In this document: positions 1 to 64,000 of the stretch, piece after piece
Layout of the letters: every line of letters starts with the position of its first letter
Numbering within the stretch: position 1 is the first letter of the stretch
Origin: Streptomyces antimicrobicus
Lineage (GTDB): Bacteria; Actinomycetota; Actinomycetes; Streptomycetales; Streptomycetaceae
Length of the DNA: 64,000 nt
Direction: 5' to 3'
NCBI RefSeq assembly: GCF_020532625.1
Contig: NZ_JAJAUY010000018.1
Span: forward strand, 1-64,000
Position numbers and translations under genes: made by a program
The notes under the pieces: model-generated
The model's database searches: none
The model's input: the letters and a program-made list of their open reading frames with translations, nothing else
What the model was told of the DNA's origin: nothing

Positions 1-1386
1 GCGGGCCGCCCGCCGGGCCAGGGCCGTCGTGGAGCGCCCGTCCAGGTACGGCAGCACCACGGCCTGGCCGCCCCAGGCGCGGACCTGGGCCGCCTCCGGC
101 AGGTCGTCGACCGCGTAGTCACCGCCCTTGACCCACACGTCCGGCCGCAGCAGGTCCAGCAGCGCGGCCGGGGTCGCCTCCTCGAAGGAGACCACCGCGT
201 CCACGCTGCCGAGCGCCTCCAGCACCCGGACCCGGTCGGCCAGCGGGGTGAGCGGGCGGCCCGGCCCCTTCAGCCCGGCCACCGAGGCGTCCGAGTTCAC
301 GCACACGATCAGGCAGTCGCCGATCCGCCGGGCGCTCTCCAGCAGCCCCACATGACCGGCGTGCAGCAGGTCGAAGCAGCCGCCGGTCGCCACGACCGTC
401 CCTCCGCGCGAGCGCACCTCCCGGACCAGCGCCAGGGCGTCCGTACGGCCGGCCGCCGGCGGGCGCGGGGGAGCCGCGGGCCGGCCCCACAGGGACGTGC
501 CCGCGGCGCCGCCCGCCGCGACGAACGACGCCGCCTCGGTCACCGCCTGCCAGACGGCCTCCTCGGGCAGGGCGCCGTCGGCGAGCGCGCCGGCGGTGTG
601 CGCGGCGAAGCAGTCGCCGGCCCCGCAGGTGTCCCCGGTCGCCCGGAACGGCGCCGGCACCAGCAGCGGCGCGTCGGCGTGCGGCCGGGTCAGCAGCGCG
701 CCGCGCTCGCCGAGGGTGACCACCACCGAGACGGCCTGCCAGCGCTCGGCCAGCAGCGCCCCGCGCCGGGCGTACGCCCCCAGGGAGCCGGTGGTGCCCT
801 CCTCGGGGCACAGCGCCCGGGCCTCCGCCGCGTTGGGCGTGACCAGCCGGGCTCCCGGCACCGGCGGGCCGCCGCGCGGATGCGGGTCCCACACCACGGG
901 CACCCGGCGCGCGACCGGCTCCAGCAGGGGGCGCAGCGCGTCGGCCGTGCCGCGGCCGTAGTCGGCGACCAGCACGGTGTGCGCGGCCGCCAGGACCTGG
1001 GCGCACTCCGGCGTGGGCGCGCCCGCCCGGCCCCCGCCGCGGTCGACGCGCACCACCGGCCGCCCGGCCGCCAGCACCCGGGTCTTGACCGGCAGCGAGC
1101 CGTCCAGCGGCAGTTCCACCAGGGTGACCCGGCCGCGCAGCGCCTGGCGGACCCGGCGGCTGGCCGCGTCCCGGCCGAGCGCGGTGACCAGCACCACCTC
1201 CCGGCCGGACCGGGCGGACCGGGCCGCGAGGGCGGCGGCGAGTCCGGCGCCGCCGGGCCGGGAGCGGTCCGCGGTGACGTCGACCACCGGGACCGGCGCG
1301 TCCGGGGCCAGCCGCTCGGCGACCCCTTCGATGTCCCGGTCGAGCAGGACGTCCCCCACCACGACCAGCGGCCCCGAGGCGCTCAC
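1..1386 (-). CDS. hldE: Bifunctional heptose-7-phosphate kinase / heptose-1-phosphate adenylyltransferase (HldE/RfaE), 3' end outside window
   Basis: Two domains are visible in the 462 codons present. An N-terminal PfkB/ribokinase-like kinase (about residues 1-300) carries the glycine-rich RPGGAGLAAA turn and the GDTCGAGDCF anion-hole/catalytic-Asp signature. A cytidylyltransferase-like domain begins near residue 325, with GCFDLLHAGHVGLLESA holding the nucleotide-binding HAGH. In known HldE proteins the first domain phosphorylates D-glycero-D-manno-heptose-7-P and the second adenylylates heptose-1-P to ADP-heptose. The GTG start at 1386 overlaps the gmhA stop by two bases (GTGA), so translation is probably coupled. 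The reading frame is open to base 1, so the gene is cut by the window edge. Family assignment is firm; substrate is inferred from the neighbouring gmhA and gmhB. Confidence 0.9.
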   Translation of the reverse strand, partial: MSASGPLVVVGDVLLDRDIEGVAERLAPDAPVPVVDVTADRSRPGGAGLAAALAARSARSGREVVLVTALGRDAASRRVRQALRGRVTLVELPLDGSLPVKTRVLAAGRPVVRVDRGGGRAGAPTPECAQVLAAAHTVLVADYGRGTADALRPLLEPVARRVPVVWDPHPRGGPPVPGARLVTPNAAEARALCPEEGTTGSLGAYARRGALLAERWQAVSVVVTLGERGALLTRPHADAPLLVPAPFRATGDTCGAGDCFAAHTAGALADGALPEEAVWQAVTEAASFVAAGGAAGTSLWGRPAAPPRPPAAGRTDALALVREVRSRGGTVVATGGCFDLLHAGHVGLLESARRIGDCLIVCVNSDASVAGLKGPGRPLTPLADRVRVLEALGSVDAVVSFEEATPAALLDLLRPDVWVKGGDYAVDDLPEAAQVRAWGGQAVVLPYLDGRSTTALARRAAR

Positions 1387-2108
1387 GGCGTCCTCCCGTC
1401 CAGGACGGGCAACGCGCGGACGGCGGCCACCGCCGCCCCCGCCGCGAGCGCGGCCCCGCCCGCCCCCGCAGCCCCGGCCTTCCCGGCCGCCCCGCCCGCC
1501 CGCTCCAGAGCCGTGTCGAACGCCTCGCACAGCAGGTGCACGGCCACCAGGTGGGCCTCCTGCACCGTGGCAGTGCTGGCGGCGTCGATGCACAGCGCCT
1601 CGTCGGCCACCTCCGCCAGCGGGTTGGGGGACCGGCCGGTCAGCGCCCACACCCGCACCCCGCGGGCCCGGGCGGTGGTCGCGGCCGACAGCAGGTTGCC
1701 GCTGCGCCCGGACGTCGACAGCAGGACCAGGACGTCGCCCGCGCGGCCGTGCGCCGCCACCTGCCGGGCGAACACCTCGTCGTATCCGTAGTCGTTGCCG
1801 ATGGCCGTGACGCTGGAGGTCTCGGCGTGCAGGGCGATCGCCGAGAACGGCGGACGCTCCCTGCGGTAGCGGCCGACCAGTTCGGCCGTGAGGTGCTGGG
1901 CCTGGGCCGCGCTGCCGCCGTTGCCGGCGGCCAGCAGACGGCTGCCGGCCGGCAGGACGACGGCCAGTGCCGCGCCCCACCGCTCCAGCAGGTCCCCTCC
2001 GTCACGGCACATCCGTTCGAGGGCGGTGTGCAGGGCGGAACAGTGGTCCCGGACGCCCTCCCCGGAGGGGGACGGCGGCCCGGAGGACGGGTAGGAGTAC
2101 GGGTTCAT
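1383..2108 (-). CDS. gmhA: Sedoheptulose-7-phosphate isomerase (GmhA, SIS domain)
   Basis: 241-residue SIS-domain protein. The core from about residue 40 contains LLAAGNGGSAAQAQHLTAEL, then NDYGYDEVFARQ, LLSTSGRSGNLL and TATVQEAHLVAVHLLCE, the arrangement of phosphoheptose isomerases that convert sedoheptulose-7-P to glycero-manno-heptose-7-P. A C-terminal Ala/Gly-rich tail of about 45 residues extends beyond the usual family length. The start is uncertain. ATG 2108 gives MNPYSYP. An upstream ATG at 2171 overlaps the previous stop as ATGA and gives a near-duplicate N-terminus (MNPYPRP). A strong AGGAGG lies between the two and fits neither spacing well. Its stop overlaps the hldE start. Confidence 0.88.
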   Translation of the reverse strand: MNPYSYPSSGPPSPSGEGVRDHCSALHTALERMCRDGGDLLERWGAALAVVLPAGSRLLAAGNGGSAAQAQHLTAELVGRYRRERPPFSAIALHAETSSVTAIGNDYGYDEVFARQVAAHGRAGDVLVLLSTSGRSGNLLSAATTARARGVRVWALTGRSPNPLAEVADEALCIDAASTATVQEAHLVAVHLLCEAFDTALERAGGAAGKAGAAGAGGAALAAGAAVAAVRALPVLDGRTP

Positions 2109-2167
2109 GGTGTCGGACCGGTGCCTGGTGCCGCCGGCCCCACCTCCTTCCGGACGCGGGTACGGGT

Positions 2168-3448
2168 TCATACGACGGCGGTGCGCCGGTCGCGGGCGGA
2201 CTCCGTGGCCGCCCCGGAGCGGCGGCCGGAGAGCACGGAGAGGTACGAACGTTCGGTCGCGCCCGCCACCCGGTCCCAGCCGTAGTGGCTCAGCGCCCGG
2301 CGCCGGGCCGCGGCCCCGTAGGCCGCCCGCGCCTCGGGGTCGGCGAGCAGCGCCGCCACCGCGCGGGCCAGGGCCGCCGGGTCGCCGGGCGGGACCAGCA
2401 GGCCCGTCTCCTGGTGCACGACGGTGTCCAACTGCCCGCCCACGGCGCTGGCCACGACGGGACGGCCGCACGCCATGGCCTCCAGCGGCACGATGCCGAA
2501 CGGCTCGTAGTCCGCCGGGCACAGCACCACGTCGGCGCTGCGCAGCACGGCGGGCACGGCCTCGCCGGTCAGACCGCCCAGGAAGCGGACCCGGTCCGCC
2601 ACCCCGGCCGCCCGCGCCAGGGAGCGCAGCCGCAGCGCCTCCGGGTCCTGGTCGAGGAGCTCGGCCGGCGGCCCGCCCGCCACGACGAGTTCGGCGTCCG
2701 GCAGCGCGCCGAGGGCGGCGATGGACACCGCGGTGCCCTTGCGGGGGACCAGCCGGCCCAGCTGGAGCAGCCGGAACCGCGGCTGGGGGTCCCGGGCGGC
2801 GCCGGGGCCGTCCGGCCGGAACCGCACCGGGTCCACCCCGCACGGCACGACGTCGGCCTGGACCGCCGGCACGCCCATCCGCACCAGCTCGCCCACCTCG
2901 TCCCGGCAGGTGGCGAGCACCCGGTCGCAGCGCAGCCCGATCTCCCGCTCGTGGGCGAGGCGTTGGGGCGGACTGGTGTCGGCGGCACCCTGGTGGCGCC
3001 GCTTGACCGTGCCGAGGGCGTGGTAGGTGTGCAGCAGGGGGATCCCCAGCTCGCCTACGGCCACCAGCGCGGCGAGCCCGGACATCCAGAAGTGCGAATG
3101 GACCACGTCGGGCGGCCGCGACCGCCACTCGGCCAGCAGCCAGGTGCCGAACGCGCCCATGTGCGGCAGGAGTTCGTCCTTCGGCACATGCTCCGCGGGG
3201 CCGGCCGGCACGTGCTGGACCCGTACTCCGGGGCGCAGTTGCACGACCTCCGGCAGGTCGGGCGCGTCCCGCCGGGTGTACACCGTCACACGGTGCCCCC
3301 GGTCCGCCAGGGCCCCGGCGAGGCAGGCCACGTGCACGTTCTGGCCGCCCGCGTCGACCGTGCCGAGCGACGCCAGCGGGCTCGCGTGCTCCGAGACGAG
3401 CGCGACCGACAGCCGTCGCGGGCCGTGGGAACGGGTGGGGGATGTCAT
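2168..3448 (-). CDS. Glycosyltransferase family 4 (GT-B fold)
   Basis: 426-residue retaining GT4-type enzyme. The N-terminal acceptor domain has VDAGGQNVHVACLAGALADR and VVHSHFWMSG. The C-terminal donor domain has LGRLVPRKG and the EX7E signature region PADYEPFGIVPLEAMACGRPV followed by VGGQLDTVV. The pattern resembles sucrose-phosphate-synthase/MshA-like GT4 enzymes that use nucleotide sugars. The start ATG 3448 follows GGAGGT by 7 bases and overlaps the upstream gene's stop (ATGA). Within this operon it probably adds a sugar to the heptose-containing glycan; donor and acceptor cannot be read from the sequence. Confidence 0.85.
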   Translation of the reverse strand: MTSPTRSHGPRRLSVALVSEHASPLASLGTVDAGGQNVHVACLAGALADRGHRVTVYTRRDAPDLPEVVQLRPGVRVQHVPAGPAEHVPKDELLPHMGAFGTWLLAEWRSRPPDVVHSHFWMSGLAALVAVGELGIPLLHTYHALGTVKRRHQGAADTSPPQRLAHEREIGLRCDRVLATCRDEVGELVRMGVPAVQADVVPCGVDPVRFRPDGPGAARDPQPRFRLLQLGRLVPRKGTAVSIAALGALPDAELVVAGGPPAELLDQDPEALRLRSLARAAGVADRVRFLGGLTGEAVPAVLRSADVVLCPADYEPFGIVPLEAMACGRPVVASAVGGQLDTVVHQETGLLVPPGDPAALARAVAALLADPEARAAYGAAARRRALSHYGWDRVAGATERSYLSVLSGRRSGAATESARDRRTAVV

Positions 3449-4410
3449 GACCGTACCTCCGTGAGCAGGTGCTCCCAGTCGGACAGGAAGCGGGTGAGTC
3501 CGTACCGTTCGAGCGCGGCGCGGCGGGCCCGGGCGCCGTCCTCCCGGGCGGCCTCCGGTTCCTCGAGGTAGTGACGGGCGGCCCGGGCCAGTTCCTCGGG
3601 CCGGGTCGAGAGCGTCCCCGCGCCGGGCGGAACGGCCGCCACGGCCTCGGTGGTGGCCAGGGCCACCACGGGCATGCCGAGGTGCATGGCTTCCAGGAGC
3701 GACAGGCCGAGGGAGGTCCAGCGCACCGGGTGCAGGTACAGCCGCCGCTCGGCCAGGGCCGCGAGCAGCTGGGCCTGCGGCAGGTCCTGGGACCGGCAGC
3801 GGTCGGCGCTCAGGCCCAGGTGCGAGGCCAGCGCCTCGGTGCGCATGCCGAAGACGTCCAGCGGGGCCGCCTCGGACAGCGCCGGCAGCAGGTCGGTACC
3901 GGTGTACCGGCCGCGCCGCACCGGGTCGTTGACGACCACGGCGGCCCGGGGCAGCCGGCCGGTGTAGCGGTGGCCGGGATCGATGATGCCGTGCTCGATC
4001 ACCCGGGTGCGGGTGCTCCCGTTGTCCCAGAACAGCCGGTTGAAGTGGGTGACGTGGACGAGGACCACGTCGTCCCGGTCGGCGGCGGGGTGCCGGCTGC
4101 GCGGCACCTCGCCGTCGGGCGCGTTGTGCTCCAGGTAGACGGCCGGCAGGTCGCGGCCCGGCCGGCGGCCGCCCAGCCACTGCTCGGCGAGCTGCCACTC
4201 GTGGGGTCGCTGGAGCACCACCACGTCGACGTCCGCCTCGGCCAGCTCGGCCGGGGTGACCTCGCGGACGGAGTCCGGCCAGTCGAACGTACGGGCCCGG
4301 CCGAGGCCGTCCGGACCGCGGTCGGGGGTCACCGGCACCAGGTAGGTGTGCGGGCCCTGGACGAACGCCGTGGTCCAGGAGCCGTGCACGTGCCAGAGCA
4401 GGATGTTCAC
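3445..4410 (-). CDS. Glycosyltransferase (GT-B, group 1 type)
   Basis: 321-residue protein starting at GTG 4410 as V-NILLWHVHGSW. The C-terminal half carries the GT-B donor-site pattern RRLYLHPVRWTSLGLSLLEAMHLGMPVV, followed by a short helical tail. The middle segment YLEHNAPDG...RHP and VIEHGIIDP fits bacterial glycosyltransferases of exopolysaccharide clusters. It is shorter than typical GT4 enzymes (usually 370-420 residues). Its stop overlaps the next gene (ATGA at 3445-3448), and its start overlaps the end of the heptosyltransferase gene (GTGA at 4407-4410), so it belongs to the same translationally coupled operon. Substrate unknown. Confidence 0.8.
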   Translation of the reverse strand: MNILLWHVHGSWTTAFVQGPHTYLVPVTPDRGPDGLGRARTFDWPDSVREVTPAELAEADVDVVVLQRPHEWQLAEQWLGGRRPGRDLPAVYLEHNAPDGEVPRSRHPAADRDDVVLVHVTHFNRLFWDNGSTRTRVIEHGIIDPGHRYTGRLPRAAVVVNDPVRRGRYTGTDLLPALSEAAPLDVFGMRTEALASHLGLSADRCRSQDLPQAQLLAALAERRLYLHPVRWTSLGLSLLEAMHLGMPVVALATTEAVAAVPPGAGTLSTRPEELARAARHYLEEPEAAREDGARARRAALERYGLTRFLSDWEHLLTEVRS

Positions 4411-5465
4411 GATGCCCCTCCTTCGCCGGACACGGGCCCGCCGGCGGCGCCGACGAGCAGCGTGGACACCGCCGCGAGCACGTCCTCGTCGCGCACCGAG
4501 TCCAGGCAGGGGTGCCCGGCCACGGGACACACCCGGGACCGGGTCCCGGCGCAGGCCGCGTGCTGGTCGCCGAGCAGCACGTGCGGGACCCCGTACGGCC
4601 GCCAGCGCTCGGACGGCACGACCGGGGCGAACAGGCAGGCCACGGGCGTGCCCACGGCGCACGCCAGGTGCGCGGGGCCCGTGTTGCCGGTCACGACGGC
4701 CCGCGCCCCGGCCAGTACCCCGGCGAGTTCGCCGAGGTCCCGGGTGCCGCCGCCGAGGTCGAGCGCGTGCCGCCCGGCCACCCGGGCGGTCAGCGGGCGC
4801 TCCGCGGCCGCCCCGGTCACCACCACGCGGTGCCCGGCCCGGTGCAGCGCGGCGACCGCGCCGGCGGCGCGCTCGGGGCTCCACGCCCGGGCCGGGACGG
4901 CGGCCCCCGGATGCACGACCACGTACGGGTCGGGCCCGGTCAGGCCGACGGTGTCCGGGGGCTCCAGGATCCGCAGCGCCCCGTCGTCGCCGGGCGGCAG
5001 CGGGAAGCCGAAGTCGCGGGCCAGGTCGAGGGCGGCCTCCGCCTCGTGCCGCCCGGGCCGCCGCCGGTGGCGCAGCGCCAGCAGGGCGCCCGGGTAGTCG
5101 ACGCAGTCGGCCGCCACCTCCGGGATCCCGGCCAGCGCCAGCAGCAGTGCGGCGGGCAGCGGACTCTGGTGGTACGAGACGAGGACCAGCGCGCGGTCGA
5201 AACGGTCGGCGGCCAGGGCGTCCAGCAGCAGGTCGCACTCCTCGCGGGAGGTCCGCGGGGGCTCCAGGCCCACCCAGGCGGCCTCGTGCACGAGGATCCG
5301 GTCCACGCCGGGCAGCAGCGCGGCGGCCGGGGCGCCCTGCGGGCCGCACAGCACGGCCGTGTACGAGGACCCGGCCGCGACCGCCCGGACGGCGGGCCCG
5401 GCGAGCAGGACGTCCCCCGCGCTGTCCAGGCGGACGACGAGGGTGCGCGGCGCCGACGTCACCAT
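4407..5465 (-). CDS. Glycosyltransferase family 9 (ADP-heptose heptosyltransferase type)
   Basis: 352-residue GT9 enzyme. The N-terminus LVVRLDSAGDVLLAGPAVRA matches the RxxxxGDVLLxxP start of heptosyltransferases. The C-terminal domain holds VVHPGAAVPARAWSPERAA and VVTGNTGPAHLACAVGTPVACLFAP, the ADP-heptose binding signature, although the usual Asp/Ser of N-D/T-S/T-G-P reads N-T-G-P. GT9 enzymes normally transfer heptose from ADP-heptose, which agrees with gmhA, gmhB and hldE in this operon. The ATG at 5465 follows GGAGGT by 5 bases; a GTG at 5462 overlapping the previous stop is an alternative. The family is clear. The acceptor is unknown, since this organism type has no lipopolysaccharide. 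Confidence 0.87.
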   Translation of the reverse strand: MVTSAPRTLVVRLDSAGDVLLAGPAVRAVAAGSSYTAVLCGPQGAPAAALLPGVDRILVHEAAWVGLEPPRTSREECDLLLDALAADRFDRALVLVSYHQSPLPAALLLALAGIPEVAADCVDYPGALLALRHRRRPGRHEAEAALDLARDFGFPLPPGDDGALRILEPPDTVGLTGPDPYVVVHPGAAVPARAWSPERAAGAVAALHRAGHRVVVTGAAAERPLTARVAGRHALDLGGGTRDLGELAGVLAGARAVVTGNTGPAHLACAVGTPVACLFAPVVPSERWRPYGVPHVLLGDQHAACAGTRSRVCPVAGHPCLDSVRDEDVLAAVSTLLVGAAGGPVSGEGGAS

Positions 5466-6268
5466 GGGGCACCTCCCGGCTCCCCGGCCGCCCCCGGGCC
5501 CGGCGCCGTCCCGCCGCCGAGGACGAGCCGTACGGCGCCCAGCAGGTCGGCGGCCGTACGCCCGGCCGCGCGCACCTCCTCGGGGCGGGTGACGGGCGTG
5601 GGCACCAGGACTCCTGTGGCGCCCGCGGCCCGGGCGGCGGACACGTCGGCGCCGATGTCGCCGATGACCACCGTGCGCCGGGGGTCGGCGCCGAGCGCCT
5701 TGCAGGCGGCCAGCACGAGGCCGGGCGCGGGCTTGCGGCAGCGGCAGCCGTCGCGCGGGCCGTGCGGGCACACGGCCCACAGCGCGAACGGCCCCAGGAG
5801 CGCGTCCACGCGGGCGGCGACCGCCCTCACCTGTCGCCGCGTCAGCACGCCGCGCCCGACGCCGGACTGGTTGCTGACCACGGCGACGGGGACGCCGCTC
5901 TCGCGCAGCAGCCGGACGGCGCGGTGGGCCGTGGGCATCGGCTCGACCCGGTCGGGGTCGCCGTTGTAGGGGACGTCCACGACGAGCGTGCCGTCGCGGT
6001 CGAAGAGGACGGCGTGCGGCAGCCGGTCCCGGGCGCGGTCCGCCCCGCGGCCCGGCCGGGGCGGATCGTCCCGGCCGGCCCCCTGCCCGGGCCACACCCA
6101 GGGCCCGCCGGGCCACGCCGGCTCCTCCGCTTCCGGGCCGTCCGGCCACGCTGTTTCCGGGCCGTCCGGCCGCGTCCGCTCCGGCCCGACCCGGGGCGCC
6201 GCCTCCGGCCCGCTCGGTCGCGTCCGCTCCGTCCCGGTCGGGGGAGCGGGACCACCGTGGGCGGTCAT
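5459..6268 (-). CDS. gmhB: HAD-family heptose-1,7-bisphosphate phosphatase (GmhB-like)
   Basis: 269-residue protein. From about residue 85 it is a HAD phosphatase: LFDRDGTLVVDVPY (nucleophile DxDGT), VVSNQSGVGRG (motif II), CPHGPRDGCRCRKPAPGL (motif III with the Cys/His zinc loop diagnostic of GmhB) and VIGDIGADVSAA (motif IV). GmhB removes the 7-phosphate of heptose-1,7-bisphosphate, the step between the two HldE activities. Residues 1-80 are an unusual Pro/Gly/Glu/Arg-rich low-complexity leader with recurring GPE/PDGPE units, absent from typical GmhB (about 190 residues). Both ends overlap neighbours (ATGA at 6265-6268). Confidence 0.86.
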   Translation of the reverse strand: MTAHGGPAPPTGTERTRPSGPEAAPRVGPERTRPDGPETAWPDGPEAEEPAWPGGPWVWPGQGAGRDDPPRPGRGADRARDRLPHAVLFDRDGTLVVDVPYNGDPDRVEPMPTAHRAVRLLRESGVPVAVVSNQSGVGRGVLTRRQVRAVAARVDALLGPFALWAVCPHGPRDGCRCRKPAPGLVLAACKALGADPRRTVVIGDIGADVSAARAAGATGVLVPTPVTRPEEVRAAGRTAADLLGAVRLVLGGGTAPGPGAAGEPGGAPW

Positions 6269-7332
6269 GCCGCACCGGCCGGGGTCGCGGCCGGCTCCCG
6301 GCCGGCCGGGGCGGCGTGCGCCGGGGGAGCGGCCTGCCGCGCGGGCGCCACGCGCCTGTGCGCGGCCAGGCCCCGCAGCCAGTGCCAGGTGGCGGCCGGG
6401 GGCACGAGGACGCTGGTCACCGCCATGGTCAGGATCTCGGACCGGTCGCGCGGGCCCGGCAGGATCCGGGCGGCGGCGAACTCCACCGTCCCGGCGAGCC
6501 AGGCCGCCGCGCACCAGCCGGCCGCGCGCCGGTGGCCGAGCAGCGCCCCGGCGACCGCCGCGCATCCCGCGGCCGTCACCGCGAGGTGCCCGGGCCGCCG
6601 GCCCAGCCGCTCGCCGGCCCGGGCCCGCCACCCGGCGCCGTGCAGGCGATGCATGAGGACGTCGTCGGCGTTGCCCGCCTGGGCGCGGACCGACACCCAC
6701 CGGTCCGCCGGACGTACCGGGTGGCGGGTGCGGCGCGTGCCCCCGACCAGGCCCCAGCCGCCGCCCAGCAGCCGCAGCGCCAGGTCGGCGTCCTCCCGGA
6801 AGGCCCGGTGGAACCGCTCGTCGAAGCCGTCGGCCGCCCGGAGCGCCTCGGTGCGGACCGCCATGTCGGCGGTGATCCAGCGGGCGGTCGCCAGGCCCGC
6901 CGTGCAGCGCTCCCAGTCGGTGGGACGCCGGTCGGCCGGCAGCGGGACCTCGATCCGGGCGCTCACGGCGGCGGTCCCGGGGCCGGCGGCCGCCAGGTCC
7001 CGGGCCAGTTCCTCGCCCCAGTCCGGGCCGGGCACCACGTCGTCGTCCAGGAAGACCACCCAGGGGACCGCTCCCGCGGCCCGCCACCCGAGGTTGCGTG
7101 CCGCCGCCGGTCCACGGGCGGCGCCCGCCACCACCAGCGTCCGCGACCGCAGCCGGTCGGGGATCTCCAGCGGGGGCGGCGCGCCGTCCGGACCGGGCCG
7201 GTCGTGCACGACGACCACGCGGGCCGGCCCGGGCCCGCGGGTGTCCGCCAGCGCCTCCAGGCAGGCCCGCAGCTGCGGGCGGCCGACCGTCGGTACGACG
7301 ACCGCGTACGGGCTGCCGGCGGGGGCGTTCAC
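6265..7332 (-). CDS. Glycosyltransferase family 2 with C-terminal membrane segment
   Basis: 355-residue GT-A enzyme. YAVVVPTVGRPQLRACLEAL is the nucleotide-binding start, ARNLGWRAA and VVFLDDDVVPGPDW supply the DxD metal site, and EDADLALRLL gives the ED motif. Around residues 265-340 there is an Ala/Leu/Val-rich stretch that could sit in or on the membrane, followed by a basic Ala/Pro-rich tail. The GTG start at 7332 overlaps the TGA of the carbamoyltransferase gene. It probably builds part of the glycan made by this operon; sugar specificity is not determinable. Confidence 0.82.
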   Translation of the reverse strand: MNAPAGSPYAVVVPTVGRPQLRACLEALADTRGPGPARVVVVHDRPGPDGAPPPLEIPDRLRSRTLVVAGAARGPAAARNLGWRAAGAVPWVVFLDDDVVPGPDWGEELARDLAAAGPGTAAVSARIEVPLPADRRPTDWERCTAGLATARWITADMAVRTEALRAADGFDERFHRAFREDADLALRLLGGGWGLVGGTRRTRHPVRPADRWVSVRAQAGNADDVLMHRLHGAGWRARAGERLGRRPGHLAVTAAGCAAVAGALLGHRRAAGWCAAAWLAGTVEFAAARILPGPRDRSEILTMAVTSVLVPPAATWHWLRGLAAHRRVAPARQAAPPAHAAPAGREPAATPAGAA

Positions 7333-8993
7333 GCGGACCACCCGTCGGCCGAGGTGGCGAACATCCGGCCCCGGCGCACCGCGTACGGCCCGATGGCCAG
7401 CAGGTCCACCGGTGCCGAGCCGAAGCACTCCAGCGCGTCCCGGGGATCGTCGACCATGGGCCGGCCGGCGGTGTTCAAGCTGGTGTTGACCACGACGGGC
7501 AGCCCCGTGAGCTCCTCGAACGCCGTCAGCATCCGGGCCACCAGCGGCTCACGGGCCGGGTCCACGGTCTGGATGCGGGCGGTGCCGTCGACGTGCACCA
7601 CCGCCGGGATCCGCTCGGCCCAGCCGGGCCGTACGTCGTGCACGAAGAGCATGTACGGGCTGGGCAGGGGCCCGTCGAAGATCTCCGCGGCCCGGTCGGC
7701 GAGCACCATGGGGGCGACGGGCCGGAACTGTTCGCGGCCCTTGACGTCGTTGAGCCGCTCCAGATTGCCCGCGTGCCCGGGATGGGCCAGCAGCGACCGG
7801 TGCCCGAGCGCCCGCGGACCGTACTCGGAGCGTCCCTGGAACCAGGCGACGACGGCGTTGTCCGCGAGGGACTGCGCCACGGTGGCCGCGATGTCGGCGG
7901 GCCGCTCGAAGGGCACTCCGGCCGACTTCAGCCAGCCCGCCAGCTCGGCGTCGGACCATTCGCGGCCCAGGTCGGCGCCGCCCATGGGGGCGACGTCCTC
8001 GCCCGCCCCCGCGGCCAGGAGCAGGGCGCTGCCCAGCGCGGTGCCGGCGTCCCCCGCGGCAGGCTGCACCCACACCCGCGAGAACGGGCCCTCGCGGGAG
8101 ATCCGGGCGTTGGCCACGCAGTTGAGCGCCACTCCGCCGGCCAGCGTGAGGACGTCGTCCCCGGTCCGGCCGTGCAGCCAGCGCGTGAGGTCCAGCAAGG
8201 TCTCCTCCAGCACGGCCTGGGCGCTGGCCGCGGTGTCGGCGTGGGCCTGCGTCCACGGCTCCTCGGCCCCCCGGGGCGGGCAGAACTCCGACCAGGGGAC
8301 GCCGGTCGCGCGGAAGCCTCCGTCGCCGGTGGGGAAGACGTGGCGGCGCAGCTCGGCCAGCATCCGCGGCGTGCCGTGGGAGGCCAGGGCCATCACCTTG
8401 AACTCGTCGGAGGACCGCAGGAAGCCCAGGTGCGCGGTGAGTTCCTCGTAGACCAGGCCGAGCGAGTGCGGGAGTTCCTGGGCGTACAGCGGCTCCAGCT
8501 CGGCGCCGCGGCGGCGGGCCGCGAGGTGCGAGGCCCGCTCCCCGCGCCCGTCGAGCACCAGCACCGAGCTGCGCCCGGCCGCTTCCGCCGCGAAGGCGCT
8601 CGACGCGGCGTGGGCCATGTGGTGCGGGACGAACCGCACCAGCTCGGGGTCGAGACCGGGCAGGGCCGACGCCAGGAACCCGGGGGCCTGGCGGGCGTAG
8701 GTCTGGCGCAGGTGGTCCCAGGGGTCGTCCAGGCCCATGTCCTCGGCCGGGCGTGCCAGGGCGGGGTCGTAGGAGTAGGCGACGGCGTCCAGGTCCTGGG
8801 GACGCAGTCCGGCCTTGCGCAGGCACCAGCGGGCCGCCTCGACCGGCAGTTCCCAGGCGGAGAACGGCACCGGCCGCTTGCCGTGCTTACGTCTGCTGAA
8901 TCGTTCTTCCTCTGCGGCCGCGACCGTCCGGCCGTCGATGACGAGAGCGGCCGCGGGGTCGTGGAAGAGGGCGTTGATGCCGAGGATGCGCAT
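7329..8993 (-). CDS. Carbamoyltransferase, NodU/CmcH family
   Basis: 554-residue protein of full family length. The N-terminal Kae1-like ATPase domain has MRILGINALFHDPAAALV, the metal-binding FVPHHMAHAASSAF histidines and LAGGVALNCVANARI. The C-terminal YrdC-like domain contains QGRSEYGPRALGHRSLLAHP and the ending PVVVNTSLNTAGRPMVDDP. Such enzymes use carbamoyl phosphate and ATP to O-carbamoylate sugars or antibiotic precursors. Here it sits second in a glycan operon, 34 bp after the epimerase gene and overlapping the GT2 gene, so O-carbamoylation of the heptose-containing glycan is the likely role. The ribosome site before ATG 8993 is weak. Confidence 0.9.
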   Translation of the reverse strand: MRILGINALFHDPAAALVIDGRTVAAAEEERFSRRKHGKRPVPFSAWELPVEAARWCLRKAGLRPQDLDAVAYSYDPALARPAEDMGLDDPWDHLRQTYARQAPGFLASALPGLDPELVRFVPHHMAHAASSAFAAEAAGRSSVLVLDGRGERASHLAARRRGAELEPLYAQELPHSLGLVYEELTAHLGFLRSSDEFKVMALASHGTPRMLAELRRHVFPTGDGGFRATGVPWSEFCPPRGAEEPWTQAHADTAASAQAVLEETLLDLTRWLHGRTGDDVLTLAGGVALNCVANARISREGPFSRVWVQPAAGDAGTALGSALLLAAGAGEDVAPMGGADLGREWSDAELAGWLKSAGVPFERPADIAATVAQSLADNAVVAWFQGRSEYGPRALGHRSLLAHPGHAGNLERLNDVKGREQFRPVAPMVLADRAAEIFDGPLPSPYMLFVHDVRPGWAERIPAVVHVDGTARIQTVDPAREPLVARMLTAFEELTGLPVVVNTSLNTAGRPMVDDPRDALECFGSAPVDLLAIGPYAVRRGRMFATSADGWSA

Positions 8994-9027
8994 GGTGGTC
9001 CGTCCGTGAGGGGTCAGGAGCCGGGGT

Positions 9028-10035
9028 TCAGGTGGCCGGCCGGTCGCTACCGCTCCGGTCCGCGCCCGGCGTCCGGTCGCGGAACCACGCGATGGTGCGA
9101 CGCAGGCCCTCCACCACCTCGACCTGCGGCTCCCATTGGAGCTTGCCGCGCGCCAGGGTGATGTCGGGGCAGCGGACCGCCGGGTCGTCCACCGGACGCG
9201 CCACGAACCGGATCTCCGAGGTGGAACCGGTCAGTTCGATGATCCGGCGGGCCAGGTCCGCCATGGTGATCTCCTCGGGATTGCCCAGGTTGACCGGACC
9301 GCGCAGGCCGTGCGCCGCCGCGGCGAGGATCCCGGCCACCGTGTCGTCGACGTAGCACAGCGAGCGGGTCTGCCGCCCGTCACCCGTCACCGTCAGCGGT
9401 TCGCCGTCCAGCGCCTGGCGTACGAAGGTGGGCACGGCCCTGCCGTCGTGGCCGCGCATGCGCGGCCCGTAGGTGTTGAACAGCCGGACGATGCACGTGT
9501 CGGTGCCGTGCACCGTGGTGTGGGCGGTGGTGAGCGCCTCGGCGAACCGCTTGGCCTCGTCGTACACGCTGCGCGGCCCGACCGGGTTGACGTTGCCCCA
9601 GTAGCCCTCGCTCTGCGGGTGCTCGTGGGGGTCGCCGTACACCTCGGAGGTCGAGGTGAGCAGGAACCGCGCTCCGCTGCGGCGGGCCAGCTCCAGCGCG
9701 TTGCGGGTGCCCGCGCTGCCCGTGTCCAGGGTGTGCAGCGGCAACCGCAGGTAGTCGGCCGGGGACGCCGGCGAGGCCAGGTGCAGCACGAGGTCCGGCG
9801 GCCGCTCGACCTCGAACGGCCGGCTGACGTCGGCCCGGCACAAGGTGAAGCCCGGATCCTCCAGCAGCCCGGCGACGTTCTCGGGGCGGCCGGTGCTGAA
9901 GTCGTCCAGGCACGTCACCTCGGTCCCGGCGGCGAGCAGCGCGGCGCACAGGTGCGAACCCAGGAAACCGGCCCCGCCGGTGACCACGGCGTGCGCCCAG
10001 CGACGGTCAGGGCGGTCGGGGGAAGACACGGCCAT
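9028..10035 (-). CDS. NAD-dependent epimerase/dehydratase, UDP-glucuronate decarboxylase-like
   Basis: 335-residue extended SDR. VVTGGAGFLGSHLCAALL is the NAD-binding GxxGxxG. The catalytic Ser/Tyr/Lys lie in LTSTSEVYGDP and NPVGPRSVYDEAKRFAE. The segment GYWGNVNPVGPRSVYDE closely resembles UDP-xylose synthase (UDP-glucuronate decarboxylase), while RPVDDPAVRCPDITLAR is the usual C-terminal substrate region. ATG 10035 follows GAGGAG by about 8 bases and is the first gene of the operon that continues down to position 1. It could supply UDP-pentose or another epimerised nucleotide sugar; an ADP-heptose 6-epimerase role is less likely on motif grounds. Confidence 0.85.
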   Translation of the reverse strand: MAVSSPDRPDRRWAHAVVTGGAGFLGSHLCAALLAAGTEVTCLDDFSTGRPENVAGLLEDPGFTLCRADVSRPFEVERPPDLVLHLASPASPADYLRLPLHTLDTGSAGTRNALELARRSGARFLLTSTSEVYGDPHEHPQSEGYWGNVNPVGPRSVYDEAKRFAEALTTAHTTVHGTDTCIVRLFNTYGPRMRGHDGRAVPTFVRQALDGEPLTVTGDGRQTRSLCYVDDTVAGILAAAAHGLRGPVNLGNPEEITMADLARRIIELTGSTSEIRFVARPVDDPAVRCPDITLARGKLQWEPQVEVVEGLRRTIAWFRDRTPGADRSGSDRPAT

Positions 10036-10595
10036 GAGGGTCTCCTCGATACGGCAGCGGGAAGGCGGAAGCCGCCGGTGGCGGCCTCGGTGCGTCCTCG
10101 GGGCACCTGGGAGGGGGCGGCAGGGCCGGACTCCACCCTGCCCGGGATGCACGGGCCCGGCGCGGCGGGGAAGCCATTGGGGTGAGAACCGCGCGTGACG
10201 GAACACGCCGTCCTCGTCCCGATCTTCACCACGGCGAACGCCGCCGGACGATCCGGCCGGGCTCGGGAGCCGAGCGCCGGTTCAGCCGGTGTCCGGCAGC
10301 CGGCGGGCGGGCTCGGGGCCCGGCCGGCGGCACGTGGTCCGGCGCCGTCAAGTGCTCCTGTGCGAGGCCCTCTTGCGCGGCCCCCGCTGTCGCAGCCCCT
10401 ACCCGGACGATCCGGCGGCATGCCCTGCGTAGCGCTTCGTTCGCGCCGGGCCCCGCGGAAGACGCCCTTCGGCGGGCCCGACGGGCTTCGCCGTACGGCC
10501 CGACCGCCCGGTGCGAGCTGGGTCGACGCGCGCCGCTGTCCGCGGAACGAAGACTTGCCGAGCGGCACGGCAGCGGCGGTCCGCCGGTGACTGCG
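10036..10595. other. Gene-free stretch upstream of the heptose operon
   Basis: About 560 bp between the epimerase start (minus strand) and the stop of the SDR gene. No frame on either strand shows the third-position GC pattern, ribosome site or recognisable motif of a gene. The promoter of the glycan operon should lie in the part nearest 10036-10200, but I see no convincing -10/-35 pair. Confidence 0.5.
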
Positions 10596-11417
10596 TCACG
10601 GTCGGCGCCAGGCGTCGCTGTCGAGGTGCGAGCCGGCCATCGGGCCCATCCGGAGCATGCCGCCGTCCACGGCCCAGGAGGCGCCCGTCACATAGCCGGA
10701 AGCGGGTCCGGCGAGGAAGGCGACGACCGCCGCCACCTCCCGCGCGTCGCCCGGCCGCCCGAGCGGTATCCCGGGGCGCCGCACGGACGTCACCTCGACG
10801 TCCTCCTGGCCGGTCATGGGCGTCGCGATCTCGCCCGGCGCCACGGCGTTCACCGTGATGCCGTACGAGGCGAGTTCGAGGGCCATCACCTGGGTGAGCA
10901 GGCCCAGTCCGCCCTTGGCGGCGCAGTACGGCGCGGTGCCCACGCGGGGTTGGTGCTCGTGCACCGAGGTGATGTTGACGATGCGCCCGCCACGGCCCTG
11001 CGCGATCATCCGGCGGGCGGCCCGCTGACCGCAGAGCAACGGGCCGACGAGGTCCACGTCCAGGACCCTGCGCACCGTGTCCAGGTCCAGGTCGACGAAC
11101 GGCACCGACGCACCCGTGCCCGCGCAGTTGACCAGGACATCCAGGCCGCCGAGCTCGGTGGCGAGGTCGTCCACGGCGTCCGCCGCCCCCGGCAGCCGCG
11201 TCAGGTCCATCCGCGCGACGGCGGCGCGCCGGCCCGTCCGCGCCACCTCCTCGGCGGTCCCGCGGGCGCCGGCCTCGTCGGCGTGCCAGGTGATGCCGAC
11301 GTCCATCCCCACGTCCTGGGCCAGCGCGACCGCGATCGCCCGACCGATCCCGGAGTCCGACCCGGTCACGACCGCGACGCCCGGCCCGTGGCGCCCCGGC
11401 CCGCCGTCGGCCGTCAC
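10596..11417 (-). CDS. Short-chain dehydrogenase/reductase, glucose-1-dehydrogenase-like
   Basis: 273-residue classical SDR. AVVTGSDSGIGRAIAVAL is the cofactor site, VLVNCAGTG is the NAG-type motif, and the catalytic Ser-Tyr-Lys triad lies in NITSVHEHQP and APYCAAKGGL. The C-terminus has GYVTGASWAVDGGM. Substrate is unknown; glucose-1-dehydrogenase and 3-oxoacyl reductase annotations are common for this subfamily. The GTG start at 11417 overlaps the stop of the cupin gene (GTGA), so the two form a coupled pair. The first 12 residues are Gly-rich and diverge from the family. Confidence 0.85.
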   Translation of the reverse strand: MTADGGPGRHGPGVAVVTGSDSGIGRAIAVALAQDVGMDVGITWHADEAGARGTAEEVARTGRRAAVARMDLTRLPGAADAVDDLATELGGLDVLVNCAGTGASVPFVDLDLDTVRRVLDVDLVGPLLCGQRAARRMIAQGRGGRIVNITSVHEHQPRVGTAPYCAAKGGLGLLTQVMALELASYGITVNAVAPGEIATPMTGQEDVEVTSVRRPGIPLGRPGDAREVAAVVAFLAGPASGYVTGASWAVDGGMLRMGPMAGSHLDSDAWRRP

Positions 11418-11896
11418 GGCAGCCCCAGCCGCAGTGCCGGACAGGCGAGGCCCGCACCCGCGCCCGCGGGAGGCGGGAACGCCGTCGCGAAGACGTGGAC
11501 GGTGACGGTCGGTCCCGCGTCGCGGACCGCGTGCATCCGGTGGTAGAAGGTCTCGTCGAAGCAGAAGCCCTTGCCCGCCCCCACCTCCGTGACGTGCGGC
11601 GCGGTGCCCAGCCGGGCCCTCTCGTGGGTCAGCGCCCCGCGGGCGACGTAGACCGCGCCGCGGACCTGCTCGTGGTCCAGGTAGCCGGTGCCAGGCGGCA
11701 TCCGGTGCCAGCCGATGGCCCAGACCCCGAGACCACCCGAGCGGAACAACTGGATCCAGCTTCCCTCGCCGTCCGGATCCGCCAGCCGGGTCCGCCACCG
11801 CGTGTAGTCACGGCCCACCTCGTAGGCGACCTCCAGCAGGTCCTCCGGCTCCAGGAGGAAGTCGTACGACCGCAGGGCCGTCAGCTGTTTCTCCAT
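11414..11896 (-). CDS. Cupin protein, cysteine-dioxygenase-like
   Basis: 160-residue single-domain beta-barrel protein starting at MEKQLTALRSYDF. The segment WIQLFRSGGLGVWAIGWH followed by GYLDHEQVRGAVYVARGALTHER and ETFYHRMHAV has the spacing of cysteine dioxygenase type I-like cupins, with His in the DHE, THE and YHRMH positions as plausible iron ligands. The classical HxH of cysteine dioxygenase is not fully preserved, so the reaction is uncertain. Translationally coupled to the downstream SDR. The start was chosen at ATG 11896 because upstream codons are Pro/Arg/Gly filler; the ribosome site is weak. Confidence 0.68.
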   Translation of the reverse strand: MEKQLTALRSYDFLLEPEDLLEVAYEVGRDYTRWRTRLADPDGEGSWIQLFRSGGLGVWAIGWHRMPPGTGYLDHEQVRGAVYVARGALTHERARLGTAPHVTEVGAGKGFCFDETFYHRMHAVRDAGPTVTVHVFATAFPPPAGAGAGLACPALRLGLP

Positions 11897-12199
11897 GACT
11901 CGCACCGCCTCGGACGCTCCGTACGCCGCCCCCGCCCGCGCGGGGGCGGACGAGGGCGACGCCTCGCCGGGGCACCTGCCCCGGCGAGGCGCTTCCATGC
12001 CCGGTGGCCGGCGGGCCCGGCCGTACCGGCGGGCAGCCGACATGGGCGCCCAACGGGCTTACCCGGCAGGCCGGTTGGGACGTAGCGCCGTGCCGCTCGT
12101 ACGGCGGGGGCATACGGCGGTGGAGCGCGGGTAGGCGCGTCACCGGCACAAAGGGAGGCCTCCACCGCATGGAGGCACCGACCGAGGGAGGTGCCGGCC
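11897..12199. other. Intergenic region with strong hairpins
   Basis: About 300 bp between the cupin gene (leftward) and a small rightward ORF. It contains a 10-bp GC stem with CCGC loop at 11926-11949 in the presumed leader of the cupin gene, and the longer hairpin at 11961-11990 listed separately. No gene seen. Near its right end two alternative short stems involve the ribosome site of the small ORF at 12200. Confidence 0.5.
11961..11990. terminator. 13-bp hairpin, terminator-like
   Basis: The arms at 11961-11973 and 11978-11990 are perfectly complementary (GCCTCGCCGGGGC and its complement), separated by ACCT. There is no U-run on either strand, which is common for actinobacterial terminators. 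It lies between two divergently read genes, so it may instead be a leader structure. Confidence 0.5.
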
Positions 12200-12364
12200 G
12201 TGAAGACCCAGCCGGACACCCAGTCGACCAGCCGCCGCGTCACGCCCGAGGACCGGGTCCGGACCTGCCGTCCGGCCCTGCTCCGGCGGGACTGCTGCAT
12301 GGAGCCCCCGGAGTCCAGCGACGAAGCGGGCTTCGAAGCCAACGTGGTGCGGGGTGAGGACTGA
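12200..12364 (+). CDS. Small ORF, 54 residues, Cys-containing, function unknown
   Basis: GTG 12200 follows GGGAGGTG by 7 bases and opens a frame of 54 codons ending TGA 12362-12364. The protein starts MKTQPDTQSTSRRVTPED and contains a cluster of three cysteines (RTCRP...RRDCCMEPP) and an acidic end. The next ATG (12369) begins 5 bases after its stop, and a GTG at 12354 overlaps it, so it would be co-translated with the ligase gene. I do not recognise the sequence. The good ribosome site and G/C-rich third positions favour a real peptide, but it could be a leader ORF. Confidence 0.5.
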   Translation: MKTQPDTQSTSRRVTPEDRVRTCRPALLRRDCCMEPPESSDEAGFEANVVRGED

Positions 12365-12368
12365 CGAG

Positions 12369-13538
12369 ATGACCAGGGTCAGGCGGCTGGCGATGGGCGT
12401 GGACGAGGAGTACCTGCTGCTGGACGCCCGCAGCCGGGACCTCGCCGACCGAGGGCCGGCGCTCGTGGCGGCGACCCGCCCCGAGCTGGGCGCGCAGGTG
12501 CGCACCCGCCGCTGGCCGGCCCAACTGGGCGTCCGTACCGAGCCCATGGTCGACAGCGCCGATCTGCGGGCCGAATTGGACTGGCTGCGCACCACCGTGG
12601 CAGCGGCCGCCCGGGACGCGGGCTGCCGCTGCGTCGCCGCCGGGACTCCGCTGCTCGGCGGCGTACCGGCGGCGCGGTCCGCAGGGCCGCCCGCGTCAGT
12701 ACCCCCGCAGGGAGCGGTACCCCCGCGCCCTGGCGAGGCGCCCCCGCACGGCGGGCCCCGCGACCGCGCGGACGGTCCGGTGTGCTGCTGCGGCATCCAC
12801 ATCGGGCCGCTGGACGCCGAGCAGGCCGCGGAACTGGCCGCCCACCTGCGCCCTTGGCTGCCCGTGTTCGTGACCCTGGCCGCCAATTCCCCCTTCGCCT
12901 ACGGACGGGACACCGGCTGCGCCAGCTGGCGCTCGGCACGCTTCGGCCGGCGGCCCGCCGCCGCCCGGTCGAACCGTGCCGGGCCCGGCGGCCCCGACCG
13001 TCCGGACCCCGCCCGGGCGCCGCACGTACGCGCCCCGGAGCGACGCGACGGCCGCAGCCCCTGTCTGCGGCCCTCCGGTCGACGGCCGACCCTGGAGGTC
13101 CTGGTCCCCGACGCCAACGCCGACCTCGACACGGTCGTCCTGCTCGCCGTCCTGCTGCGCGGCCTGGCCACGGCGCTGCTGCCGGCCGTCGCCGACCGGC
13201 GCCCCGCACCGGTGGTCCCCGAGGCGTGGCTGCGGCAGTCCTACGCCCACGCCTCCCGCCACGGCCTGCGGGGACCGGGCCTGGACCCGCTCAGCGGCAC
13301 GGAGGCCGCCCCGCGCCTGCTGCTGGAGCGCATGGTGGAGCTGGCCGCGCCCGGCATCGCCGCCGCCGGTGACGTCGAGCTGGTGGAGGGCCTGCTGCGC
13401 CGGGTGCGCCGCCTGGGCGGTGGCGCGGCCCGGCAGCGGGCCGTCCACGAGCGCTGGGGCGGCCTGGAGGCCGTGGTGGACGCCCTCGCCCTGGCCACGT
13501 CCGGCGCGGACCCGGGCCTGCTCACCCCCGTCGGCTGA
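12369..13538 (+). CDS. Degenerate carboxylate-amine ligase (GCS2/YbdK family)
   Basis: 389 residues. The start MGVDEEYLLLD, the LAANSPFAYGRDTG stretch and PTLEVLVPDANADLD place it in the glutamate-cysteine-ligase-like YbdK family. Compared with the intact paralogue at 29599, several conserved features are lost. The EQVEFAT-type segment reads PAQLGVRTEP. The HVH of the nucleotide/metal region is reduced to GIHIGPLD. About 35 residues around 12960-13060 are Arg/Pro/Gly filler, as if read in a shifted frame. An insertion near residues 100-135 contains a doubled VPPQGAVPPRP-like segment. It may be a decaying or repurposed gene. Start ATG 12369 chosen; GTG 12354 possible. Confidence 0.65.
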   Translation: MTRVRRLAMGVDEEYLLLDARSRDLADRGPALVAATRPELGAQVRTRRWPAQLGVRTEPMVDSADLRAELDWLRTTVAAAARDAGCRCVAAGTPLLGGVPAARSAGPPASVPPQGAVPPRPGEAPPHGGPRDRADGPVCCCGIHIGPLDAEQAAELAAHLRPWLPVFVTLAANSPFAYGRDTGCASWRSARFGRRPAAARSNRAGPGGPDRPDPARAPHVRAPERRDGRSPCLRPSGRRPTLEVLVPDANADLDTVVLLAVLLRGLATALLPAVADRRPAPVVPEAWLRQSYAHASRHGLRGPGLDPLSGTEAAPRLLLERMVELAAPGIAAAGDVELVEGLLRRVRRLGGGAARQRAVHERWGGLEAVVDALALATSGADPGLLTPVG

Positions 13539-13668
13539 CGGCGCTGCCCGCCGCCGCCACCTGCGGCTCCACCCCGGCCATCTGCGCCGTGCGGCCGCGC
13601 CCAGCAGCCCCGTGCCCGCCGTTCCGTGTCACAGTGGGGGGTACGGGGGCCCCGGATGAGGTTCGGTC

Positions 13669-16593
13669 ATGGACGATACGGAACGCACGCTGGAACAGCT
13701 GCTCACCGGGCTCACGGCCGTCCGCGACGGCAACCTGGACACCCGCCTCCCCGAGGGCGCGCCCGGGCTGCCCGGGCAGATCGCCGCCGTCTACAACAGC
13801 ATGGTCGTCCAGCTGTCGCAGGTGACGACCGAGGTCACCCGGGTGGCGCAGGAGGTCGGCGGGCAGGGCCGGCTCGGCGGCCAGGCCCGGGTGCCGCCCG
13901 CCGGCGGCGTCTGGCGCGAGCTGATCGACGGCGTCAACACCATGGCCGACAACCTGACCTCCCAGGTCCGCAACATCTCCCGCACCGCCACGGCGGTCGC
14001 CCGCGGCGACCTCACCCAGAAGATCTGGGTGGACGCGCGCGGTGAGATCCTGGAGCTCAAGGAGACCATCAACACGATGGTCGACCGGCTCTCCGCCTTC
14101 GCGGAGGAGGTCAGCCGGGTCGCCCGCGAAGTGGGCACGGAGGGCAACCTCGGCGGCCAGGCCACCGTCCACGGCGTCTCCGGCACCTGGAAGGACCTCA
14201 CCGACAACGTCAACTCCATGGCGACGAACCTCACCAACCAGGTCCGCAACATCGCCCAGGTCACCACCGCCGTCGCCCAGGGCGACCTCACGCGCCGGAT
14301 CGACGTCGACGCGCGGGGCGAGATCCTGGAGCTGAAGACGACCATCAACACCATGGTCGACCAGCTGTCCTCGTTCGCCGCCGAGGTCACCCGCGTCGCG
14401 CGGGAGGTCGGCACCGAGGGCCGGCTCGGCGGCCAGGCCGAGGTCGCCGACGTCGCCGGGACCTGGCGCCGGCTGACGGAGAACGTCAACGAACTCGCGG
14501 GCAACCTCACCCGCCAGGTACGCGCCATCGCCGAGGTCACCGGTGCCGTGGCGCGCGGCGACCTGACCCGGACCGTCACCGCCGACGCGCCCGGCGAGGT
14601 CGGCGAGCTCAAGGACAACATCAACGCGATGGTCGAGTTCCTGCGCACCACCACCCGGGCCAACGAGGAGAAGGACTGGCTGGGCACCCAGTTGGCGCGG
14701 GTCTCGCGCAGCATCCAGGGACACCGCGCGCTGTCCACCGTGGCCGAACTGATCATGCGCGAGGTGCCCCCGCTCGTCGACGCGCAGTACGGCAGCATCT
14801 TCCTGGCGCAGGCCGGCACCGACGGCCCCGAACTCGTCGCGCTGGCCTCCTACGGACTCCCCGACGACCCGGAGGGCGGACCGCGCCGCTTCCGCGTCGG
14901 CCAGTCCCTGGTCGGCCAGGCCGCGGCGGACCGGCGGACGCTCGTCGTCGAGGACCTGCCGCCCGGCTACGCCACCGTCGCCTCCGGCACCGGCGCCACC
15001 GACCCGCGCTTCCTGATCGTGCTGCCCATCGTCGTCGAGGGCGAGGTGCTGGGCGCCCTCGAAGTGGCCGCCGTCCACCCGTTCCTGCCGCTGCACCGGG
15101 AGTTCCTGGAGCAGTTCACCGAACTGCTCGGCGCGAACGTCAGCACCCTGGTGGCCAACGCCCGCACCGCCGAACTGCTGGAGCGCTCGCAGCAGTTGGC
15201 GTCGCAGCTGAGCGCCCGCTCCCAGGAGCTCCAGGCCGGCCAGCTGGAGTTGCGGCGCAGCAACGCGGAACTGAAGGAGAAGGCGGCCCTGCTCGCCGAA
15301 CGCAACCGCGACATCGAGCGCAAGAACCAGGAGATCGAACAGGGCCGTCAGGAACTGGAGGAACGGGCCCGGCAGCTGGCCCGCGCCTCGGTCTACAAGT
15401 CGGAGTTCCTGGCCAACATGAGCCACGAACTGCGGACCCCGCTCAACAGCCTGCTGATCCTCGCCCAGTTGCTCTCCCAGAACGCGGAGGGCAACCTCAC
15501 CGAGAAGCAGGTGGACTACGCGACCGTCATCCACTCGGCCGGTTCCGACCTCCTCCAGCTGATCAACGACATCCTCGACCTGTCGAAGGTCGAGGCCGGG
15601 AAGATGGACGTACGCCCCGAGCCGGTGCAGCTGCACCGCGTCCTGGACTACGTGGACGCCACCTTCCGGCCGGTCGCGGACGAGCGGAAGCTGGAGTTCG
15701 TCGTGGACGCCTCGCCGCGGGCCGCGGAGCGGCTCACGACGGACGAGGGACGGCTTCGCCAGGTGCTGCGCAACCTCGTCGCGAACGCGCTGAAGTTCAC
15801 CGAGTCCGGCAGCGTCACGGTCCGCGTCGAGCCCGTCGCGCCCGAGGAGGCCCCCGCCCCCGTGCGCGACACGCCGGGCGGCGTGCTGGCCTTCCGGGTC
15901 ACCGACACCGGCATCGGCATCGCCGAGGACCGGCTGGAGGCCGTCTTCGGCGCCTTCCAGCAGGGCGACAGCGGCATGGCCCGCGCCTACGGGGGCACCG
16001 GGCTCGGCCTGTCCATCAGCCGCGAGGTCGCCCGCCTGCTCGGCGGCGCGATCACCGTGCAGAGCAAGGTCGGCGAGGGCAGCTGCTTCACCCTCTACCT
16101 GCCCCTGCGCGCCGACCCGGCGCAGGACGACCCGGAGCACCGGACCCCCGGCCGCGCCGTGCGGGAGCCGGCCGACCCGCCGGCTACCGACGACCCGGCC
16201 GATCTCACCGGCCGCACGGTGCTGCTGATCGACGACGACGACCGCAACGTGTTCGCGCTCACCGAGATCCTGGAGGCGGCCGGCGTACGGGTGCTCAGCG
16301 CGGACAACGGCAAGGACGGCGTCGCGCTGCTCGGCTCCCGCCCCGAGGTCTCCCTGGTGATCATGGACCTGATGATGGCCGGGCTCGACGGCTTCGCCGC
16401 CACCCGGGCCATCCGCGCCATGCCGCGCCACGCCGACCTCCCGGTCGTCGTGGTCACCGCCAAGGCGATGCCCGGCGACCGCGAGGACGCCCTGGCGGCC
16501 GGCGCCACCGACTACGTGACCAAGCCGGTGGACCCGGCCCTGCTGCTGGCCACGGTCCGTTCCTGGATCGGCGGGCGGTCCCCGGCCTCGTGA
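13669..16593 (+). CDS. Hybrid histidine kinase with HAMP array, GAF and receiver domains
   Basis: 974-residue soluble sensor with no membrane segment. Residues about 10-335 are a chain of HAMP modules with repeating [10 protein letters not shown]...[15 protein letters not shown] blocks of about 92 residues. A GAF domain (about 370-510) follows, then a coiled coil, then HisKA with [11 protein letters not shown] (His586). The HATPase has [18 protein letters not shown] and GGTGLGLSI, and the C-terminal receiver has [10 protein letters not shown], phospho-acceptor Asp900 in VIMDLMM, and the KP of TKPVDPALL. The architecture is that of group III (Nik1/OsaA-type) kinases linked to osmotic or developmental signalling in Streptomyces, but this copy is much shorter than OsaA. 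No cognate regulator gene is adjacent. Confidence 0.92.
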
Positions 16594-16621
16594 CCGTCGT
16601 GCGAGCGGCCCGGGCAGGGTG

Positions 16622-16852
16622 TCACAGCGCCACCACGATCCCGTAGACGAGGAAGAACAGCGCCACGAGGACCGCCAGCCCGATGATGACCACGAGCGGT
16701 CCCGTGGACCAGCCGCGTTCCAGCCGCCGGTACGGGCCCGCTCCGGAGGCGGTGCTCGCCTCGCCGGGAGGGGTCTCGCCGGGCGGCACCGAGCCGCCGG
16801 GTTCCAGGCCAGGGGTGGTGCGGGGGTCGGGGTCCGGAGTGTTGGTACTCAT
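16622..16852 (-). CDS. DUF6480-type small membrane protein
   Basis: 76 residues. The N-terminal 45 residues are Pro/Gly/Thr-rich (TPDPDPRTTPGLEPGGSVPP) and are followed by a single hydrophobic helix, PLVVIIGLAVLVALFFLVYG, at the C-terminus. This layout matches the DUF6480 family of Streptomyces small tail-anchored proteins as I recall it. Function unknown. It is convergent with the kinase gene, whose stop lies 28 bp away. ATG 16852 is preceded by a GCGGGG-like site. Confidence 0.75.
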   Translation of the reverse strand: MSTNTPDPDPRTTPGLEPGGSVPPGETPPGEASTASGAGPYRRLERGWSTGPLVVIIGLAVLVALFFLVYGIVVAL

Positions 16853-17006
16853 GCCCCGCGTGTCCCCGTAATCGGCACGAGCATGCCGGACCGGGCGGAC
16901 TTGCGGGCGGGACCCGGGTGTCCCGCGCCGGACACCGGGCAGACGGGGCACCGAAAGCAGACAGCCGCGGCTGCCCACCAGCCCACCACCGCGAAAGGTG
17001 CCGCCC

Positions 17007-17969
17007 ATGACCGCGTTCGGCTACTTCCTTGCCACCGAGGAATTCACCCCCGCGGAGCTGCTCGACCAGGCCCGCCGGGCCGAAGAGGCCGGATTCACCC
17101 GGCTGGCCGTCTCCGACCACTTCCACCCGTGGAACGACGCCCAGGGCAACAGCCCCCTCGTGTGGTCGATGATCGGGGCGCTGTCCCGGACGGTCGCCCT
17201 GCCCGTCACCACCCTGGTGACCTGCCCCACCGTACGCATGCACCCGGCGGTCACCGCACAGGCCGCCGCGACCTCCAGCGTGCTGCTCGACGGCCGCTTC
17301 GCCCTCGGCGTCGGCACCGGCGAGGCCCTCAACGAACACGTCCTCGGCGACCCCTGGCCGCCGTTCGCCGAACGGGCCGCCATGCTGGAGGAAGCCGTCG
17401 AGGTCATGCGCCGGCTGTTCACCGGCGAGCTGGTCAGCCACCGCGGGACCCACTACACCGTCGAGAACGCCCGCCTGTACACGGTGCCGGACGAGCCGCC
17501 GCCCATCCACGTCTCCGGCTTCGGCCCGAAGGCCGCCGACCTCGCCGGGCGCATCGGCGACGGGTTCGTGCTCATGAGCCCCGAGCGGGAGCTGATCGAC
17601 GCCTTCCGGGCGGGCGGCGGCGCCGGAAAGCCGGTGATCGGCGGGCTGAAGGTCTGCTGGGACCGGGACCGCGAGCGGGCGGTCGACACCGTCCACCGCC
17701 TCTGGCCCAGCCAGTTGCTGCCGGGTGAACTCAGCCAGATCCTGCCCACCCCCGCCCACTTCGAGCAGGCGTGCGAACTCGTCACCCGCGAACAGGTGTC
17801 CGAGAGCATGACCTGCGGCGACGACCCGGAGGCACACGTCGAGGCGCTCCGCGCGTACGTGGACGCCGGGTTCGACGAGCTCTACGTCGGGCAGATCGGC
17901 CCAAAGCAGGAGGCGTTCTTCGAGAACTACCGCACGAAGGTCCTCCCCGCCCTCGGCGCGGGCCGCTGA
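17007..17969 (+). CDS. LLM-class F420-dependent oxidoreductase (TIGR03557-like)
   Basis: 320-residue TIM-barrel flavin/F420 enzyme. FGYFLATEEFTPAELLDQAR, LAVSDHFHPWND, LVTCPTVRMHPAVTAQAAAT, FALGVGTGEALNEH and VSGFGPKAADLAGRIGDGFV match the subgroup related to F420-dependent glucose-6-phosphate dehydrogenase. The substrate is not identifiable. ATG 17007 with AAAGGTG 6 bases upstream is preferred over GTG 16998. It appears monocistronic, followed by a strong hairpin at 18044. Confidence 0.87.
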   Translation: MTAFGYFLATEEFTPAELLDQARRAEEAGFTRLAVSDHFHPWNDAQGNSPLVWSMIGALSRTVALPVTTLVTCPTVRMHPAVTAQAAATSSVLLDGRFALGVGTGEALNEHVLGDPWPPFAERAAMLEEAVEVMRRLFTGELVSHRGTHYTVENARLYTVPDEPPPIHVSGFGPKAADLAGRIGDGFVLMSPERELIDAFRAGGGAGKPVIGGLKVCWDRDRERAVDTVHRLWPSQLLPGELSQILPTPAHFEQACELVTREQVSESMTCGDDPEAHVEALRAYVDAGFDELYVGQIGPKQEAFFENYRTKVLPALGAGR

Positions 17970-18043
17970 CAGCGCCCCGGGGCTCCGCGTCCCCCGGCCG
18001 AACGGGCGCCGACGCGCCGCCGTTCGGCGGAAGTTCCCGGAGT

Positions 18044-18069
18044 GGCGGCACCGGCCCGCCGGTGCCGCC
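18044..18069. terminator. 11-bp hairpin, probable terminator
   Basis: Arms 18044-18054 and 18059-18069 (GGCGGCACCGG and its complement) are perfectly paired around CCCG. It lies 75 bp after the LLM gene stop and 30 bp before the lipoprotein start. A second stem, CCGAACGG with CCGTTCGG, lies just upstream at about 17998-18027. No U-run. Confidence 0.55.
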
Positions 18070-18099
18070 CGGCGAGCATGCACTCCGGAGGCGGTGACC

Positions 18100-18660
18100 A
18101 TGAGCGCGATCGATGCCCGGAGCGGGGGCCGGGGCCCGAGCCGGGGCGCGGACCCGGACCCCGACCGGGACCCCGACCGGGACCCGGATCCGGACCCGGA
18201 CGCCGACGCGGACCGCGGCCGTGGACCGGCCCGGGACCGGAAGAGCGGGCGATCGGGCCCGCGCGGGGCACGGGCCCTGGCCACCGTCCTGCTGGCGCTG
18301 TCGGTGGCCGCCTGCGGCGCCCCGGCCTCCGTCCGCGGTGACGCCGCCCGGGCGGCGGAAGGATTCGGCGCCGCCCTGGCCGCCGGTGACCTGCCCTCCG
18401 CCTGCGCGCTGCTCGCCCCCGGCACCCGCGAGGAGCTGGAGGACACCGCCCGCCAGGCCTGCGCACAGGCCCTGGGCGAAGAGGACCTGACCCCTGGCGG
18501 CCCGGTCCACGGCACCGAGGTGTTCGGGCGGCAGGCCCGGGTCCTGATGGAGGACGACACCGTGTTCCTGTCCCGGTTCGACGGCGGTTGGAAGGTGGTG
18601 GCGGCCGGTTGCCGTCCGGTGCCCGACCTGCCCTACCGGTGCACGCTGAAGGGGGCGTGA
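18100..18660 (+). CDS. Putative lipoprotein with charged N-terminal extension
   Basis: 186 residues. Residues 1-50 form a low-complexity Asp/Pro/Arg stretch with repeats of DPDRDPDRDPDPDPD. A hydrophobic segment ending LALSVAACGAP, a plausible lipobox with Cys near 71, follows. The remaining 115 residues (DLPSACALLAPGTREELE...) resemble small secreted Streptomyces proteins with no known activity. The long charged leader is unusual before a lipoprotein signal. A later start would give a normal signal peptide, so the start is uncertain. ATG 18100 has GGAGG 9 bases upstream. The stop is 1 base before the next ATG. Confidence 0.65.
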   Translation: MSAIDARSGGRGPSRGADPDPDRDPDRDPDPDPDADADRGRGPARDRKSGRSGPRGARALATVLLALSVAACGAPASVRGDAARAAEGFGAALAAGDLPSACALLAPGTREELEDTARQACAQALGEEDLTPGGPVHGTEVFGRQARVLMEDDTVFLSRFDGGWKVVAAGCRPVPDLPYRCTLKGA

Positions 18661-18661
18661 G

Positions 18662-18745
18662 ATGCGCTTCGTGTTCGCCGGCTGCCTCACCGTGATGCTC
18701 GCCGGACTGGCGTTCTTCATCGCGGCCGGGCTGGCCCACCGATGA
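18662..18745 (+). CDS. 27-residue hydrophobic membrane peptide
   Basis: MRFVFAGCLTVMLAGLAFF and the rest form one continuous hydrophobic helix ending in GLAHR, an obvious single-pass membrane peptide. Its ATG comes one base after the lipoprotein stop, and its TGA overlaps the ATG of the DUF6766 gene (ATGA at 18742-18745). Translation of all three would be coupled. It is too short for standard gene finders. Function unknown, possibly a partner of the neighbouring membrane protein. Confidence 0.62.
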   Translation: MRFVFAGCLTVMLAGLAFFIAAGLAHR

Positions 18746-19449
18746 GCGCCCAGGACGGGCGGCGCGCCGGCGGCGTCGCCGGATTCCTGCGCGACAACGG
18801 CCTCACCCTGGCGTTCGGGACCGCGTTCCTGCTGGTGCTCGCGGCCCAGGCCGTGGCGGGCCGCGCCGAGTTCAACGAGACGCTGGCCGTGGACGGCTTC
18901 CAGCAGGTCGGCCTCGGCGAGTACGTGCTCTCCTCGGACTTCGCGGTCGACGTGACCGAGAACTGGCAGTCGGAGTTCCTCCAGTTCTTCCTGTACGTCT
19001 TCGGCACGGTCTGGCTGCTGCAGCGCGGCTCCCCCGAGTCCAAGGAGATGCACAAGGCCGGTGTGGAGTCGGACGAGGAACAGCGCATGGGCGACCACGC
19101 GCAAGCCGGCTCCCCCCGCTGGGCCGGCACCAAGGACTGGCGGCAGGCGGTCTACTCCCGCTCCCTGGGCATCGTGATGGGCGCCCTGTTCCTGCTCTCC
19201 TGGCTGGCGCAGTCGATCGCCGGCCTGGCCGCCTACGACGGGCAGCAGCTGCGGCAGCTCGAAGCCCCGGTCAGCTGGACGACGTACCTCGGCTCCGCCG
19301 ACTTCTGGAGCCGGTCGCTGCAGAACTGGCAGTCCGAGCTCCTGGCCGTGGCCGCCATGGCGATCCTGTCGGTCTACCTGCGGCAGCGCGGCTCCCCGGA
19401 GTCCAAGCCCGTCGGCGCGCCGCACCACGCCACCGGGGTCGAGGGCTGA
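18742..19449 (+). CDS. DUF6766 family membrane protein with internal duplication
   Basis: 235 residues with four hydrophobic helices in two similar halves. Half 1: FLRDNGLTLAFGTAFLLVL, AQAVAG, then DFAVDVTENWQSEFLQFF and WLLQRGSPESKE. Half 2: YSRSLGIVMGALFLLSWLAQSIAG, then SADFWSRSLQNWQSELLA and YLRQRGSPESKP. The repeated NWQSE and RGSPESK motifs show an ancient tandem duplication typical of DUF6766. Function unknown. The ATG at 18742 overlaps the stop of the 27-residue peptide. Confidence 0.8.
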   Translation: MSAQDGRRAGGVAGFLRDNGLTLAFGTAFLLVLAAQAVAGRAEFNETLAVDGFQQVGLGEYVLSSDFAVDVTENWQSEFLQFFLYVFGTVWLLQRGSPESKEMHKAGVESDEEQRMGDHAQAGSPRWAGTKDWRQAVYSRSLGIVMGALFLLSWLAQSIAGLAAYDGQQLRQLEAPVSWTTYLGSADFWSRSLQNWQSELLAVAAMAILSVYLRQRGSPESKPVGAPHHATGVEG

Positions 19450-19589
19450 GCCCCACCCCGAGCCGGGCGGTCCATGGCCGGGGCGTGGCTCCGTCGCGCA
19501 CGCCCCGTACGCCGTCTCTGCCCAGCCGGGGCCCGTCCATACCTGCCGGCGCCGGTATGAGGACGGCCGGACGCGGGCAGCCGCCGGTC

Positions 19590-21062
19590 ATGAGCGCCCC
19601 CGACCCGCCGGCACCGCCTCCGCCCGGCCACCCGGCACCCGACCTCCCGGCACCCGACCTCCCGGCACCCGACCTCCCGGCACCCGACCTCCCGGCACCC
19701 GGCCACCAGGCACCCGACGACCTGCTGGACGCCCTCAGCGCATGGGTGGCGATCGCGTCCGTGTCGTCCGAGCCGGACCGGGCGGGGGACGTGACGCGGT
19801 CCGCGCGCTGGCTCACCGACCTGATGCGCCGGACCGGCTTCCCCCACACCGAGATCTGGCCGACCCGGAGCGGCCTGCCCGCCGTCCACGGCTGCTGGCC
19901 GGCGGCCGACCCCGCAGCGCCCGTCCTCCTCGTCTACAGCCACCACGACGTGCACGCGGCCGATCCGGGCGAATGGCGGCTGACCAAGCCGTTCGAACCC
20001 CACCGGCACGACGGCCGGCTCTACGGCCGCGGGGCCTCCGACGCCAAGGGGCAGATCCTCTGCCACCTGTGGGCCCTGCGCGCCCATCTGGCGGACACCG
20101 CCCGCGACGCCCCCGCCGTCACGGTGAAGTACCTGGTCGAAGGCGAGGAGGAGACCGGCTCCCGCCACCTGGCCGACCTGCTCGCCGAGCACGCCGACGC
20201 CCTCGCCGCCGACGTGGTCATGATCTCCGACACCATGCTCTGGTCGCTCCGGGACGCGGCGGTCTGCGCCGCGGTCCGCGGCTCCGTCACCGCCACGCTC
20301 ACCGTGCGCGGTGCCCACCGCGACCTCCACAGCGGCGCCGTCTCCGGCGCCGCCGCCAACGCGGCCACGGAACTGTGCCGACTGCTCGGCGGCCTCCACG
20401 ACCACACCGGCCGGATCACCCTCCCGGGGTTCTACGAGCCGGTGGCCGAGCCCGACCCCCAGCTGCGCGCCTCCCTGGACGGCCTCCCCTTCGACCCGGG
20501 GGCCTGGCTGGCCCGGACCGGGACGTTCGGGGCCGGGGGAGAGGCCGGGTTCACCGTTCCCGAGCGGCTGTGGACCCGCCCGTCCGCCGAGGTCGCCCGG
20601 CTCACGGCGGGCCCCACCGACCGGCCGGCGCTCGGCCTCGTCCCCGCCGACGCGAGCGCCGACCTGCTGCTGCGGCTCGTGCCCGAACAGCGCGCCGACG
20701 AGGTCGCCGAGCAGCTGCGCGCCTGGCTGGACGCCCACCGCCGCCCGGGTTTCGGCTACCGGCTGGAGGTCTCCCCGACCATCTCCGACCCGTACCGGAC
20801 ACCCCCCGACCACCCCGCGCTGGCCGCCCTCACCCGTGCGGTCGGCCACGCCTACGGAGCCCCGCCCCGGCTCATCGGCAACGGCGGGGCGGCGCCCGCC
20901 GCCCAGCTGGCCCGGGCCTGCGCCGCCCCCGTGCTCTTCTTCGGGACGGGCCTGCCCGGCGACCGCTGGCACGGCCCCGACGAACGCGCCGAGACGGCCG
21001 CGCTCGGGCTCGGCGTCCGCGCCCTGGCACGCTTCTTCGAGGAGCTGGCGGCCACCGCCTGA
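19590..21062 (+). CDS. M20 family metallopeptidase
   Basis: About 490 residues. LLVYSHHDVHAADPGEW gives the first zinc His and Asp, LYGRGASDAKGQILCHL the bridging Asp, and VKYLVEGEEETGSRHL the catalytic Glu pair. TLTVRGAHRDLHSGAVSG lies in the dimerisation domain, and NGGAAPAAQLAR and DRWHGPDERA give the C-terminal ligands. Typical substrates are dipeptides or N-acyl amino acids. The N-terminus is a PAPDLPAPDLPA-type repeat encoded by a 15-bp tandem repeat. The start could be ATG 19557 or 19590, as neither has a clear ribosome site, and translation from a later codon is not excluded. Confidence 0.88.
   Translation: MSAPDPPAPPPPGHPAPDLPAPDLPAPDLPAPDLPAPGHQAPDDLLDALSAWVAIASVSSEPDRAGDVTRSARWLTDLMRRTGFPHTEIWPTRSGLPAVHGCWPAADPAAPVLLVYSHHDVHAADPGEWRLTKPFEPHRHDGRLYGRGASDAKGQILCHLWALRAHLADTARDAPAVTVKYLVEGEEETGSRHLADLLAEHADALAADVVMISDTMLWSLRDAAVCAAVRGSVTATLTVRGAHRDLHSGAVSGAAANAATELCRLLGGLHDHTGRITLPGFYEPVAEPDPQLRASLDGLPFDPGAWLARTGTFGAGGEAGFTVPERLWTRPSAEVARLTAGPTDRPALGLVPADASADLLLRLVPEQRADEVAEQLRAWLDAHRRPGFGYRLEVSPTISDPYRTPPDHPALAALTRAVGHAYGAPPRLIGNGGAAPAAQLARACAAPVLFFGTGLPGDRWHGPDERAETAALGLGVRALARFFEELAATA
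19636..19695. repeat. Four perfect copies of a 15-bp tandem repeat
   Basis: CACCCGACCTCCCGG is repeated four times without mismatch inside the 5' end of the M20 peptidase gene and encodes repeats of APDLP. Being in frame, copy-number change would alter only the length of a flexible N-terminal linker. Confidence 0.9.
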
Positions 21063-21089
21063 ACGGCCGGGGCACCGGCCCGCGCGACG

Positions 21090-21638
21090 TCAGGAGGACG
21101 GCGACCAGAAGGCGGCCAGCTCGCCCGCCCCCGGCATCAGCCCGTCCCAGCCGCCGGGCACGTCCACCACCGCGACGCCCGACGTGGGAAACCCCGCCCG
21201 CAGCCGCTTGAGCAGCTTGGACGGGCCGGAACCGCACAGCGCCGACGCCAGCTCGTGGAGCCCCGGATTGTGGCCCACCAGCACCACGCAGCCGAGCGGA
21301 CCGCCGCGTTCGGCCAGTACGGTGACCAGCGTGTTCGGCGGCGCCTTGTAGAGCCGGTCGTCGTAGACGGCCGGGGGCGGCTCCGGCAGCGCCGGCACCA
21401 TCAGCTGCCACGTCTCCCGGGTGCGCAGCGCCGGAGAGCACAGCGCCAGGGCGGGCGCCAGGCCGGACCGCGCCAGCCAGCGGCCCGTGCGCGGCGCGTC
21501 GGACCTGCCCCGGTCGCTCAGGGGCCGGTCGAAGTCCTCCGGCCGGGCGTCCTTCGGTACGGCCTTGGCGTGCCGGACGAGCACCAGCCGGCGGCCGCCG
21601 GGGCCCGAGGGGGCCGAGGACGAGGGGGCCACGGGCAT
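21090..21638 (-). CDS. SixA-type histidine phosphatase
   Basis: 182 residues. RRLVLVRHAKAVPKD is the RHG-type catalytic motif, with phospho-accepting His in RHA. DRPLSDRGRSDAPRTGRWLA, CSPALRTRETW and VVLVGHNPGL (second catalytic His) complete the short SixA branch of the histidine phosphatase superfamily. E. coli SixA dephosphorylates phosphohistidine on signalling or PTS proteins. ATG 21638 is preceded by AAAGGAGG at 6 bases. Monocistronic by position. Confidence 0.87.
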   Translation of the reverse strand: MPVAPSSSAPSGPGGRRLVLVRHAKAVPKDARPEDFDRPLSDRGRSDAPRTGRWLARSGLAPALALCSPALRTRETWQLMVPALPEPPPAVYDDRLYKAPPNTLVTVLAERGGPLGCVVLVGHNPGLHELASALCGSGPSKLLKRLRAGFPTSGVAVVDVPGGWDGLMPGAGELAAFWSPSS

Positions 21639-21802
21639 GGCCGCCTCCTTTCGCCGCGGATCCGGGCACACGTACACGGTCATGGTGCGGGGACCGCCCG
21701 CGGCACGCATCCGCTCGGGCGGACGCCGGAAGGATCGGGCAAACGGCGAAAGATCAGCCCCACCAGGCGTCATGTGCCACCGGCCGGGGAAGGCGCCCCG
21801 AC

Positions 21803-23026
21803 ATGCCCGAAACGATCAGCAGCATCGCCACCCTGGTCGCCCGGCGCCGCCGGGAGCCGGTGGCGGTGCAAGCCCTGCGTTCCACCGCGGCGGCCGTCGT
21901 CAGCTATGTCGTGGCGCTCCGGCTCAGCAGCGAGCCCAGCCCGCTGACCGCCCCGCTGACCGCCCTGCTCGTCGTCCAGGTCACCCTGTACTCCACCCTC
22001 ACCACCAGCATCCGCAGGGTGAACTCGGTGGTCGTCGGGGTCCTGATCGCGATCGGGTTCAGCGCGCTGGTCGGCCTGACCTGGTGGAGCCTGGGCCTGC
22101 TGATCCTGGCGTCCCTGGTCGTGGGCCACCTGGTGCGGGTCGACGAGTTCGTCCCCGAGGTCGCCATCAGCGCCATGCTCGTCCTCGGCGTCACCCAGGT
22201 CACGGACACGGCCTGGGACCGGGTGCTGGAGACGCTCATCGGCGCGGTCATCGGGCTGCTGGTCAACCTGTTCCTGGCACCGCCCCTGTGGGTCGGCCCC
22301 GCCGGCACCGCGATCACCGACCTGGCCCGGCGCATGAGCGGACTGCTCGACCACCTCGGGGAGGAGCCCCTCGGCCCCACCAAGGTCGAACAGGCCGCGG
22401 CCCGGCTGCACGAGGCCCGCCGGCTCGACAACGACGTCGCCCAGGTCGACGCCGCCCTGCGGCAGGCCGAGGACAGCCTCCGGCTCAATCCCCGGGTCAA
22501 GGAGGGCCTGCTCTTCCGGCTGGTCCTGCGCACCGGCCTGGACACCCTGGAGATCTGCGCCGTGGTGCTGCGGGTGGCCTGCCGGACCCTGACCGACCTG
22601 GCCAAGGCCCGCCCCGACGGCCCGCTCTTCGACGCCGCGACCGCGGCGGCCCTGCGGCAGGTACTGCGCCACACGGGCATCGCCGTCGAGAGCTTCGCCC
22701 AGCTGATCACCGCCCAGGTCAGCGCCAACGCCGAAGAGGCCGAGGCCCAGCTGACCGCCGAACTGGCCGTCGCCCGCGCCCACCGCGACCGGCTCGCGGA
22801 CCTGCTGCTCGCGACCACCCGCGAGGACGCGGCGCAGTGGCAGCTGCACGGCGCACTGCTCGCCGAGATCGACCGGGTCCTCGACGAACTCGGCGTCGAC
22901 AAGCGCTCCGAACGACTGCTGGAGGAACTCGACCGCCACACCCGCACCCGCCGCTCCGACCGGCTGCGCGACCGCCTGAACCGGCTCTCCGAGCGGCTGC
23001 GCGGGCGCCTGGGCGTGGGCCGCTAG
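21803..23026 (+). CDS. FUSC/aromatic-acid-exporter-like membrane protein
   Basis: 407 residues. The N-terminal third has about five to six membrane helices (ALRSTAAAVVSYVVALRL, TALLVVQVTLYST, VVVGVLIAIGFSALVGL, LLILASLVVGHLV, AMLVLGV, LIGAVIGLLVNLFLA). The rest is a soluble, strongly helical, charged domain ending in Arg-rich repeats. This matches FUSC/ArAE-type proteins widespread in Streptomyces. A transport substrate cannot be inferred. It is convergent with the gas vesicle operon. Confidence 0.8.
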   Translation: MPETISSIATLVARRRREPVAVQALRSTAAAVVSYVVALRLSSEPSPLTAPLTALLVVQVTLYSTLTTSIRRVNSVVVGVLIAIGFSALVGLTWWSLGLLILASLVVGHLVRVDEFVPEVAISAMLVLGVTQVTDTAWDRVLETLIGAVIGLLVNLFLAPPLWVGPAGTAITDLARRMSGLLDHLGEEPLGPTKVEQAAARLHEARRLDNDVAQVDAALRQAEDSLRLNPRVKEGLLFRLVLRTGLDTLEICAVVLRVACRTLTDLAKARPDGPLFDAATAAALRQVLRHTGIAVESFAQLITAQVSANAEEAEAQLTAELAVARAHRDRLADLLLATTREDAAQWQLHGALLAEIDRVLDELGVDKRSERLLEELDRHTRTRRSDRLRDRLNRLSERLRGRLGVGR

Positions 23027-23057
23027 CGGGCCGCCGGCGCGCGGCGCGACGCGGCGC

Positions 23058-23486
23058 TCACGGGGGCGGCAGGAGCGGGCCCAGGGGCCCGAGGTCGAGG
23101 TTGAGGTCGGCGAGGGTGAGGCCGTGCTGCGCGCACAGTTCGGTCATGCGGTCGTGGAGGGCGAGCAGGGTCGCCCCGAGCTCCTCCTCCTGGGCCTCGC
23201 TGAGGTCCCCGGCGTCGACGCGGCGCAGGGCCTGCCGTTCGACGAGCTGGCGCAGGAGTTCGACCACGGTCAGGACCAGCTTGACCAGGTCGTCGGGGGC
23301 GGTGTCGGGGCCCGTACGGATCCGCCGTGCGGGGGAGGGGGCGCGGGAACGGTCCCCCGCCGGGGCGTCCGAGGGCGCTGCCGGCAGCACCCGGAGGGCC
23401 TCGGCCAGGGCGTCGCCGACGCCCCGCAGGTCGGGGCCGCGGGCGACGGGGTCCGGGGGAGGGCCGGGCGGAGTGCTACGGCTCAT
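23058..23486 (-). CDS. gvpK: Gas vesicle protein GvpK
   Basis: 142 residues. The C-terminal 90 residues carry the GvpK core DDLVKLVLTVVELLRQLVERQALRRV and LGATLLALHDRMTELCAQHGL followed by LNLDLGPLGPLL. The N-terminal 50 residues are a Pro/Arg-rich extension. GvpK is an accessory protein needed for proper vesicle formation. It is the last gene of the gvp operon. Its ATG (23486) lies 11 bases inside the gvpS end. Confidence 0.9.
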   Translation of the reverse strand: MSRSTPPGPPPDPVARGPDLRGVGDALAEALRVLPAAPSDAPAGDRSRAPSPARRIRTGPDTAPDDLVKLVLTVVELLRQLVERQALRRVDAGDLSEAQEEELGATLLALHDRMTELCAQHGLTLADLNLDLGPLGPLLPPP

Positions 23487-23712
23487 GGCCGTCCCCCGGC
23501 GGGGGAGCACCGGCCGTGCTCACCGAGCTGATCAGGGCGCGCAGGGAGATCTGTACAAGGTCGATGTCGGCGATGGACAGGACGATGTCACCGGTGACCA
23601 CGACGCCTCCGGCGAGCAGCCGGTCCAGGAGGTCGACGAGGGCGACCTGCCGGCCGGGCAGGGCCGGGTCGCGGTCGGGTTCGGCGTGGCCGTACGGCTG
23701 GGCGAGGCTCAT
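23476..23712 (-). CDS. gvpS: Gas vesicle protein GvpS (GvpA-like)
   Basis: 78 residues. VALVDLLDRLLAGGVVVTGDIVLSIADIDLVQISLRALI is the GvpA-fold helix-strand-strand-helix core, flanked by short polar ends. In actinomycete clusters this GvpA-related minor component following gvpL is named gvpS. ATG 23712 overlaps the gvpL stop (ATGA at 23709-23712). Confidence 0.88.
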   Translation of the reverse strand: MSLAQPYGHAEPDRDPALPGRQVALVDLLDRLLAGGVVVTGDIVLSIADIDLVQISLRALISSVSTAGAPPPGDGHEP

Positions 23713-24644
23713 GGCACGGGGGGAGGCGGGGTCGGTCCGGCGGCGAACGAGTACGGCGCCCACGGCCCGGTGAGCTCGACGCGGACCCCGGGAAGCGCCC
23801 CCGCGACCTCCTGGACCGCCGCCCGGAAGGCGTCGGCGACCTCGTCCGGCACCAGGAAGGCGTCGTTCAGCACGTTCTCCCCCGCCTCGCCCGGCCCGGG
23901 GGCGGCCAGCGGGCCGCGCTGCACCGGATGGCGCGCGTGGGCCGCCCCGCAGCGCCGCGCCACGGCGGCGATCCGCTCCCCGGCCTCGCGCGCCTGCCGG
24001 TAGTGGTCCTCGTGGGCGTGGTGCTGGGCCCTGCGCGCGCGCAGGTAGGCCTTCCCGGGGCTGAGGCCGGACGCGGGTCCGGGTGCGGCTGCGGGGGCGG
24101 TGGCGCCGGCGGGGCGGACGTAGACCTTCACGCCGTACTCGGTGTGCGCGCGGAGCCGGGCCAGCCGCTCGGCGAAGTCCGCGCGCTGCGCCCGCAAGGC
24201 CTGGAGGGCGCGGTCGCGGTCCTCGTAGAGGGTGGCCAGGCGCAGCGGCAGGACGGTGGTGCGGGCCGCGAGCGCCTCGATGACGCGGTGGTGGGCGCGG
24301 GCGGTGTCCCCGAGCCAGTCCAGGTCCTCGAAGTGGACCTTGAGCGCCTCCTCGGTCCAGTCGGGACGGTCGACGTCGCTGACGACGAACGCGACCGGGC
24401 CGGGACCGGGGCCGGGACCGGGGTCCGGCGGGACGAGGAGCGTCACGGGCCTGCCGGCGACGCCGGTGAGGGCCGCCAGCACCCCGTCCAGCGCCGGCGA
24501 GGGCTCCGCGACGGCGTAGACGTAGGTGAGCGTCCCCGCGCCGCCGGCGGGAGCGGCGGGAGCGGCGGGACCGGTGGGCCGGGCGGGAGCGGTGGGGTCG
24601 GCAGGACCGACGGGACCGGCGGGACCGGCGGCAGGATCGTTCAT
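23709..24644 (-). CDS. gvpL: Gas vesicle protein GvpL/GvpF family
   Basis: 311 residues. After a Pro/Ala/Gly leader of about 38 residues, GTLTYVYAVAEPSPAL begins the GvpL/F domain. VLPLRLATLYEDRDRALQ, YGVKVYVRPAG and the ending VRVELTGPWAPYSFA are characteristic. A linker of alternating Pro-Gly (PGPGPGPGP) sits near residue 78. GvpL interacts with shell protein and other accessories. It overlaps gvpJ (ATGA at 24641-24644) and gvpS. Confidence 0.9.
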   Translation of the reverse strand: MNDPAAGPAGPVGPADPTAPARPTGPAAPAAPAGGAGTLTYVYAVAEPSPALDGVLAALTGVAGRPVTLLVPPDPGPGPGPGPVAFVVSDVDRPDWTEEALKVHFEDLDWLGDTARAHHRVIEALAARTTVLPLRLATLYEDRDRALQALRAQRADFAERLARLRAHTEYGVKVYVRPAGATAPAAAPGPASGLSPGKAYLRARRAQHHAHEDHYRQAREAGERIAAVARRCGAAHARHPVQRGPLAAPGPGEAGENVLNDAFLVPDEVADAFRAAVQEVAGALPGVRVELTGPWAPYSFAAGPTPPPPVP

Positions 24645-25084
24645 GGTCGGCTCCGGCGCTGCGACGGCCTCGTGCGCGCGGGCCGCTCCTCCGGCTCGGA
24701 CAGGGGCTCGGCCGCGGCGCCGTCGGTGAGCCGCTCGCGGCGCAGCTGCGCCAGCTCGGCGCGCAGCCGCTCGTTCTCCGCGGCCAGCGCCCCGTCGTCG
24801 CGGGCCGCCCCGAGCTCCTCGCCGGCGTGGCGGGAGGACAGCGACGGGTCGTGCTCCCACCAGTCGATGCCCATCTCCTTGGCCTTGTCCACCGAAGCGA
24901 TCAGGATCCGCAGCTTGATGGTGAGGAGTTCGATGTCGAGCAGGTTGATGCGGATGTCGCCGGCGATCACGATGCCCTTGTCCAGCACGCGTTCGAGGAT
25001 GTCCGCCAGGCTGGCCGAGGAGCTCGGCGGGTAGCCGGCCATCGCCGGTCCCGTACCGAACCTGCGGTCCAGGGGGCCGGTCAC
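24641..25084 (-). CDS. gvpJ: Gas vesicle protein GvpJ (GvpA-like)
   Basis: 147 residues from GTG 25084. SASLADILERVLDKGIVIAGDIRINLLDIELLTIKLRIL followed by MGIDWWEHDP is the GvpJ signature. A charged coiled-coil tail with ENERLRAELAQLRRERL follows. The GTG overlaps the gvpG stop (GTGA) and is preceded by GCGAAGG. An ATG at 25042 (MAGYPPSSS) is an alternative start. GvpJ is a minor shell or tip component. Confidence 0.88.
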   Translation of the reverse strand: MTGPLDRRFGTGPAMAGYPPSSSASLADILERVLDKGIVIAGDIRINLLDIELLTIKLRILIASVDKAKEMGIDWWEHDPSLSSRHAGEELGAARDDGALAAENERLRAELAQLRRERLTDGAAAEPLSEPEERPARTRPSQRRSRP

Positions 25085-25332
25085 GGGCCTTCGCCTGCCC
25101 GGAACCGCTCGATCTCCACGAGGCGGTCGATCAGCCGGTCCTCCTCGCGCGCGAAGGTCTCCTCGTCGATCTCGCCGTCCGTCAGACGCCGTTCGAGCTC
25201 GGTGAGCTGCGCCAGGACCGGGGCCGGGTCGTAGTACTCGGCGGTGGCCTGGTCCAGCAGGCGCTGGGCGACCCAGAGCACGCCCTGGGCGGGGAGCAGC
25301 GGCAAACCGACCAGTTTCTGCAGCAGGCCCAT
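25081..25332 (-). CDS. gvpG: Gas vesicle protein GvpG
   Basis: 83 residues starting MGLLQKLVGLPLLPAQGVLW, the characteristic GvpG N-terminus, followed by a helical QLTELERRLTDGEIDEETF region and an acidic end. ATG 25332 has GAGAGGAG about 9 bases upstream. It lies 23 bp after gvpF. Confidence 0.9.
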   Translation of the reverse strand: MGLLQKLVGLPLLPAQGVLWVAQRLLDQATAEYYDPAPVLAQLTELERRLTDGEIDEETFAREEDRLIDRLVEIERFRAGEGP

Positions 25333-25355
25333 CGGGGGCGCTCCTCTCACCGGCC

Positions 25356-26075
25356 TCACGGCACGAAGCTGTACGGGGGCAGCGGCCCGGACAGGCGCAC
25401 CGAGACGCCCTTGTCGTCGTCCCGTGCCACGGCGGCGTGCGCCTTGACCAGCGCCGCCTCCTCGTCACGGGGCACGAGCAGGGACAGGTTGAGGAAGTCC
25501 TCGCTCCCGACCGGCTGGTGCAGGACGTGCTCCCGGGCCGGCCCGACCAGGGCCCGTACGAGGTCCGAGGCGGCGCTCGCGTGCCGCAGCTCGACCTCGG
25601 CGGCGACCATGCGCCCCAGTTCCAGGGGCAGCCGCGGGTCCTGGGAACCGGCGACGATCGCGTCGTTGAGCCGGCGCGCCTCCGGTGAGTCGTCCAGGAT
25701 CTCGCGCAGGAGCCGCTCCTGCTCGCGCGAGGCCTTCACGTTGTACTCCGCGCAGCCCTCGACGCGGTCCAGCGCGGCGCGATAGGTCTGCGCGTGCTCC
25801 TCGAGCGTGTGGCGGACGGACGCGTCGTCCGGCGCCGTGTAGCCGAACTGCAGGGGCAGCGGCGTCCCGTCGGCCATGAGACGGTCCTGCACGGCCTGGT
25901 GCGCGGCCACGTCCCGCCTGCGGGGGCGGATCTCCTCGTCGATGTCGCTCACCACGGCCCGCAGCTCGCCCGCGGCCAGGACCCGTACGGGCGCGGCGCG
26001 GGCCCCGACGCCCGTGGTTCCGTCGAGCCGGCACGGGTGGTCGCGTGACGTGATGGCGTAGACGTAGACGGTCAT
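25356..26075 (-). CDS. gvpF: Gas vesicle protein GvpF
   Basis: 239 residues of the GvpF/L family: MTVYVYAITSRDHP, LPLQFGYTAPDD, YNVKASREQERLL, FLNLSLLVPRDEEAALVKAH and the terminal VRLSGPLPPYSFVP. It shares the PPYSF/APYSF ending with the gvpL product. GvpF contacts GvpA during shell nucleation. It starts 3 bp after the gvpA stop, so it is tightly co-transcribed. Confidence 0.9.
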   Translation of the reverse strand: MTVYVYAITSRDHPCRLDGTTGVGARAAPVRVLAAGELRAVVSDIDEEIRPRRRDVAAHQAVQDRLMADGTPLPLQFGYTAPDDASVRHTLEEHAQTYRAALDRVEGCAEYNVKASREQERLLREILDDSPEARRLNDAIVAGSQDPRLPLELGRMVAAEVELRHASAASDLVRALVGPAREHVLHQPVGSEDFLNLSLLVPRDEEAALVKAHAAVARDDDKGVSVRLSGPLPPYSFVP

Positions 26076-26078
26076 GGG

Positions 26079-26570
26079 TCACTTCCTCTCGCGCCGCACC
26101 GGCCGCCGGGCGGGCCTCCGGCGCCGCACGGGCTCCGCCTCCTCCTCCAGCTCGTCCTCCTGCTCCTCCTGCTCCTCCTCCGGCTCCTCCTCGGCCTCCT
26201 CGTCCTCGCTCCGGCCGCGCAAGGACTGCGTGACGGCGTCCAGCGCGCCGCCGAGCGCGCCCTTCGTCTTGCCGCGGCTGCCGCCCTCGACCACCTTGCC
26301 GACGACGTCGGGCAGCTGGGCGGGGGCGCTGCGGCCGGATTCCAGGTCGAGGCGGTTGCAGGCCTCGGCGAAGCGGAGGTAGGTGTCGACACTGGCGACG
26401 ACGATCCGCGCGTCGATCTTGATCAGCTCGATCCCCACCACGGAGACGCGCACGAAGGCGTCGATGACCAGCCCCCGGTCGAGGATCAGTTCCAGGACGT
26501 CGTACAGGCTGCTCGAACCGCCTCCCCCGGCACGGCTGAGGCCTGGGCCTCCCTGCGGCACCATCGTCAT
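26079..26570 (-). CDS. gvpA: Gas vesicle structural protein GvpA with long charged tail
   Basis: 163 residues. [52 protein letters not shown] (about residues 19-70) is the conserved shell protein. Beyond it lie about 93 extra residues: a Gly/Lys linker ([15 protein letters not shown]), an acidic run of Glu ([24 protein letters not shown]) and a final Arg-rich patch. Classical GvpA is only about 70 residues. Actinomycete homologues are longer, but the block-charged tail is notable because the two accessory proteins encoded divergently have the same acidic-then-basic pattern. Confidence 0.9.
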
Positions 26571-26600
26571 GGCGCTTCCCTTCCGGGCCGGTGCCGGTGT

Positions 26601-26969
26601 TCAGGCACCCGGCCGGTCGATCATGCCCCGGCTGTACCTCCGGGTCCGTTCGTAGGAGATCAGTTCGCCCTGGTCGTCCAGCGTGACGCGGTAGCTGCCC
26701 ATGACGCTGGTGGTGTCCGGGACGCGTTCGAGCTCGACCACCTCCACCACCGCTTCCCAGCCGTCGTCGGTCGGCTTCACGGACGACACCGACTCGGGAC
26801 GCCGCCCGAGCAGCTCCGAAAGCTGTTCGGCGGCGGCCCGCAGCGCCGCCGCGGGGCCGGACGCCTCGCGTCTGCGCGGGGCACCGGTGCCGCGAGCCGG
26901 CCCGGCCCTGGGCCGTCCGTCGTCGTCCGGGCGCGGGCGGCGGCGCCGAGCCGGTTCCGGTGTGGCCAT
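26601..26969 (-). CDS. gvpO: Gas vesicle protein GvpO
   Basis: 122 residues. The C-terminal 75 residues (AAEQLSELLGRRPESVSSVKP, GWEAVVEVVELERVPDTTSVMGSYRVTLDDQGELISYERTRRYSRG) form the GvpO domain. The N-terminal 45 residues are Arg/Pro/Gly-rich. In haloarchaea GvpO influences gvp expression; its role in actinomycetes is unclear. It is the first gene of the operon. ATG 26969 is preceded by GAGGTGA at 6 bases. Confidence 0.9.
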   Translation of the reverse strand: MATPEPARRRRPRPDDDGRPRAGPARGTGAPRRREASGPAAALRAAAEQLSELLGRRPESVSSVKPTDDGWEAVVEVVELERVPDTTSVMGSYRVTLDDQGELISYERTRRYSRGMIDRPGA

Positions 26970-27129
26970 CTGCTCACCTCGCGAACCGGATCTCCATGGA
27001 CGGGTACTTCTCCCCGGAAACCTTCGGAGCACACCACCAAACGGGAATTTTCTCGACATAAGCGGCATATCCCGGGCCAGGGCGAGCAGCCCCTCTAGAT
27101 ACCAGCGACGTTTGGAAGGGACCGGGCTG
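26970..27129. promoter_or_regulatory. Divergent promoter region between gvp operon and accessory genes
   Basis: 160 bp separating gvpO (leftward) from the acidic accessory gene (rightward). It holds the most AT-rich patch in the cluster near 27035-27070 (AAACGGGAATTTTCTCGAC and CATATCC) and TCTAGATACC near 27095. These are plausible promoter elements for both directions, but I cannot assign a sigma-factor consensus with confidence. Confidence 0.45.
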
Positions 27130-28461
27130 ATGCAGGACTCCAGCAAGATCGCCCTGGCAGCCGCCCTCACGGGAGGCTACCTACTGGGCCGCGCGAAGAA
27201 GGGCCGCATGGCCCTGTCCCTGGCGACCTACCTCGCCGGTCGTCGATTCGGCCTCGAACCGGGTCAGCTGCTGAGCGAGGGGCTGCGCAGGCTGGGGGAG
27301 ATGCCGCAGGTCGCCGAGCTCGGCGACCAGGTCCGCGGCGAAGCGCTCGACGCGGGCCGCAAGGCCCTCGCGGCCGCCGCGAACCACCAGCTGACCAGCC
27401 TCGCCGACACCCTCCACCAGCGCACCTTGGAGCTCAAGCGGGGGCGGGGGCGCGAGGAGCCGGAAGAGCGGGACGAGGACGACGAGGAGTACGAGTACGA
27501 GGACCAGGCCTACGACGAGGAGCCGTACGACGACGAGCGGTACGACGACGAGCGGTACGAGGACGAGGCCTACGACGAGGAGCCGTACGAGGACGAGCGG
27601 TACGAGGACGAGCGGTACGACGACGAGCCGTACGAAGCTGCCGACGAGGGATACGAGGAAGAGGAAGCCGAGGAGCCTGAGGACGAGGAGCCCGAGGGCG
27701 AGGCGGACGAGGAGCCGGAGGACGAGGGCCCGGACCTGGAAGGCGCAGCGGAGGAAGAAGAAGGCGAAGAGGGCGAAGAAGAGGAAGAGGAACGCCCCCG
27801 CAAGCGGCGCACCGCGGCCCCGGCCGGGAAGACCGCCACCTCCCGCACCGCCCCGGCGAAGAAGGCGACGCCGAGGAAGACGCCGCGGGCCCAGGCCGGC
27901 AAGCCCGCTCCGCGGACCGGGAAGTCCGCGACGGCGGCTCGCGCGTCGGGTACGGCGGCCAAGGCCTCGGGCGGCACGGGCTCCAGGAGGACCGCCCCGC
28001 CCCGCAAGAGCACGTCGGCCGGCAAGTCCACCCCGGCGCGCAAGCCGGCCTCGGCCGGCAAGTCCACCGCGGCCACGAAGTCCGCCTCGACCGCGAAGTC
28101 CGCCTCGACCGGGAAGTCCGCTCCGGCCGCGAAGTCCGCCTCGGCCGCGAAGTCCGCTCCGGCCAAGTCCGCCGCGGCCGGGAAGTCCACCGGGGCCGCG
28201 AAGTCCACCGGGGCCAAGAAGTCGGCTCCGGCGAAGAAGGCCGCTCCGGCGCGCAGGACCACGTCGGCGAGCCGCCCCACGGCCAAGAAGGCCGCCGCCG
28301 CCAAGCCCCCCGCCAAGAAGGCGGCGGCGAAGCGGGCCACGGCGAAGGCCCCGGCCAAGAAGACCGCCGCGAGCCGGTCGGCCCGCAGCGGCAGCGCCAA
28401 GAAGACCGCGTCGTCGTCGGCGAAGAAGACGACGGCGCGCAAGCCGTCGACGCGGAGGTAG
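27130..28461 (+). CDS. Gas-vesicle-associated protein with acidic repeat block and histone-H1-like tail
   Basis: 443 residues in three blocks. Residues 1-105: a short predicted helical region (LAAALTGGYLLGRAKKGRMALSLATYLAGRR...). Residues about 106-233: extremely acidic, with recurring YDEEPYDDERYDDERYED units then Glu runs. Residues about 234-443: Lys/Ala/Ser/Thr/Pro-rich with many AKSA, GKST, AAKK and PAKKA units, like the C-terminus of histone H1 or actinobacterial HupS. Encoded divergently from the gvp operon and 4 bp before the SRPBCC gene. In some Streptomyces gvp clusters two extra genes called gvpY and gvpZ occur; this may be the counterpart of one, but I cannot confirm it. Confidence 0.75.
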   Translation: MQDSSKIALAAALTGGYLLGRAKKGRMALSLATYLAGRRFGLEPGQLLSEGLRRLGEMPQVAELGDQVRGEALDAGRKALAAAANHQLTSLADTLHQRTLELKRGRGREEPEERDEDDEEYEYEDQAYDEEPYDDERYDDERYEDEAYDEEPYEDERYEDERYDDEPYEAADEGYEEEEAEEPEDEEPEGEADEEPEDEGPDLEGAAEEEEGEEGEEEEEERPRKRRTAAPAGKTATSRTAPAKKATPRKTPRAQAGKPAPRTGKSATAARASGTAAKASGGTGSRRTAPPRKSTSAGKSTPARKPASAGKSTAATKSASTAKSASTGKSAPAAKSASAAKSAPAKSAAAGKSTGAAKSTGAKKSAPAKKAAPARRTTSASRPTAKKAAAAKPPAKKAAAKRATAKAPAKKTAASRSARSGSAKKTASSSAKKTTARKPSTRR

Positions 28462-28465
28462 CACC

Positions 28466-29566
<1,101 letters not shown>

Positions 29567-29598
29567 CGGGCCCGGACGGCGAGGCGAGGAGCCGCCCC

Positions 29599-30681
29599 GT
29601 GCGCAGCGTGGGCGTGGAGGAGGAACTGCTGCTGGCCGACGCCGCGACGGGGGAGCCGCTGGCCCGGTCGACGGCCGTCCGGGCCGCCGCCGGGCAGCGC
29701 GGCCTGGAGTCGGAGTTCAAGGAGGAGCAGGTCGAGTTCGCCACCAAGCCGGTCACGGAGATGGGCGAGCTGCGCGAGGAGATCCTCCGGGGCCGCGCCG
29801 AAGTGGCCCGCCGCGCCGCCACGGTCGGCGCGGTCGCCGTCGCGATCGCCACCTCACCGCTGCCGGTCCGGCCCTCGCTGTCGCCGGGCCCGCGCTACGC
29901 GTGGGTGGCGCGCCAGTTCGGCCTGACCGCCGAGGAGCAACTGACGTGCGGATGCCACGTCCACGTCTCGGTCGACTCGGACGAGGAGGGCGTCGCGGTC
30001 CTGGACCGCATCCGCACCTGGCTCCCCGTGCTGACCGCCATGAGCGCGAACTCCCCGTTCTGGCAGGGACAGGACAGCCGGTACGCCAGCTACCGCAGCC
30101 GGGTGTGGAACCGGCTGCCGTCGGCCGGTCCCACCGACCTCTTCGGCTCCGCCGACCGCTACCACGCCGAGGTCCGCGCGATGGTCGGTTCGGGCGTGCT
30201 GCGCGACGACGCCATGGTGTACTTCGACGCCCGGCTGTCCGCCTCCTACCCCACCGTCGAGGTGAGGGTGGCGGACGTGTGCCTCGACGCGTCGACGCCG
30301 GTGCTCCTCGCCGCCCTCGTACGGGGCCTCGTGGAGAGCGCGGCCCGCTGCTGGCGGGCCGGCGCACCACCGGCCCGGACGAGTACGGGCCTGCTGCGGC
30401 TGGCCTCCTGGCAGGCCGGCCGCTCGGGGCTCGACGGCCCGCTGCTGCACCCCGCGTCGATGCAGCGGGTCCCGCCCGGGGAGGCCGTGCAGGCGCTGTA
30501 CGGGCGCGTCCGGCAGGCGCTGGTGGACCACGGGGACGACGCGCTCGTCCGCGCCGGGATCGCCGGCCTCCTGGAGAGCGGCAACGGGGCCCGCGTCCAG
30601 CGGAACCTGCTGCGGACGGAGGGGGACCTCGCAGGCGTCGTACGCCACTGCGCCCGCCGCACCGCACGGGTCCCCGACTGA
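29599..30681 (+). CDS. Carboxylate-amine ligase, YbdK/GCS2 family
   Basis: 360-residue intact member: SVGVEEELLLADAATGEPL, ESEFKEEQVEFATKPV, TCGCHVHVSVDSDEEG, SANSPFWQGQDSRYASYRSRVW and YPTVEVRVADVCLD carry the conserved Glu, His and Arg residues of glutamate-cysteine ligase-like enzymes. The YbdK family shows weak gamma-glutamylcysteine synthetase activity. In mycothiol producers its true substrate is unknown. GTG 29599 lies 8 bases after GAGGAG and 32 bp after the SRPBCC gene, so it may be in the same transcript. Confidence 0.87.
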   Translation: MRSVGVEEELLLADAATGEPLARSTAVRAAAGQRGLESEFKEEQVEFATKPVTEMGELREEILRGRAEVARRAATVGAVAVAIATSPLPVRPSLSPGPRYAWVARQFGLTAEEQLTCGCHVHVSVDSDEEGVAVLDRIRTWLPVLTAMSANSPFWQGQDSRYASYRSRVWNRLPSAGPTDLFGSADRYHAEVRAMVGSGVLRDDAMVYFDARLSASYPTVEVRVADVCLDASTPVLLAALVRGLVESAARCWRAGAPPARTSTGLLRLASWQAGRSGLDGPLLHPASMQRVPPGEAVQALYGRVRQALVDHGDDALVRAGIAGLLESGNGARVQRNLLRTEGDLAGVVRHCARRTARVPD

Positions 30682-30747
30682 ACGCGCCCCGCCGGACCCC
30701 CCACCCGATCGGGCGGGCGGGGGCCGGGCCGGGCCGACCGGCCGCCC

Positions 30748-31746
30748 TCACGGGACGACGGCCGGAACCCGTTCCCCGGGCGCCACCGGCCCCGGCGCCG
30801 TGCCGTCGCCGAACGGCCGCCCGCCCAGGACCTCGCGCTCGTGCGGGGCGAGCCAGCCCGACAGATCGGGCCCGGCCGGCACGATGCCGGTGGGGTTGAT
30901 GTCCGAGTGGACCCGGTAGTAATGCTGCTTGATGTGGCCGAAATGGACGGTGTCGCCGAACCCGGGGGTCTGGAACAGATCCCGCGCGTACGCCCACAGC
31001 ACCGGCATCTCGGTGAGCTTGCGCCGGTTGCACTTGAAGTGGCCGTGGTAGACGGCGTCGAAGCGGACGAGCGTGGTGAACAGCCGTACGTCCGCCTCCG
31101 TGATCGTGTCGCCCACCAGGTAGCGGGATCGCGCGAGCCGGTCGGAGAGCTCGTCGAGCCGGGCGAACAGCCGCGCGTAGGCGGCGTCGTAGGCCTCCTG
31201 CGAGCCGGCGAAGCCGGCCCGGTAGACGCCGTTGTTCACGTCCGCGTAGACCACCTCGTTCACCGCGTCGATCTCCGGCCGCAGGGCGGCGGGGTAGAGC
31301 TCGGGCGCCCCGGGCCGGTGGAAGGCGGTCCATTCCAGCGACATGTCGATCGTGATCCGGGCGAAGTCGTTGGTCACGACCTTGCCGGTGGGCACGTCCA
31401 CGACGGCCGGCACGGTGATGCCCCGGTCGTAGCCGGGGTCGCGGGCGAGGTACGCCTCCTGGAGGCGCTCGATGCCGAGCACCGGGTCCCGCCCGCCCGG
31501 ATCGAGGTCGAAGGTCCAGCTGCGCTCGTCGTGCACGGGACCGGCCACGGCCATCGGCAGCGCCTCCTCCAGCCCCAGGAGCCGGCGCACCACGACCGCC
31601 CGGCTGGCCCAGGGGCAGGCCCGGCTGACCACGAGCCGGTACCGTCCGGGCTCCACCGGGAAGCCGTCGCGGCCGTCGGCTGTGATCCTGGTGGTGAGGT
31701 ACCGGCTGTCGCGCGCGTACTCCTTGCCGGCGGTCACGTACGTCAT
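30748..31746 (-). CDS. Glutathionyl-hydroquinone reductase-like (ECM4/YqjG family)
   Basis: 332 residues with the family's extended N-terminus, the catalytic VVSRACPWASRAVVVRRLLGL (Cys of CPWA), the substrate-domain VPAVVDVPTGKVVTNDF and SRYLVGDTITEADVRLFTTLVRFDAVYHGHFKCNRR. Family members reductively deglutathionylate hydroquinone adducts. Streptomyces make mycothiol rather than glutathione, so a mycothionyl substrate is a reasonable inference. ATG 31746. Monocistronic, convergent with the ligase gene. Confidence 0.88.
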   Translation of the reverse strand: MTYVTAGKEYARDSRYLTTRITADGRDGFPVEPGRYRLVVSRACPWASRAVVVRRLLGLEEALPMAVAGPVHDERSWTFDLDPGGRDPVLGIERLQEAYLARDPGYDRGITVPAVVDVPTGKVVTNDFARITIDMSLEWTAFHRPGAPELYPAALRPEIDAVNEVVYADVNNGVYRAGFAGSQEAYDAAYARLFARLDELSDRLARSRYLVGDTITEADVRLFTTLVRFDAVYHGHFKCNRRKLTEMPVLWAYARDLFQTPGFGDTVHFGHIKQHYYRVHSDINPTGIVPAGPDLSGWLAPHEREVLGGRPFGDGTAPGPVAPGERVPAVVP

Positions 31747-31861
31747 GGCGGGCTCCTCCGGGCCGTACGGCTCATGCCCGCGCGGCTACCCCGTGCCCGG
31801 CGGCCGTACGCGCCCGCGCCGGGTGCCCGCGGCCGGACCCGCACGGAAGGAGGGCGGCGCG

Positions 31862-32782
31862 ATGCCCGCACCGTCACGTCCCCTGGCCGTCGTCACCGGC
31901 GCCTCGACCGGCATCGGGTACGAGATCGCCCGGGAACTGGCCGACGCGGGTCACGACCTGATCGTCGCGGCCGAGGACCCCGGCATCCACGACGCCGCGC
32001 GACGGCTCGCCCGGCACACCCGGGAGGTGGAGGCGGTCAGGGCCGACCTGGCCACGTACGACGGCGCGGAGACCCTGGTGCACGCGGTACGGACGGGCCG
32101 ACGCCCGGTGTCGGTCCTGGTGCTGAACGCGGGCGTCGGCAGGGCGGGCAGGTTCCTGGAGACCGACCTCGCCGACACCGCACGGGTGATCGACCTCGAC
32201 ATCGTCTCGACCGTGCACCTGGCCCGCCGGCTCCTGCCGGACATGGCCGACCGCGGCGCCGGACGGGTCCTGCTCACCTCGTCGGTCGCCGCCGAGCTCC
32301 CCGGGCCCTACCACGCGGTCTACAACGCCTCCAAGGCCTTCCTGGACTCCTTCGGCCTGGCCCTGCGCGACGAGCTGTCCGGCAGCGGCGTCCTGGTCAC
32401 CGTCCTGCTGCCGGGCGCGACGGACACCCGCTTCTTCGCCCGGGCCGGCCTGCTGGGGACGCGCCTGGGCCGCACCCGCAAGGACGATCCCGCCCTGGTC
32501 GCCCGGCAGGCCTGCCGGGCCCTGGCCGCCGGGCGGGCGCGCGTCGTGGCGGGCTCTGCGGCGACCCGGGTCGGCGCACGGGTGCTGCGCGTCCTGCCGC
32601 GCCGGGTGCGCGCCGCCCTGCACCGCCGCCTGGCCCGCCCGGTCCACGGCCGCAGCGGCTTCTCCGGCGCGCTCCTCGGCCGCGCGGCGCGGCGGCGCGG
32701 GGTTACGCCCTGCCGTCGCCCGGACGCGCCGCCAGCGGAGGCGAGCCGTGCCCGGCGGTCCGCGCGGCGACCACGACACTGA
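31862..32782 (+). CDS. Short-chain dehydrogenase/reductase
   Basis: 306 residues. LAVVTGASTGIGYEIARELADAG (cofactor), VLVLNAGVGRAG, VLLTSSVAAELPGPYHAVYNASKAFLDSFG (Ser, Tyr, Lys) and VLLPGATDTRFFARAG define a classical SDR. The C-terminal 45 residues are Arg-rich. The last 80 bp overlap, antisense, the 3' end of the anti-sigma kinase gene, suggesting the reading frame runs past an ancestral stop. ATG 31862 follows GGAGGGCGGCGCG. Confidence 0.83.
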   Translation: MPAPSRPLAVVTGASTGIGYEIARELADAGHDLIVAAEDPGIHDAARRLARHTREVEAVRADLATYDGAETLVHAVRTGRRPVSVLVLNAGVGRAGRFLETDLADTARVIDLDIVSTVHLARRLLPDMADRGAGRVLLTSSVAAELPGPYHAVYNASKAFLDSFGLALRDELSGSGVLVTVLLPGATDTRFFARAGLLGTRLGRTRKDDPALVARQACRALAAGRARVVAGSAATRVGARVLRVLPRRVRAALHRRLARPVHGRSGFSGALLGRAARRRGVTPCRRPDAPPAEASRARRSARRPRH

Positions 32783-33119
32783 TCGTCTTCCCCGACGGCC
32801 GGGCCTCGACGGCCACGCTCTCGGCCAGCTGCTTGATCATGCGCCAGCCGAACCGGCCCGGCACGTCGGCGGGCGTCGGCCGGTCCACCGGCGGGTCCGG
32901 GTTCGCGTCGGACACCTCGATCACGGTGTGCGGCGGGCGGCAGCGGACCAGGAAGCCGGTCACACCGCCCGCGTGCCGCCGGGCGTTGGCGACGAGCTCG
33001 GTGACGACCAGGAGCGCGTCGTCGGCCTCCGGGCCCGTGACGCCGTGGGCGGCGAGCACGGCCCGGGTGGCACCCCGGGCCTGCTCGCACGTCAGGCCGC
33101 CGACGGTTCGCGGTGCCAT
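32703..33119 (-). CDS. ATP-binding anti-sigma regulatory factor (RsbW/SpoIIAB-like)
   Basis: 138 residues with the GHKL ATPase fold of serine-kinase anti-sigma factors. The N-box is ALLVVTELVANARRHAGG, the metal loop TVIEVSDANPDPP, and the lid region PGRFGWRMIKQLAESVAVE. Such proteins bind or phosphorylate sigma-regulatory partners and are very numerous in Streptomyces. ATG 33119 is preceded by GAAGGGAC. No partner anti-anti-sigma gene is adjacent. Confidence 0.82.
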   Translation of the reverse strand: MAPRTVGGLTCEQARGATRAVLAAHGVTGPEADDALLVVTELVANARRHAGGVTGFLVRCRPPHTVIEVSDANPDPPVDRPTPADVPGRFGWRMIKQLAESVAVEARPSGKTISVVVAARTAGHGSPPLAARPGDGRA

Positions 33120-33572
33120 GACCGTCCCTTCGTCCGTCCTCAGCGTCGGATGTGTGCCGGTGCTCCGGCGCGCCTGCCCCGGACCGACCGAGGGGGGTCC
33201 GGCGGCGGCGCTCGCAGTCGGCGTCTGTCCTCGGGCCAGGAGTCGAAACCAGCCGCGCCCCCGGTTCGGGCCGCATCCTCCCCCGTCCGGCCCCGCAAGG
33301 TCGTGCCGGTGCGTCAGGGGTTTCGCTCGGCGGACGGACGGCGGCCACCTCTTCGTTCCGGAGGCTGACGGCCGCGCCACGGCCCTGGTGGTGGGAGGGA
33401 TCACCGAGGCGGGCGTGGAGCCCCTCCGGCGCGGGCTGCCGGCCGCCGTGTCGTCGTCCACCGGGGCCTGCCCCTCACGGCGGGACGGCCCGCGGCGGGA
33501 ACGGCGGCGGGCTCGGCCCGTCACCCGTTCGGGGCCGGCGGCCCAGGGCCCGGCGCGCCGACCGGCGGGAGG
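33120..33572. other. Gene-free stretch between the anti-sigma gene and the DUF5709 gene
   Basis: About 450 bp. Several frames stay open only because of high GC. None has a ribosome site together with recognisable motifs, and third-position composition is not biased. A promoter for the leftward anti-sigma gene should lie near 33120-33200. I see nothing else to support. Confidence 0.5.
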
Positions 33573-34136
33573 TCAGTCCCGCTCCGGCTCCTCCTCCACC
33601 ACGTGGACGGCCGCTTCCTCCGCGGCCGCGGCCCCGCCGTCGATGCCCGCGTCCTTGGCGACCACGGAGATGTGGCGGACGGGGGCGCCCTCGTCGACGG
33701 GGGTCATCCGGCCGGCCCGCTCCCGCCCCGCCGTGGAGGCGTCGCCGCCCGGGTCACCCGTGAGGTCCTCGCTGCCGTCCGGCCCTGTCCGCCCCTGCTG
33801 GGCGCCCGCGTCGCCGGGGCCGCCGCCCAGTTCGTCATCCAGGTCGTCGCCCGGGTCGGCCTCCGACGCCCGGTCCGCCTCCTCCGGCGTGGCCGGCGCT
33901 TCCGGTTCCTCCTGGGCGAGGCGCTGGTCGAGCGTCTCGCCGGCGTGCTGCTCCTCGGCGGTGGTCCCGTACCTGGTGGCCGCGAGCGGGCGGTCGGGCG
34001 GCGAGTAGCCGGTGTCCAGCGTCTCGTCCAGGCCCGGTTCGCCGAGGGCGTTCTCCATGTCCGGCTGCGATTCGCCGGGCTCGGCCTCCTCCTGGGGCTG
34101 GTAGACGTCGTCTGCTTGGGTTTCGCGGTCGCTCAC
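33573..34136 (-). CDS. DUF5709 family protein
   Basis: 187 residues, acidic and probably largely disordered. The DVYQPQEE start, ENALGEPGLDETLDTGYSPPDRPLAATRYGTTAEEQHAGETLDQRLAQEEP core and the terminal KDAGIDGGAAAAEEAAVHVVEEEPE match the DUF5709 family of actinobacteria, often annotated as stress-induced. GTG 34136 is preceded by GAGGAGG at 9 bases. Function unknown. Confidence 0.85.
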   Translation of the reverse strand: MSDRETQADDVYQPQEEAEPGESQPDMENALGEPGLDETLDTGYSPPDRPLAATRYGTTAEEQHAGETLDQRLAQEEPEAPATPEEADRASEADPGDDLDDELGGGPGDAGAQQGRTGPDGSEDLTGDPGGDASTAGRERAGRMTPVDEGAPVRHISVVAKDAGIDGGAAAAEEAAVHVVEEEPERD

Positions 34137-34183
34137 GACCGTCGCCTCCTCTCGCGTGGTGCGTTCGCCGGCGGCCCGTCCCG

Positions 34184-34372
34184 TCACAGGCCGGCCGCGT
34201 CCGCTTCGTCGGCCGTGCTGCGGGACCGGTGTCCGGCGGGCCGGCTGACGCCGATCAACTCGAGCATCTTTTCCATCACCGCGTCGAAGTCCTCCCAGGG
34301 GCTCGCCGGTTCCTTGCCGGCACGACGAACGGTCCTGGCCGGGTCACTGCTTCCGGTTCCGGTGGACTGCAT
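34184..34372 (-). CDS. Small hypothetical protein, 62 residues
   Basis: ATG 34372 follows AAAGGAG by 8 bases, a strong ribosome site. The product (MQSTGTGSSDPARTVRRAGK... PWEDFDAVMEKMLELIGVSR...) has one amphipathic helix in the middle and polar ends. It lies 47 bp upstream of the DUF5709 gene on the same strand, so probably in one transcript. I do not recognise the family. Confidence 0.6.
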   Translation of the reverse strand: MQSTGTGSSDPARTVRRAGKEPASPWEDFDAVMEKMLELIGVSRPAGHRSRSTADEADAAGL

Positions 34373-34596
34373 CGTGGTCTCCTTTCCCGGCCCGCCGCCG
34401 CCCCCCGGCGCCCTCGTCCCCCGACGTGCGGCGCGACGGAAGGCCTGTGCCGCGCACGTCTTCCCCGGATCGCCGGGGCTCATGCTGCGAAAAGGTGCGT
34501 GGTCACGGCCCATGAGTACGGACGAATCGGGTAGGCGCCGTGCACCGCCGGCACCGGGCCGGCCGGTCCTCACCGAGGAACGGAAAGGAGAAGGCC

Positions 34597-34920
34597 ATGC
34601 CCCGTGGCTCGTCCCCCAAGCGGGAACGGCAGTACGAGCACATCAAGGACTCGGCGCGCGACCGCGGCGAGTCCGAGAAGCGGGCCGAGGAGATCGCCGC
34701 CCGCACGGTGAACAAGGAACGCGCCCGTTCCGGCGAGTCGAAGACGGCGAGCCGGTCCTCCACCCAGGACATGTCCTCCTCCCGCCGGGGCGGACAGCGC
34801 TCGCACAGCGGCTCCGAAGGACCGACCAAGGAGCAGCTCTACAACGAGGCGAAGAAGCGGAACATCAAGGGCCGTTCCCAGATGGACAAGGCCGAGCTGA
34901 AGGAAGCGCTGGGCCGCTGA
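34597..34920 (+). CDS. Plasmid-stabilization-like / Rho-N-type small basic protein
   Basis: 107 residues: MPRGSSPKRERQYEHIKDSA, EEIAARTVNKERARSGESK, and a C-terminal helical motif TKEQLYNEAKKRNIKGRSQMDKAELKEAL resembling the Rho N-terminal/SAP-like fold. This widespread family is usually annotated as plasmid stabilization protein without functional proof. ATG 34597 has AAAGGAG 6 bases upstream. It is divergent from the 62-residue ORF and followed directly by a strong hairpin. Confidence 0.8.
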   Translation: MPRGSSPKRERQYEHIKDSARDRGESEKRAEEIAARTVNKERARSGESKTASRSSTQDMSSSRRGGQRSHSGSEGPTKEQLYNEAKKRNIKGRSQMDKAELKEALGR

Positions 34921-34923
34921 GCA

Positions 34924-34953
34924 GCGCCGCGCCCCCGCGGGGGAGCGCGGCGC
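34924..34953 (+). terminator. GC-rich hairpin after the plasmid-stabilization-like gene
   Basis: GCGCCGCGC at 34924-34932 pairs with GCGCGGCGC at 34945-34953, with an inner CCCC/GGGG extension and a small bulge. It starts 4 bp after the stop codon. No U-run. Confidence 0.6.
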
Positions 34954-35211
34954 CCTGCTGCGCCCGGCGCCCCGGGCCGGGGCCGGGTCGGCGCGCCGGG
35001 CCCGGGCCGCCCCCGGACGGCACGACGCCGCCCGGTGGTGGTTTGGGCGGGTGTGACGGGGCAGACGCAGCACGGGGCCGCGGGGCGCGGTGCGATCTTC
35101 CCCCCGGTCCACGACCTCGCGGTCCCGCCCGGCCCCTCCTCACCTCCCCCTCTGGGGCCGGGCCCCACGGAAAGCACCACGGGGCCCCTCGGAAGCGGAA
35201 CGGAGAACGCC

Positions 35212-36042
35212 ATGACCGGGCTGCCGGGCGAACCGATGGGACCGATCGGACCGACCTCCGCCGAGGTGTCCGGGGCGCCGTGCTGGGTGAACCTCATGAC
35301 CCACGACATCGACGCCGCGGAACGCTTCTACGGCGCCGTACTCGGCTGGAGCTTCCGCCCCACCCGACTCGGCCCCGCCTTCCGCGTCGCCGAGGGGGAG
35401 GGCGTACCGGTGGCCGGGATCGGCGCGCAGGCCGGCACGTTCTCCGTGGCGGTGGCGTGGACGCCCTACTTCGCGGTGGCCGACGCCGACGCGGCGGTCT
35501 CCCGGATCCGCGAACGCACCGGTACGGTCGCCGTCGGACCGGTCCGCTTCGAGGGAGCCGGCCGGGGTGTCCTGGCGGCGGACCCGCAGGGCGCCGTGTT
35601 CGGCCTGTGGGAGGGCCGGGTCTTCGCCGACTGGTTGACCGCCCCGCGCGCCGCACCCGCCTGGGTGGAACTCCGTACGCGCGACGCCTTCGCGGCGGCC
35701 GTGTTCTACGGCGAGGTGCTCCTGTGGGCCACCGGCGAGAGCGGCTGCTGCGACGTCTCCTACGAGCGGGACCGCATCGTGCTGCGGCACGACGGCCGCG
35801 TCGTGGCCCGACTCGACGGCGGGCCGGCGCAGGAGGCGTCGGCCGAACCGGTCCGGCGCCCGCACTGGCACGTGCACTTCCGGGTCGCGGAGCTCGACGC
35901 GAGCGTGGCGGCCGCGGCCGCGCACGGCGGCGACACCGTGGCCGTCGACCCCTCGCCCGGCCCGGAGGGCCGCTTCGCGACCCTGCGCGACCCCGAGGGC
36001 GCCCTGTTCGACGTGTGGGAACCCCCGGCCACGCCCCCCTGA
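35212..36042 (+). CDS. VOC family protein with two glyoxalase-like domains
   Basis: 276 residues. Two bleomycin-resistance/glyoxalase-fold domains: one from PCWVNLMTHDIDAAERFYGAVLGW to DPQGAVFGLWEGR, the second from PAWVELRTRDAFAAAVFYGEVLLW to RDPEGALFDVWEPP. The typical metal His/Glu positions are only partly kept. Such double VOC proteins in Streptomyces are of unknown substrate. ATG 35212 follows a GGAG site. Confidence 0.85.
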   Translation: MTGLPGEPMGPIGPTSAEVSGAPCWVNLMTHDIDAAERFYGAVLGWSFRPTRLGPAFRVAEGEGVPVAGIGAQAGTFSVAVAWTPYFAVADADAAVSRIRERTGTVAVGPVRFEGAGRGVLAADPQGAVFGLWEGRVFADWLTAPRAAPAWVELRTRDAFAAAVFYGEVLLWATGESGCCDVSYERDRIVLRHDGRVVARLDGGPAQEASAEPVRRPHWHVHFRVAELDASVAAAAAHGGDTVAVDPSPGPEGRFATLRDPEGALFDVWEPPATPP

Positions 36043-36105
36043 CGCCCCGCACTTGCCGGGCACGGGACCACCTGCTCGGGAGCGGCGGTTTGCGGGCACT
36101 GCTGC

Positions 36106-36307
36106 TCAGCCGAGCTTCCACAGCCGTACGCTGCCGTCAGCACTGCCACGGGCAAGGGTCCTGCCGTCAGGGCTGAATGCCATCGACGATGCTGCGGCGG
36201 CTGGGCCGCCGCAACGCGGGGGGCCGGTGCATCAGCGCCAGCGGATGGCCCTCGGCGCGAAAGGGCGGAGAGCCGACGAGCAGCTCATGGAGTACACATC
36301 CGAGCGC
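36106..36307 (-). pseudogene. Remnant of a Ser/Thr protein kinase with C-terminal WD40 repeats
   Basis: Reading leftward, 36307 to about 36225 encodes ALGCVLHELLVGSPPFRAEG plus HPLALMHR, the helix-F/G region of a PknB-type kinase domain. About 50 bp later and in another frame, 36190 to 36106 encodes MAFSPDGRTLARGSADGS then VRLWKLG and a stop, a terminal WD40 blade. Kinase-WD40 fusions are common in Streptomyces. Here the start of the kinase, the middle of the gene and most blades are gone and the frames disagree, so this is a deletion relic. It occupies most of the gap between the VOC and Nudix genes. Confidence 0.75.
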
Positions 36308-36496
36308 TGGACCGGCCGGTGACGCATGCGAGGACGACGTCGGCGGCGAAGCCGGATTCCCCCTTGGAGGCGTGCTCGGCGGCCGAGGACCGGCATGGGC
36401 GTACCCGACCCAGGACAGGAATGGTCGCAACGGGGATCGGGCACTTGCCGGACCCGAGACCCCGGCCCTGCCCGGACCGGCCGACGGGAGCGCGGA

Positions 36497-37000
36497 GTGA
36501 CCAAGGAATGGCTGCCACCGGAGGAGTTCGCCGCCACGCTGCCGAAGGCCGCGGTGTTCGGCGCGGTGTTCTTCACCGACGACGAGGACCGCCCCGTCCA
36601 GCTGCGCGCCACCTATTCCAGCATCCACCCCTGGCAGTGGCCCGGCGGTGTCGCCGAGCCGGGCGAACGCCCGTGGGAGACCGCCGTACGCGAGTGCCGG
36701 GAGGAGACCGGGCTCCTCGTGCCCGGACCACCTCGGCTCCTGGCCGCGGTGTTCGGTCTGCCCGGCGCCGACTGGCCGCTGAACACCGTCGGTTTCGTCT
36801 TCGACGGCGGCCGCCTCGACGCCGCGCGGCTCGCCGGCGTGCGGCTGGATCCGGACGAGCACGACGACGTGCGCGCCCTGTCGGTCCCCGACTGGCGCGA
36901 TCTGATGCCGGCCCGCGACCACGCCCGCCTGGAGGCGGTCATGGAGGCCCGCCGCACCGGCGTCCCGGCGTACTTCGACACCTGGGACTGGGAGTCGTAG
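36497..37000 (+). CDS. Nudix hydrolase
   Basis: 167 residues. The Nudix box is [20 protein letters not shown] followed by ETGLLV, with the metal-binding Glu cluster intact. Upstream is WQWPGG, downstream [13 protein letters not shown]. It hydrolyses a nucleoside diphosphate linked to an unknown moiety. GTG 36497 was chosen (G-C-GGAGTGA context with GGGAG upstream), as earlier codons read as Arg/Pro filler. It ends 22 bp before the LuxR-type gene on the same strand. Confidence 0.86.
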
Positions 37001-37022
37001 CCGGGCACCGGATAATGATCAG

Positions 37023-39917
37023 GTGACCACTCCAGTGATCTCGGCCCGCGAAGGCGACGTGCTCGCGCTGCTCGGGGAGCACCTCAGCAACGCGGAGATC
37101 GCCGCGCGGCTGTTCATCTCCGTCCGTACGGTCGAGTCGCACGTCTCGTCGCTGTTGCGCAAGCTGGAGCTGCCCGACCGGCGGGCGTTGGCCCGGCGTT
37201 CGGCCGAACTCGCCGACGCCCGGCGGCCGCAGCCGGCCCCCGTGATCCCGGCCCCGCTGACGACGTTCGTCGGACGGGCCCGGGAGCGCGGCGAGTTGAC
37301 CGACGCGATACGGACCCACCGGCAGGTGACCGCGGTCGGACCGGGCGGAGTGGGCAAGACGCGGCTCGCGCTGGCGGTGGCGGCGGAGATGGCCGGCGAC
37401 TTCGCCGACGGCGTGTGGTTCGTCGACCTGGTGCCCGTCACCGATCCGGGACGGGTCGGCGCGGCCGTCGCCGAGGCCCTCGGAGCGGCGGAACAACCCG
37501 GCCGCGGCATCGACGACGCGGTGGTGGCCGCGCTGTCGGACCGCGAGACGCTGCTCGTCCTGGACAACTGCGAGCACCTCGTCGACGGAGTGGCGCCCTT
37601 CGTCGAACGCCTGCTGGTGGCCTGCCCTCGGCTGCGCGTCCTCGCGACGAGCCGGGCCCGGCTGATGGTGCCGTTCGAGCGGGTCGCCCCCGTCCCTCCG
37701 CTGTCCCGGGTCGGCGGCGGCGCATCGGACGCGGTGACCTTGTTCCTGGAGCGCGCGGCGGCGGTCGGCCGGTCGCCGGAACCGGCCCTGCACGACCAGG
37801 TCGCGGCCCTGTGCGAACGGCTCGACGGCATGGCGCTCGCGATAGAACTGGCGGCGGCGCGCTGGCCCACGCTCGGGCTGGACGGCCTGACGGCCGGCCT
37901 GTCCGACCAGTTGCGGATCCTGGCCGGCGGCCCCCGCGCCGACGGCCGGCACCGGTCGGTGCGGGCCGTACTGGACTGGAGCCACGACCTGCTCCACCCG
38001 CAGGACCGGGCGCTGCTGCGGCGCGTGTCGGTGTTCGTCGCCCCGTTCTCGGTGGAGGCGGCCGTCTCCGTCGCCGCCTTCGCCCCGCTGAGCCCGGCCA
38101 CGGTCGCCGACGGGCTCGGCCGCCTCGCCGATCAGAGCCTGCTCACCGTGACCCGCTCCGCCGCCGGCACCCGCTACCAGGCGCTGGAGACGATCCGCCA
38201 GTACGGCACCGAGCACCTCACCGACGCCGCCGAGCTGACCGCCGTCCGGTCCCGGCACCTGGCGTGGTGCCTGGCCGCGGCGACGGCGCTGGTGGCGTCG
38301 GCGGACGGCGACGGGGTGCCGTCGGGCGCCGGGGGAGCGGACGTCCGGCCCGGCGACAGGGGAAGCGGATCGGCCGCGGGCGCGCCGCGGGCCCGGTTCG
38401 ACGCGGTGGCCGAGGACTGCCGGGCCGCCCTCGCCCGGTGCGCGGACGAGCCGGCGTACCGGGCCGACGCCCACCGCCTCGCCCTGCTGCTGGCCCGGCT
38501 GACCTTCACCCGTACCCTGCTCGGCGAGTCCCAGCAGCGCTTCGAGCAGGCGGCCGCCCTCGCCGGTGACGGCACCGCCGCCGCGGCGGCGCTCCGGCAG
38601 GCCGCCGGGGTGGCCGGGTGCCGCAGGACGGGCGAGGACATGTTCCGCCTGCACCGCGCCGCCGCGGACGCCGCCCTGCGGGCCGGCGACACCGGCAGCG
38701 CCGGCCGGGACCTGGCGGCGGCCGCCACCGTCGCCTACCGCTTCTCCAGCACGTTCACCCAGCTGCCCGCCACCGACGAGGTGAGGGCCACCCTCGCCGA
38801 GGCCCGAACCCTCACCACCGCCCCCGGCACCGGGTCCACCGCCCCCGGCACCGGCTCCACCGCCTCCGGCACCGCGTCCGCCGAGGCGGGCGATCCGGCC
38901 GCCGCCGCGGCCCTCGCGCTGGCCGAGGCGGCGGTGCTCGCCGACGCGTTCGGCGCGGTCCAGGGCGACGCCGACAACACGGCGCAGGAAACCGTCGCGT
39001 ACGCCGAGCGGGCCGTCGAACTCGCTCGCCGCACGGGCGACCCGATCGCCGAGTCCGCGGCCCTCGACGCGCTCTGCGGCGCCCGCAGCTGGGCCGGCGA
39101 CCCCTTCGGGGCCGCGGCCGCCGCCCGCCGCCGCGTCGACGTCCTGGCCCCCGCCCCCCGCACGCCCGCCGGCACGCACGAACAGGTGGACGCCCTCGCG
39201 ATGGCCGCCGGCAACGCCCTCGGCGTGGGACGGCTCCCGCAGGCCCGCCGGTTCGCCGGGCAGCTCGCCGGCCACCCGCTGCTGGCCGAGGCGGGCCACC
39301 ACGCCACCTCCTGGCTCCTCGTCGCGGAGGCACTCGCCGGCCACACCGACGCGGTCCTCACCACCAGCGGGAGGTTCCTCGACGCCTGGGAACACAGCGG
39401 CCGGCAGCGCTCGTTCGTCCTCGGGCCCGCCGCCGCGTCGGTCGCGATGGTCCACGGCCTGCGCGGTGACGACGACGCCCGCGCCCACTGGCTCGCGATC
39501 GCCGGTCAGGCCGGGCCCGCCCTGGACCACCGCCACGGCCACGGCGCCGTCTTCGACGCCCTGGTCCTGCTGCACCACGGGGACGCGGAGGCGGCCCTGC
39601 ACCGGCTGGCGCCGTCACCGCAGGAGGTCTGGAAGTGGGTCTGCTGGGTCTGGCTGCACTGGTACGTCGCCCTGCGCGCGGAGGCGGCGGTGCTCGCCGG
39701 GCATCCGCACGCCCGCGAGCGGATCGCCGACGCCCGCGGCGTGGTGGCCGGCAACCCCGTCGCCACCGCCCAGCTCGACCGTGCCGAGGCCCTGCTCGAC
39801 GGCGACCGGGACCGGCAGCTCGCCGCCGCGGCGGCCTTCGAGGCGGCCGGCTGCCCCTACCAGGCGGCCCGCACCCTGGTCCTGGCCGGCGGCGGCCTCA
39901 GCTCGCCGCCTGCTTGA
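37023..39917 (+). CDS. LuxR-type HTH/ATPase regulator with N-terminal DNA-binding domain
   Basis: 964 residues. Residues about 5-65 form a LuxR/GerE helix-turn-helix ([28 protein letters not shown]). An NB-ARC-like ATPase follows with P-loop [13 protein letters not shown] (about 110), Walker [11 protein letters not shown] and sensor [12 protein letters not shown] long helical, TPR-like C-terminus ends the protein. In LAL and SARP-type relatives the HTH is usually C-terminal, so this order is inverted. A Ser/Thr/Pro repeat ([19 protein letters not shown]) interrupts the C-terminal half near residue 600. GTG 37023 lacks a ribosome site but has GATAAT about 8 bases upstream, compatible with a leaderless transcript. 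Confidence 0.85.
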
Positions 39918-40350
39918 CCAGCGCGGCGATCCGCTCCTCGACCTCGGGCGTGACCTCCGTCAGCGCGAAACCGGTCGCCCACATCGCACCGTCGTCCAGC
40001 CGCGCCGCGTCGTTGAACCCGAGCGTGGCGTAGCGCGCCTTGAACTTCGCCGCGCTCTGGAAGAAGCAGACCACCTTGCCGTCCCGGGCGTAGGCCGGCA
40101 TGCCGTACCAGAGCTTCGGCGCCAGGTCCGGGGCGTGGGTCGTGACGACCGCGTGGACGCGTTCGGCCATGACCCGGTCCGAGTCGGGCATTTCCGCGAT
40201 CTTCGCGAGCACGTCGCGCTCGGCCTCCGCCGCCTTCTCCGCCGCCGACCCGCGCCGGGCCGCCTTCTTCTGCTCCCGCGCGTGGTCCTTCATCGCGGCC
40301 CGCTCCTCGGCCGTGAATCCCTCGTAGGAGCTGTTGCCGTCACTGCTCAT
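39898..40350 (-). CDS. DUF1801/YdhG-like protein
   Basis: 150 residues. After a charged helical region ([17 protein letters not shown]), the C-terminal domain [23 protein letters not shown] and [38 protein letters not shown] match the DUF1801/iron-chaperone-like family. Function is not established. ATG 40350 was chosen; GTG 40356 is possible. The 3' end overlaps the LuxR-type gene end by 20 bp (convergent). Confidence 0.8.
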
Positions 40351-40506
40351 GGTCACTGGTCACCCTTGTCGTCGTGAGCCCGCCGGGCCGGATCACCGTG
40401 CCCGTCCCGATCGCTGTGTCCCCATGGTGCCCCCGCCCGGACCCCCACCGCCTCCGTGCTCACCACGGAAAGACCACGGAAAGCCACCGGGCGCGGCCCC
40501 GCGTCC

Positions 40507-41343
40507 TCAGTGTCCGGCGGGCCGCGGTTTCCAGCCCCACGCGGTGAGCATGCCGGCCGACAGCGCGGCGCACGCGTCGGAGTCCAGGTACCGCACCGCC
40601 CGGTCGACGGCGTCCCCGTCGACCAGACCGGTCGCCAGCATCGCCGCCCGGCTGCGCTCCCAGGTGTCCGCCCAGAACCGGCTGATGGGGCTGCCCGGCA
40701 CCAGCGGCGGCACATGGATCTCGGCGGCGACCCGTTCGAGCCCGGCCGCGCGCAGCAGCTGCGGGTAGGACGGCACCCACGACACGTCGGTGCCGATCGT
40801 GGCCCGCAGCCCCTGCCACATCGCCCGCATCACCTCGGTGTACGGCGTCCCGGGCGCCCGGTCGCTCGTCAGGTCCACGGCGTCGCTGAGCACCAGCACC
40901 CCACCGGGCTCGACGAGTTCGGCCAGGGCCGTGATCAGCCGGTCCCGTTCGGGCAGGTGCATCAGCACGAACCGCGCGTGGACGAGCCGGTACCGGCCGG
41001 CGGAGGCGAAGTCCGGGCGCGTGATGTCGGTCTCCAGCACCTGGAGGCCCGGCACCGGGCGTTCGGCGAGGAAGCGCACGTCGCGGTCCACGGCGAGGAC
41101 GTCCGCCACTTCGGCCTCGGCCAGCAGCCGGCGCGCGAGCGTGCCCGTGCCGGCGCCCACGTCGAGGCAGCGCCATCCGGGACCGGCCCCGAGCGCCCGC
41201 AGCCGCGCGAGGGAGAAGTCGTCGTAGGCGAGGGCGCCGAAGTCGATGCGCTCGCCCTCGCCCGCCTGCTCGGGCCGGAACACGGCCTCGCCGTAGTGCC
41301 CGCGCCCGCCTCCCGGCGCGTCCCCGTTCGCAGCGGTGCTCAC
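40507..41343 (-). CDS. SAM-dependent methyltransferase
   Basis: 278 residues. CLDVGAGTGTLARRLLAEA is motif I, VLAVDRDVRFL motif II, and HARFVLMHLPERDRLITALAELVEPGGVLVLSD carries motifs IV-V. It belongs to the class I small-molecule methyltransferases; substrate unknown. GTG 41343 follows GGAGGAGGT by 8 bases. Confidence 0.85.
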   Translation of the reverse strand: MSTAANGDAPGGGRGHYGEAVFRPEQAGEGERIDFGALAYDDFSLARLRALGAGPGWRCLDVGAGTGTLARRLLAEAEVADVLAVDRDVRFLAERPVPGLQVLETDITRPDFASAGRYRLVHARFVLMHLPERDRLITALAELVEPGGVLVLSDAVDLTSDRAPGTPYTEVMRAMWQGLRATIGTDVSWVPSYPQLLRAAGLERVAAEIHVPPLVPGSPISRFWADTWERSRAAMLATGLVDGDAVDRAVRYLDSDACAALSAGMLTAWGWKPRPAGH

Positions 41344-41506
41344 GGCCGGACCTCCTCCTACCCTCGGGACCCCGCGGGCCGGCTGTCGCGGGCCCGCAAT
41401 CCCACCGATCGTCCACGGCCGGTCGCCCGCACCGCCGAGGCGCGCCGCACCTGAGCCGATCGGCCCAAGGGCGCGGCCCTCGTGCCGGGAGCGACGAGGT
41501 GACACG

Positions 41507-41544
41507 GCGCGGGCCGCCTCCCCGGTGGGGGAGGCGGCCCGCGC
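41507..41544 (-). terminator. 17-bp perfect hairpin after the secreted protein gene
   Basis: Arms 41507-41523 and 41528-41544 are fully complementary around GGTG. It lies 20 bp beyond the stop of the leftward secreted-protein gene and 164 bp before the methyltransferase start, the expected place for a terminator. It is the longest perfect GC hairpin seen in the window. No U-run. Confidence 0.7.
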
Positions 41545-41564
41545 CCGTCATGCGGCGACCGGGA

Positions 41565-41939
41565 TCAGCACTCGCGCAGGCCAGGCGCCGGGTCCACGGA
41601 GGTGTGGACGTCCACCGCCGGCACGTTGCCCCACTGGCCGTTGTCCAGCTGCGTCCAGTACCAGACGTTGTTGCCGCCGGCGTGGCTGTCACCGCGACCC
41701 CAGCACTGGAACCAGCTGAAGCCGGTGTTCAGCGGCCCGCGCACCGCGGAGCTGTACGAGCGGTGCGCGTAGCCCTTGGCCCCGGCCCGGTTCCCGCACC
41801 ACAGCTTGCCGTCGGCGCGGACCCCGCATTCGGCCGCGGGGGCCTGCGGCGCGGCCTGGGCGGAGGCGGCGGGCCAGGCCAGGCCCGTGGTGAGCGCGAC
41901 GGCGGCAACACCGAGCGAGAGCTTCGTACGTGCGGACAT
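41565..41939 (-). CDS. Secreted Cys-rich SH3-like protein
   Basis: 124 residues. The signal peptide has KLSLGVAAVALTTGLAWPAASAQA with cleavage near ASAQAA. The mature part has paired cysteines (ECGVRADGKLWCGNRAGA, FQCWGRG, LREC) and aromatic motifs (YAHRSYSSAVRGPLNTGFSW) similar to bacterial SH3-like secreted proteins of Streptomyces. A binding target cannot be inferred. ATG 41939 with AAGGAGG 5 bases upstream. Confidence 0.78.
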   Translation of the reverse strand: MSARTKLSLGVAAVALTTGLAWPAASAQAAPQAPAAECGVRADGKLWCGNRAGAKGYAHRSYSSAVRGPLNTGFSWFQCWGRGDSHAGGNNVWYWTQLDNGQWGNVPAVDVHTSVDPAPGLREC

Positions 41940-42911
<972 letters not shown>

Positions 42912-43135
42912 TGGCCCCCGCGGAGTTGGCCCCACCCCTCCGTACGACCCGCCGCCGGCCCACCGGACGCGGCCGGATCCGGTCGACGACGCGCGACGCG
43001 AGAGCGCCCGACCACGATGCCGTGGTCCCCTTGCCCCCGCAGTCCCTCACCGGGCCCTCCCGGCACCCCCGCGCATGAACGGGTCCGAAATGGACAGCCG
43101 CCCTGGGAAGGGACGCCCAGGGAGATGAGGTCGCC

Positions 43136-44494
43136 GTGTCTCGCGACGGAAGCGGCGGTGACGCAACCGGTCGCGACGGATCAGCCCGCCGTGCCGGGAC
43201 CGCCTGGTGGCGCCGACGGCTGGCGCCGGCGCTCGCCGCCACCCGAGCACGGCTGCGCGCGGCCTCCGAGGGCCCCGAGGCCGAGGCTGACACCGACTCC
43301 GTCCCCGCCCCCGGCCCGGGCCCCGTCCCCGGTCCCGGCCCGGGCTCCGGCTCCGGGAACGCCCCCACCCCGCCCGCCTCCACCCCGGCTCACGGCAGCA
43401 TCCCGCGTCCGCCACCCGTCGACGTCCTCCCCTGGGGTCTACGGGTGGCGGCCGAGGCCGGGTGGCGCCTCCTGGTGATCGCGGGCGGCCTCTGGTTGCT
43501 GTTCCACGTCTTCTCCGCCCTGCGCATCGTGGTGCTGGCCTTCGCGGTGGCCCTGCTGGTCACGGCGCTGCTCCAGCCCACGGTGGCCCGGTTGCAGCGG
43601 CACGGGCTGCCGCGCGGCCCGGCGACCGCCCTCACCTCGATCTGCGGGTTCGTCCTGCTGGGCCTGGCCGGCTGGTTCGTGGTCTGGCAGGTCATGGACA
43701 ACGCGGGCGTCCTCACCGACCGCGTACGCGAAGGCGTCGAGGAACTGGAGCAGTGGCTGCTGCGCAGCCCCCTGCACGTGACGCAGAAGCAGATCAACTC
43801 CGTCGCCGACGCCCTGAGCGACGGCCTCGCCTCCGGCAGCGGCATCGCCGCCCAGGGCCTGCGCGGGGTCACCGTGCTCTTGGAAATCCTGACCGGTGCG
43901 CTGCTCGTGGTCTTCTGCACCCTCTTCCTGCTCTACGACGGCGCCCGCATCTGGCGCTGGACCCTGAAGGTCGTCCCCGCCACCGCCCGCCCCGCCGTGG
44001 CGGCCTGCGGCCCCGCCGCCTGGCGGACGTTGACCTCCTACGTCCGCGGCTCCGTCGTCGTCGCCCTCGTCGACGCGGTGTTCATCGGGCTCGGCGTGTA
44101 CTTCCTCGGGGTGCCCCTCGCCGTCCCGCTGGCCGTCTTCATCTTCCTGTTCTCCTTCATCCCGCTGGTGGGCGCCGTGGTGTCAGGCGCCCTGGCGGTG
44201 CTCGTCGCGCTCGTCACGGAGGGGCTCTTCGCCGCCGCGATGGTGCTCATGGTCGTGCTGGTCGTGCAGCAGATCGAGGGACACGTCCTGCAGCCGTTCA
44301 TCCTCGGCAGGGCGGTCCGGGTGCACCCGCTCGGCGTGGTGCTCGCCGTGACGACGGGCGGCACGGTCGCGGGAATCGGCGGGGCGGTGGTCGCCGTGCC
44401 TCTGGTCGCGGTCCTCAACACCGTGATCACACAACTCCACCGGACCGCCACCACCCCTACCACCGCCCCGGCTCCCACCGGTCCGGCGCCGTAG
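43136..44494 (+). CDS. AI-2E family transporter (PerM-like)
   Basis: 452 residues. An N-terminal cytoplasmic region with Arg-rich and alternating Pro-Gly segments (PGPGPVPGPGPGSGSG) precedes about eight membrane helices. The conserved C-terminal block FIFLFSFIPLVGAVVSGALAV and QQIEGHVLQPFILGRAVRVHP is diagnostic of the AI-2E/UPF0118 family. The transported solute is uncertain despite the name. GTG 43136 with GATGAGG upstream. The YihY gene follows after 67 bp. Confidence 0.88.
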   Translation: MSRDGSGGDATGRDGSARRAGTAWWRRRLAPALAATRARLRAASEGPEAEADTDSVPAPGPGPVPGPGPGSGSGNAPTPPASTPAHGSIPRPPPVDVLPWGLRVAAEAGWRLLVIAGGLWLLFHVFSALRIVVLAFAVALLVTALLQPTVARLQRHGLPRGPATALTSICGFVLLGLAGWFVVWQVMDNAGVLTDRVREGVEELEQWLLRSPLHVTQKQINSVADALSDGLASGSGIAAQGLRGVTVLLEILTGALLVVFCTLFLLYDGARIWRWTLKVVPATARPAVAACGPAAWRTLTSYVRGSVVVALVDAVFIGLGVYFLGVPLAVPLAVFIFLFSFIPLVGAVVSGALAVLVALVTEGLFAAAMVLMVVLVVQQIEGHVLQPFILGRAVRVHPLGVVLAVTTGGTVAGIGGAVVAVPLVAVLNTVITQLHRTATTPTTAPAPTGPAP

Positions 44495-44561
44495 GGAATC
44501 CCGGCGAGGATTCCGGTCGACCCGCGGGTTTGGCCCGGCCGGAGCGGGACAGGCGCGCGGC

Positions 44562-45656
44562 ATGGGTATCGGCAAGGAACCGGAAACGGGAGCGGCAGCG
44601 GAAGCCGTGTCGGACGAGGGCGCGCCCGACGGGCCCTCCGAGCTCGGCGCTCGTTCGTGGCGGGCGGTCCTGCGGCGGACGTGGCACGAGTTCGAGGACG
44701 ACGAGCTGTTCGACCGCGCGGCAGCGCTGACGTACTACAGCGTCCTGTCGTTCTTCCCGGCGCTCCTGGTCCTGGTGTCGCTGCTGGGCATCGCCGGCAA
44801 GTCGGCCACCGAAGCGATCCTCGGGAACCTGGAGAAGCTGGCTCCCGGCACGGTGCGCGACGTCGTCGCCGACGCCGTGCGCCAGCTCCAGGGCAGCGCC
44901 GGACTGGGGTCCCTCCTCGCGGTCCTCGGTCTGCTCGGCGCGATCTGGTCCGCCTCCAGCTACATCGCGGCCTTCATCCGCGCCTCCAACGCCGTCTACG
45001 ACATCCCGGAGGGCCGCCCCGTCTGGAAGGTGCTGCCGCTGCGGCTGGCCCTGACGACCGGGTTGATGATCATGGCCTGCGTCGGGATGCTCATCGTGGT
45101 CGTCACCGGCACCCTGGCCCGGCGCACGGGAGCCGCGCTCGGGATCGGCGAGACGGCCGTGACGGTCTGGTCGATCGCGAAATGGCCGGTCCTGGTCCTC
45201 CTGGCGACGGTCATGATCGCGGTCCTGTACTGGGCCGCCCCGAACGCCAAGGGCCGCGGCTTCCGCTGGCTCACCCCCGGCAGCCTCCTCGCGCTGCTGA
45301 TCTGGATGCTCAGCTCCGCCGGGTTCGCCGTCTACATCGCCAACTTCGGTTCCTACAACAAGATCTACGGCACCCTGGCCGGTGTCATCGTCTTCTTCGT
45401 CTGGCTGTGGATCACCAACCTGGCCGTCCTGCTCGGCCTGGAGTTCGACGCCGAGCTGAGCAGACAACGCGCCATCCTCGGCGGCCTACCGCCCGAGCAG
45501 GAGCCGTACGTCGAACCCCGCGACACCAGCACATGGCCGGAGCGGCAGAACGACAACCATGAGGACGGCGACGGCCGCGACCACAAGGCCGCCGACGCCG
45601 ACGCCGACGCCGACGGCCGCGACCGCAAGGACGTTGACGGCGACCGCCTCGCCTAG
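44562..45656 (+). CDS. YihY/virulence-factor BrkB family membrane protein
   Basis: 364 residues. DRAAALTYYSVLSFFPALLVLVSLLG is the family signature in the first helix. Five more membrane helices follow, with YIAAFIRASNAVYDIPEGRPVWK and FGSYNKIYGTLAGVIVFFVWLWITNLAVLLGLEFDAEL. The C-terminal 45 residues are acidic and repetitive (DADADADGRD). Once called ribonuclease BN, the family is now of unknown function. ATG 44562. Confidence 0.88.
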   Translation: MGIGKEPETGAAAEAVSDEGAPDGPSELGARSWRAVLRRTWHEFEDDELFDRAAALTYYSVLSFFPALLVLVSLLGIAGKSATEAILGNLEKLAPGTVRDVVADAVRQLQGSAGLGSLLAVLGLLGAIWSASSYIAAFIRASNAVYDIPEGRPVWKVLPLRLALTTGLMIMACVGMLIVVVTGTLARRTGAALGIGETAVTVWSIAKWPVLVLLATVMIAVLYWAAPNAKGRGFRWLTPGSLLALLIWMLSSAGFAVYIANFGSYNKIYGTLAGVIVFFVWLWITNLAVLLGLEFDAELSRQRAILGGLPPEQEPYVEPRDTSTWPERQNDNHEDGDGRDHKAADADADADGRDRKDVDGDRLA

Positions 45657-45837
45657 ACCGCGGCGCGGAGCATCCGCCGCAGCGCCCTGCGTGCGGCCCA
45701 GGTCATCAGCCGCACCCCCCAGATGCTCAGGTGCAGGCAGCCCCGGCGGGCGACGGCGCGGGGCGTCCAGCGGGCCAGGGCCCGGCGGCGACGCCACGCG
45801 CGTCGCCGCCGCCCCGGCCGCCGCCCGGCGGCGGTTC

Positions 45838-46104
45838 TCACGCGTGTCTCCGGCCCGCGACCAGGCGGTACAGAGCCAGCAGGATGAGGGAACCGACGAT
45901 GGCGGCGATCCACGTGGACAGCTCGAAGAAGCCGTCGACGGAGTCGACGCCGAAGATGACCTTGCCGAGCCATCCTCCGAGAAGGCCGCCGGCAATGCCG
46001 ATCAGAATGGTGATGAAGAAGCCACCGGGGTCCCGCCCCGGCATCAAGAGCTTCGCGATGATCCCCGCGAGGAGACCCAGGAGGATCCAACCCAGGATGC
46101 CCAT
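45838..46104 (-). CDS. GlsB/YeaQ/YmgE family membrane protein
   Basis: 88 residues. MGILGWILLGLLAGIIAKLL, GRDPGGFFITILIGIAGGLLGGWLGKVIFG and WIAAIVGSLILLALYRLVAG form three helices with the Gly-zipper pattern of transglycosylase-associated proteins. The family is often stress-induced. ATG 46104 with AGAGGTG 6 bases upstream. Confidence 0.88.
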   Translation of the reverse strand: MGILGWILLGLLAGIIAKLLMPGRDPGGFFITILIGIAGGLLGGWLGKVIFGVDSVDGFFELSTWIAAIVGSLILLALYRLVAGRRHA

Positions 46105-46208
46105 GAAGCACCTCTCGTCGACGTACGGACTGTCTGCCCTGCGTCTACGCCGACTCCCCGATTCCAAACATGAAAGGCACCCCGGAATGCCCGCCGAGCG
46201 GGACGCCG

Positions 46209-46742
46209 TCACCGCCAGTAGGCGAGGGTTCCGCTGTCGGCGGGCCGGGTGGACATGAAGACCTGCGCGCCGGCCCGCCACTCGCCGGTCACGTACCGGC
46301 CGCTGGCCCGGCTCTCGAAGAGCCCGTCACGCACCGTGAAGCGCTGGTTGGCGTTGCCCTTGCAGTTCCACAGGACGGGGTTCTTCCAGCCCCCTTCCGG
46401 GGAGTCCATGCACAGGCCGAGGTTGTAGGACGGGTGGAAGTACCAGCCGCCCTCCTTCGCCCTCTCCATGCACCACAACTGGTTGGCACCTCCGTTGCGG
46501 TGCCAGGTGATGATCTTGGCGCCCTTGCCCCCGCCTCCCTGCACATCGAGGTAGTAGCCGGTCTTCGCGTTCCGGTAGGTGTTCCTCTGCTCGCACTTGT
46601 CCGGTGCGGCGAGGCTGGTCGCGGATGCCCCGGGCGAGCCTGCCCCGGGCGCCGCCGCAGCGGTCGGCGCGCCCGCCAACGCGACGGCTCCGCCGAACGC
46701 GAGCACCGCCGCCGTGGAGACCAGCCTCGTGCGTCGCTTCAT
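46209..46742 (-). CDS. Secreted ricin-type beta-trefoil lectin-like protein
   Basis: 177 residues. The signal peptide is LVSTAAVLAFGGAVALAGAPTAAAA. The mature domain YRNAKTGYYLDVQGGGGKGAKIITWHRNGGANQLW and LGLCMDSPEGGWKNPVLWNCKGNANQRF shows the QxW-like repeats of RICIN folds, about two and a half repeats. It may bind carbohydrate; no enzymatic domain is attached. ATG 46742 follows GGAGGAGGAGAGG. Confidence 0.8.
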   Translation of the reverse strand: MKRRTRLVSTAAVLAFGGAVALAGAPTAAAAPGAGSPGASATSLAAPDKCEQRNTYRNAKTGYYLDVQGGGGKGAKIITWHRNGGANQLWCMERAKEGGWYFHPSYNLGLCMDSPEGGWKNPVLWNCKGNANQRFTVRDGLFESRASGRYVTGEWRAGAQVFMSTRPADSGTLAYWR

Positions 46743-47013
46743 CAGGTCCTCTCCTCCTCCGTCCGGGACGGGTGCCCGGACTCGGGACCGACTGTGACGG
46801 CCGGATCGCCGCCGCACCCACAGGTGCCGGCCGACTGGGGACCGTACGGGACGTCCCGGGCCGTGACGTGCTGGGACGCGCCGTCCCGTGACGCGGCGGT
46901 GGGACGGCCGGGCGGCCGGCGATCCGGTCCGCTCCCGGCTTGTCGGCCGGGAGCGGGCCGGAGGGCGCCGTAGGGTGGCCGCAGCCGACGTACAGCTCGG
47001 GCGAGGAGTGGCC

Positions 47014-48855
47014 GTGGGACGGTACGAGAAGGACCTGCCCGCGGGTGCCGGGGATGCTGCCGGGCCCGCTCGTCGGAGGGTGCTCGGACTCGCCGCCGCG
47101 GTCGCCCTGACGGCCGTGCGGCCCGGGAACGCGGCGGCGGCCACCGCCGGAGCCAGGGCCGGGGCCGCAGCCGGCGCCCCGGCCGAGGCGGGAGCCGGAG
47201 CCCGGGCCCGGTCCGCGGGGGCGAGCGGGTGCGGCTGCCTCGACGTACGGGCGGAGAACCTCCGCCCCGGCACCCCGGACTGGCGGATCACGCGCGCCGG
47301 GCCGGCGCGCGCCGTCGAGGGGTTCGCCGACCGCAGCTCGGTGCTGCCCGGCCGGCCGCTGGTGCTGCGGGTGTCCACGACCGCGCCCTCGTACACCGTG
47401 TCCGCCTTCCGCATGGGCTGGTACGGCGGCGCCCGCGCCCGGCTCGTGTGGCGGTCGCCCGCGCTCCCCGGCCTGCTCCAGCCGGCCGCCCGGACCGACG
47501 CCGCCACGCGGATGGTGCGGGCGGACTGGGAGCCGAGCCTGGAGGTGGACACCACCGGCTGGCCGGAGGGCTGCTACCTGCTGCGCCTGGACACGGTCGG
47601 GGGAGAGCGGGCGCAGCGGTTCGTGCCGGTCACCGTGCGCTCCGCCGCGTGCGCGGGCCGCGTGGTCTTCGTCAACGCCGTCGCCACCTGGCAGGCGTAC
47701 AACCGCTGGGGCGGCGCGGACCTGTACAAGGGGACGACCGGGAAGAAGGCGTCGCGCTCGCTGGCGGTCACCTTCGACCGGCCGTACCAGGGGGCGCACG
47801 GCGCCGGCCAGTTCCTGACGTACGAGGCTCCGCTGCTGGCGCTGGCCGAGCGGCTCGGGATCCCCCTCGCCTACGCGACGGGCATCGACATCGCCCGGCA
47901 GGACGGCCTGCTCGGCGGGGCGGTGGCCCTGCTGTCGCCGGGGCACGACGAGTACTGGAGTCCGGAGCACCGCCGTCGTGTGACACAGGCGCGGGACGCC
48001 GGCACGAACCTCGCGGTGTTCGGCGCGAACTGCTGCTACCGGCGGGTGCGGTTCGAAGCGTCCGCGACCGGCCCGGACCGGGTGGTGGTCTGCTACAAGG
48101 ACGACTACGCCAAGGACCCGGGCTTCGAGCGCGGGCTGCCGCCCACGAACGACTTCCGCCGCGAGCCGGCCCCGGAGCCCGAGAGCAGCCTGCTGGGGGT
48201 GATCTACGACGGCTACCCGGTCGACGCGCCCTACGTGGTGAAGCGGCCGGACCACTGGCTGCTGGCCGGTACCGGAGCGGCGGCGGGCGACGCCTTCGCG
48301 CACCTGGTGGGCGTGGAGTACGACCGGGTGAACCTGCGGTACCCCACCCCGCGCCCGATCGAGGTGCTCGCCCACTCGCCGGTGGTGTGCAAGGGACGCG
48401 CCTCCTACGCGGACACCGTCTACGCCTCCTTCCCGTCCGGCGCCGGTCTGTTCGCCACGGGAACGATGCGCTGGGTCGAGGCGTTGGACGCCGCCGGGCC
48501 GGGCGGCGGGAAGGCCCCTCACGGTCTGGACGGCCGGACCGGGGCGTTCACCCGGACCGTCACGGAGAACGTCCTGCGGGCGTTCGCGGCCGGGCCGGCG
48601 GGCCGCGCACGGCCCGCCGTGGACGACGTGGCGCAGCACTACGCGGCCGAGCGCGCCGCTGGTGCCGCTGGTGCGGGAGACGCCGGAGACGTCGGGGACG
48701 TCGGGGACACCGGAGATCCCGGGGACGTCGGAGACCACGGAGACCACGGAGACCTCGGTGACGCCGGTGACGCCGGAGACGCGCGAGACCCCGCCCCGGC
48801 CCCGGTCCCCGTCGCCCCCGTGGCTGCCCCACCCGGAGCAGCCCCCGGCGTGTAG
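47014..48855 (+). CDS. Tat-exported DMFase-like (N,N-dimethylformamidase large-subunit-type) protein
   Basis: 613 residues. ARRRVLGLAAAVALTAV resembles a twin-arginine signal. The body contains FRMGWYGGARARLVWRSP, YLLRLDT, VVFVNAVATWQAYNRWGG and DLYKGTTGKK. Then come VTFDRPY, LLSPGHDEYWSPEHR and LAVFGANCCYRRVRFE, matching the C-terminal domain of N,N-dimethylformamidase beta subunit-like proteins. The catalytic reaction here is unknown. The last 60 residues are GDx tripeptide repeats (GDAGDVGDVGDTGDPGDVGD) then an Ala/Pro tail. GTG 47014 with GAGGAG 5 bases upstream; GTG 47008 is possible. Confidence 0.78.
   Translation: MGRYEKDLPAGAGDAAGPARRRVLGLAAAVALTAVRPGNAAAATAGARAGAAAGAPAEAGAGARARSAGASGCGCLDVRAENLRPGTPDWRITRAGPARAVEGFADRSSVLPGRPLVLRVSTTAPSYTVSAFRMGWYGGARARLVWRSPALPGLLQPAARTDAATRMVRADWEPSLEVDTTGWPEGCYLLRLDTVGGERAQRFVPVTVRSAACAGRVVFVNAVATWQAYNRWGGADLYKGTTGKKASRSLAVTFDRPYQGAHGAGQFLTYEAPLLALAERLGIPLAYATGIDIARQDGLLGGAVALLSPGHDEYWSPEHRRRVTQARDAGTNLAVFGANCCYRRVRFEASATGPDRVVVCYKDDYAKDPGFERGLPPTNDFRREPAPEPESSLLGVIYDGYPVDAPYVVKRPDHWLLAGTGAAAGDAFAHLVGVEYDRVNLRYPTPRPIEVLAHSPVVCKGRASYADTVYASFPSGAGLFATGTMRWVEALDAAGPGGGKAPHGLDGRTGAFTRTVTENVLRAFAAGPAGRARPAVDDVAQHYAAERAAGAAGAGDAGDVGDVGDTGDPGDVGDHGDHGDLGDAGDAGDARDPAPAPVPVAPVAAPPGAAPGV
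48676..48786. repeat. Imperfect 9-bp tandem repeats encoding GDx triplets
   Basis: About a dozen units of the type GGAGACGCC/GGGGACGTC at the 3' end of the DMFase-like gene encode a Gly-Asp-x tail, a likely flexible or calcium-binding-like stalk. Confidence 0.75.
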
Positions 48856-48952
48856 CCGGGACGCGGCGCCCCGCGATCGCTAGCGTCGGGCCCCGATCCG
48901 CCGACGCGGGCCCTGCCCGCCCGTCGGCCCGTACGGCCCTGGGGAGTTCGCA

Positions 48953-50278
48953 GTGCTCCGTGTCGCCACCACCCTGACCCTGCTCACCACCCTGATCTCG
49001 GGAGCGGCCGGGGCGGGACCGTCGGCCGTCCGCTCCGCCGCCGGGACCGGGACCGGGACGAACATCCTGGTCGTCGGGATCGACAGCCGCGCGGGCCTGT
49101 CGAAGGCGGAGAAGAACCGGCTGCACGTCGGCGGCAAGGGCTGCAACTGCACCGACGTGATGATGCTCGTGCACCTCTCCGAGGACTCCCGCCGGGCCAG
49201 CGTGGTGTCCGTACCCCGGGACTCCTACGTCGAGTACGCCGACGGCAGCGGCGTCCGCGGCAAGATCAACGGCGCGTACGCCCGGGGTGGCCGGGCGCTC
49301 ACGGTCAAGACGGTCGAGAAGGTCACCGGCCTGCGCGTGGACCACTACCTCGAAACCGGGTTCACCGGTTTCGAGCAGGCCGTCGACGGGCTGGGCGGCG
49401 CGACGCTGTGCACCGACCGGCAGCTGACCGACGAGAACTCCGGCCTCGACCTCAGCCCCGGCATGCACCACGCCGACGGCAACGGCACCCTGCGCTACGT
49501 ACGGGCCCGCCACATCGAGCGCCCCGGCGACCTCGGCCGGGTCCGCCGCCAGCAGCGCGCCGTGTCCGACCTGCTGACCCGGCTCACCGCCGAAGGCGCC
49601 CTGGCCGACCCCGAGGCCGCGGCGCGCACGGCGGCCACCCTGCTGAAGTCGGTGCGCACGGACGAGCGCACGAGCGTGACCGACCTCGCGCGGATCGGCC
49701 TGACCCTGGCGCGGCTGCGCCCGGCGCAGACGGAGTTCGTCACCGTCCCGATCCAGGAGTTCGACCACCGGGTCCCCGGCGTGGGCTCGACGCTCATCTG
49801 GCACGAGGCCCGCTCGCGGGCCCTGTGGAAGGCGCTGGCCGAGGACCGCCCGGTCACCGGCGACCGCCGCGTCCAGCCCGCCCCCGCCAACCCGGTGCCC
49901 AACAACCCCGCCGGCATCAAGGTCCGGGTGGACCACGCCGGGACGGCGGCGGCGCTCGGAGCCGCGGGGTTCGTGGTCACGGACACCTCCGCCACGGCCC
50001 CCGCGGCGCGCCCCGACGGTCCCGCCCTGATCCGCTACGCGCCGGGGCGGGAGGCCGACGCCGCCACCCTGGCGGCGGCGCTCCCCGCGGCCCGGCGGCA
50101 GGTCGTCCCCGGTCACGACACGACCCTCGACGTCGCCGTCGGCACCCGGCAGGCCGCCGTCAAGCGGGTCGGCTACGACCGGAACGTCGCCGAGGGCGCC
50201 CCCATGACCGGCGACCGCCTCGGGTGCCTGGCCGGGCGGACCCTGCACGCCCCGCAGGGCGGGCCGGGCGCCGGCTGA
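48953..50278 (+). CDS. LCP (LytR-CpsA-Psr) family protein with LytR_C domain
   Basis: 441 residues. After a secretion signal, NILVVGIDSRAGLSK, CTDVMMLVHLSEDSRRASVVSVPRDS, GKINGAYARGG and RYVRARHIERPGDLGRVRRQQR present the conserved Asp and Arg residues that bind polyprenyl pyrophosphate in LCP enzymes. From about residue 330 a LytR_C domain follows (AGIKVRVDHAGTAAALG...VGYDRNV). LCP proteins attach teichoic-type or other glycopolymers to peptidoglycan. GTG 48953 has GGGGAG upstream. It could anchor the glycan made at the left end, but that is conjecture. Confidence 0.88.
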   Translation: MLRVATTLTLLTTLISGAAGAGPSAVRSAAGTGTGTNILVVGIDSRAGLSKAEKNRLHVGGKGCNCTDVMMLVHLSEDSRRASVVSVPRDSYVEYADGSGVRGKINGAYARGGRALTVKTVEKVTGLRVDHYLETGFTGFEQAVDGLGGATLCTDRQLTDENSGLDLSPGMHHADGNGTLRYVRARHIERPGDLGRVRRQQRAVSDLLTRLTAEGALADPEAAARTAATLLKSVRTDERTSVTDLARIGLTLARLRPAQTEFVTVPIQEFDHRVPGVGSTLIWHEARSRALWKALAEDRPVTGDRRVQPAPANPVPNNPAGIKVRVDHAGTAAALGAAGFVVTDTSATAPAARPDGPALIRYAPGREADAATLAAALPAARRQVVPGHDTTLDVAVGTRQAAVKRVGYDRNVAEGAPMTGDRLGCLAGRTLHAPQGGPGAG

Positions 50279-50408
50279 CTCCGCCGCGGCGCGCGGCCGT
50301 CACCCCGGCGGGTCTTTCGGCGGGAATCCCCGCCGCCCGGTCCGACCGTAGGGCTACCGTACGGAACGACCGCGCTACCTACCGTGGTGGCCACCCGAGG
50401 AGGATCCC

Positions 50409-50945
50409 GTGTCATCGCCCTGCGACCCCCGACACGCTCCGGCCGGCGACGTGAGCACCGGCCTCATGATGATCGACTCGCGGCTCAAGGCGATCTACGA
50501 CGGCAGGACCGGGGCCGATCCCGAACAGCAGGCCCTGGTCCAGCAGTTCACGGCGTCCCTGACCTCCAAGGACTTCCGTGAGCTGCTGGACGGCACGTGC
50601 ACGATCATCTTCATGTTCATGACCTGGCTGCGCCAGGCGTACGAGGCCCACGACAAGGACGTCGTCGAGTACGTCGTGCCGGACATCGTGACGACTCTGC
50701 GCGCCATGCCCCGGAGCGTGCGCCCCGAGGCGGTCCCGACCATGGCCGGCCTCGTCGTCGCCGCGGCCACGGGCCTGAGTCCCAACCTGTGGCGCAGGCA
50801 GTACGGCGAATGGACCGAGGAGGAGATGAACGCGCTGGAGGCCACGGCCTTCCTGCTCGCCGAGCACATCAACCGCCTCGCCGACGACCGCGACTTCGCC
50901 ACCCGCCTGATCGCGGAAGCCCTGGCCGGGGCCGAGGCCGACTGA
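50409..50945 (+). CDS. Conserved-looking hypothetical protein
   Basis: 178 residues, predicted all-helical and acidic. Segments include MMIDSRLKAIYDGRTGADPE, DGTCTIIFMFMTWLRQAYEAH and EEEMNALEATAFLLAEHINRLADD. The codon bias is typical and GTG 50409 follows GAGGAGGA, so it is a real gene. I do not recognise the family. The 45-bp palindrome starts 9 bp after its stop. Confidence 0.7.
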   Translation: MSSPCDPRHAPAGDVSTGLMMIDSRLKAIYDGRTGADPEQQALVQQFTASLTSKDFRELLDGTCTIIFMFMTWLRQAYEAHDKDVVEYVVPDIVTTLRAMPRSVRPEAVPTMAGLVVAAATGLSPNLWRRQYGEWTEEEMNALEATAFLLAEHINRLADDRDFATRLIAEALAGAEAD

Positions 50946-50954
50946 CGCGTCCGG

Positions 50955-50999
50955 TCCCCTCCATCTATTACGTACACTGTACGTAATAGATGGAGGGGA
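50955..50999. promoter_or_regulatory. 45-bp perfect palindrome overlapping the hydrolase ribosome site
   Basis: Arms 50955-50976 and 50978-50999 are fully complementary over 22 bp around a single C at 50977. The centre reads TTACGTACACTGTACGTAA, AT-rich for this genome and like a TetR-type operator. The right arm contains the GGAGGGG ribosome site of the hydrolase gene. As DNA it could be an operator. As RNA it would fold into a stem hiding that ribosome site, and it could also end the upstream transcript. Confidence 0.85.
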
Positions 51000-51004
51000 A
51001 ACCG

Positions 51005-52702
51005 ATGCGATCCATGCGATCCCACACGCCCGATGCCACGTCCCGCCCCGCCTGGACCCCGTCCGCCGCCGGCAAGCCGCCGCTGTCCGCGCGGTTGACG
51101 AGGGCCGCCTGGCGGGGCCTGCCGCGCGGCCGGTACAAGGTCGGCCGGGAGAGGGGTCCGGCGGTGCCGGCCGCCGACGGCAGCCCGCTGATCACCGACC
51201 ACTACTTCCCGCGCGCCGAGGGCGACTTCCCGACCCTCCTGGTCCGCTCGCCGTACGGCCGGGGCCTGCCGTGGTCGCCGCAGTACGGCCTGCTCTTCGC
51301 CGAACAGGGCTTCCATGTCGTGCTGCAGAGCTGCCGCGGCACCGGCGGCTCCGGCGGCACGTTCGACCTGTGGCGCAACGAGGCCGCCGACGGCCACGCC
51401 ACGGTGTCGTGGCTGCGCGAACAACCCTGGTTCGACGGCCGGCTCGGGACCGTCGGCCCCAGCTATCTCGGTTACGTGCAATGGGCCCTCGCCCACGACG
51501 CGCCGCCGGAACTGAAGGCCATGGTCGTGCAGGTGGGACTCCACGACCCGCACGCCCTCTTCCACGCGGGCGGCGCGCTCCGCCTGGAGAACGCCCTCGC
51601 TGTCGGCGTCGGCCTGACGTACCAGCACCAGGGCATGGCGCCGTTCCTCAAGGCGACGCTCCGCCTGCAGCGCCGCCTGCGCGACGTGACGACCGCCCGG
51701 CCCCTGCGCGGCGCGTACGCCGCCGCGCTCGGCGGCGAAGTGCCCTGGCTGGACGACGTCATGACGCACCCCGACGCCGACGACCCCTACTGGCACGGCG
51801 CTTCGCAGGCGCAGACGGCGCAGCGGCTGCGCGTGCCCACGGCGCTGGTCACCGGGTGGTACGACGTACTGGCCGACCAGACCTTCGAGCAGTACGAGCG
51901 GCTGCGCCGGACCGGCTGCGAGACCACCCTGCTCGTCGGACCCTGGACCCACACCTCCGCGCTGCAGCAGGGGTGGCCGCAGGTGTTCGCCGAAAGCCTC
52001 GCCTGGCTGCGCGCCCACCTCTGCGCCGACCCCTCGGGCCTGCGCCCCACCCCTGTCCGCGTGCACGTCGGCGGCGAGGACGCCTGGCGGGACCTCGACG
52101 ACTGGCCGCCGGCCCCGGCCGCCGCGGCCTCCTGGCACCCCGCCCCGGGCGGCCACCTCGTCCGGCACGCCGCCACGGGTTCGGCTCCCCTGGCCTCCTT
52201 CGTCCACGACCCGGACGACCCGACCCCCTCCCTCGGCGGACCGCTGCTCTCCCGTACCGCCGGCCGCCGCGACAACGGCCCCCTCGAAGCCAGGGACGAC
52301 GTCCTCACCTTCACCGGCCCGCCGCTGACCGAGCCCCTGGACGTGCTGGGCCCGGTCGTCGCGCGGCTGACGGTCTCCACCGACACCGGGCACGTCCACG
52401 TCTTCACCCGCCTGTGCGACGTCGACCCCCAGGGCCGTTCCGTCAACGTCTGCGACGGGCTGGGCCGACTGGACGGCAACCCGCACGAGCCGTCCCGGAC
52501 CACCGTCCCGATGGGCGCCACCGCCCACCGCTTCGCCGCCGGCCACCGCATACGCTGGCAGCTCAGCGCAGGTGCCCACCCGCGCTACGCCACCGACCCG
52601 GGCACCGGGGCCTCGCCGGTGGACGCCACCGCCTTCACCCCGGTGCGCGTCACCCTCCACACGGACTCGGCCCTGACCCTCATGCACGGCGCCGCCCCCT
52701 GA
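51005..52702 (+). CDS. CocE/NonD family hydrolase
   Basis: 565 residues. An alpha/beta hydrolase domain with LITDHYFPRAEGDFPTLLVRSPYGRG, LQSCRGTGGSGG and the nucleophile elbow GTVGPSYLGYVQW (Ser in GPSYLG). VTGWYDVLADQTFEQYERLR and LLVGPWTHT carry the Asp/His. A C-terminal jelly-roll domain has RDDVLTFTGPPLTEPLDVLGPV. Family members are X-prolyl dipeptidyl aminopeptidases, cocaine esterases and glutaryl acylases; substrate unknown. ATG 51005 is 6 bases after GGAGGGG; ATG 50990 is inside the palindrome. Confidence 0.87.
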   Translation: MRSMRSHTPDATSRPAWTPSAAGKPPLSARLTRAAWRGLPRGRYKVGRERGPAVPAADGSPLITDHYFPRAEGDFPTLLVRSPYGRGLPWSPQYGLLFAEQGFHVVLQSCRGTGGSGGTFDLWRNEAADGHATVSWLREQPWFDGRLGTVGPSYLGYVQWALAHDAPPELKAMVVQVGLHDPHALFHAGGALRLENALAVGVGLTYQHQGMAPFLKATLRLQRRLRDVTTARPLRGAYAAALGGEVPWLDDVMTHPDADDPYWHGASQAQTAQRLRVPTALVTGWYDVLADQTFEQYERLRRTGCETTLLVGPWTHTSALQQGWPQVFAESLAWLRAHLCADPSGLRPTPVRVHVGGEDAWRDLDDWPPAPAAAASWHPAPGGHLVRHAATGSAPLASFVHDPDDPTPSLGGPLLSRTAGRRDNGPLEARDDVLTFTGPPLTEPLDVLGPVVARLTVSTDTGHVHVFTRLCDVDPQGRSVNVCDGLGRLDGNPHEPSRTTVPMGATAHRFAAGHRIRWQLSAGAHPRYATDPGTGASPVDATAFTPVRVTLHTDSALTLMHGAAP

Positions 52703-52774
52703 CAGGAGCGCCCGGGGCCCGACCGGCCCGCACCCGGCCCACGCCTCGCCGCCCGGCCGCGTACCCTCTGCGGC

Positions 52775-53167
52775 ATGCCCCGTTCCGCGAAGAAGGCCCG
52801 CCGACTCGTCGCCGAGGGGCGGACCTACCTGTGGACGGTCCGCCACGGCCACCGCGTGCTGGAGGGCGGCGGCTGCCGCAAGACCCTCACCCTGCACGCG
52901 CAGCCGTCCGGCACCGGCGGCCTCCTGCGCATCGTCTTCGACGAGGGCCCGGGCCGGTACGTGGCCGGCTTCACGGCGGGGTCGGGTGAGGTGGGGGCCG
53001 TCGGTGTCGGGGCCCTGAACCTCCACGAACCCGGCACCGTGCGTTTCCTGCTCGACGCCGCACTGGCCCGCGGGTGGGAACCGGGGGAGCGGCGGGAAAC
53101 GGCGGTGGACGGCTGGGGCTTCCTCGAAGCCGCCGTCGCCCGCCCCCACGTTTCGCCCCGGGGATGA
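52775..53167 (+). CDS. Small conserved hypothetical protein
   Basis: 130 residues starting MPRSAKKARRLVAEGRTYLW, with TVRHGHRVLEGGGCRKTLTLH, RIVFDEGPGRYV and PGTVRFLLDAALARGWEP. This is a single alpha/beta domain common in Streptomyces without assigned function. It lies 40 bp before the EF-hand gene on the same strand. I see no catalytic motif. Confidence 0.68.
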   Translation: MPRSAKKARRLVAEGRTYLWTVRHGHRVLEGGGCRKTLTLHAQPSGTGGLLRIVFDEGPGRYVAGFTAGSGEVGAVGVGALNLHEPGTVRFLLDAALARGWEPGERRETAVDGWGFLEAAVARPHVSPRG

Positions 53168-53207
53168 CGGGCAGCAGCCCCGGCACACGCAGGAAGGGGG
53201 CGGCGCC

Positions 53208-53471
53208 ATGGCGGGCGAGGCCGACGCGAGCGCGGAGGTGCGGGCGGCGTTCGGGAGGTTCGACACCGATGACGACTGGCTGCTCGACATGCACGAGTTC
53301 GGCCGGGCCCTCGCCCGGCTCACGGGGCGCGACAGGAGCGCGCAGGAGGTGGAGCGGCTGTTCCGCGTGACCGACGTGGACGGCGACGGCCTGGTCTCCC
53401 TCCCGGAGTTCGAGGAATGCGTGAGGCACGGTCCGGCGGCCCCGGACGGCGACCCGCACGGCCCGGCCTGA
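53208..53471 (+). CDS. EF-hand calcium-binding protein
   Basis: 87 residues with two EF-hands. The second, RVTDVDGDGLVSLPEFEE, is canonical with D-x-D-x-D-G and Glu at position 12. The first, RFDTDDDWLLDMHEFGRA, has Trp instead of the central Gly and may bind weakly. This resembles the CabB/CabC-type small calcium-binding proteins of Streptomyces. ATG 53208 with AGGAAGG upstream. Confidence 0.87.
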   Translation: MAGEADASAEVRAAFGRFDTDDDWLLDMHEFGRALARLTGRDRSAQEVERLFRVTDVDGDGLVSLPEFEECVRHGPAAPDGDPHGPA

Positions 53472-53499
53472 CCCCACCCCGACCGGTCCTCCAGGAGAC

Positions 53500-53534
53500 G
53501 AGGTGCCTCCGCGGGAATACCGCGGAGGCACCTC
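53500..53534. terminator. 15-bp hairpin between EF-hand and LLM genes
   Basis: Arms 53500-53514 and 53520-53534 are perfectly complementary around GAATA. It sits 28 bp after the EF-hand gene stop and just upstream of a likely promoter, the position of a terminator for the upstream transcript. Confidence 0.7.
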
Positions 53535-53545
53535 CCGTTCCCGGG

Positions 53546-53566
53546 TATAGTTGAATCATAAACAAC
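53546..53566 (+). promoter_or_regulatory. Possible -10 element and imperfect palindrome before the LLM monooxygenase gene
   Basis: TATAGT at 53546-53551 is a plausible -10. Immediately following, GTTG (53550-53553) and CAAC (53563-53566) flank AATCATAAA, an imperfect AT-rich palindrome of MarR-operator size. No clear -35 is seen. Confidence 0.45.
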
Positions 53567-53582
53567 CTCGGGAAGGGGAGCC

Positions 53583-54683
53583 ATGCAGTTCGGGATCTTC
53601 ACCGTCGGTGACGTCACACCCGATCCGACCACCGGACGCGCGCCCGGCGAGCACGAGCGGATCAAGGCGATGGTCGCCATCGCCCGGAAGGCCGAGGAGG
53701 TCGGCCTCGACGTCTTCGCCACCGGTGAGCACCACAACCCGCCGTTCGTCCCCTCCTCGCCGACGACCCTGCTCGGTTACGTCGCCGCGCGCACCGAGAA
53801 CCTGATCCTGTCCACCTCCACGACGCTGATCACCACCAACGACCCGGTGAAGATCGCCGAGGACTTCGCGATGCTCCAGCACCTCGCGGACGGCCGCGTC
53901 GACGTCATGCTGGGCCGCGGCAACACCGGCCCGGTCTACCCCTGGTTCGGCAAGGACATCCGCGACGGCATCGACCTGGCCGTCGAGAACTACGCGCTGC
54001 TGCGCCGCCTGTGGGACGAGGACGCCGTCACCTGGAAGGGCAAGTTCCGGACGCCGCTGCAGTCCTTCACCGCCACCCCGCGCCCGCTGGACGGCGTCGC
54101 GCCCTTCGTCTGGCACGGCTCCATCCGCTCGCCCGAGATCGCCGAGCAGGCGGCCTACTACGGCGACGGCTTCTTCCACAACAACATCTTCTGGCCGGCC
54201 TCCCACACCCGGCAGATGGTGAACCTCTACCGGCAGCGCTACGCCCACTACGGCCACGGCACCCCCGAGCAGGCGATCGTCGGGCTCGGCGGCCAGGTGT
54301 TCATGCGCAAGAACTCCCAGGACGCGGTGCGCGAGTTCCGTCCGTACTTCGACAACGCGCCGGTGTACGGCCACGGGCCGTCGCTGGAGGAGTTCACCGC
54401 GCAGACGCCGCTGACCGTCGGCTCGCCGCAGCAGGTCATCGAGCGGACGCTGTCCTTCCGGGACTACGCGGGCGACTACCAGCGCCAGCTGTTCCTGATG
54501 GACCACGCGGGCCTGCCCCTGAAGACCGTCCTGGAGCAGCTCGACCTGCTCGGCGAGGAGGTCGTACCGGTGCTGCGCAAGGAGTTCGCCAACCTGCGCC
54601 CGGCCGGCGTGCCGGACGCGCCGACGCACGCGGCCCGCGTGGCGGCGGCGCAGGAGACCGCGAAGGAAGGGACCCGAGGATGA
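53583..54683 (+). CDS. LLM-class flavin-dependent monooxygenase
   Basis: 366 residues. MQFGIFTVGDVTPDPTTG, VFATGEHHNPPFVPSSPTTLLGYVA, LILSTSTTLITTNDPVKIAEDFAMLQHLADGRVDVMLGRG and PFVWHGSIRSPEIAEQAAYYGDGFF match bacterial luciferase-like monooxygenases. The next gene (overlap ATGA) encodes an FMN reductase, which fits a two-component system with reduced FMN supply. ATG 53583 follows GGAAGGGGAG. Substrate unknown. Confidence 0.88.
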   Translation: MQFGIFTVGDVTPDPTTGRAPGEHERIKAMVAIARKAEEVGLDVFATGEHHNPPFVPSSPTTLLGYVAARTENLILSTSTTLITTNDPVKIAEDFAMLQHLADGRVDVMLGRGNTGPVYPWFGKDIRDGIDLAVENYALLRRLWDEDAVTWKGKFRTPLQSFTATPRPLDGVAPFVWHGSIRSPEIAEQAAYYGDGFFHNNIFWPASHTRQMVNLYRQRYAHYGHGTPEQAIVGLGGQVFMRKNSQDAVREFRPYFDNAPVYGHGPSLEEFTAQTPLTVGSPQQVIERTLSFRDYAGDYQRQLFLMDHAGLPLKTVLEQLDLLGEEVVPVLRKEFANLRPAGVPDAPTHAARVAAAQETAKEGTRG

Positions 54684-55378
54684 AGCTCGTCGTCGTGTCG
54701 GCGGGACTCAGCTCGCCCTCGTCCACCCGCCTGCTCGCCGACCGCCTGACGGCCGCGGCCGTCAGCCGCGCGGCTGCCGAGCCCCAGGTGATCGAGCTGC
54801 GGGACCTCGCCACGGAGATCGCCCAGCACCTGGTCACCGGGTTCCCGCCCGCCCGGCTGGCCGCCGCCCTCGACGCGGTGGCGGCCGCGGACGGCCTGAT
54901 CGCCGTGACGCCGGTGTTCGCGGCCTCCTACAGCGGCCTGTTCAAGTCCTTCTTCGACGTGATCGACAAGGACGCCCTGACCGGCAAGCCGGTGCTCCTC
55001 GGCGCGACCGGCGGCACCGCCCGGCACTCCCTGGTCACCGAACACGCCCTGCGCCCGCTGTTCACCTACCTGCGTGCCCTCGTCGTCCCGACCGCCGTGT
55101 ACGCGGCCTCCGAGGACTGGGGCGAGGAGGGGCTGGAGCGGCGGATCGCCCGGGCGGGGGCGGAGCTGGCGCGCTTCATGGCGCCCGCGCCCTCCTCCGC
55201 CCCGGCCGCCCGGGAGGGCGTTGCAGCCGCCCCCGCCCCCGCCCCCGCCCCCGACGTCGACACCGCCGCTGCCGTCGCACCGCGCTCACTGACCGGTGCG
55301 ATCACGTCGGTGGACCCGTCGGACGGGTTCGAGGTCGTCCCGTTCACCCAGCGGCTGGCCGCCCTGCGGGTGGAGTAG
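54680..55378 (+). CDS. NADPH-dependent FMN reductase
   Basis: 232 residues. LVVVSAGLSSPSSTRLLADRL begins the flavodoxin-like fold; ADGLIAVTPVFAASYSGLFKSFFD and PVLLGATGGTARHSL carry the flavin-binding loops of the CE1759-type subgroup. An Ala/Pro linker (APAPAPAPDVD) separates a short conserved C-terminal segment, ITSVDPSDGFEVVPFTQRLA. Its ATG overlaps the monooxygenase stop, so the two are co-translated and presumably function together. Confidence 0.88.
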   Translation: MKLVVVSAGLSSPSSTRLLADRLTAAAVSRAAAEPQVIELRDLATEIAQHLVTGFPPARLAAALDAVAAADGLIAVTPVFAASYSGLFKSFFDVIDKDALTGKPVLLGATGGTARHSLVTEHALRPLFTYLRALVVPTAVYAASEDWGEEGLERRIARAGAELARFMAPAPSSAPAAREGVAAAPAPAPAPDVDTAAAVAPRSLTGAITSVDPSDGFEVVPFTQRLAALRVE

Positions 55379-55397
55379 CCCCCGGCGACCGGACCGG

Positions 55398-55463
55398 CCA
55401 CCGGCGCCCCGGGCTCCGGCGACCGGCGGCCCGGGCTCCGGCCACCGGCGCCCCGGGCTCCGG
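55398..55463. repeat. Three tandem 22-bp repeats downstream of the FMN reductase gene
   Basis: Three units (55398-55419, 55420-55441, 55442-55463) share ACCGGCG followed by CCCGGGCTCCGG. Units 1 and 3 are identical and the middle differs at a few bases. Non-coding. Confidence 0.8.
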
Positions 55464-55567
55464 TCGGGCCCCGAAGAAATCGGATGGCGGCCCGGCCCCG
55501 GCGTTTCCTACAGTGATCCACGTCCGGGTGCGCGGCGGGGGGACTCCTTCCGACGGCACCCGGGCCT

Positions 55568-55653
55568 CACGCACTTCCCGGTGCGCCGGGCACGCGGCTC
55601 CTTCTTCCCAAGAAATCCTGCCGCCGCCCCTTCGATCTCGGGAAGCGCGCGTG
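55568..55653 (+). ncRNA. Candidate Y RNA without tRNA-like module
   Basis: By-eye fold: CACGC (55568-55572) pairs with GCGTG (55649-55653), CTTCCCGG (55574-55581) with TCGGGAAG (55638-55645, one G-U), GCGGC (55594-55598) with GCCGC (55620-55624), and an apical TTCTT (55602-55606) with AAGAA (55610-55614). It shares CCCGGTGCGC, GGCTCCTTC and CTTCGATCTCGGG in the same order with the YrlA candidate directly downstream, while the outer helix differs in sequence but keeps pairing. It is just upstream of the Ro60 gene. It overlaps the outermost stem of the second RNA by 14 nt, so boundaries are approximate. Confidence 0.6.
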
Positions 55654-55806
55654 GTGGGTGCCCGGTGCGCAGGCAGCGGCTCCTTCCGGATCCGGCGGTT
55701 GCGGGTTCGAATCCCGCCCGGCCTCGGCCGGTAGCTCAACCCGGTAGAGCGCCGGACGCAGTCCGCCGCCGACTTCGATCTCGGGCATCCTCCACGTCCG
55801 CTTCCC
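55640..55806 (+). ncRNA. yrlA: Y RNA of YrlA type with permuted tRNA-like module
   Basis: Long closing stem: GGGAAGCG (55640-55647) with CGCTTCCC (55799-55806), CGTGG (55650-55654) with CCACG (55792-55796), and 55656-55665 with 55781-55790 (10 bp including two G-U). Inner stem: GCGGC (55676-55680) with GCCGC (55765-55769). The tRNA-like module follows. TCCGGC (55691-55696) pairs with GCCGGA (55751-55756) as anticodon-like stem. A canonical T arm, GCGGGTTCGAATCCCGC, lies at 55701-55717, then a closed acceptor-like hairpin at 55718-55731. A canonical D arm, AGCTCAACCCGGTAGAGC, ends at 55750. The T arm precedes the D arm, a circular permutation as in bacterial YrlA RNAs, which lie beside rsr. 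A possible -10, TACAGT, is at 55509-55514. Confidence 0.85.
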
Positions 55807-55835
55807 CCGACACCCGTGAACCCGGGGGGATTCAC

Positions 55836-57446
55836 ATGGCTCGCTTCAACCTGCGCCTGCGCCGTACCCGTACCCGTACCGGCGAGCAGCCCGTCTCGCC
55901 CGTGCGGACCACCGGACGTACCGTCCGCACGCACCAGGGCGGCACCGGGCACCTGCGCGACGCGCGTTCCGAGCTCTACCTGCTCGCCGTCTCCCACTTC
56001 GTGACCCAGAAGACCTTCTACGAGGGCACCGGGCAGCGCGACGACCGGTTCACCGCGCTGGTCCGCACGCTCGCGGTCGAGGACCCGGGGTGGACGGCCG
56101 GCCTGCTGCGTTGGCTGCGTACGGACGCGCACATGCGGACCGCGTCGCTGGTAGGCGCCGCCGAGTACGTCATGGCACGGCTCGCGGCGGGCGCGACCGA
56201 CGGCCCGTCCAACCGGAGTGTCGTCGACTCCGTGCTCCAGCGCGCCGACGAGCCCGGCGAACTCCTCGGCTACTGGACGTCGGTGCACGGGCGGAACGTG
56301 CCCAAGCCCGTCAAGCGCGGAATCGCCGACGCGGTCCGGCGGCTGTACTCCGCGAACTCGCTGCTGAAGTACGACACCGCCTCCAAGGGATTCCGCTTCG
56401 GTGACGTGCTCACCCTGGTGCACGCCTCGCCCGACCCGGACAAGCCGTGGCAGGGCGAGCTGTTCCGGTACGCCCTGGACCGCCGGCACCACCCGGAGTC
56501 GGCGGTGCCGCCCGAGGACAGCCACGTCCTGCGCGCCCACCGGGCCCTGATGGGCCTTCCCGTGCCGGACCGCCGGGCCGTGGTCCTCGCGCCGGACGGC
56601 GCCGAGCGGCTGGCGCAGGCGGGCATGACCTGGGAGGCCCTGGCGGGTTGGGTGCAGGGGCCCATGGACGCGGCCGCCTGGGAAGCGGTCATCCCCTCGA
56701 TGGGCCCGATGGCGCTGCTGCGCAACCTGCGCAACTTCGACGAGGCCGGCGTCTCGGACGAGGTGGCGGCAGGGGTCGCGGCGCGGATCTCCGACCCGGA
56801 GGGCGTCGCCCGCTCCCGGCAGTTCCCCTTCCGCTACCTCGCCGCGTACCGGCACGCGCCGTCGCTGCGCTGGGCGTACCCGCTGGAGCGGGCGCTCGGC
56901 CACTCCCTGGCCCACGTACCGGCGCTGCCCGGCCGGACGCTGGTCCTGGTGGACCGGTCCGGGTCCATGTTCTGGTCCCGGATGTCCGACCGGTCCCGGC
57001 TCACCCGGGCCGACGCGGCGGCGGTCTTCGGAGCGGCGCTGGCGATGCGGGCCGAGCGGGCGGACCTGGTGGAGTTCGGCTCCACCAGCGCCGAAGTGCC
57101 GTATGCGGCGGGGGAGTCGGTGCTGAAGGTCCTGGACCGCTTCCACAACCTCGGCGGTACCGACACCACCGGGGCGGTACGGCAGCACTACCGCGGCCAC
57201 GACCGGGTCCTGATCGTCACCGACGAACAGGCGGCGCCCCACGCCCACGGCGACCCGACCGCGCAGGTGCCCGCCGAGATCCCGGTCTACACCTGGAACC
57301 TCGCCGGTCACCAGGTCGGGCACGGCCCCTCCGGCGCGGCCGGCCGGCACACCTTCGGCGGCCTCACCGACGGCTCGTTCCGCATGATCCCGCTGATCGA
57401 GTCCGGCCGCTCGGGCACCTGGCCCTGGCTGGGCCCACACCTCTGA
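55836..57446 (+). CDS. rsr: Ro60 orthologue, TROVE domain plus vWA domain (Rsr)
   Basis: 536 residues. After an Arg/Thr-rich start, the TROVE HEAT-repeat ring begins near residue 35 (LRDARSELYLLAVSHFVTQKTFYEG, LLRWLRTDAHMRTASLVGAAEY, VPKPVKRGIADAVRRLYSANSLLKYD). The C-terminal vWA domain has the MIDAS motif VDRSGSM near residue 372, with GTDTTGAV and VTDEQ. Ro60 proteins bind Y RNAs on the outer ring and misfolded RNA ends in the cavity. In Deinococcus, Rsr works with PNPase and YrlA-type Y RNA in RNA decay and stress survival. ATG 55836 follows GGGGGGA, which lies in the loop of a small GTGAA/TTCAC stem. Confidence 0.92.
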   Translation: MARFNLRLRRTRTRTGEQPVSPVRTTGRTVRTHQGGTGHLRDARSELYLLAVSHFVTQKTFYEGTGQRDDRFTALVRTLAVEDPGWTAGLLRWLRTDAHMRTASLVGAAEYVMARLAAGATDGPSNRSVVDSVLQRADEPGELLGYWTSVHGRNVPKPVKRGIADAVRRLYSANSLLKYDTASKGFRFGDVLTLVHASPDPDKPWQGELFRYALDRRHHPESAVPPEDSHVLRAHRALMGLPVPDRRAVVLAPDGAERLAQAGMTWEALAGWVQGPMDAAAWEAVIPSMGPMALLRNLRNFDEAGVSDEVAAGVAARISDPEGVARSRQFPFRYLAAYRHAPSLRWAYPLERALGHSLAHVPALPGRTLVLVDRSGSMFWSRMSDRSRLTRADAAAVFGAALAMRAERADLVEFGSTSAEVPYAAGESVLKVLDRFHNLGGTDTTGAVRQHYRGHDRVLIVTDEQAAPHAHGDPTAQVPAEIPVYTWNLAGHQVGHGPSGAAGRHTFGGLTDGSFRMIPLIESGRSGTWPWLGPHL

Positions 57447-57471
57447 CGGCCCCCACGCGCCGACCGGCGTG

Positions 57472-57527
57472 CGCCGACCGCCGGACGCCGACCGCCGGAC
57501 GCCGACCGCCGGGCGGCGTCCGGCGGT
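57472..57527. terminator. 14-bp tandem repeats forming a bidirectional terminator
   Basis: Three tandem 14-bp units (CGCCGACCGCCGGA type, 57472-57513) are followed by an inverted copy. Bases 57491-57504 pair perfectly with 57514-57527 around a 9-base loop. It lies between the convergent rsr and quinone reductase genes, directly at the latter's stop. Confidence 0.75.
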
Positions 57528-58307
57528 TCAGCCGCGCACGTGCAGGCCGAAGCCGGTGCGGCCGGCGGGCTCCAGGCCCTCCTTGAGGTGCAGTGAGGGG
57601 ATCTCGTAGTCACCGAAGTTCTGCCGCCGGAAGGCGATCGGCTCGGTCGACTCCAGCCTCAGCAGGCGCTGCCGCCAGGCCTTGGCGACGTCCGGGTAGT
57701 CGTCCTGCGTCAGCCGGTCCGCGCCGTACAGCACGAACGGCGGCAGCACCTCGATGCCCGGGTAGTGGAGGATGCCGTGCTGGATGGGGAACAGCAGGTC
57801 GTCCATCGGGCCGTTGATGCCGCGCGCGGCGTAGTGCGACTGCGGACCGCCGGTGGTCACCGACAGCAGGGCCCGCCGACCCGCGAGCGTGCCCTCGCCG
57901 AAGCGGTCGCCGTACTTGGTGTCGCTGTGCTCGCCGACGCCGTACGCGAAGTGGTAGGTGAACACCCGGTCCACCCAGCCCTTGAGGATCGCGGGCATCG
58001 TGTACCACCACAGCGGGAACTGGAAGATGATCGTGTCCGCCCACAGCAGCTTCTCCTGCTCGGCGCGGACGTCCGCGGTGAGCGTCCCGGCGTCGAAGGC
58101 GCGGCCCGAGTCCCGGGCGACCTTCAGCGGCGTCGAGGCGTCGGGGCCGAAGTCCGCGGCGTCGACGACCGCCTTCCAGTTCATCGCGTACAGATCGCTC
58201 ACCCGCACCTCGTGCCCGGCGGACTCCAGGGTGGAGACCGCGAGGTCCTTCAACGCGCCGTTGAGCGACTGCGGTTCGGGGTGGGCGTGGACGATGAGCG
58301 TCTTCAT
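57528..58307 (-). CDS. NAD(P)H dehydrogenase (quinone), flavodoxin-like
   Basis: 259 residues. MKTLIVHAHPEPQSLNGALK is the FMN-binding start of NQO1/MdaB-type enzymes. ADTIIFQFPLWWYTMPAILKGWVDRVFTYHFAYG and VTTGGPQSHYAARGINGPMDDLLFPIQHGILHYPGIEVLPPFVLYG complete the active site. It reduces quinones by two electrons. ATG 58307 follows AAGGAG by 5-6 bases. Divergent from the XRE regulator gene 147 bp away, which may control it. Confidence 0.9.
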   Translation of the reverse strand: MKTLIVHAHPEPQSLNGALKDLAVSTLESAGHEVRVSDLYAMNWKAVVDAADFGPDASTPLKVARDSGRAFDAGTLTADVRAEQEKLLWADTIIFQFPLWWYTMPAILKGWVDRVFTYHFAYGVGEHSDTKYGDRFGEGTLAGRRALLSVTTGGPQSHYAARGINGPMDDLLFPIQHGILHYPGIEVLPPFVLYGADRLTQDDYPDVAKAWRQRLLRLESTEPIAFRRQNFGDYEIPSLHLKEGLEPAGRTGFGLHVRG

Positions 58308-58454
58308 GGGAACTCCTTCGCATCGGTCGGACCGGATGCTCCGATCCTGGGCGCCGCGGCGCCCGGCGTTCAGGGACGCCCGTTCCGTCGGACCGGGGTT
58401 CCTGGTACTGGCAGGACCACCTCCGCGGGCGCCGACCGGCGCCATACTGGGGAC

Positions 58455-59345
58455 ATGGACGATCTTGCGGGCTTCCTGCGGACCCGGCGTTCCCGGGTCG
58501 ACCCGGCCGCCGTCGGCGTCCCCACCGACAGCCGCCGCCGCGTCGCGGGGCTCCGCCGCGAGGAGGTCGCGCACCTGTCCGGAGTCAGCGTCGACTACTA
58601 CGTACGCCTGGAGCAGGGCCGTGCGACCCAGCCCTCCGAGCAGGTCCTCGACGCACTCGCCCGCGTCCTCGGCCTCGACGAGACCGAACGCGGCCACCTC
58701 CACCGGCTCGCCCGGCAGCGCCGGCGCCCCGCGAAGGCGCCGGCCGGGCGGCTGCGGCCGGAACTGCTGCGCGTCCTCGACCTGGTCCCCGGCGCCCCCG
58801 CGCTGATCATGGACCACCGCTTGGACGCGCTCGCCGGGAACCGCCTCGCCGGACTCCTCTTCGGCCGGCCGATGCCGGGCCTGAACATCGCCCGGCACCT
58901 CTTCCTGGAGGAGGCCGAGGGCGGTCTCTACGCGGACTGGGAGAACTGCACCCTCGACGTGGTCGGCCACCTGCGCCTGGCCGCCGGGAGGTACCCCGAC
59001 GACCCCCGACTCGCCTCACTCGTCGGCGAGTTGGCGATGGGCAGCGAGCGCTTCCGGCGCCTGTGGGCCCGGGCCGACGTCCGCGCGCGCACCCATGGCC
59101 GCAAGGCGTACCGGCACCCGCTGGTGGGGCTGCTGGAGCTGCACCAGGAGAACTTCGCCCTGCCGGACGCGTCGGGCAGGGAACTGCTGGTCCTGTCCGC
59201 GGCCCCCGGCAGCCCCGCCGAGGACGGGCTGCGCCTGCTGGCGGGTCTGGACATCGACACCGCCGATGCCGATGCCGATGCCGATGCCGATGCCGATGCC
59301 GGCGCCGGCGCCGCCCCGGCGGTGCGCCCCCGGCGCCGGCCGTGA
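58455..59345 (+). CDS. XRE-family regulator with MmyB-like ligand domain
   Basis: 296 residues. The N-terminal HTH is RRVAGLRREEVAHLSGVSVDYYVRLEQGRATQPSEQVLDALARVLGL; LRPELLRVLDLVPGAPALIMDHRLDALAGNRLA begins the MmyB-like PAS domain, ending LLELHQENFALPD. Such regulators often sit divergently to the oxidoreductase they repress, here the quinone reductase. The C-terminus carries six Asp-Ala repeats from a GCCGAT hexanucleotide array. ATG 58455. Confidence 0.88.
   Translation: MDDLAGFLRTRRSRVDPAAVGVPTDSRRRVAGLRREEVAHLSGVSVDYYVRLEQGRATQPSEQVLDALARVLGLDETERGHLHRLARQRRRPAKAPAGRLRPELLRVLDLVPGAPALIMDHRLDALAGNRLAGLLFGRPMPGLNIARHLFLEEAEGGLYADWENCTLDVVGHLRLAAGRYPDDPRLASLVGELAMGSERFRRLWARADVRARTHGRKAYRHPLVGLLELHQENFALPDASGRELLVLSAAPGSPAEDGLRLLAGLDIDTADADADADADADAGAGAAPAVRPRRRP
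59262..59297. repeat. Six perfect GCCGAT hexanucleotide repeats
   Basis: In-frame microsatellite at the 3' end of the XRE regulator gene encoding alternating Ala-Asp. Length changes by whole units would not disrupt the frame. Confidence 0.92.
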
Positions 59346-59347
59346 CC

Positions 59348-59776
59348 TCAGGGCCGGACGTACGGGACGGTCATGATCTCCATGTTGTGGCCGTCGGGGT
59401 CGAGGAAGTAGGCGCCGCGGCCGCCGAAGAGGTGGTTGGTGCGGCCGGGGTCGGTGTGGGCCGGGTCGGAGTAGTACGTGACGCCGAGGGTCTCCAGGCG
59501 GCCGATCATGGCGTCGAAGCGGTCGTCCGGCACGAGGAAGGCGTAGTGCTGCGACTGGATCGGCTCGTCGGTCTTGGGGTAGTAGTCGAGCGTGACGCCG
59601 TTGCCGAGGTCGACGGGGAGGAACGGGCCGAAGGGGGCGCTGACCGCCACCCCCAGGACCGCGGCGAGGAATTCGGCCGACAGGCGCGGGTCGGTGGCGT
59701 AGACGGCGGTGTGGTTCAGGTGGATCGCGGCCGCCGCCGGCGCGGCGGCGTTCGGGTGCGGCTGGTCGAAGGACAT
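59348..59776 (-). CDS. VOC family protein
   Basis: 142 residues. IHLNHTAVYATDPRLSAEFLAAVLGV, HYAFLVPDDRFDAMIGRLETLGVTYYSDP and GRGAYFLDPDGHNMEIMTV make a single glyoxalase-fold domain, with His and Glu at metal positions (LNHTAV, HNMEIM). Substrate unknown. ATG 59776. It ends 2 bp from the convergent regulator gene. Confidence 0.88.
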   Translation of the reverse strand: MSFDQPHPNAAAPAAAAIHLNHTAVYATDPRLSAEFLAAVLGVAVSAPFGPFLPVDLGNGVTLDYYPKTDEPIQSQHYAFLVPDDRFDAMIGRLETLGVTYYSDPAHTDPGRTNHLFGGRGAYFLDPDGHNMEIMTVPYVRP

Positions 59777-59997
59777 GGGTGTCTCCGGTCTTCGGATTCG
59801 CTGGGAAAGGGCGCCGCTGAAGGGCGCGGGGGCGAAGACGCGGAAAAGGAGGCGGGGCTCTGGCCCGCCCCGCAGTCATGCCGAGGCCGGGAACCCTGTT
59901 CGTGTGTGGCCCATGGCCGACCCGGCAGTCACCTGACCGAGACTAGTGATCATGACGGGCGACCGCAAGCGAGTTGACGGACCCGGACGGATCGGAC

Positions 59998-60025
59998 CCG
60001 GTCGGATCCCCCTGGATCCGACCGG
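59998..60025 (-). terminator. 12-bp hairpin terminator of the deoxynucleoside kinase gene
   Basis: CCGGTCGGATCC at 59998-60009 pairs perfectly with 60014-60025 around a 4-base loop, 25 bp beyond the stop of the leftward kinase gene. No U-run. Confidence 0.75.
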
Positions 60026-60049
60026 CCGACCGCACCCCTGACGGCGGCC

Positions 60050-60712
60050 TCAGGCCCGGCGCCCGACCGCCGCGAGCGCGTCCTTGACCTCCTGCGCCAC
60101 GCGTGCCGCGTCCTCGGGCCTGTGCACCACGTCCGTGTGGTTCATGTCGATGACGAGGACCTCGCTGGCCGAGTAGTGCTTGTGCACCCAGTCGTCGTAG
60201 CCCGACCACAGCGTCCGGTAGTACTCGACGAGGCTCTCGTCCTGCTCGAAGTCGCGGCCCCGCAGCCCGATCCGGTGCAGCACCGTCTCGAAGTCCGCCT
60301 TGAGGTAGACCATGAGGTCGGGGGCCTTGCGGTACGGCAGGCCGTCGATCTCGCGCATCATCTCGTTCAGCAGGCCCTCGTACACCTGCATCTCGAGGGA
60401 GCTGATCCGGCCCAGGTCGTGGTTGACCTTGGCGAAGTACCAGTCCTCGTAGATGGACCGGTCGAGGACGTTGTTCCCCTGCTTGTACGCCTCCTTGATG
60501 GAGGCGAAGCGCGTCTGCAGGAAGTAGAGCTGGAGCAGGAAGGGGTAGCGCCGGGCCTGGATCTCCTCGGGGCTCGCGGTGTAGAAGAGCGGAAGGATCG
60601 GGTTGTCCTCCACGCTCTCGTAGAAGACCTCGCTGCCGAGCTCCTTGGCGAGCAGTTCGGCCACACTGGTCTTACCGATCCCGATCATGCCTCCGACGCA
60701 GATCACTGGCAT
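60050..60712 (-). CDS. Deoxynucleoside kinase (dAK/dGK-type)
   Basis: 220 residues. P-loop ICVGGMIGIGKTSVAELLA, VFYESVEDNPILPLFY, LQLYFLQTRFASIKEAYKQGNNVLDRSIYEDWYF (DRS motif and Glu) and VLHRIGLRGRDFEQDESLVEYY match bacterial deoxyadenosine/deoxyguanosine kinases that salvage purine deoxynucleosides. The gene's AAG/ATG/TAC content makes it less GC-biased than neighbours. ATG 60712. Confidence 0.9.
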   Translation of the reverse strand: MPVICVGGMIGIGKTSVAELLAKELGSEVFYESVEDNPILPLFYTASPEEIQARRYPFLLQLYFLQTRFASIKEAYKQGNNVLDRSIYEDWYFAKVNHDLGRISSLEMQVYEGLLNEMMREIDGLPYRKAPDLMVYLKADFETVLHRIGLRGRDFEQDESLVEYYRTLWSGYDDWVHKHYSASEVLVIDMNHTDVVHRPEDAARVAQEVKDALAAVGRRA

Positions 60713-60843
60713 CCCTCACTTCTCCCTCGGAGTCTTCTGTTCCTGGGCGGACGTGCCCGGCGCCCCCACACCACCGAGACGCGTGCCGGCGGTCACGCGA
60801 CTCCAACGGGATCTTCATGATCTTCCTCGGCCCGCGGCCGCCT

Positions 60844-60864
60844 TGAATCTTAAATGAAGATTCA
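60844..60864. promoter_or_regulatory. 21-bp AT-rich palindrome between dNK and WYL regulator genes
   Basis: TGAATCTT (60844-60851) and AAGATTCA (60857-60864) are perfectly inverted around AAATG. In a region of more than 70 percent GC this AT-rich dyad stands out as an operator for a dimeric repressor, 132 bp from the kinase start and 53 bp from the regulator start. Confidence 0.7.
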
Positions 60865-60916
60865 CCCCCCGCCGGCCATCGTCCGGTGCCGCGGCCATCG
60901 GCTACGGTCCTTTGCT

Positions 60917-61624
60917 GTGAACCGTACCGAGCGTCTGTACGCCCTGGTGGAGGAGTTACGCGCGGTCTCGCCCCGGCCGCGCAGCGCCCGGTGGCTCGCC
61001 GAGCGCTTCGGCGTCAGCACCCGCACCGTCGAGCGCGACCTCAGCGCCCTGCAGCAGGCCGGGGTGCCGCTCTACGCCGAGCCGGGCCGCAGCGGCGGGT
61101 ACGTGGTGGACAAGGACCACACGCTCCCGCCCCTGACCCTCACCCCGGGCGAGGCGACCGCCCTGGCGGTGGCCCTGCACGGGCTGTCCGGAACGCCGTT
61201 CGCCGCCGACGCCCGCTCGGCGTTGCACAAGGTGTTCGCCGTCATGCCGCAACGCGACCGGCAGGCCGCGCGCGAGCTCGCCGGCCGGATCCGCGTCCCC
61301 GCGGACCCCGAGGGCCCGTCCGCGCTCCCGCACACCCTGCACGAGGCCCTCTCGACGCGCCGGCTGCTGCGGCTGCGCTACGCCGACGCGCGGGGCGAGA
61401 CCACCGACCGCACCGTGGAACCCCTCGGCTTCCTCGGCGGCGACCCCTGGCGCCTCGTCGGCTGGTGCCGGCTGCGCTCCGCCGTGCGCTGCTTCCGCCT
61501 CGACGGCATCCGGGAGGCGCGGGCCCTGGAGGAGACGGTGGAGCCCCGTCCGGTGGATCTGGCCGAACTGGACCCGCCCGGCGGGGATTTCGTCGCACTC
61601 GACGCGCTCTACGGTTTCGCTTGA
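60917..61624 (+). CDS. YafY-type WYL-domain transcriptional regulator
   Basis: 235 residues. The HTH_11 winged helix is SARWLAERFGVSTRTVERDLSALQQAGVPL with GRSGGYVV. The WYL domain has LRLRYADARGETTDRTVEPLGFLGGDPWRLVGWCRLR and FRLDGI. WYL domains bind nucleic-acid or small ligands. GTG 60917 has no ribosome site. TACGGT about 8 bases upstream could be a -10 for a leaderless mRNA. The SnoaL-like gene follows after 89 bp and may be its target. Confidence 0.87.
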   Translation: MNRTERLYALVEELRAVSPRPRSARWLAERFGVSTRTVERDLSALQQAGVPLYAEPGRSGGYVVDKDHTLPPLTLTPGEATALAVALHGLSGTPFAADARSALHKVFAVMPQRDRQAARELAGRIRVPADPEGPSALPHTLHEALSTRRLLRLRYADARGETTDRTVEPLGFLGGDPWRLVGWCRLRSAVRCFRLDGIREARALEETVEPRPVDLAELDPPGGDFVALDALYGFA

Positions 61625-61713
61625 GCCGCCGTCCGCGGGGCCAAACACCGACAGGGGGTTGTCGCCCTCGGCCGGGAGGCTGGGTGACCACGAACCGACC
61701 ATGGAAGGCACCC

Positions 61714-62145
61714 ATGTCTGTGACGACGACACCCATCACCGACTCCGCGCCGCTGACCCGGGAGGCCGGCACCCGGCTGGTGGAGGGCTGGGCGGCGCTC
61801 TGGAACGGAGACGTCGCGCTCGCCGAGCAGATCCTCGCCCCCGGCTTCCGGCTGTACTTCGCGGACGACTTCGACGGCACCGGTTCCGGTGCCACCTTCG
61901 GTCAGGACGAGTTGAAGGCGTTCATCACTGCCAACAGCCAGGCCCTGACCGGCCTGACGTTCGCCGCCGACGCCGCACCGCTGGTCGACGCCGAGCGCGG
62001 CGAGATGGCCTGCCGGTGGAGCGAGCGCCACGCCGACGGGGACGCGGACGTCGTCCTCAAGAGCGGCATCGACATGTTCGCGGTCACGGACGGCCGCATC
62101 TCCGCCGTCTGGTCGCTCACCGGCAACCGCCGCTTCGCCGCCTGA
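61714..62145 (+). CDS. SnoaL/NTF2-like protein
   Basis: 143 residues. LVEGWAALWNGDVALAEQILAPGFRLYFAD, TFGQDELKAFITANSQALTG and GIDMFAVTDGRISAVWSLTGNR form one NTF2-like cone fold as in SnoaL-type ester cyclases or isomerases. No catalytic assignment possible. ATG 61714 with GGAAGG upstream. Confidence 0.82.
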   Translation: MSVTTTPITDSAPLTREAGTRLVEGWAALWNGDVALAEQILAPGFRLYFADDFDGTGSGATFGQDELKAFITANSQALTGLTFAADAAPLVDAERGEMACRWSERHADGDADVVLKSGIDMFAVTDGRISAVWSLTGNRRFAA

Positions 62146-62153
62146 CCGACCCG

Positions 62154-62738
62154 TCAGGCCGAGGACCCGGGGCCCGGCGGGATGTGGACGGTCATGATCA
62201 GGTGGCAGGTCCCGGTGCCCGAGCCGCGGTAGCTGTGGGGCGCGTCGCCGTCGAAGGCGGCGGTCTGCCCGGCCTCCACAGGGTGCTCGGTGCCGTCGAC
62301 GACGAGCGTCATCCGCCCCGCGGTGACGCTGACCGTCTCCACGACACCGGCCTGGTGCGGGTGGCTCGGGTACTCCTCGCCCGGTTCCAGCTTCCAGCGC
62401 CAGACCTCCACCGGGGCCGGCCCCGACGTGGTCAGCATGAGCCGCGCCTCGCCGCCCTTCTCCCCGGCCCACAGCGGCATCACCGCATCGGCGGACACCA
62501 CCCGGACGCGCCCCTCGGCCGGCCCTTCCAGCAGTGCGGACACCGAGATGCCCAGGGTGTCGGCGAGCCGGACCAGGGTGGCGAAGTTCGGGTTGCCCTG
62601 GGCCTTCTCCAGGGCGACCAGGGCGCCCTTGCTGACCTTGGCCCGCCGGCCCAGCTCGTCCAGGGACAGCCCGGCGCGGGTACGGGCCGCCCGGACGTTG
62701 TGGGCGAGCGCCCGCAGCGCCTCCTCGGTCTCGGCCAT
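62154..62738 (-). CDS. XRE-family regulator with C-terminal cupin
   Basis: 194 residues. HTH: LAHNVRAARTRAGLSLDELGRRAKVSKGALVALEKAQGNPNFATLVRLADTLGISVSALL. The cupin_2 domain is VWRWKLEPGEEYPSHPHQAGVVETVSVTAGRMTLVVDGTEHPVEAGQTAAFDGDAPHSYRG. Such proteins sense small metabolites and commonly repress an adjacent transporter, here the divergent EamA gene. ATG 62738. Confidence 0.9.
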   Translation of the reverse strand: MAETEEALRALAHNVRAARTRAGLSLDELGRRAKVSKGALVALEKAQGNPNFATLVRLADTLGISVSALLEGPAEGRVRVVSADAVMPLWAGEKGGEARLMLTTSGPAPVEVWRWKLEPGEEYPSHPHQAGVVETVSVTAGRMTLVVDGTEHPVEAGQTAAFDGDAPHSYRGSGTGTCHLIMTVHIPPGPGSSA

Positions 62739-62791
62739 CGCGTGTTCCTTCCCGGCAAGTGGTCACTGCACTGCACCGTGCGGTCGTTCGG

Positions 62792-62822
62792 TTGACGAAC
62801 ACCGGTCGGTGCGATGTACGGT
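62792..62822 (+). promoter_or_regulatory. Possible promoter of the EamA gene with flanking dyads
   Basis: TTGACG at 62792-62797 and TACGGT at 62817-62822 are separated by 19 bp, a slightly long sigma-70-type promoter. GTTCG/CGAAC and ACACCG/CGGTGT inverted pairs overlap it and could be operator sites for the divergent XRE-cupin regulator. Confidence 0.4.
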
Positions 62823-62856
62823 GTGGTCGTTCCACTGAATGCTAAGGGATGGACCC

Positions 62857-63693
62857 GTGATCGCTCTGCTGCTGGCCCTGGGCAGCTCCCTGGCCTACGG
62901 CTGCGCCGACTTCCTCGGCGGCCTCGGCGCCCGCAAGGCCCACGTGCTGCGCACGGTGCTGATCGCCGCCCCGGCCTCGCTCACCGTCGAGCTGCTGCTG
63001 TGGCCCGCCCTCGGCGCCTCCTTCGCCCCCGCCACCCTCGGCTGGGGAGCGGCCTCGGGCGTCGCGTCGGCCGCCGCCTTCGCCCTGCTCTACCGCACGC
63101 TGGCGCTCGGCCCGATGAACGTCCTCTCGCCGGTCACCGCACTGGTCTCCGCGATGCTCCCGGTCGGTGTCGGGCTGCTCCAGGGCGAGCACCTCGGTCC
63201 CGCCGGGCTGATCGGCCTGCCGCTGGCCCTGGTCGCCGTGGTCCTGGTGAGCGCCGGACACGGAGCGAAGACGGCCCGCCCCTCACGCACCGCCCTGCTG
63301 CCGGCCTTCGGTGCCGGCGCCGCCATCGCCCTCCAGCTGGTCTTCCTGCACCAGGCGCCGGCCGACAGCGGCGTAGGCCCGCTGATCGTCGGCCGCGCCG
63401 TGTCCTGCGCGGTCGTCCTGGCCGCGGCCGCGCTGCTGCGCCGCAGGTTCGGCCCGCAGCGTCCCGCGTACGCGATGTCGGCGGGGGCGGGAGTGCTGGA
63501 CTCGGTGGCCAACCTGCTGTTCCTGCTCGCCGCCCGCAGCGGCGACCTGGCCGTCGTCGCCGTCGTCACCGCCCTGTACCCGGCCGGCACCGTCCTGCTC
63601 GCCCGCGGCGTCCTGGCCGAACGGATCCACCGGGGCCAGCTGGTCGGCCTGGGCACCGCGGCCGCCGCCGTATCCCTCCTCGCCCTGACCTGA
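62857..63693 (+). CDS. EamA/DMT family transporter
   Basis: 278 residues with ten hydrophobic helices in two EamA halves (LLLALGSSLAYGCADFLGGL... and AAAVSLLALT at the end). Drug/metabolite transporters of this type export amino acids or metabolites. GTG 62857 follows AAGGGATGG; ATG 62839 is an alternative. Confidence 0.87.
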   Translation: MIALLLALGSSLAYGCADFLGGLGARKAHVLRTVLIAAPASLTVELLLWPALGASFAPATLGWGAASGVASAAAFALLYRTLALGPMNVLSPVTALVSAMLPVGVGLLQGEHLGPAGLIGLPLALVAVVLVSAGHGAKTARPSRTALLPAFGAGAAIALQLVFLHQAPADSGVGPLIVGRAVSCAVVLAAAALLRRRFGPQRPAYAMSAGAGVLDSVANLLFLLAARSGDLAVVAVVTALYPAGTVLLARGVLAERIHRGQLVGLGTAAAAVSLLALT

Positions 63694-63742
63694 CTCCTCG
63701 CCCTGACCTGACCCGCCGCCACCCCCAGGAGCCCCTCGCGCC

Positions 63743-64000
63743 ATGACGACCTTCCCCACGACCGCGTCCCCCACGACGGTGTCCCCCACGACCACTTTCC
63801 CGATGACCGCGTTCCGCATCAGCCCGGCCGTCGCGCAGGCCTTCCCCGGTGCCCTCGTCGCCGTGGTCACGGCCGACGGCCTGCGCGGCCGCGAGCCCTG
63901 GCCCGCCACCACCGCCGCCCTGGAGCACCTGGAGCGGCAACTCGCCGAGGGCGTCTGGCGGCCCGCCGGCGAGGACGACCCGCGCATCGAGGCGTGGCAC
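63743..64000 (+). CDS. B3/4 (tRNA-binding) domain protein, 3' end outside window
   Basis: 86 codons are visible. After a repetitive Thr/Pro start (TTFPTTASPTTVSPTTTFP), the sequence FRISPAVAQAFPGALVAVVTADGL and LERQLAEGVWRPAGEDDPRIEAWH matches the beginning of free-standing B3/4 domains related to the editing domain of phenylalanyl-tRNA synthetase beta. ATG 63743 has AGGAG 12 bases upstream; ATG 63803 is an alternative that would drop the repeat. Confidence 0.72.
   Translation, partial: MTTFPTTASPTTVSPTTTFPMTAFRISPAVAQAFPGALVAVVTADGLRGREPWPATTAALEHLERQLAEGVWRPAGEDDPRIEAWH

Follow-up and report, generated by a model that had tools for sequence, protein, structure and literature searches.

A predicted array of Y-like RNAs with differing tRNA-like parts in front of a Ro60-fold gene of Streptomyces antimicrobicus

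Introduction

In the genome of Streptomyces antimicrobicus a gene for a Ro60-fold protein (rsr) is preceded by DNA that appears to encode several structured RNAs, and the locus raises the question of which RNAs these are, how they are related to each other and what they might offer to a Ro60-type ring. The locus lies in a stretch of 64,000 nucleotides (NCBI RefSeq assembly GCF_020532625.1, contig NZ_JAJAUY010000018.1, positions 1 to 64,000 of the forward strand), which is called the window in the following. To our knowledge, the reason for the tRNA likeness of bacterial Y RNAs is an open question.

Ro60-type proteins in bacteria and phages, the Y RNA YrlA, permuted tRNA mimicry and the tandem Y RNAs of Salmonella are already known. 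According to the available excerpts of the sources, Deinococcus radiodurans has a Ro60-type ring with a Y RNA (PMC4726728), and the Deinococcus Y RNA tethers Rsr to PNPase (PMC7790460). In the excerpts on Salmonella, two Y RNA genes stand in tandem with rsr in the order rsr-yrlB-yrlA (PMC7790460; PMC9879122) and both Rsr and YrlA bind PNPase (PMC9879122). The circular permutation of YrlA relative to tRNA is known and the bacterial Y RNA structure 6CU1 is cited in the available part of PMC11472068. Streptomyces is mentioned together with yrlA in PMC9569102. Moreover, the authors of PMC7790460 suggest, in the part available, that the tRNA-like domain of YrlA might competitively inhibit an anticodon nuclease.

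Results

A Ro60-fold gene behind three copies of one chassis

The 320 bases upstream of rsr hold three RNA elements in a row. The features of the locus, with window coordinates and all on the plus strand, are as follows:

55509..55514, +, -10-like element TACAGT (conserved as TAnnnT), where transcription of the array is predicted to start
55522..55565, +, stub: first chassis copy (motif at 55527) with the tRNA-like payload lost, a long hairpin (fold -33.9 kcal/mol)
55566..55653, +, plain Y-like RNA without tRNA module (model R1, 75.3 bits; covariation in a 36-sequence alignment)
55574-55581/55637-55645, +, outer stem of the plain RNA (fold positions)
near 55594-55598/55620-55624, +, inner stem of the plain RNA with a short apical hairpin (fold positions)
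55657..55792, +, YrlA-type RNA with a circularly permuted class I tRNA-like module (Rfam RF02553; pair changes)
55701..55717, +, T arm of the YrlA-type RNA, GCGGG TTCGAAT CCCGC (Rfam match, alignment, fold)
55719..55730, +, capped acceptor-like hairpin of the YrlA-type RNA (Rfam match, alignment, fold)
55734..55750, +, D arm of the YrlA-type RNA, GCTC..GAGC (Rfam match, payload parse, fold)
55802..55830, +, predicted hairpin (55802-55809 with 55823-55830) pairing the G-run before the rsr start codon (predicted folds)
55836..57446, +, rsr, from its ATG to its end, TROVE/Ro60-fold protein of 536 residues with DRSGS (DxSxS) in the vWA part (Pfam, AlphaFold2, Foldseek)

The Pfam TROVE model matches the protein at 49.2 bits (cut-off 23) within residues 278-337 only, and the predicted fold is Ro60-like along the chain, beyond these residues. 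The AlphaFold2 model, built with 21 homologs, has a mean pLDDT of 84.8 and was matched by Foldseek to Ro60 (1yvp_A; E 2.2e-13, TM 0.73), to the Ro60 of Thermus phage phiLo (9l5y_A; E 1.2e-13) and to the Rsr of D. radiodurans (2nvo; E 1.1e-12). The residues D373, S375 and S377 of the DxSxS motif are invariant in the 21 homologs, and the protein combines the TROVE ring with a vWA part carrying this motif, as expected of Ro60/Rsr proteins. The NCBIfam Rsr equivalog NF041674 scored 21.5 bits against a cut-off of 900, and for this reason the protein is called Ro60-fold and Rsr-like instead of a curated Rsr equivalog.

The three upstream elements share a chassis, which, as read from the sequence, runs in the order outer stem, GGUGCG internal loop, inner stem, NNCUUC, payload and GAUCUC, the last being absent from the stub. 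The 5' part of the chassis can be written as a pattern (GGTGCG, 4-14 bases, GG, then [TC]NCTTC), which has just three matches in the 64 kb of the window, at 55527, 55580 and 55664 and all on the plus strand, and which had no match in 1,218,086 background bases (related loci, both strands counted). Across the genus, one element was counted in 15, two in 83 and three in one of 99 unique upstream regions; the pattern overlooks the intact first RNA of relatives, whose spacing differs.

Upstream of the first RNA a TAnnnT element is found at a distance of 2-25 nt in 99/99 unique loci, compared to 81/1980 random placements drawn in the same upstream regions; 72 of these loci begin with the first RNA (the stub in the window) and 27 with the plain RNA. 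At the other end of the array, the G-run before the rsr start codon is paired in the predicted fold of 98/99 unique loci, the one other locus being without a G-run. The pairing partner of the G-run varies among loci, and L002 and L008 differ.

The first-pass annotation, made from the letters of the window, had placed a TROVE+vWA gene here behind two RNAs with common ordered blocks. The gene is borne out by a Pfam score above cut-off, a Ro60-like predicted fold and the DRSGS motif, and the ordered blocks of the two RNAs, both on the plus strand, withstood the sequence check as well. The picture of only two RNAs was incomplete, as it had overlooked the third chassis copy, the stub.

Comparative evidence for the plain and the YrlA-type RNA

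At gathering scores Rfam gave no RNA match in the window, so that a permissive Rfam search was needed, and ARAGORN found no tRNA. Single-sequence folding was dropped as a proof of RNA elements, its z-scores in the window being weak and not significant (plain RNA -1.93, YrlA-type RNA -1.43). These folds are not decisive, and the case for the RNA elements is comparative.

The plain RNA was modelled from 36 rows, the window's own copy included, and the resulting model R1 was searched against 81 loci, i.e., the window and L002-L081, the best 80 of 174 relatives. It is present at full length (R1 at least 68 bits) in 74 of these 81 loci, 32 of the 74 being training rows of R1, and in a shortened form of 44-49 nt (38-47 bits) in the remaining seven. 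Its pairs hold in 97.6% of cells across the 36 sequences, compared to 34-59% in a control with slid partners, and two-sided changes were counted in 20 cells against a shuffled mean of 5.0, with none of 500 shuffles as high. Nine of the 22 pairs are without variation by standard pairs in both columns, ten being listed as never varying, and are uninformative either way; the number of further pair types did not exceed that of the shuffles.

Furthermore, the plain RNA tracks rsr. Among 295 genomes of the genus it was found in 141/148 with a strong rsr match (E under 1e-90) and in 6/147 others, which comprise 3/16 with a weak rsr and 3/131 without rsr (Fisher p 1e-66, phylogeny ignored); the remaining 7/148 strong-rsr genomes gave no plain-RNA match. 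The element resembles bacterial Y RNAs in having a gene adjoining rsr and a long stem that is potentially Ro-binding.

Behind the plain RNA, the Rfam YrlA model (RF02553) aligns over its full length (1-114) at 55673-55775 with 62.8 bits (E 4.6e-14). The parts follow in permuted order: an entry (anticodon-type) stem, T arm, capped acceptor, D arm and the entry stem again. Of the 38 predicted pairs, 15 show two-sided, pair-keeping changes in the 36 sequences of the window and its relatives, and with the full-model alignment these changes indicate the permuted tRNA-like module of YrlA. The score lies below the gathering cut-off of 69 bits, as do all 12 Rfam YrlA matches in eight relatives, and the element is therefore called YrlA-type and not a member of RF02553. 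The minimum-energy fold (-65.8 kcal/mol) is not tRNA-like, yet it forms the T arm; the tRNA-like fold, at -46.1 kcal/mol, lies about 20 kcal/mol above it.

A YrlA-type RNA stands behind the plain RNA in 78 of the 81 loci (the window and the best 80 of 174 relatives), where model R2 scores 33.8-78.5 bits at this fixed place; L012, L051 and L072 are without it. Below about 80 bits, R2 was not relied on to detect tRNA-like Y RNAs in general because tandem tRNA genes match at about 51 bits, and for the same reason the 152/345 genomes of the class that are matched by R2 were left uncounted as Y RNA genomes. A search for the tRNA that donated the window's module gave no clear best, with alignment scores of at most 0.76 of 1 and three tRNAs tied.

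Taken together, the locus proposed by the first-pass annotation, a Ro60-fold gene with a YrlA-type RNA bearing a tRNA-like module and a plain RNA with apparently the same stem, is supported by comparison in these parts. Of the checks that it proposed, the two RNAs are kept in related intergenic regions with compensatory changes, and the YrlA covariance model gave a full-model match that stays short of the cut-off.

An intact first RNA in relatives of the window

In 58 of the 81 loci (the window and the best 80 of 174 relatives) a further element stands before the plain RNA (R2 at least 130 bits; 13 of the 58 are training rows of R2), and 55 of the 80 relatives, again the best 80 of 174, have all three RNAs. 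Another 22 named relatives of these 80 showed neither a first RNA nor a stub. The genome with the best match to the window's array (G012; 83% over 55567-55857) keeps an intact first RNA and all three elements, and the payload was therefore most simply lost in the lineage of the window. As the stub is without the GAUCUC side, it may be dead.

The first RNA of relatives is, as judged from its sequence, a complete cloverleaf opened between the D and the anticodon stems; YrlA differs in being opened at the anticodon loop. Besides a T arm, a capped 7-bp acceptor and a D arm it carries an anticodon arm, which could be parsed in 70/99 unique upstream regions by fixed offsets for a stem of 5, a loop of 7 and a stem of 5 bases. 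The stem is paired at all five positions in 67 of these 70, with UUCCA/UGGGG, UUCCG/CGGGG and UUCGA/UCGGG as main variants, and a 5-base variable loop is present in 69. The loop positions are highly constant (C32 and U33 in 70/70, U36 in 68/70, A37 in 58/70 with C in the other 12/70, A38 in 69/70). The triplets are CAU (35), GAU (14), CUU (9), GCU (4), GUU (3) and UCU (2), next to CUG (L056, off register), GAA and CGU, each seen once. There are 11 distinct anticodon loops, of which ten were compared and seven are identical to tRNA loops of the window's genome; as a sign of descent this identity was treated as weak because so few CTNNTAA loops are possible. The Rfam YrlA model matches the first RNA in 7 of 8 scanned loci that have it, at 30.6-40.6 bits, four of the seven matches spanning only the part from T arm to D arm.

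Switching of the payload among Streptomyces relatives

YrlA-type payloads could be parsed in 76 of the 99 unique regions, the other 23 being unparsable or without the RNA. According to the D arm, 48 payloads are class I (window included), 26 are Leu-like and two are initiator-like. A long insert with a hairpin, directly preceding the T arm and similar to that of class II tRNAs, accompanies 17/26 Leu-like D arms and none of the 50 others (Fisher p 8e-11, phylogeny ignored). As an example, the D arm of L007 agrees in 20/20 bases with the D arm that tRNA-Leu(CAG) has in the window's genome. The D arms of L089 and L103 scored best against a Met(CAU) tRNA (0.95 and 0.90 of 1), which we take to be the initiator.

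When mapped onto a tree of 99 Rsr proteins, made by a quick method and with L082 as a long branch, the payload type of the 76 scored rows requires at least 15 changes, compared to a shuffled mean of 23.7. None of 200 shuffles was as low as 15, showing that the payload type is also inherited. On the well-supported branches alone, at least six changes remain for class I and at least four for Leu-like payloads. Part of this switching may be an exchange of whole arrays, since in the pairs L014/L021 and L041/L007 the first RNA differs along with the payload. The cleanest switch is that between L018 and L073, one class I and the other Leu-like, whose payloads are identical at 60/99 positions. Upstream of the payload the two loci agree in 144/150 positions of the upstream region, 87/89 of plain RNA and spacer and 24/27 of the 5' chassis, and their Rsr proteins are identical at 500/526 aligned positions; from the 3' chassis to the ATG only 66/119 positions are identical and L073 is 40 nt longer.

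Related arrays in other actinobacteria and in phages

The plain-RNA model R1 matches 28/345 genomes of the class, 11 of them outside the genus, and 16 stretches were examined, ten of which come from other actinobacterial families. The number of chassis elements was five in G451 and G362, four in G392 and G552, three in G600 and G584, two in G534, where the models detect one element more than the pattern, and in G345, one in G319 and none in G568. In six other actinobacterial genomes, an rsr homolog thus has three to five chassis elements next to it. Such a homolog was found in 12/12 genomes tested; in 11 of them (two being Streptomyces) it is 55-63% identical and adjoins the array, and in G568 the match is weak and on a separate contig. 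The array of G451 was read as a plain element, a second whose anticodon loop is like that of Glu(CUC), an unassigned element, a minihelix of T arm and acceptor, and an anticodon-bearing element that resembles the first RNA of Streptomyces. A phylum-wide search with the chassis pattern hit 10/376 genomes (8/12 of the genus, window included, and 2/364 others), compared to 11/376 for the reversed control, and says little on distribution because the sample was without the long-array genomes.

Rsr protein matches were obtained in 79 of 50,697 phage records, and four loci were read. Plain and tRNA-like elements stand beside the Ro-like gene in two Streptomyces phages and one Gordonia phage, and in GiJojo, BRock and Atuin this gene lies among annotated tRNA genes. 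The Streptomyces phages GiJojo and BRock encode a Ro-like protein that is 50-52% identical to that of the window and have at least four elements before the gene (two without T arm between two tRNA-like ones). They resemble the window in the TROVE/Ro60 protein and in plain and tRNA-like elements upstream of the gene, whereas their variant chassis (GAUGCG, UUUCUAG) and the position of the gene inside a tRNA cluster are unlike the window. VanLee has three elements, and the sole annotated tRNA nearby, a tRNA-Arg(tct), overlaps the anticodon-bearing one (R2 77.1 bits), at which Rfam gave no tRNA match. In Atuin one plain-like element precedes the Ro-like gene, with perhaps more behind it. In GiJojo, BRock and VanLee the plain elements reach just 18-22 bits with R1, and they were therefore assigned by eye and folding and not by the model. 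The Ro60 of Thermus phage phiLo (9l5y) has the TROVE/Ro60 protein in common with the window and was compared by structure alone.

Discussion

The common chassis, its order, the compensatory changes, the tie to rsr and the variety of payloads in related species are apparent from sequence comparison. The answer to the question raised by the locus that we consider probable is that a three-copy chassis array, predicted to be co-transcribed with rsr, would load a Ro60-type ring with differing Y RNAs, which would share a likely Ro-binding stem and differ in the displayed part. A single promoter before the first RNA would yield an array-rsr transcript that is cut into individual Y RNAs. In the manner of known Ro-Y RNA complexes, the stem would bind the Rsr ring on its outside. 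The tRNA-like payload would determine the partner and might tether or decoy a tRNA-handling protein, which in known cases is PNPase, and the plain RNA might occupy or gate the ring without a payload tether. In addition, pairing across the rsr start region may tune the output of Rsr. The true anticodon loop of the first RNA would make the decoy idea more attractive than YrlA alone does.

Several other readings have to be weighed against this array of differing Y RNAs. The YrlA-type element could be the sole Y RNA, with the plain element and the stub forming a cis leader for self-repression of Rsr. The occurrence of the plain RNA within the rsr leader of all 81 loci examined (seven shortened; the window and the best 80 of 174) would suit such a leader, as would the G-run before the start codon, which is also predicted to be paired in 98/99 loci. 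We regard this as unlikely: the plain and the YrlA-type RNA have the chassis in common, in G451, G362 and G392 a plain-type element comes first with three or four other elements between it and rsr, and in the phages GiJojo and BRock plain-type elements occur twice in the middle of the array.

It is far less probable that the tRNA-like part does not function as a Y RNA and is instead a tandem tRNA pair or a tRNA gene that has decayed or been rearranged. A tandem tRNA pair does also give a T arm with a D arm behind it, and on such a pair of the window's genome (C73) R2 reaches 51.8 bits, compared to 51.3 bits on the window's element. However, ARAGORN predicts no tRNA, and conservation with two-sided changes in the 36 sequences extends to the permuted order of the parts, the capped hairpin of the acceptor, the closing stems and the chassis; the preservation of the chassis stems by compensatory change counts against this reading. 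Equally little credence is given to the view that the common blocks extend the rsr frame at its N-terminal side or arise from a GC-rich composition. From 55296 onward this frame is open across the RNA region and the weak folding z-scores fit a compositional origin, but relatives align from the ATG at 55836, the length differences of the payloads among relatives are not multiples of three, and the chassis pattern is absent from the background bases.

With the array of differing Y RNAs as the preferred reading, the locus can be compared to known systems. The first-pass annotation had regarded tandem, structurally unequal Y RNAs as less documented than a single YrlA; tandem Y RNAs beside rsr are in themselves known from the Salmonella arrangement, as described in the available parts of PMC9879122 and PMC7790460. 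Salmonella is like the window in that rsr is accompanied by a tandem of two Y RNA genes, but there they lie behind rsr and before rtcBA, whereas the RNAs of the window lie before rsr, and the Streptomyces relatives repeat one chassis with visibly different payloads. The Rsr of D. radiodurans resembles the protein of the window as a Ro60-type ring, with a Y RNA tether there and the fold match to 2nvo. For Deinococcus one Y RNA is described in the available excerpts, in contrast to the several elements with different payloads in a row at the locus studied here. Compared to YrlA (RF02553), the element of the window has the same order of parts and scores below the cut-off, and related Streptomyces payloads also include Leu-like class II and initiator-like forms. 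In the literature searched, no Y RNA arrays in Streptomyces, no plain and tRNA-like members on one chassis with interchangeable payloads, and neither class II nor anticodon-bearing payloads nor payload switching were found, and an earlier description of any of these is possible. The elements fall under the Rfam cut-off in every locus scanned and two phage elements are annotated as tRNAs, suggesting that such elements have probably been overlooked.

A broader reading, which we put forward tentatively and with less confidence than the array itself, is that the Ro60 ring of actinobacteria, and that of their phages, is accompanied by a rack of Y RNAs, in which a Ro-binding handle is repeated two to five times and carries different, repeatedly swapped tRNA impersonators. 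These would range from a full permuted cloverleaf whose anticodon loop is a genuine one of 7 bases (mostly CAU, GAU or CUU) and class I forms to Leu-like class II forms with a variable arm, initiator-like forms, a minihelix of T arm and acceptor, and a blank. The rack might bait tRNA-cutting, -modifying or -degrading enzymes and pass these enzymes or their substrates to the ring, and phages would have their own rack inside tRNA clusters.

As a summary, natural variants with a constant handle and a changed tRNA part (class I, class II, anticodon arm or none) are ready-made comparisons that address which payload recruits which protein, in particular as closely related species differ most in the payload and in the stretch behind it. 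Moreover, the occurrence of the same mixture beside the Ro genes of phages hints at a possible role in the conflict between phage and host over tRNAs.

Phage tRNA annotations and the setting of the Ro-like gene

Two annotated phage tRNA genes appear to be pieces of Y-like RNAs:

GiJojo (Streptomyces phage), locus L261 1269-1343 (PP725410.1 9796-9870), annotated tRNA-Arg(cct)
VanLee (Gordonia phage), locus L263 1135-1206, annotated tRNA-Arg(tct)

At both sites the chassis, i.e., the stem/loop handle shared by the array RNAs, bears a permuted T arm, a capped acceptor and a D arm, and the Rfam tRNA model gave no match at either site. In the phages GiJojo, BRock (L262) and Atuin (L264) the Ro-like gene is enclosed by the tRNA gene cluster of the phage. 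In BRock, L262 3579-3742 matched the manA RNA family at 49.7 bits, slightly under the cut-off of 55.2. Tandem tRNA gene pairs are a trap in genome scans using covariance models of permuted tRNA-like RNAs, as two tandem tRNA-Asn genes of the S. antimicrobicus assembly (G000:C73:3074-3205) reached 51.8 bits with such a model.

Arrays and upstream regions of rsr in relatives

Arrays of two elements also precede divergent rsr genes in three further Streptomyces genomes (L240, L241 and L242 in G055, G058 and G069, respectively; rsr identity is 56% in G055 as well as in G058), and one member of the L241 array carries a T-arm plus acceptor minihelix as payload. Among the relatives, seven loci (L031, L037, L053, L069, L070, L078, L080) have a short plain RNA of 44-49 nt. 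At L012, L051 and L072 (about 2821-2898) the YrlA-type RNA is absent or reduced to a short stub, the mirror image of the window, in which the first RNA instead lost its payload.

Finally, a G-run ahead of the rsr start codon is predicted to pair in the window (55802-55830), and the same holds for 98 of the 99 unique sequences from in front of rsr in relatives; the predicted structure is often a hairpin with a C-run immediately upstream. The pairing might serve translational control of rsr.
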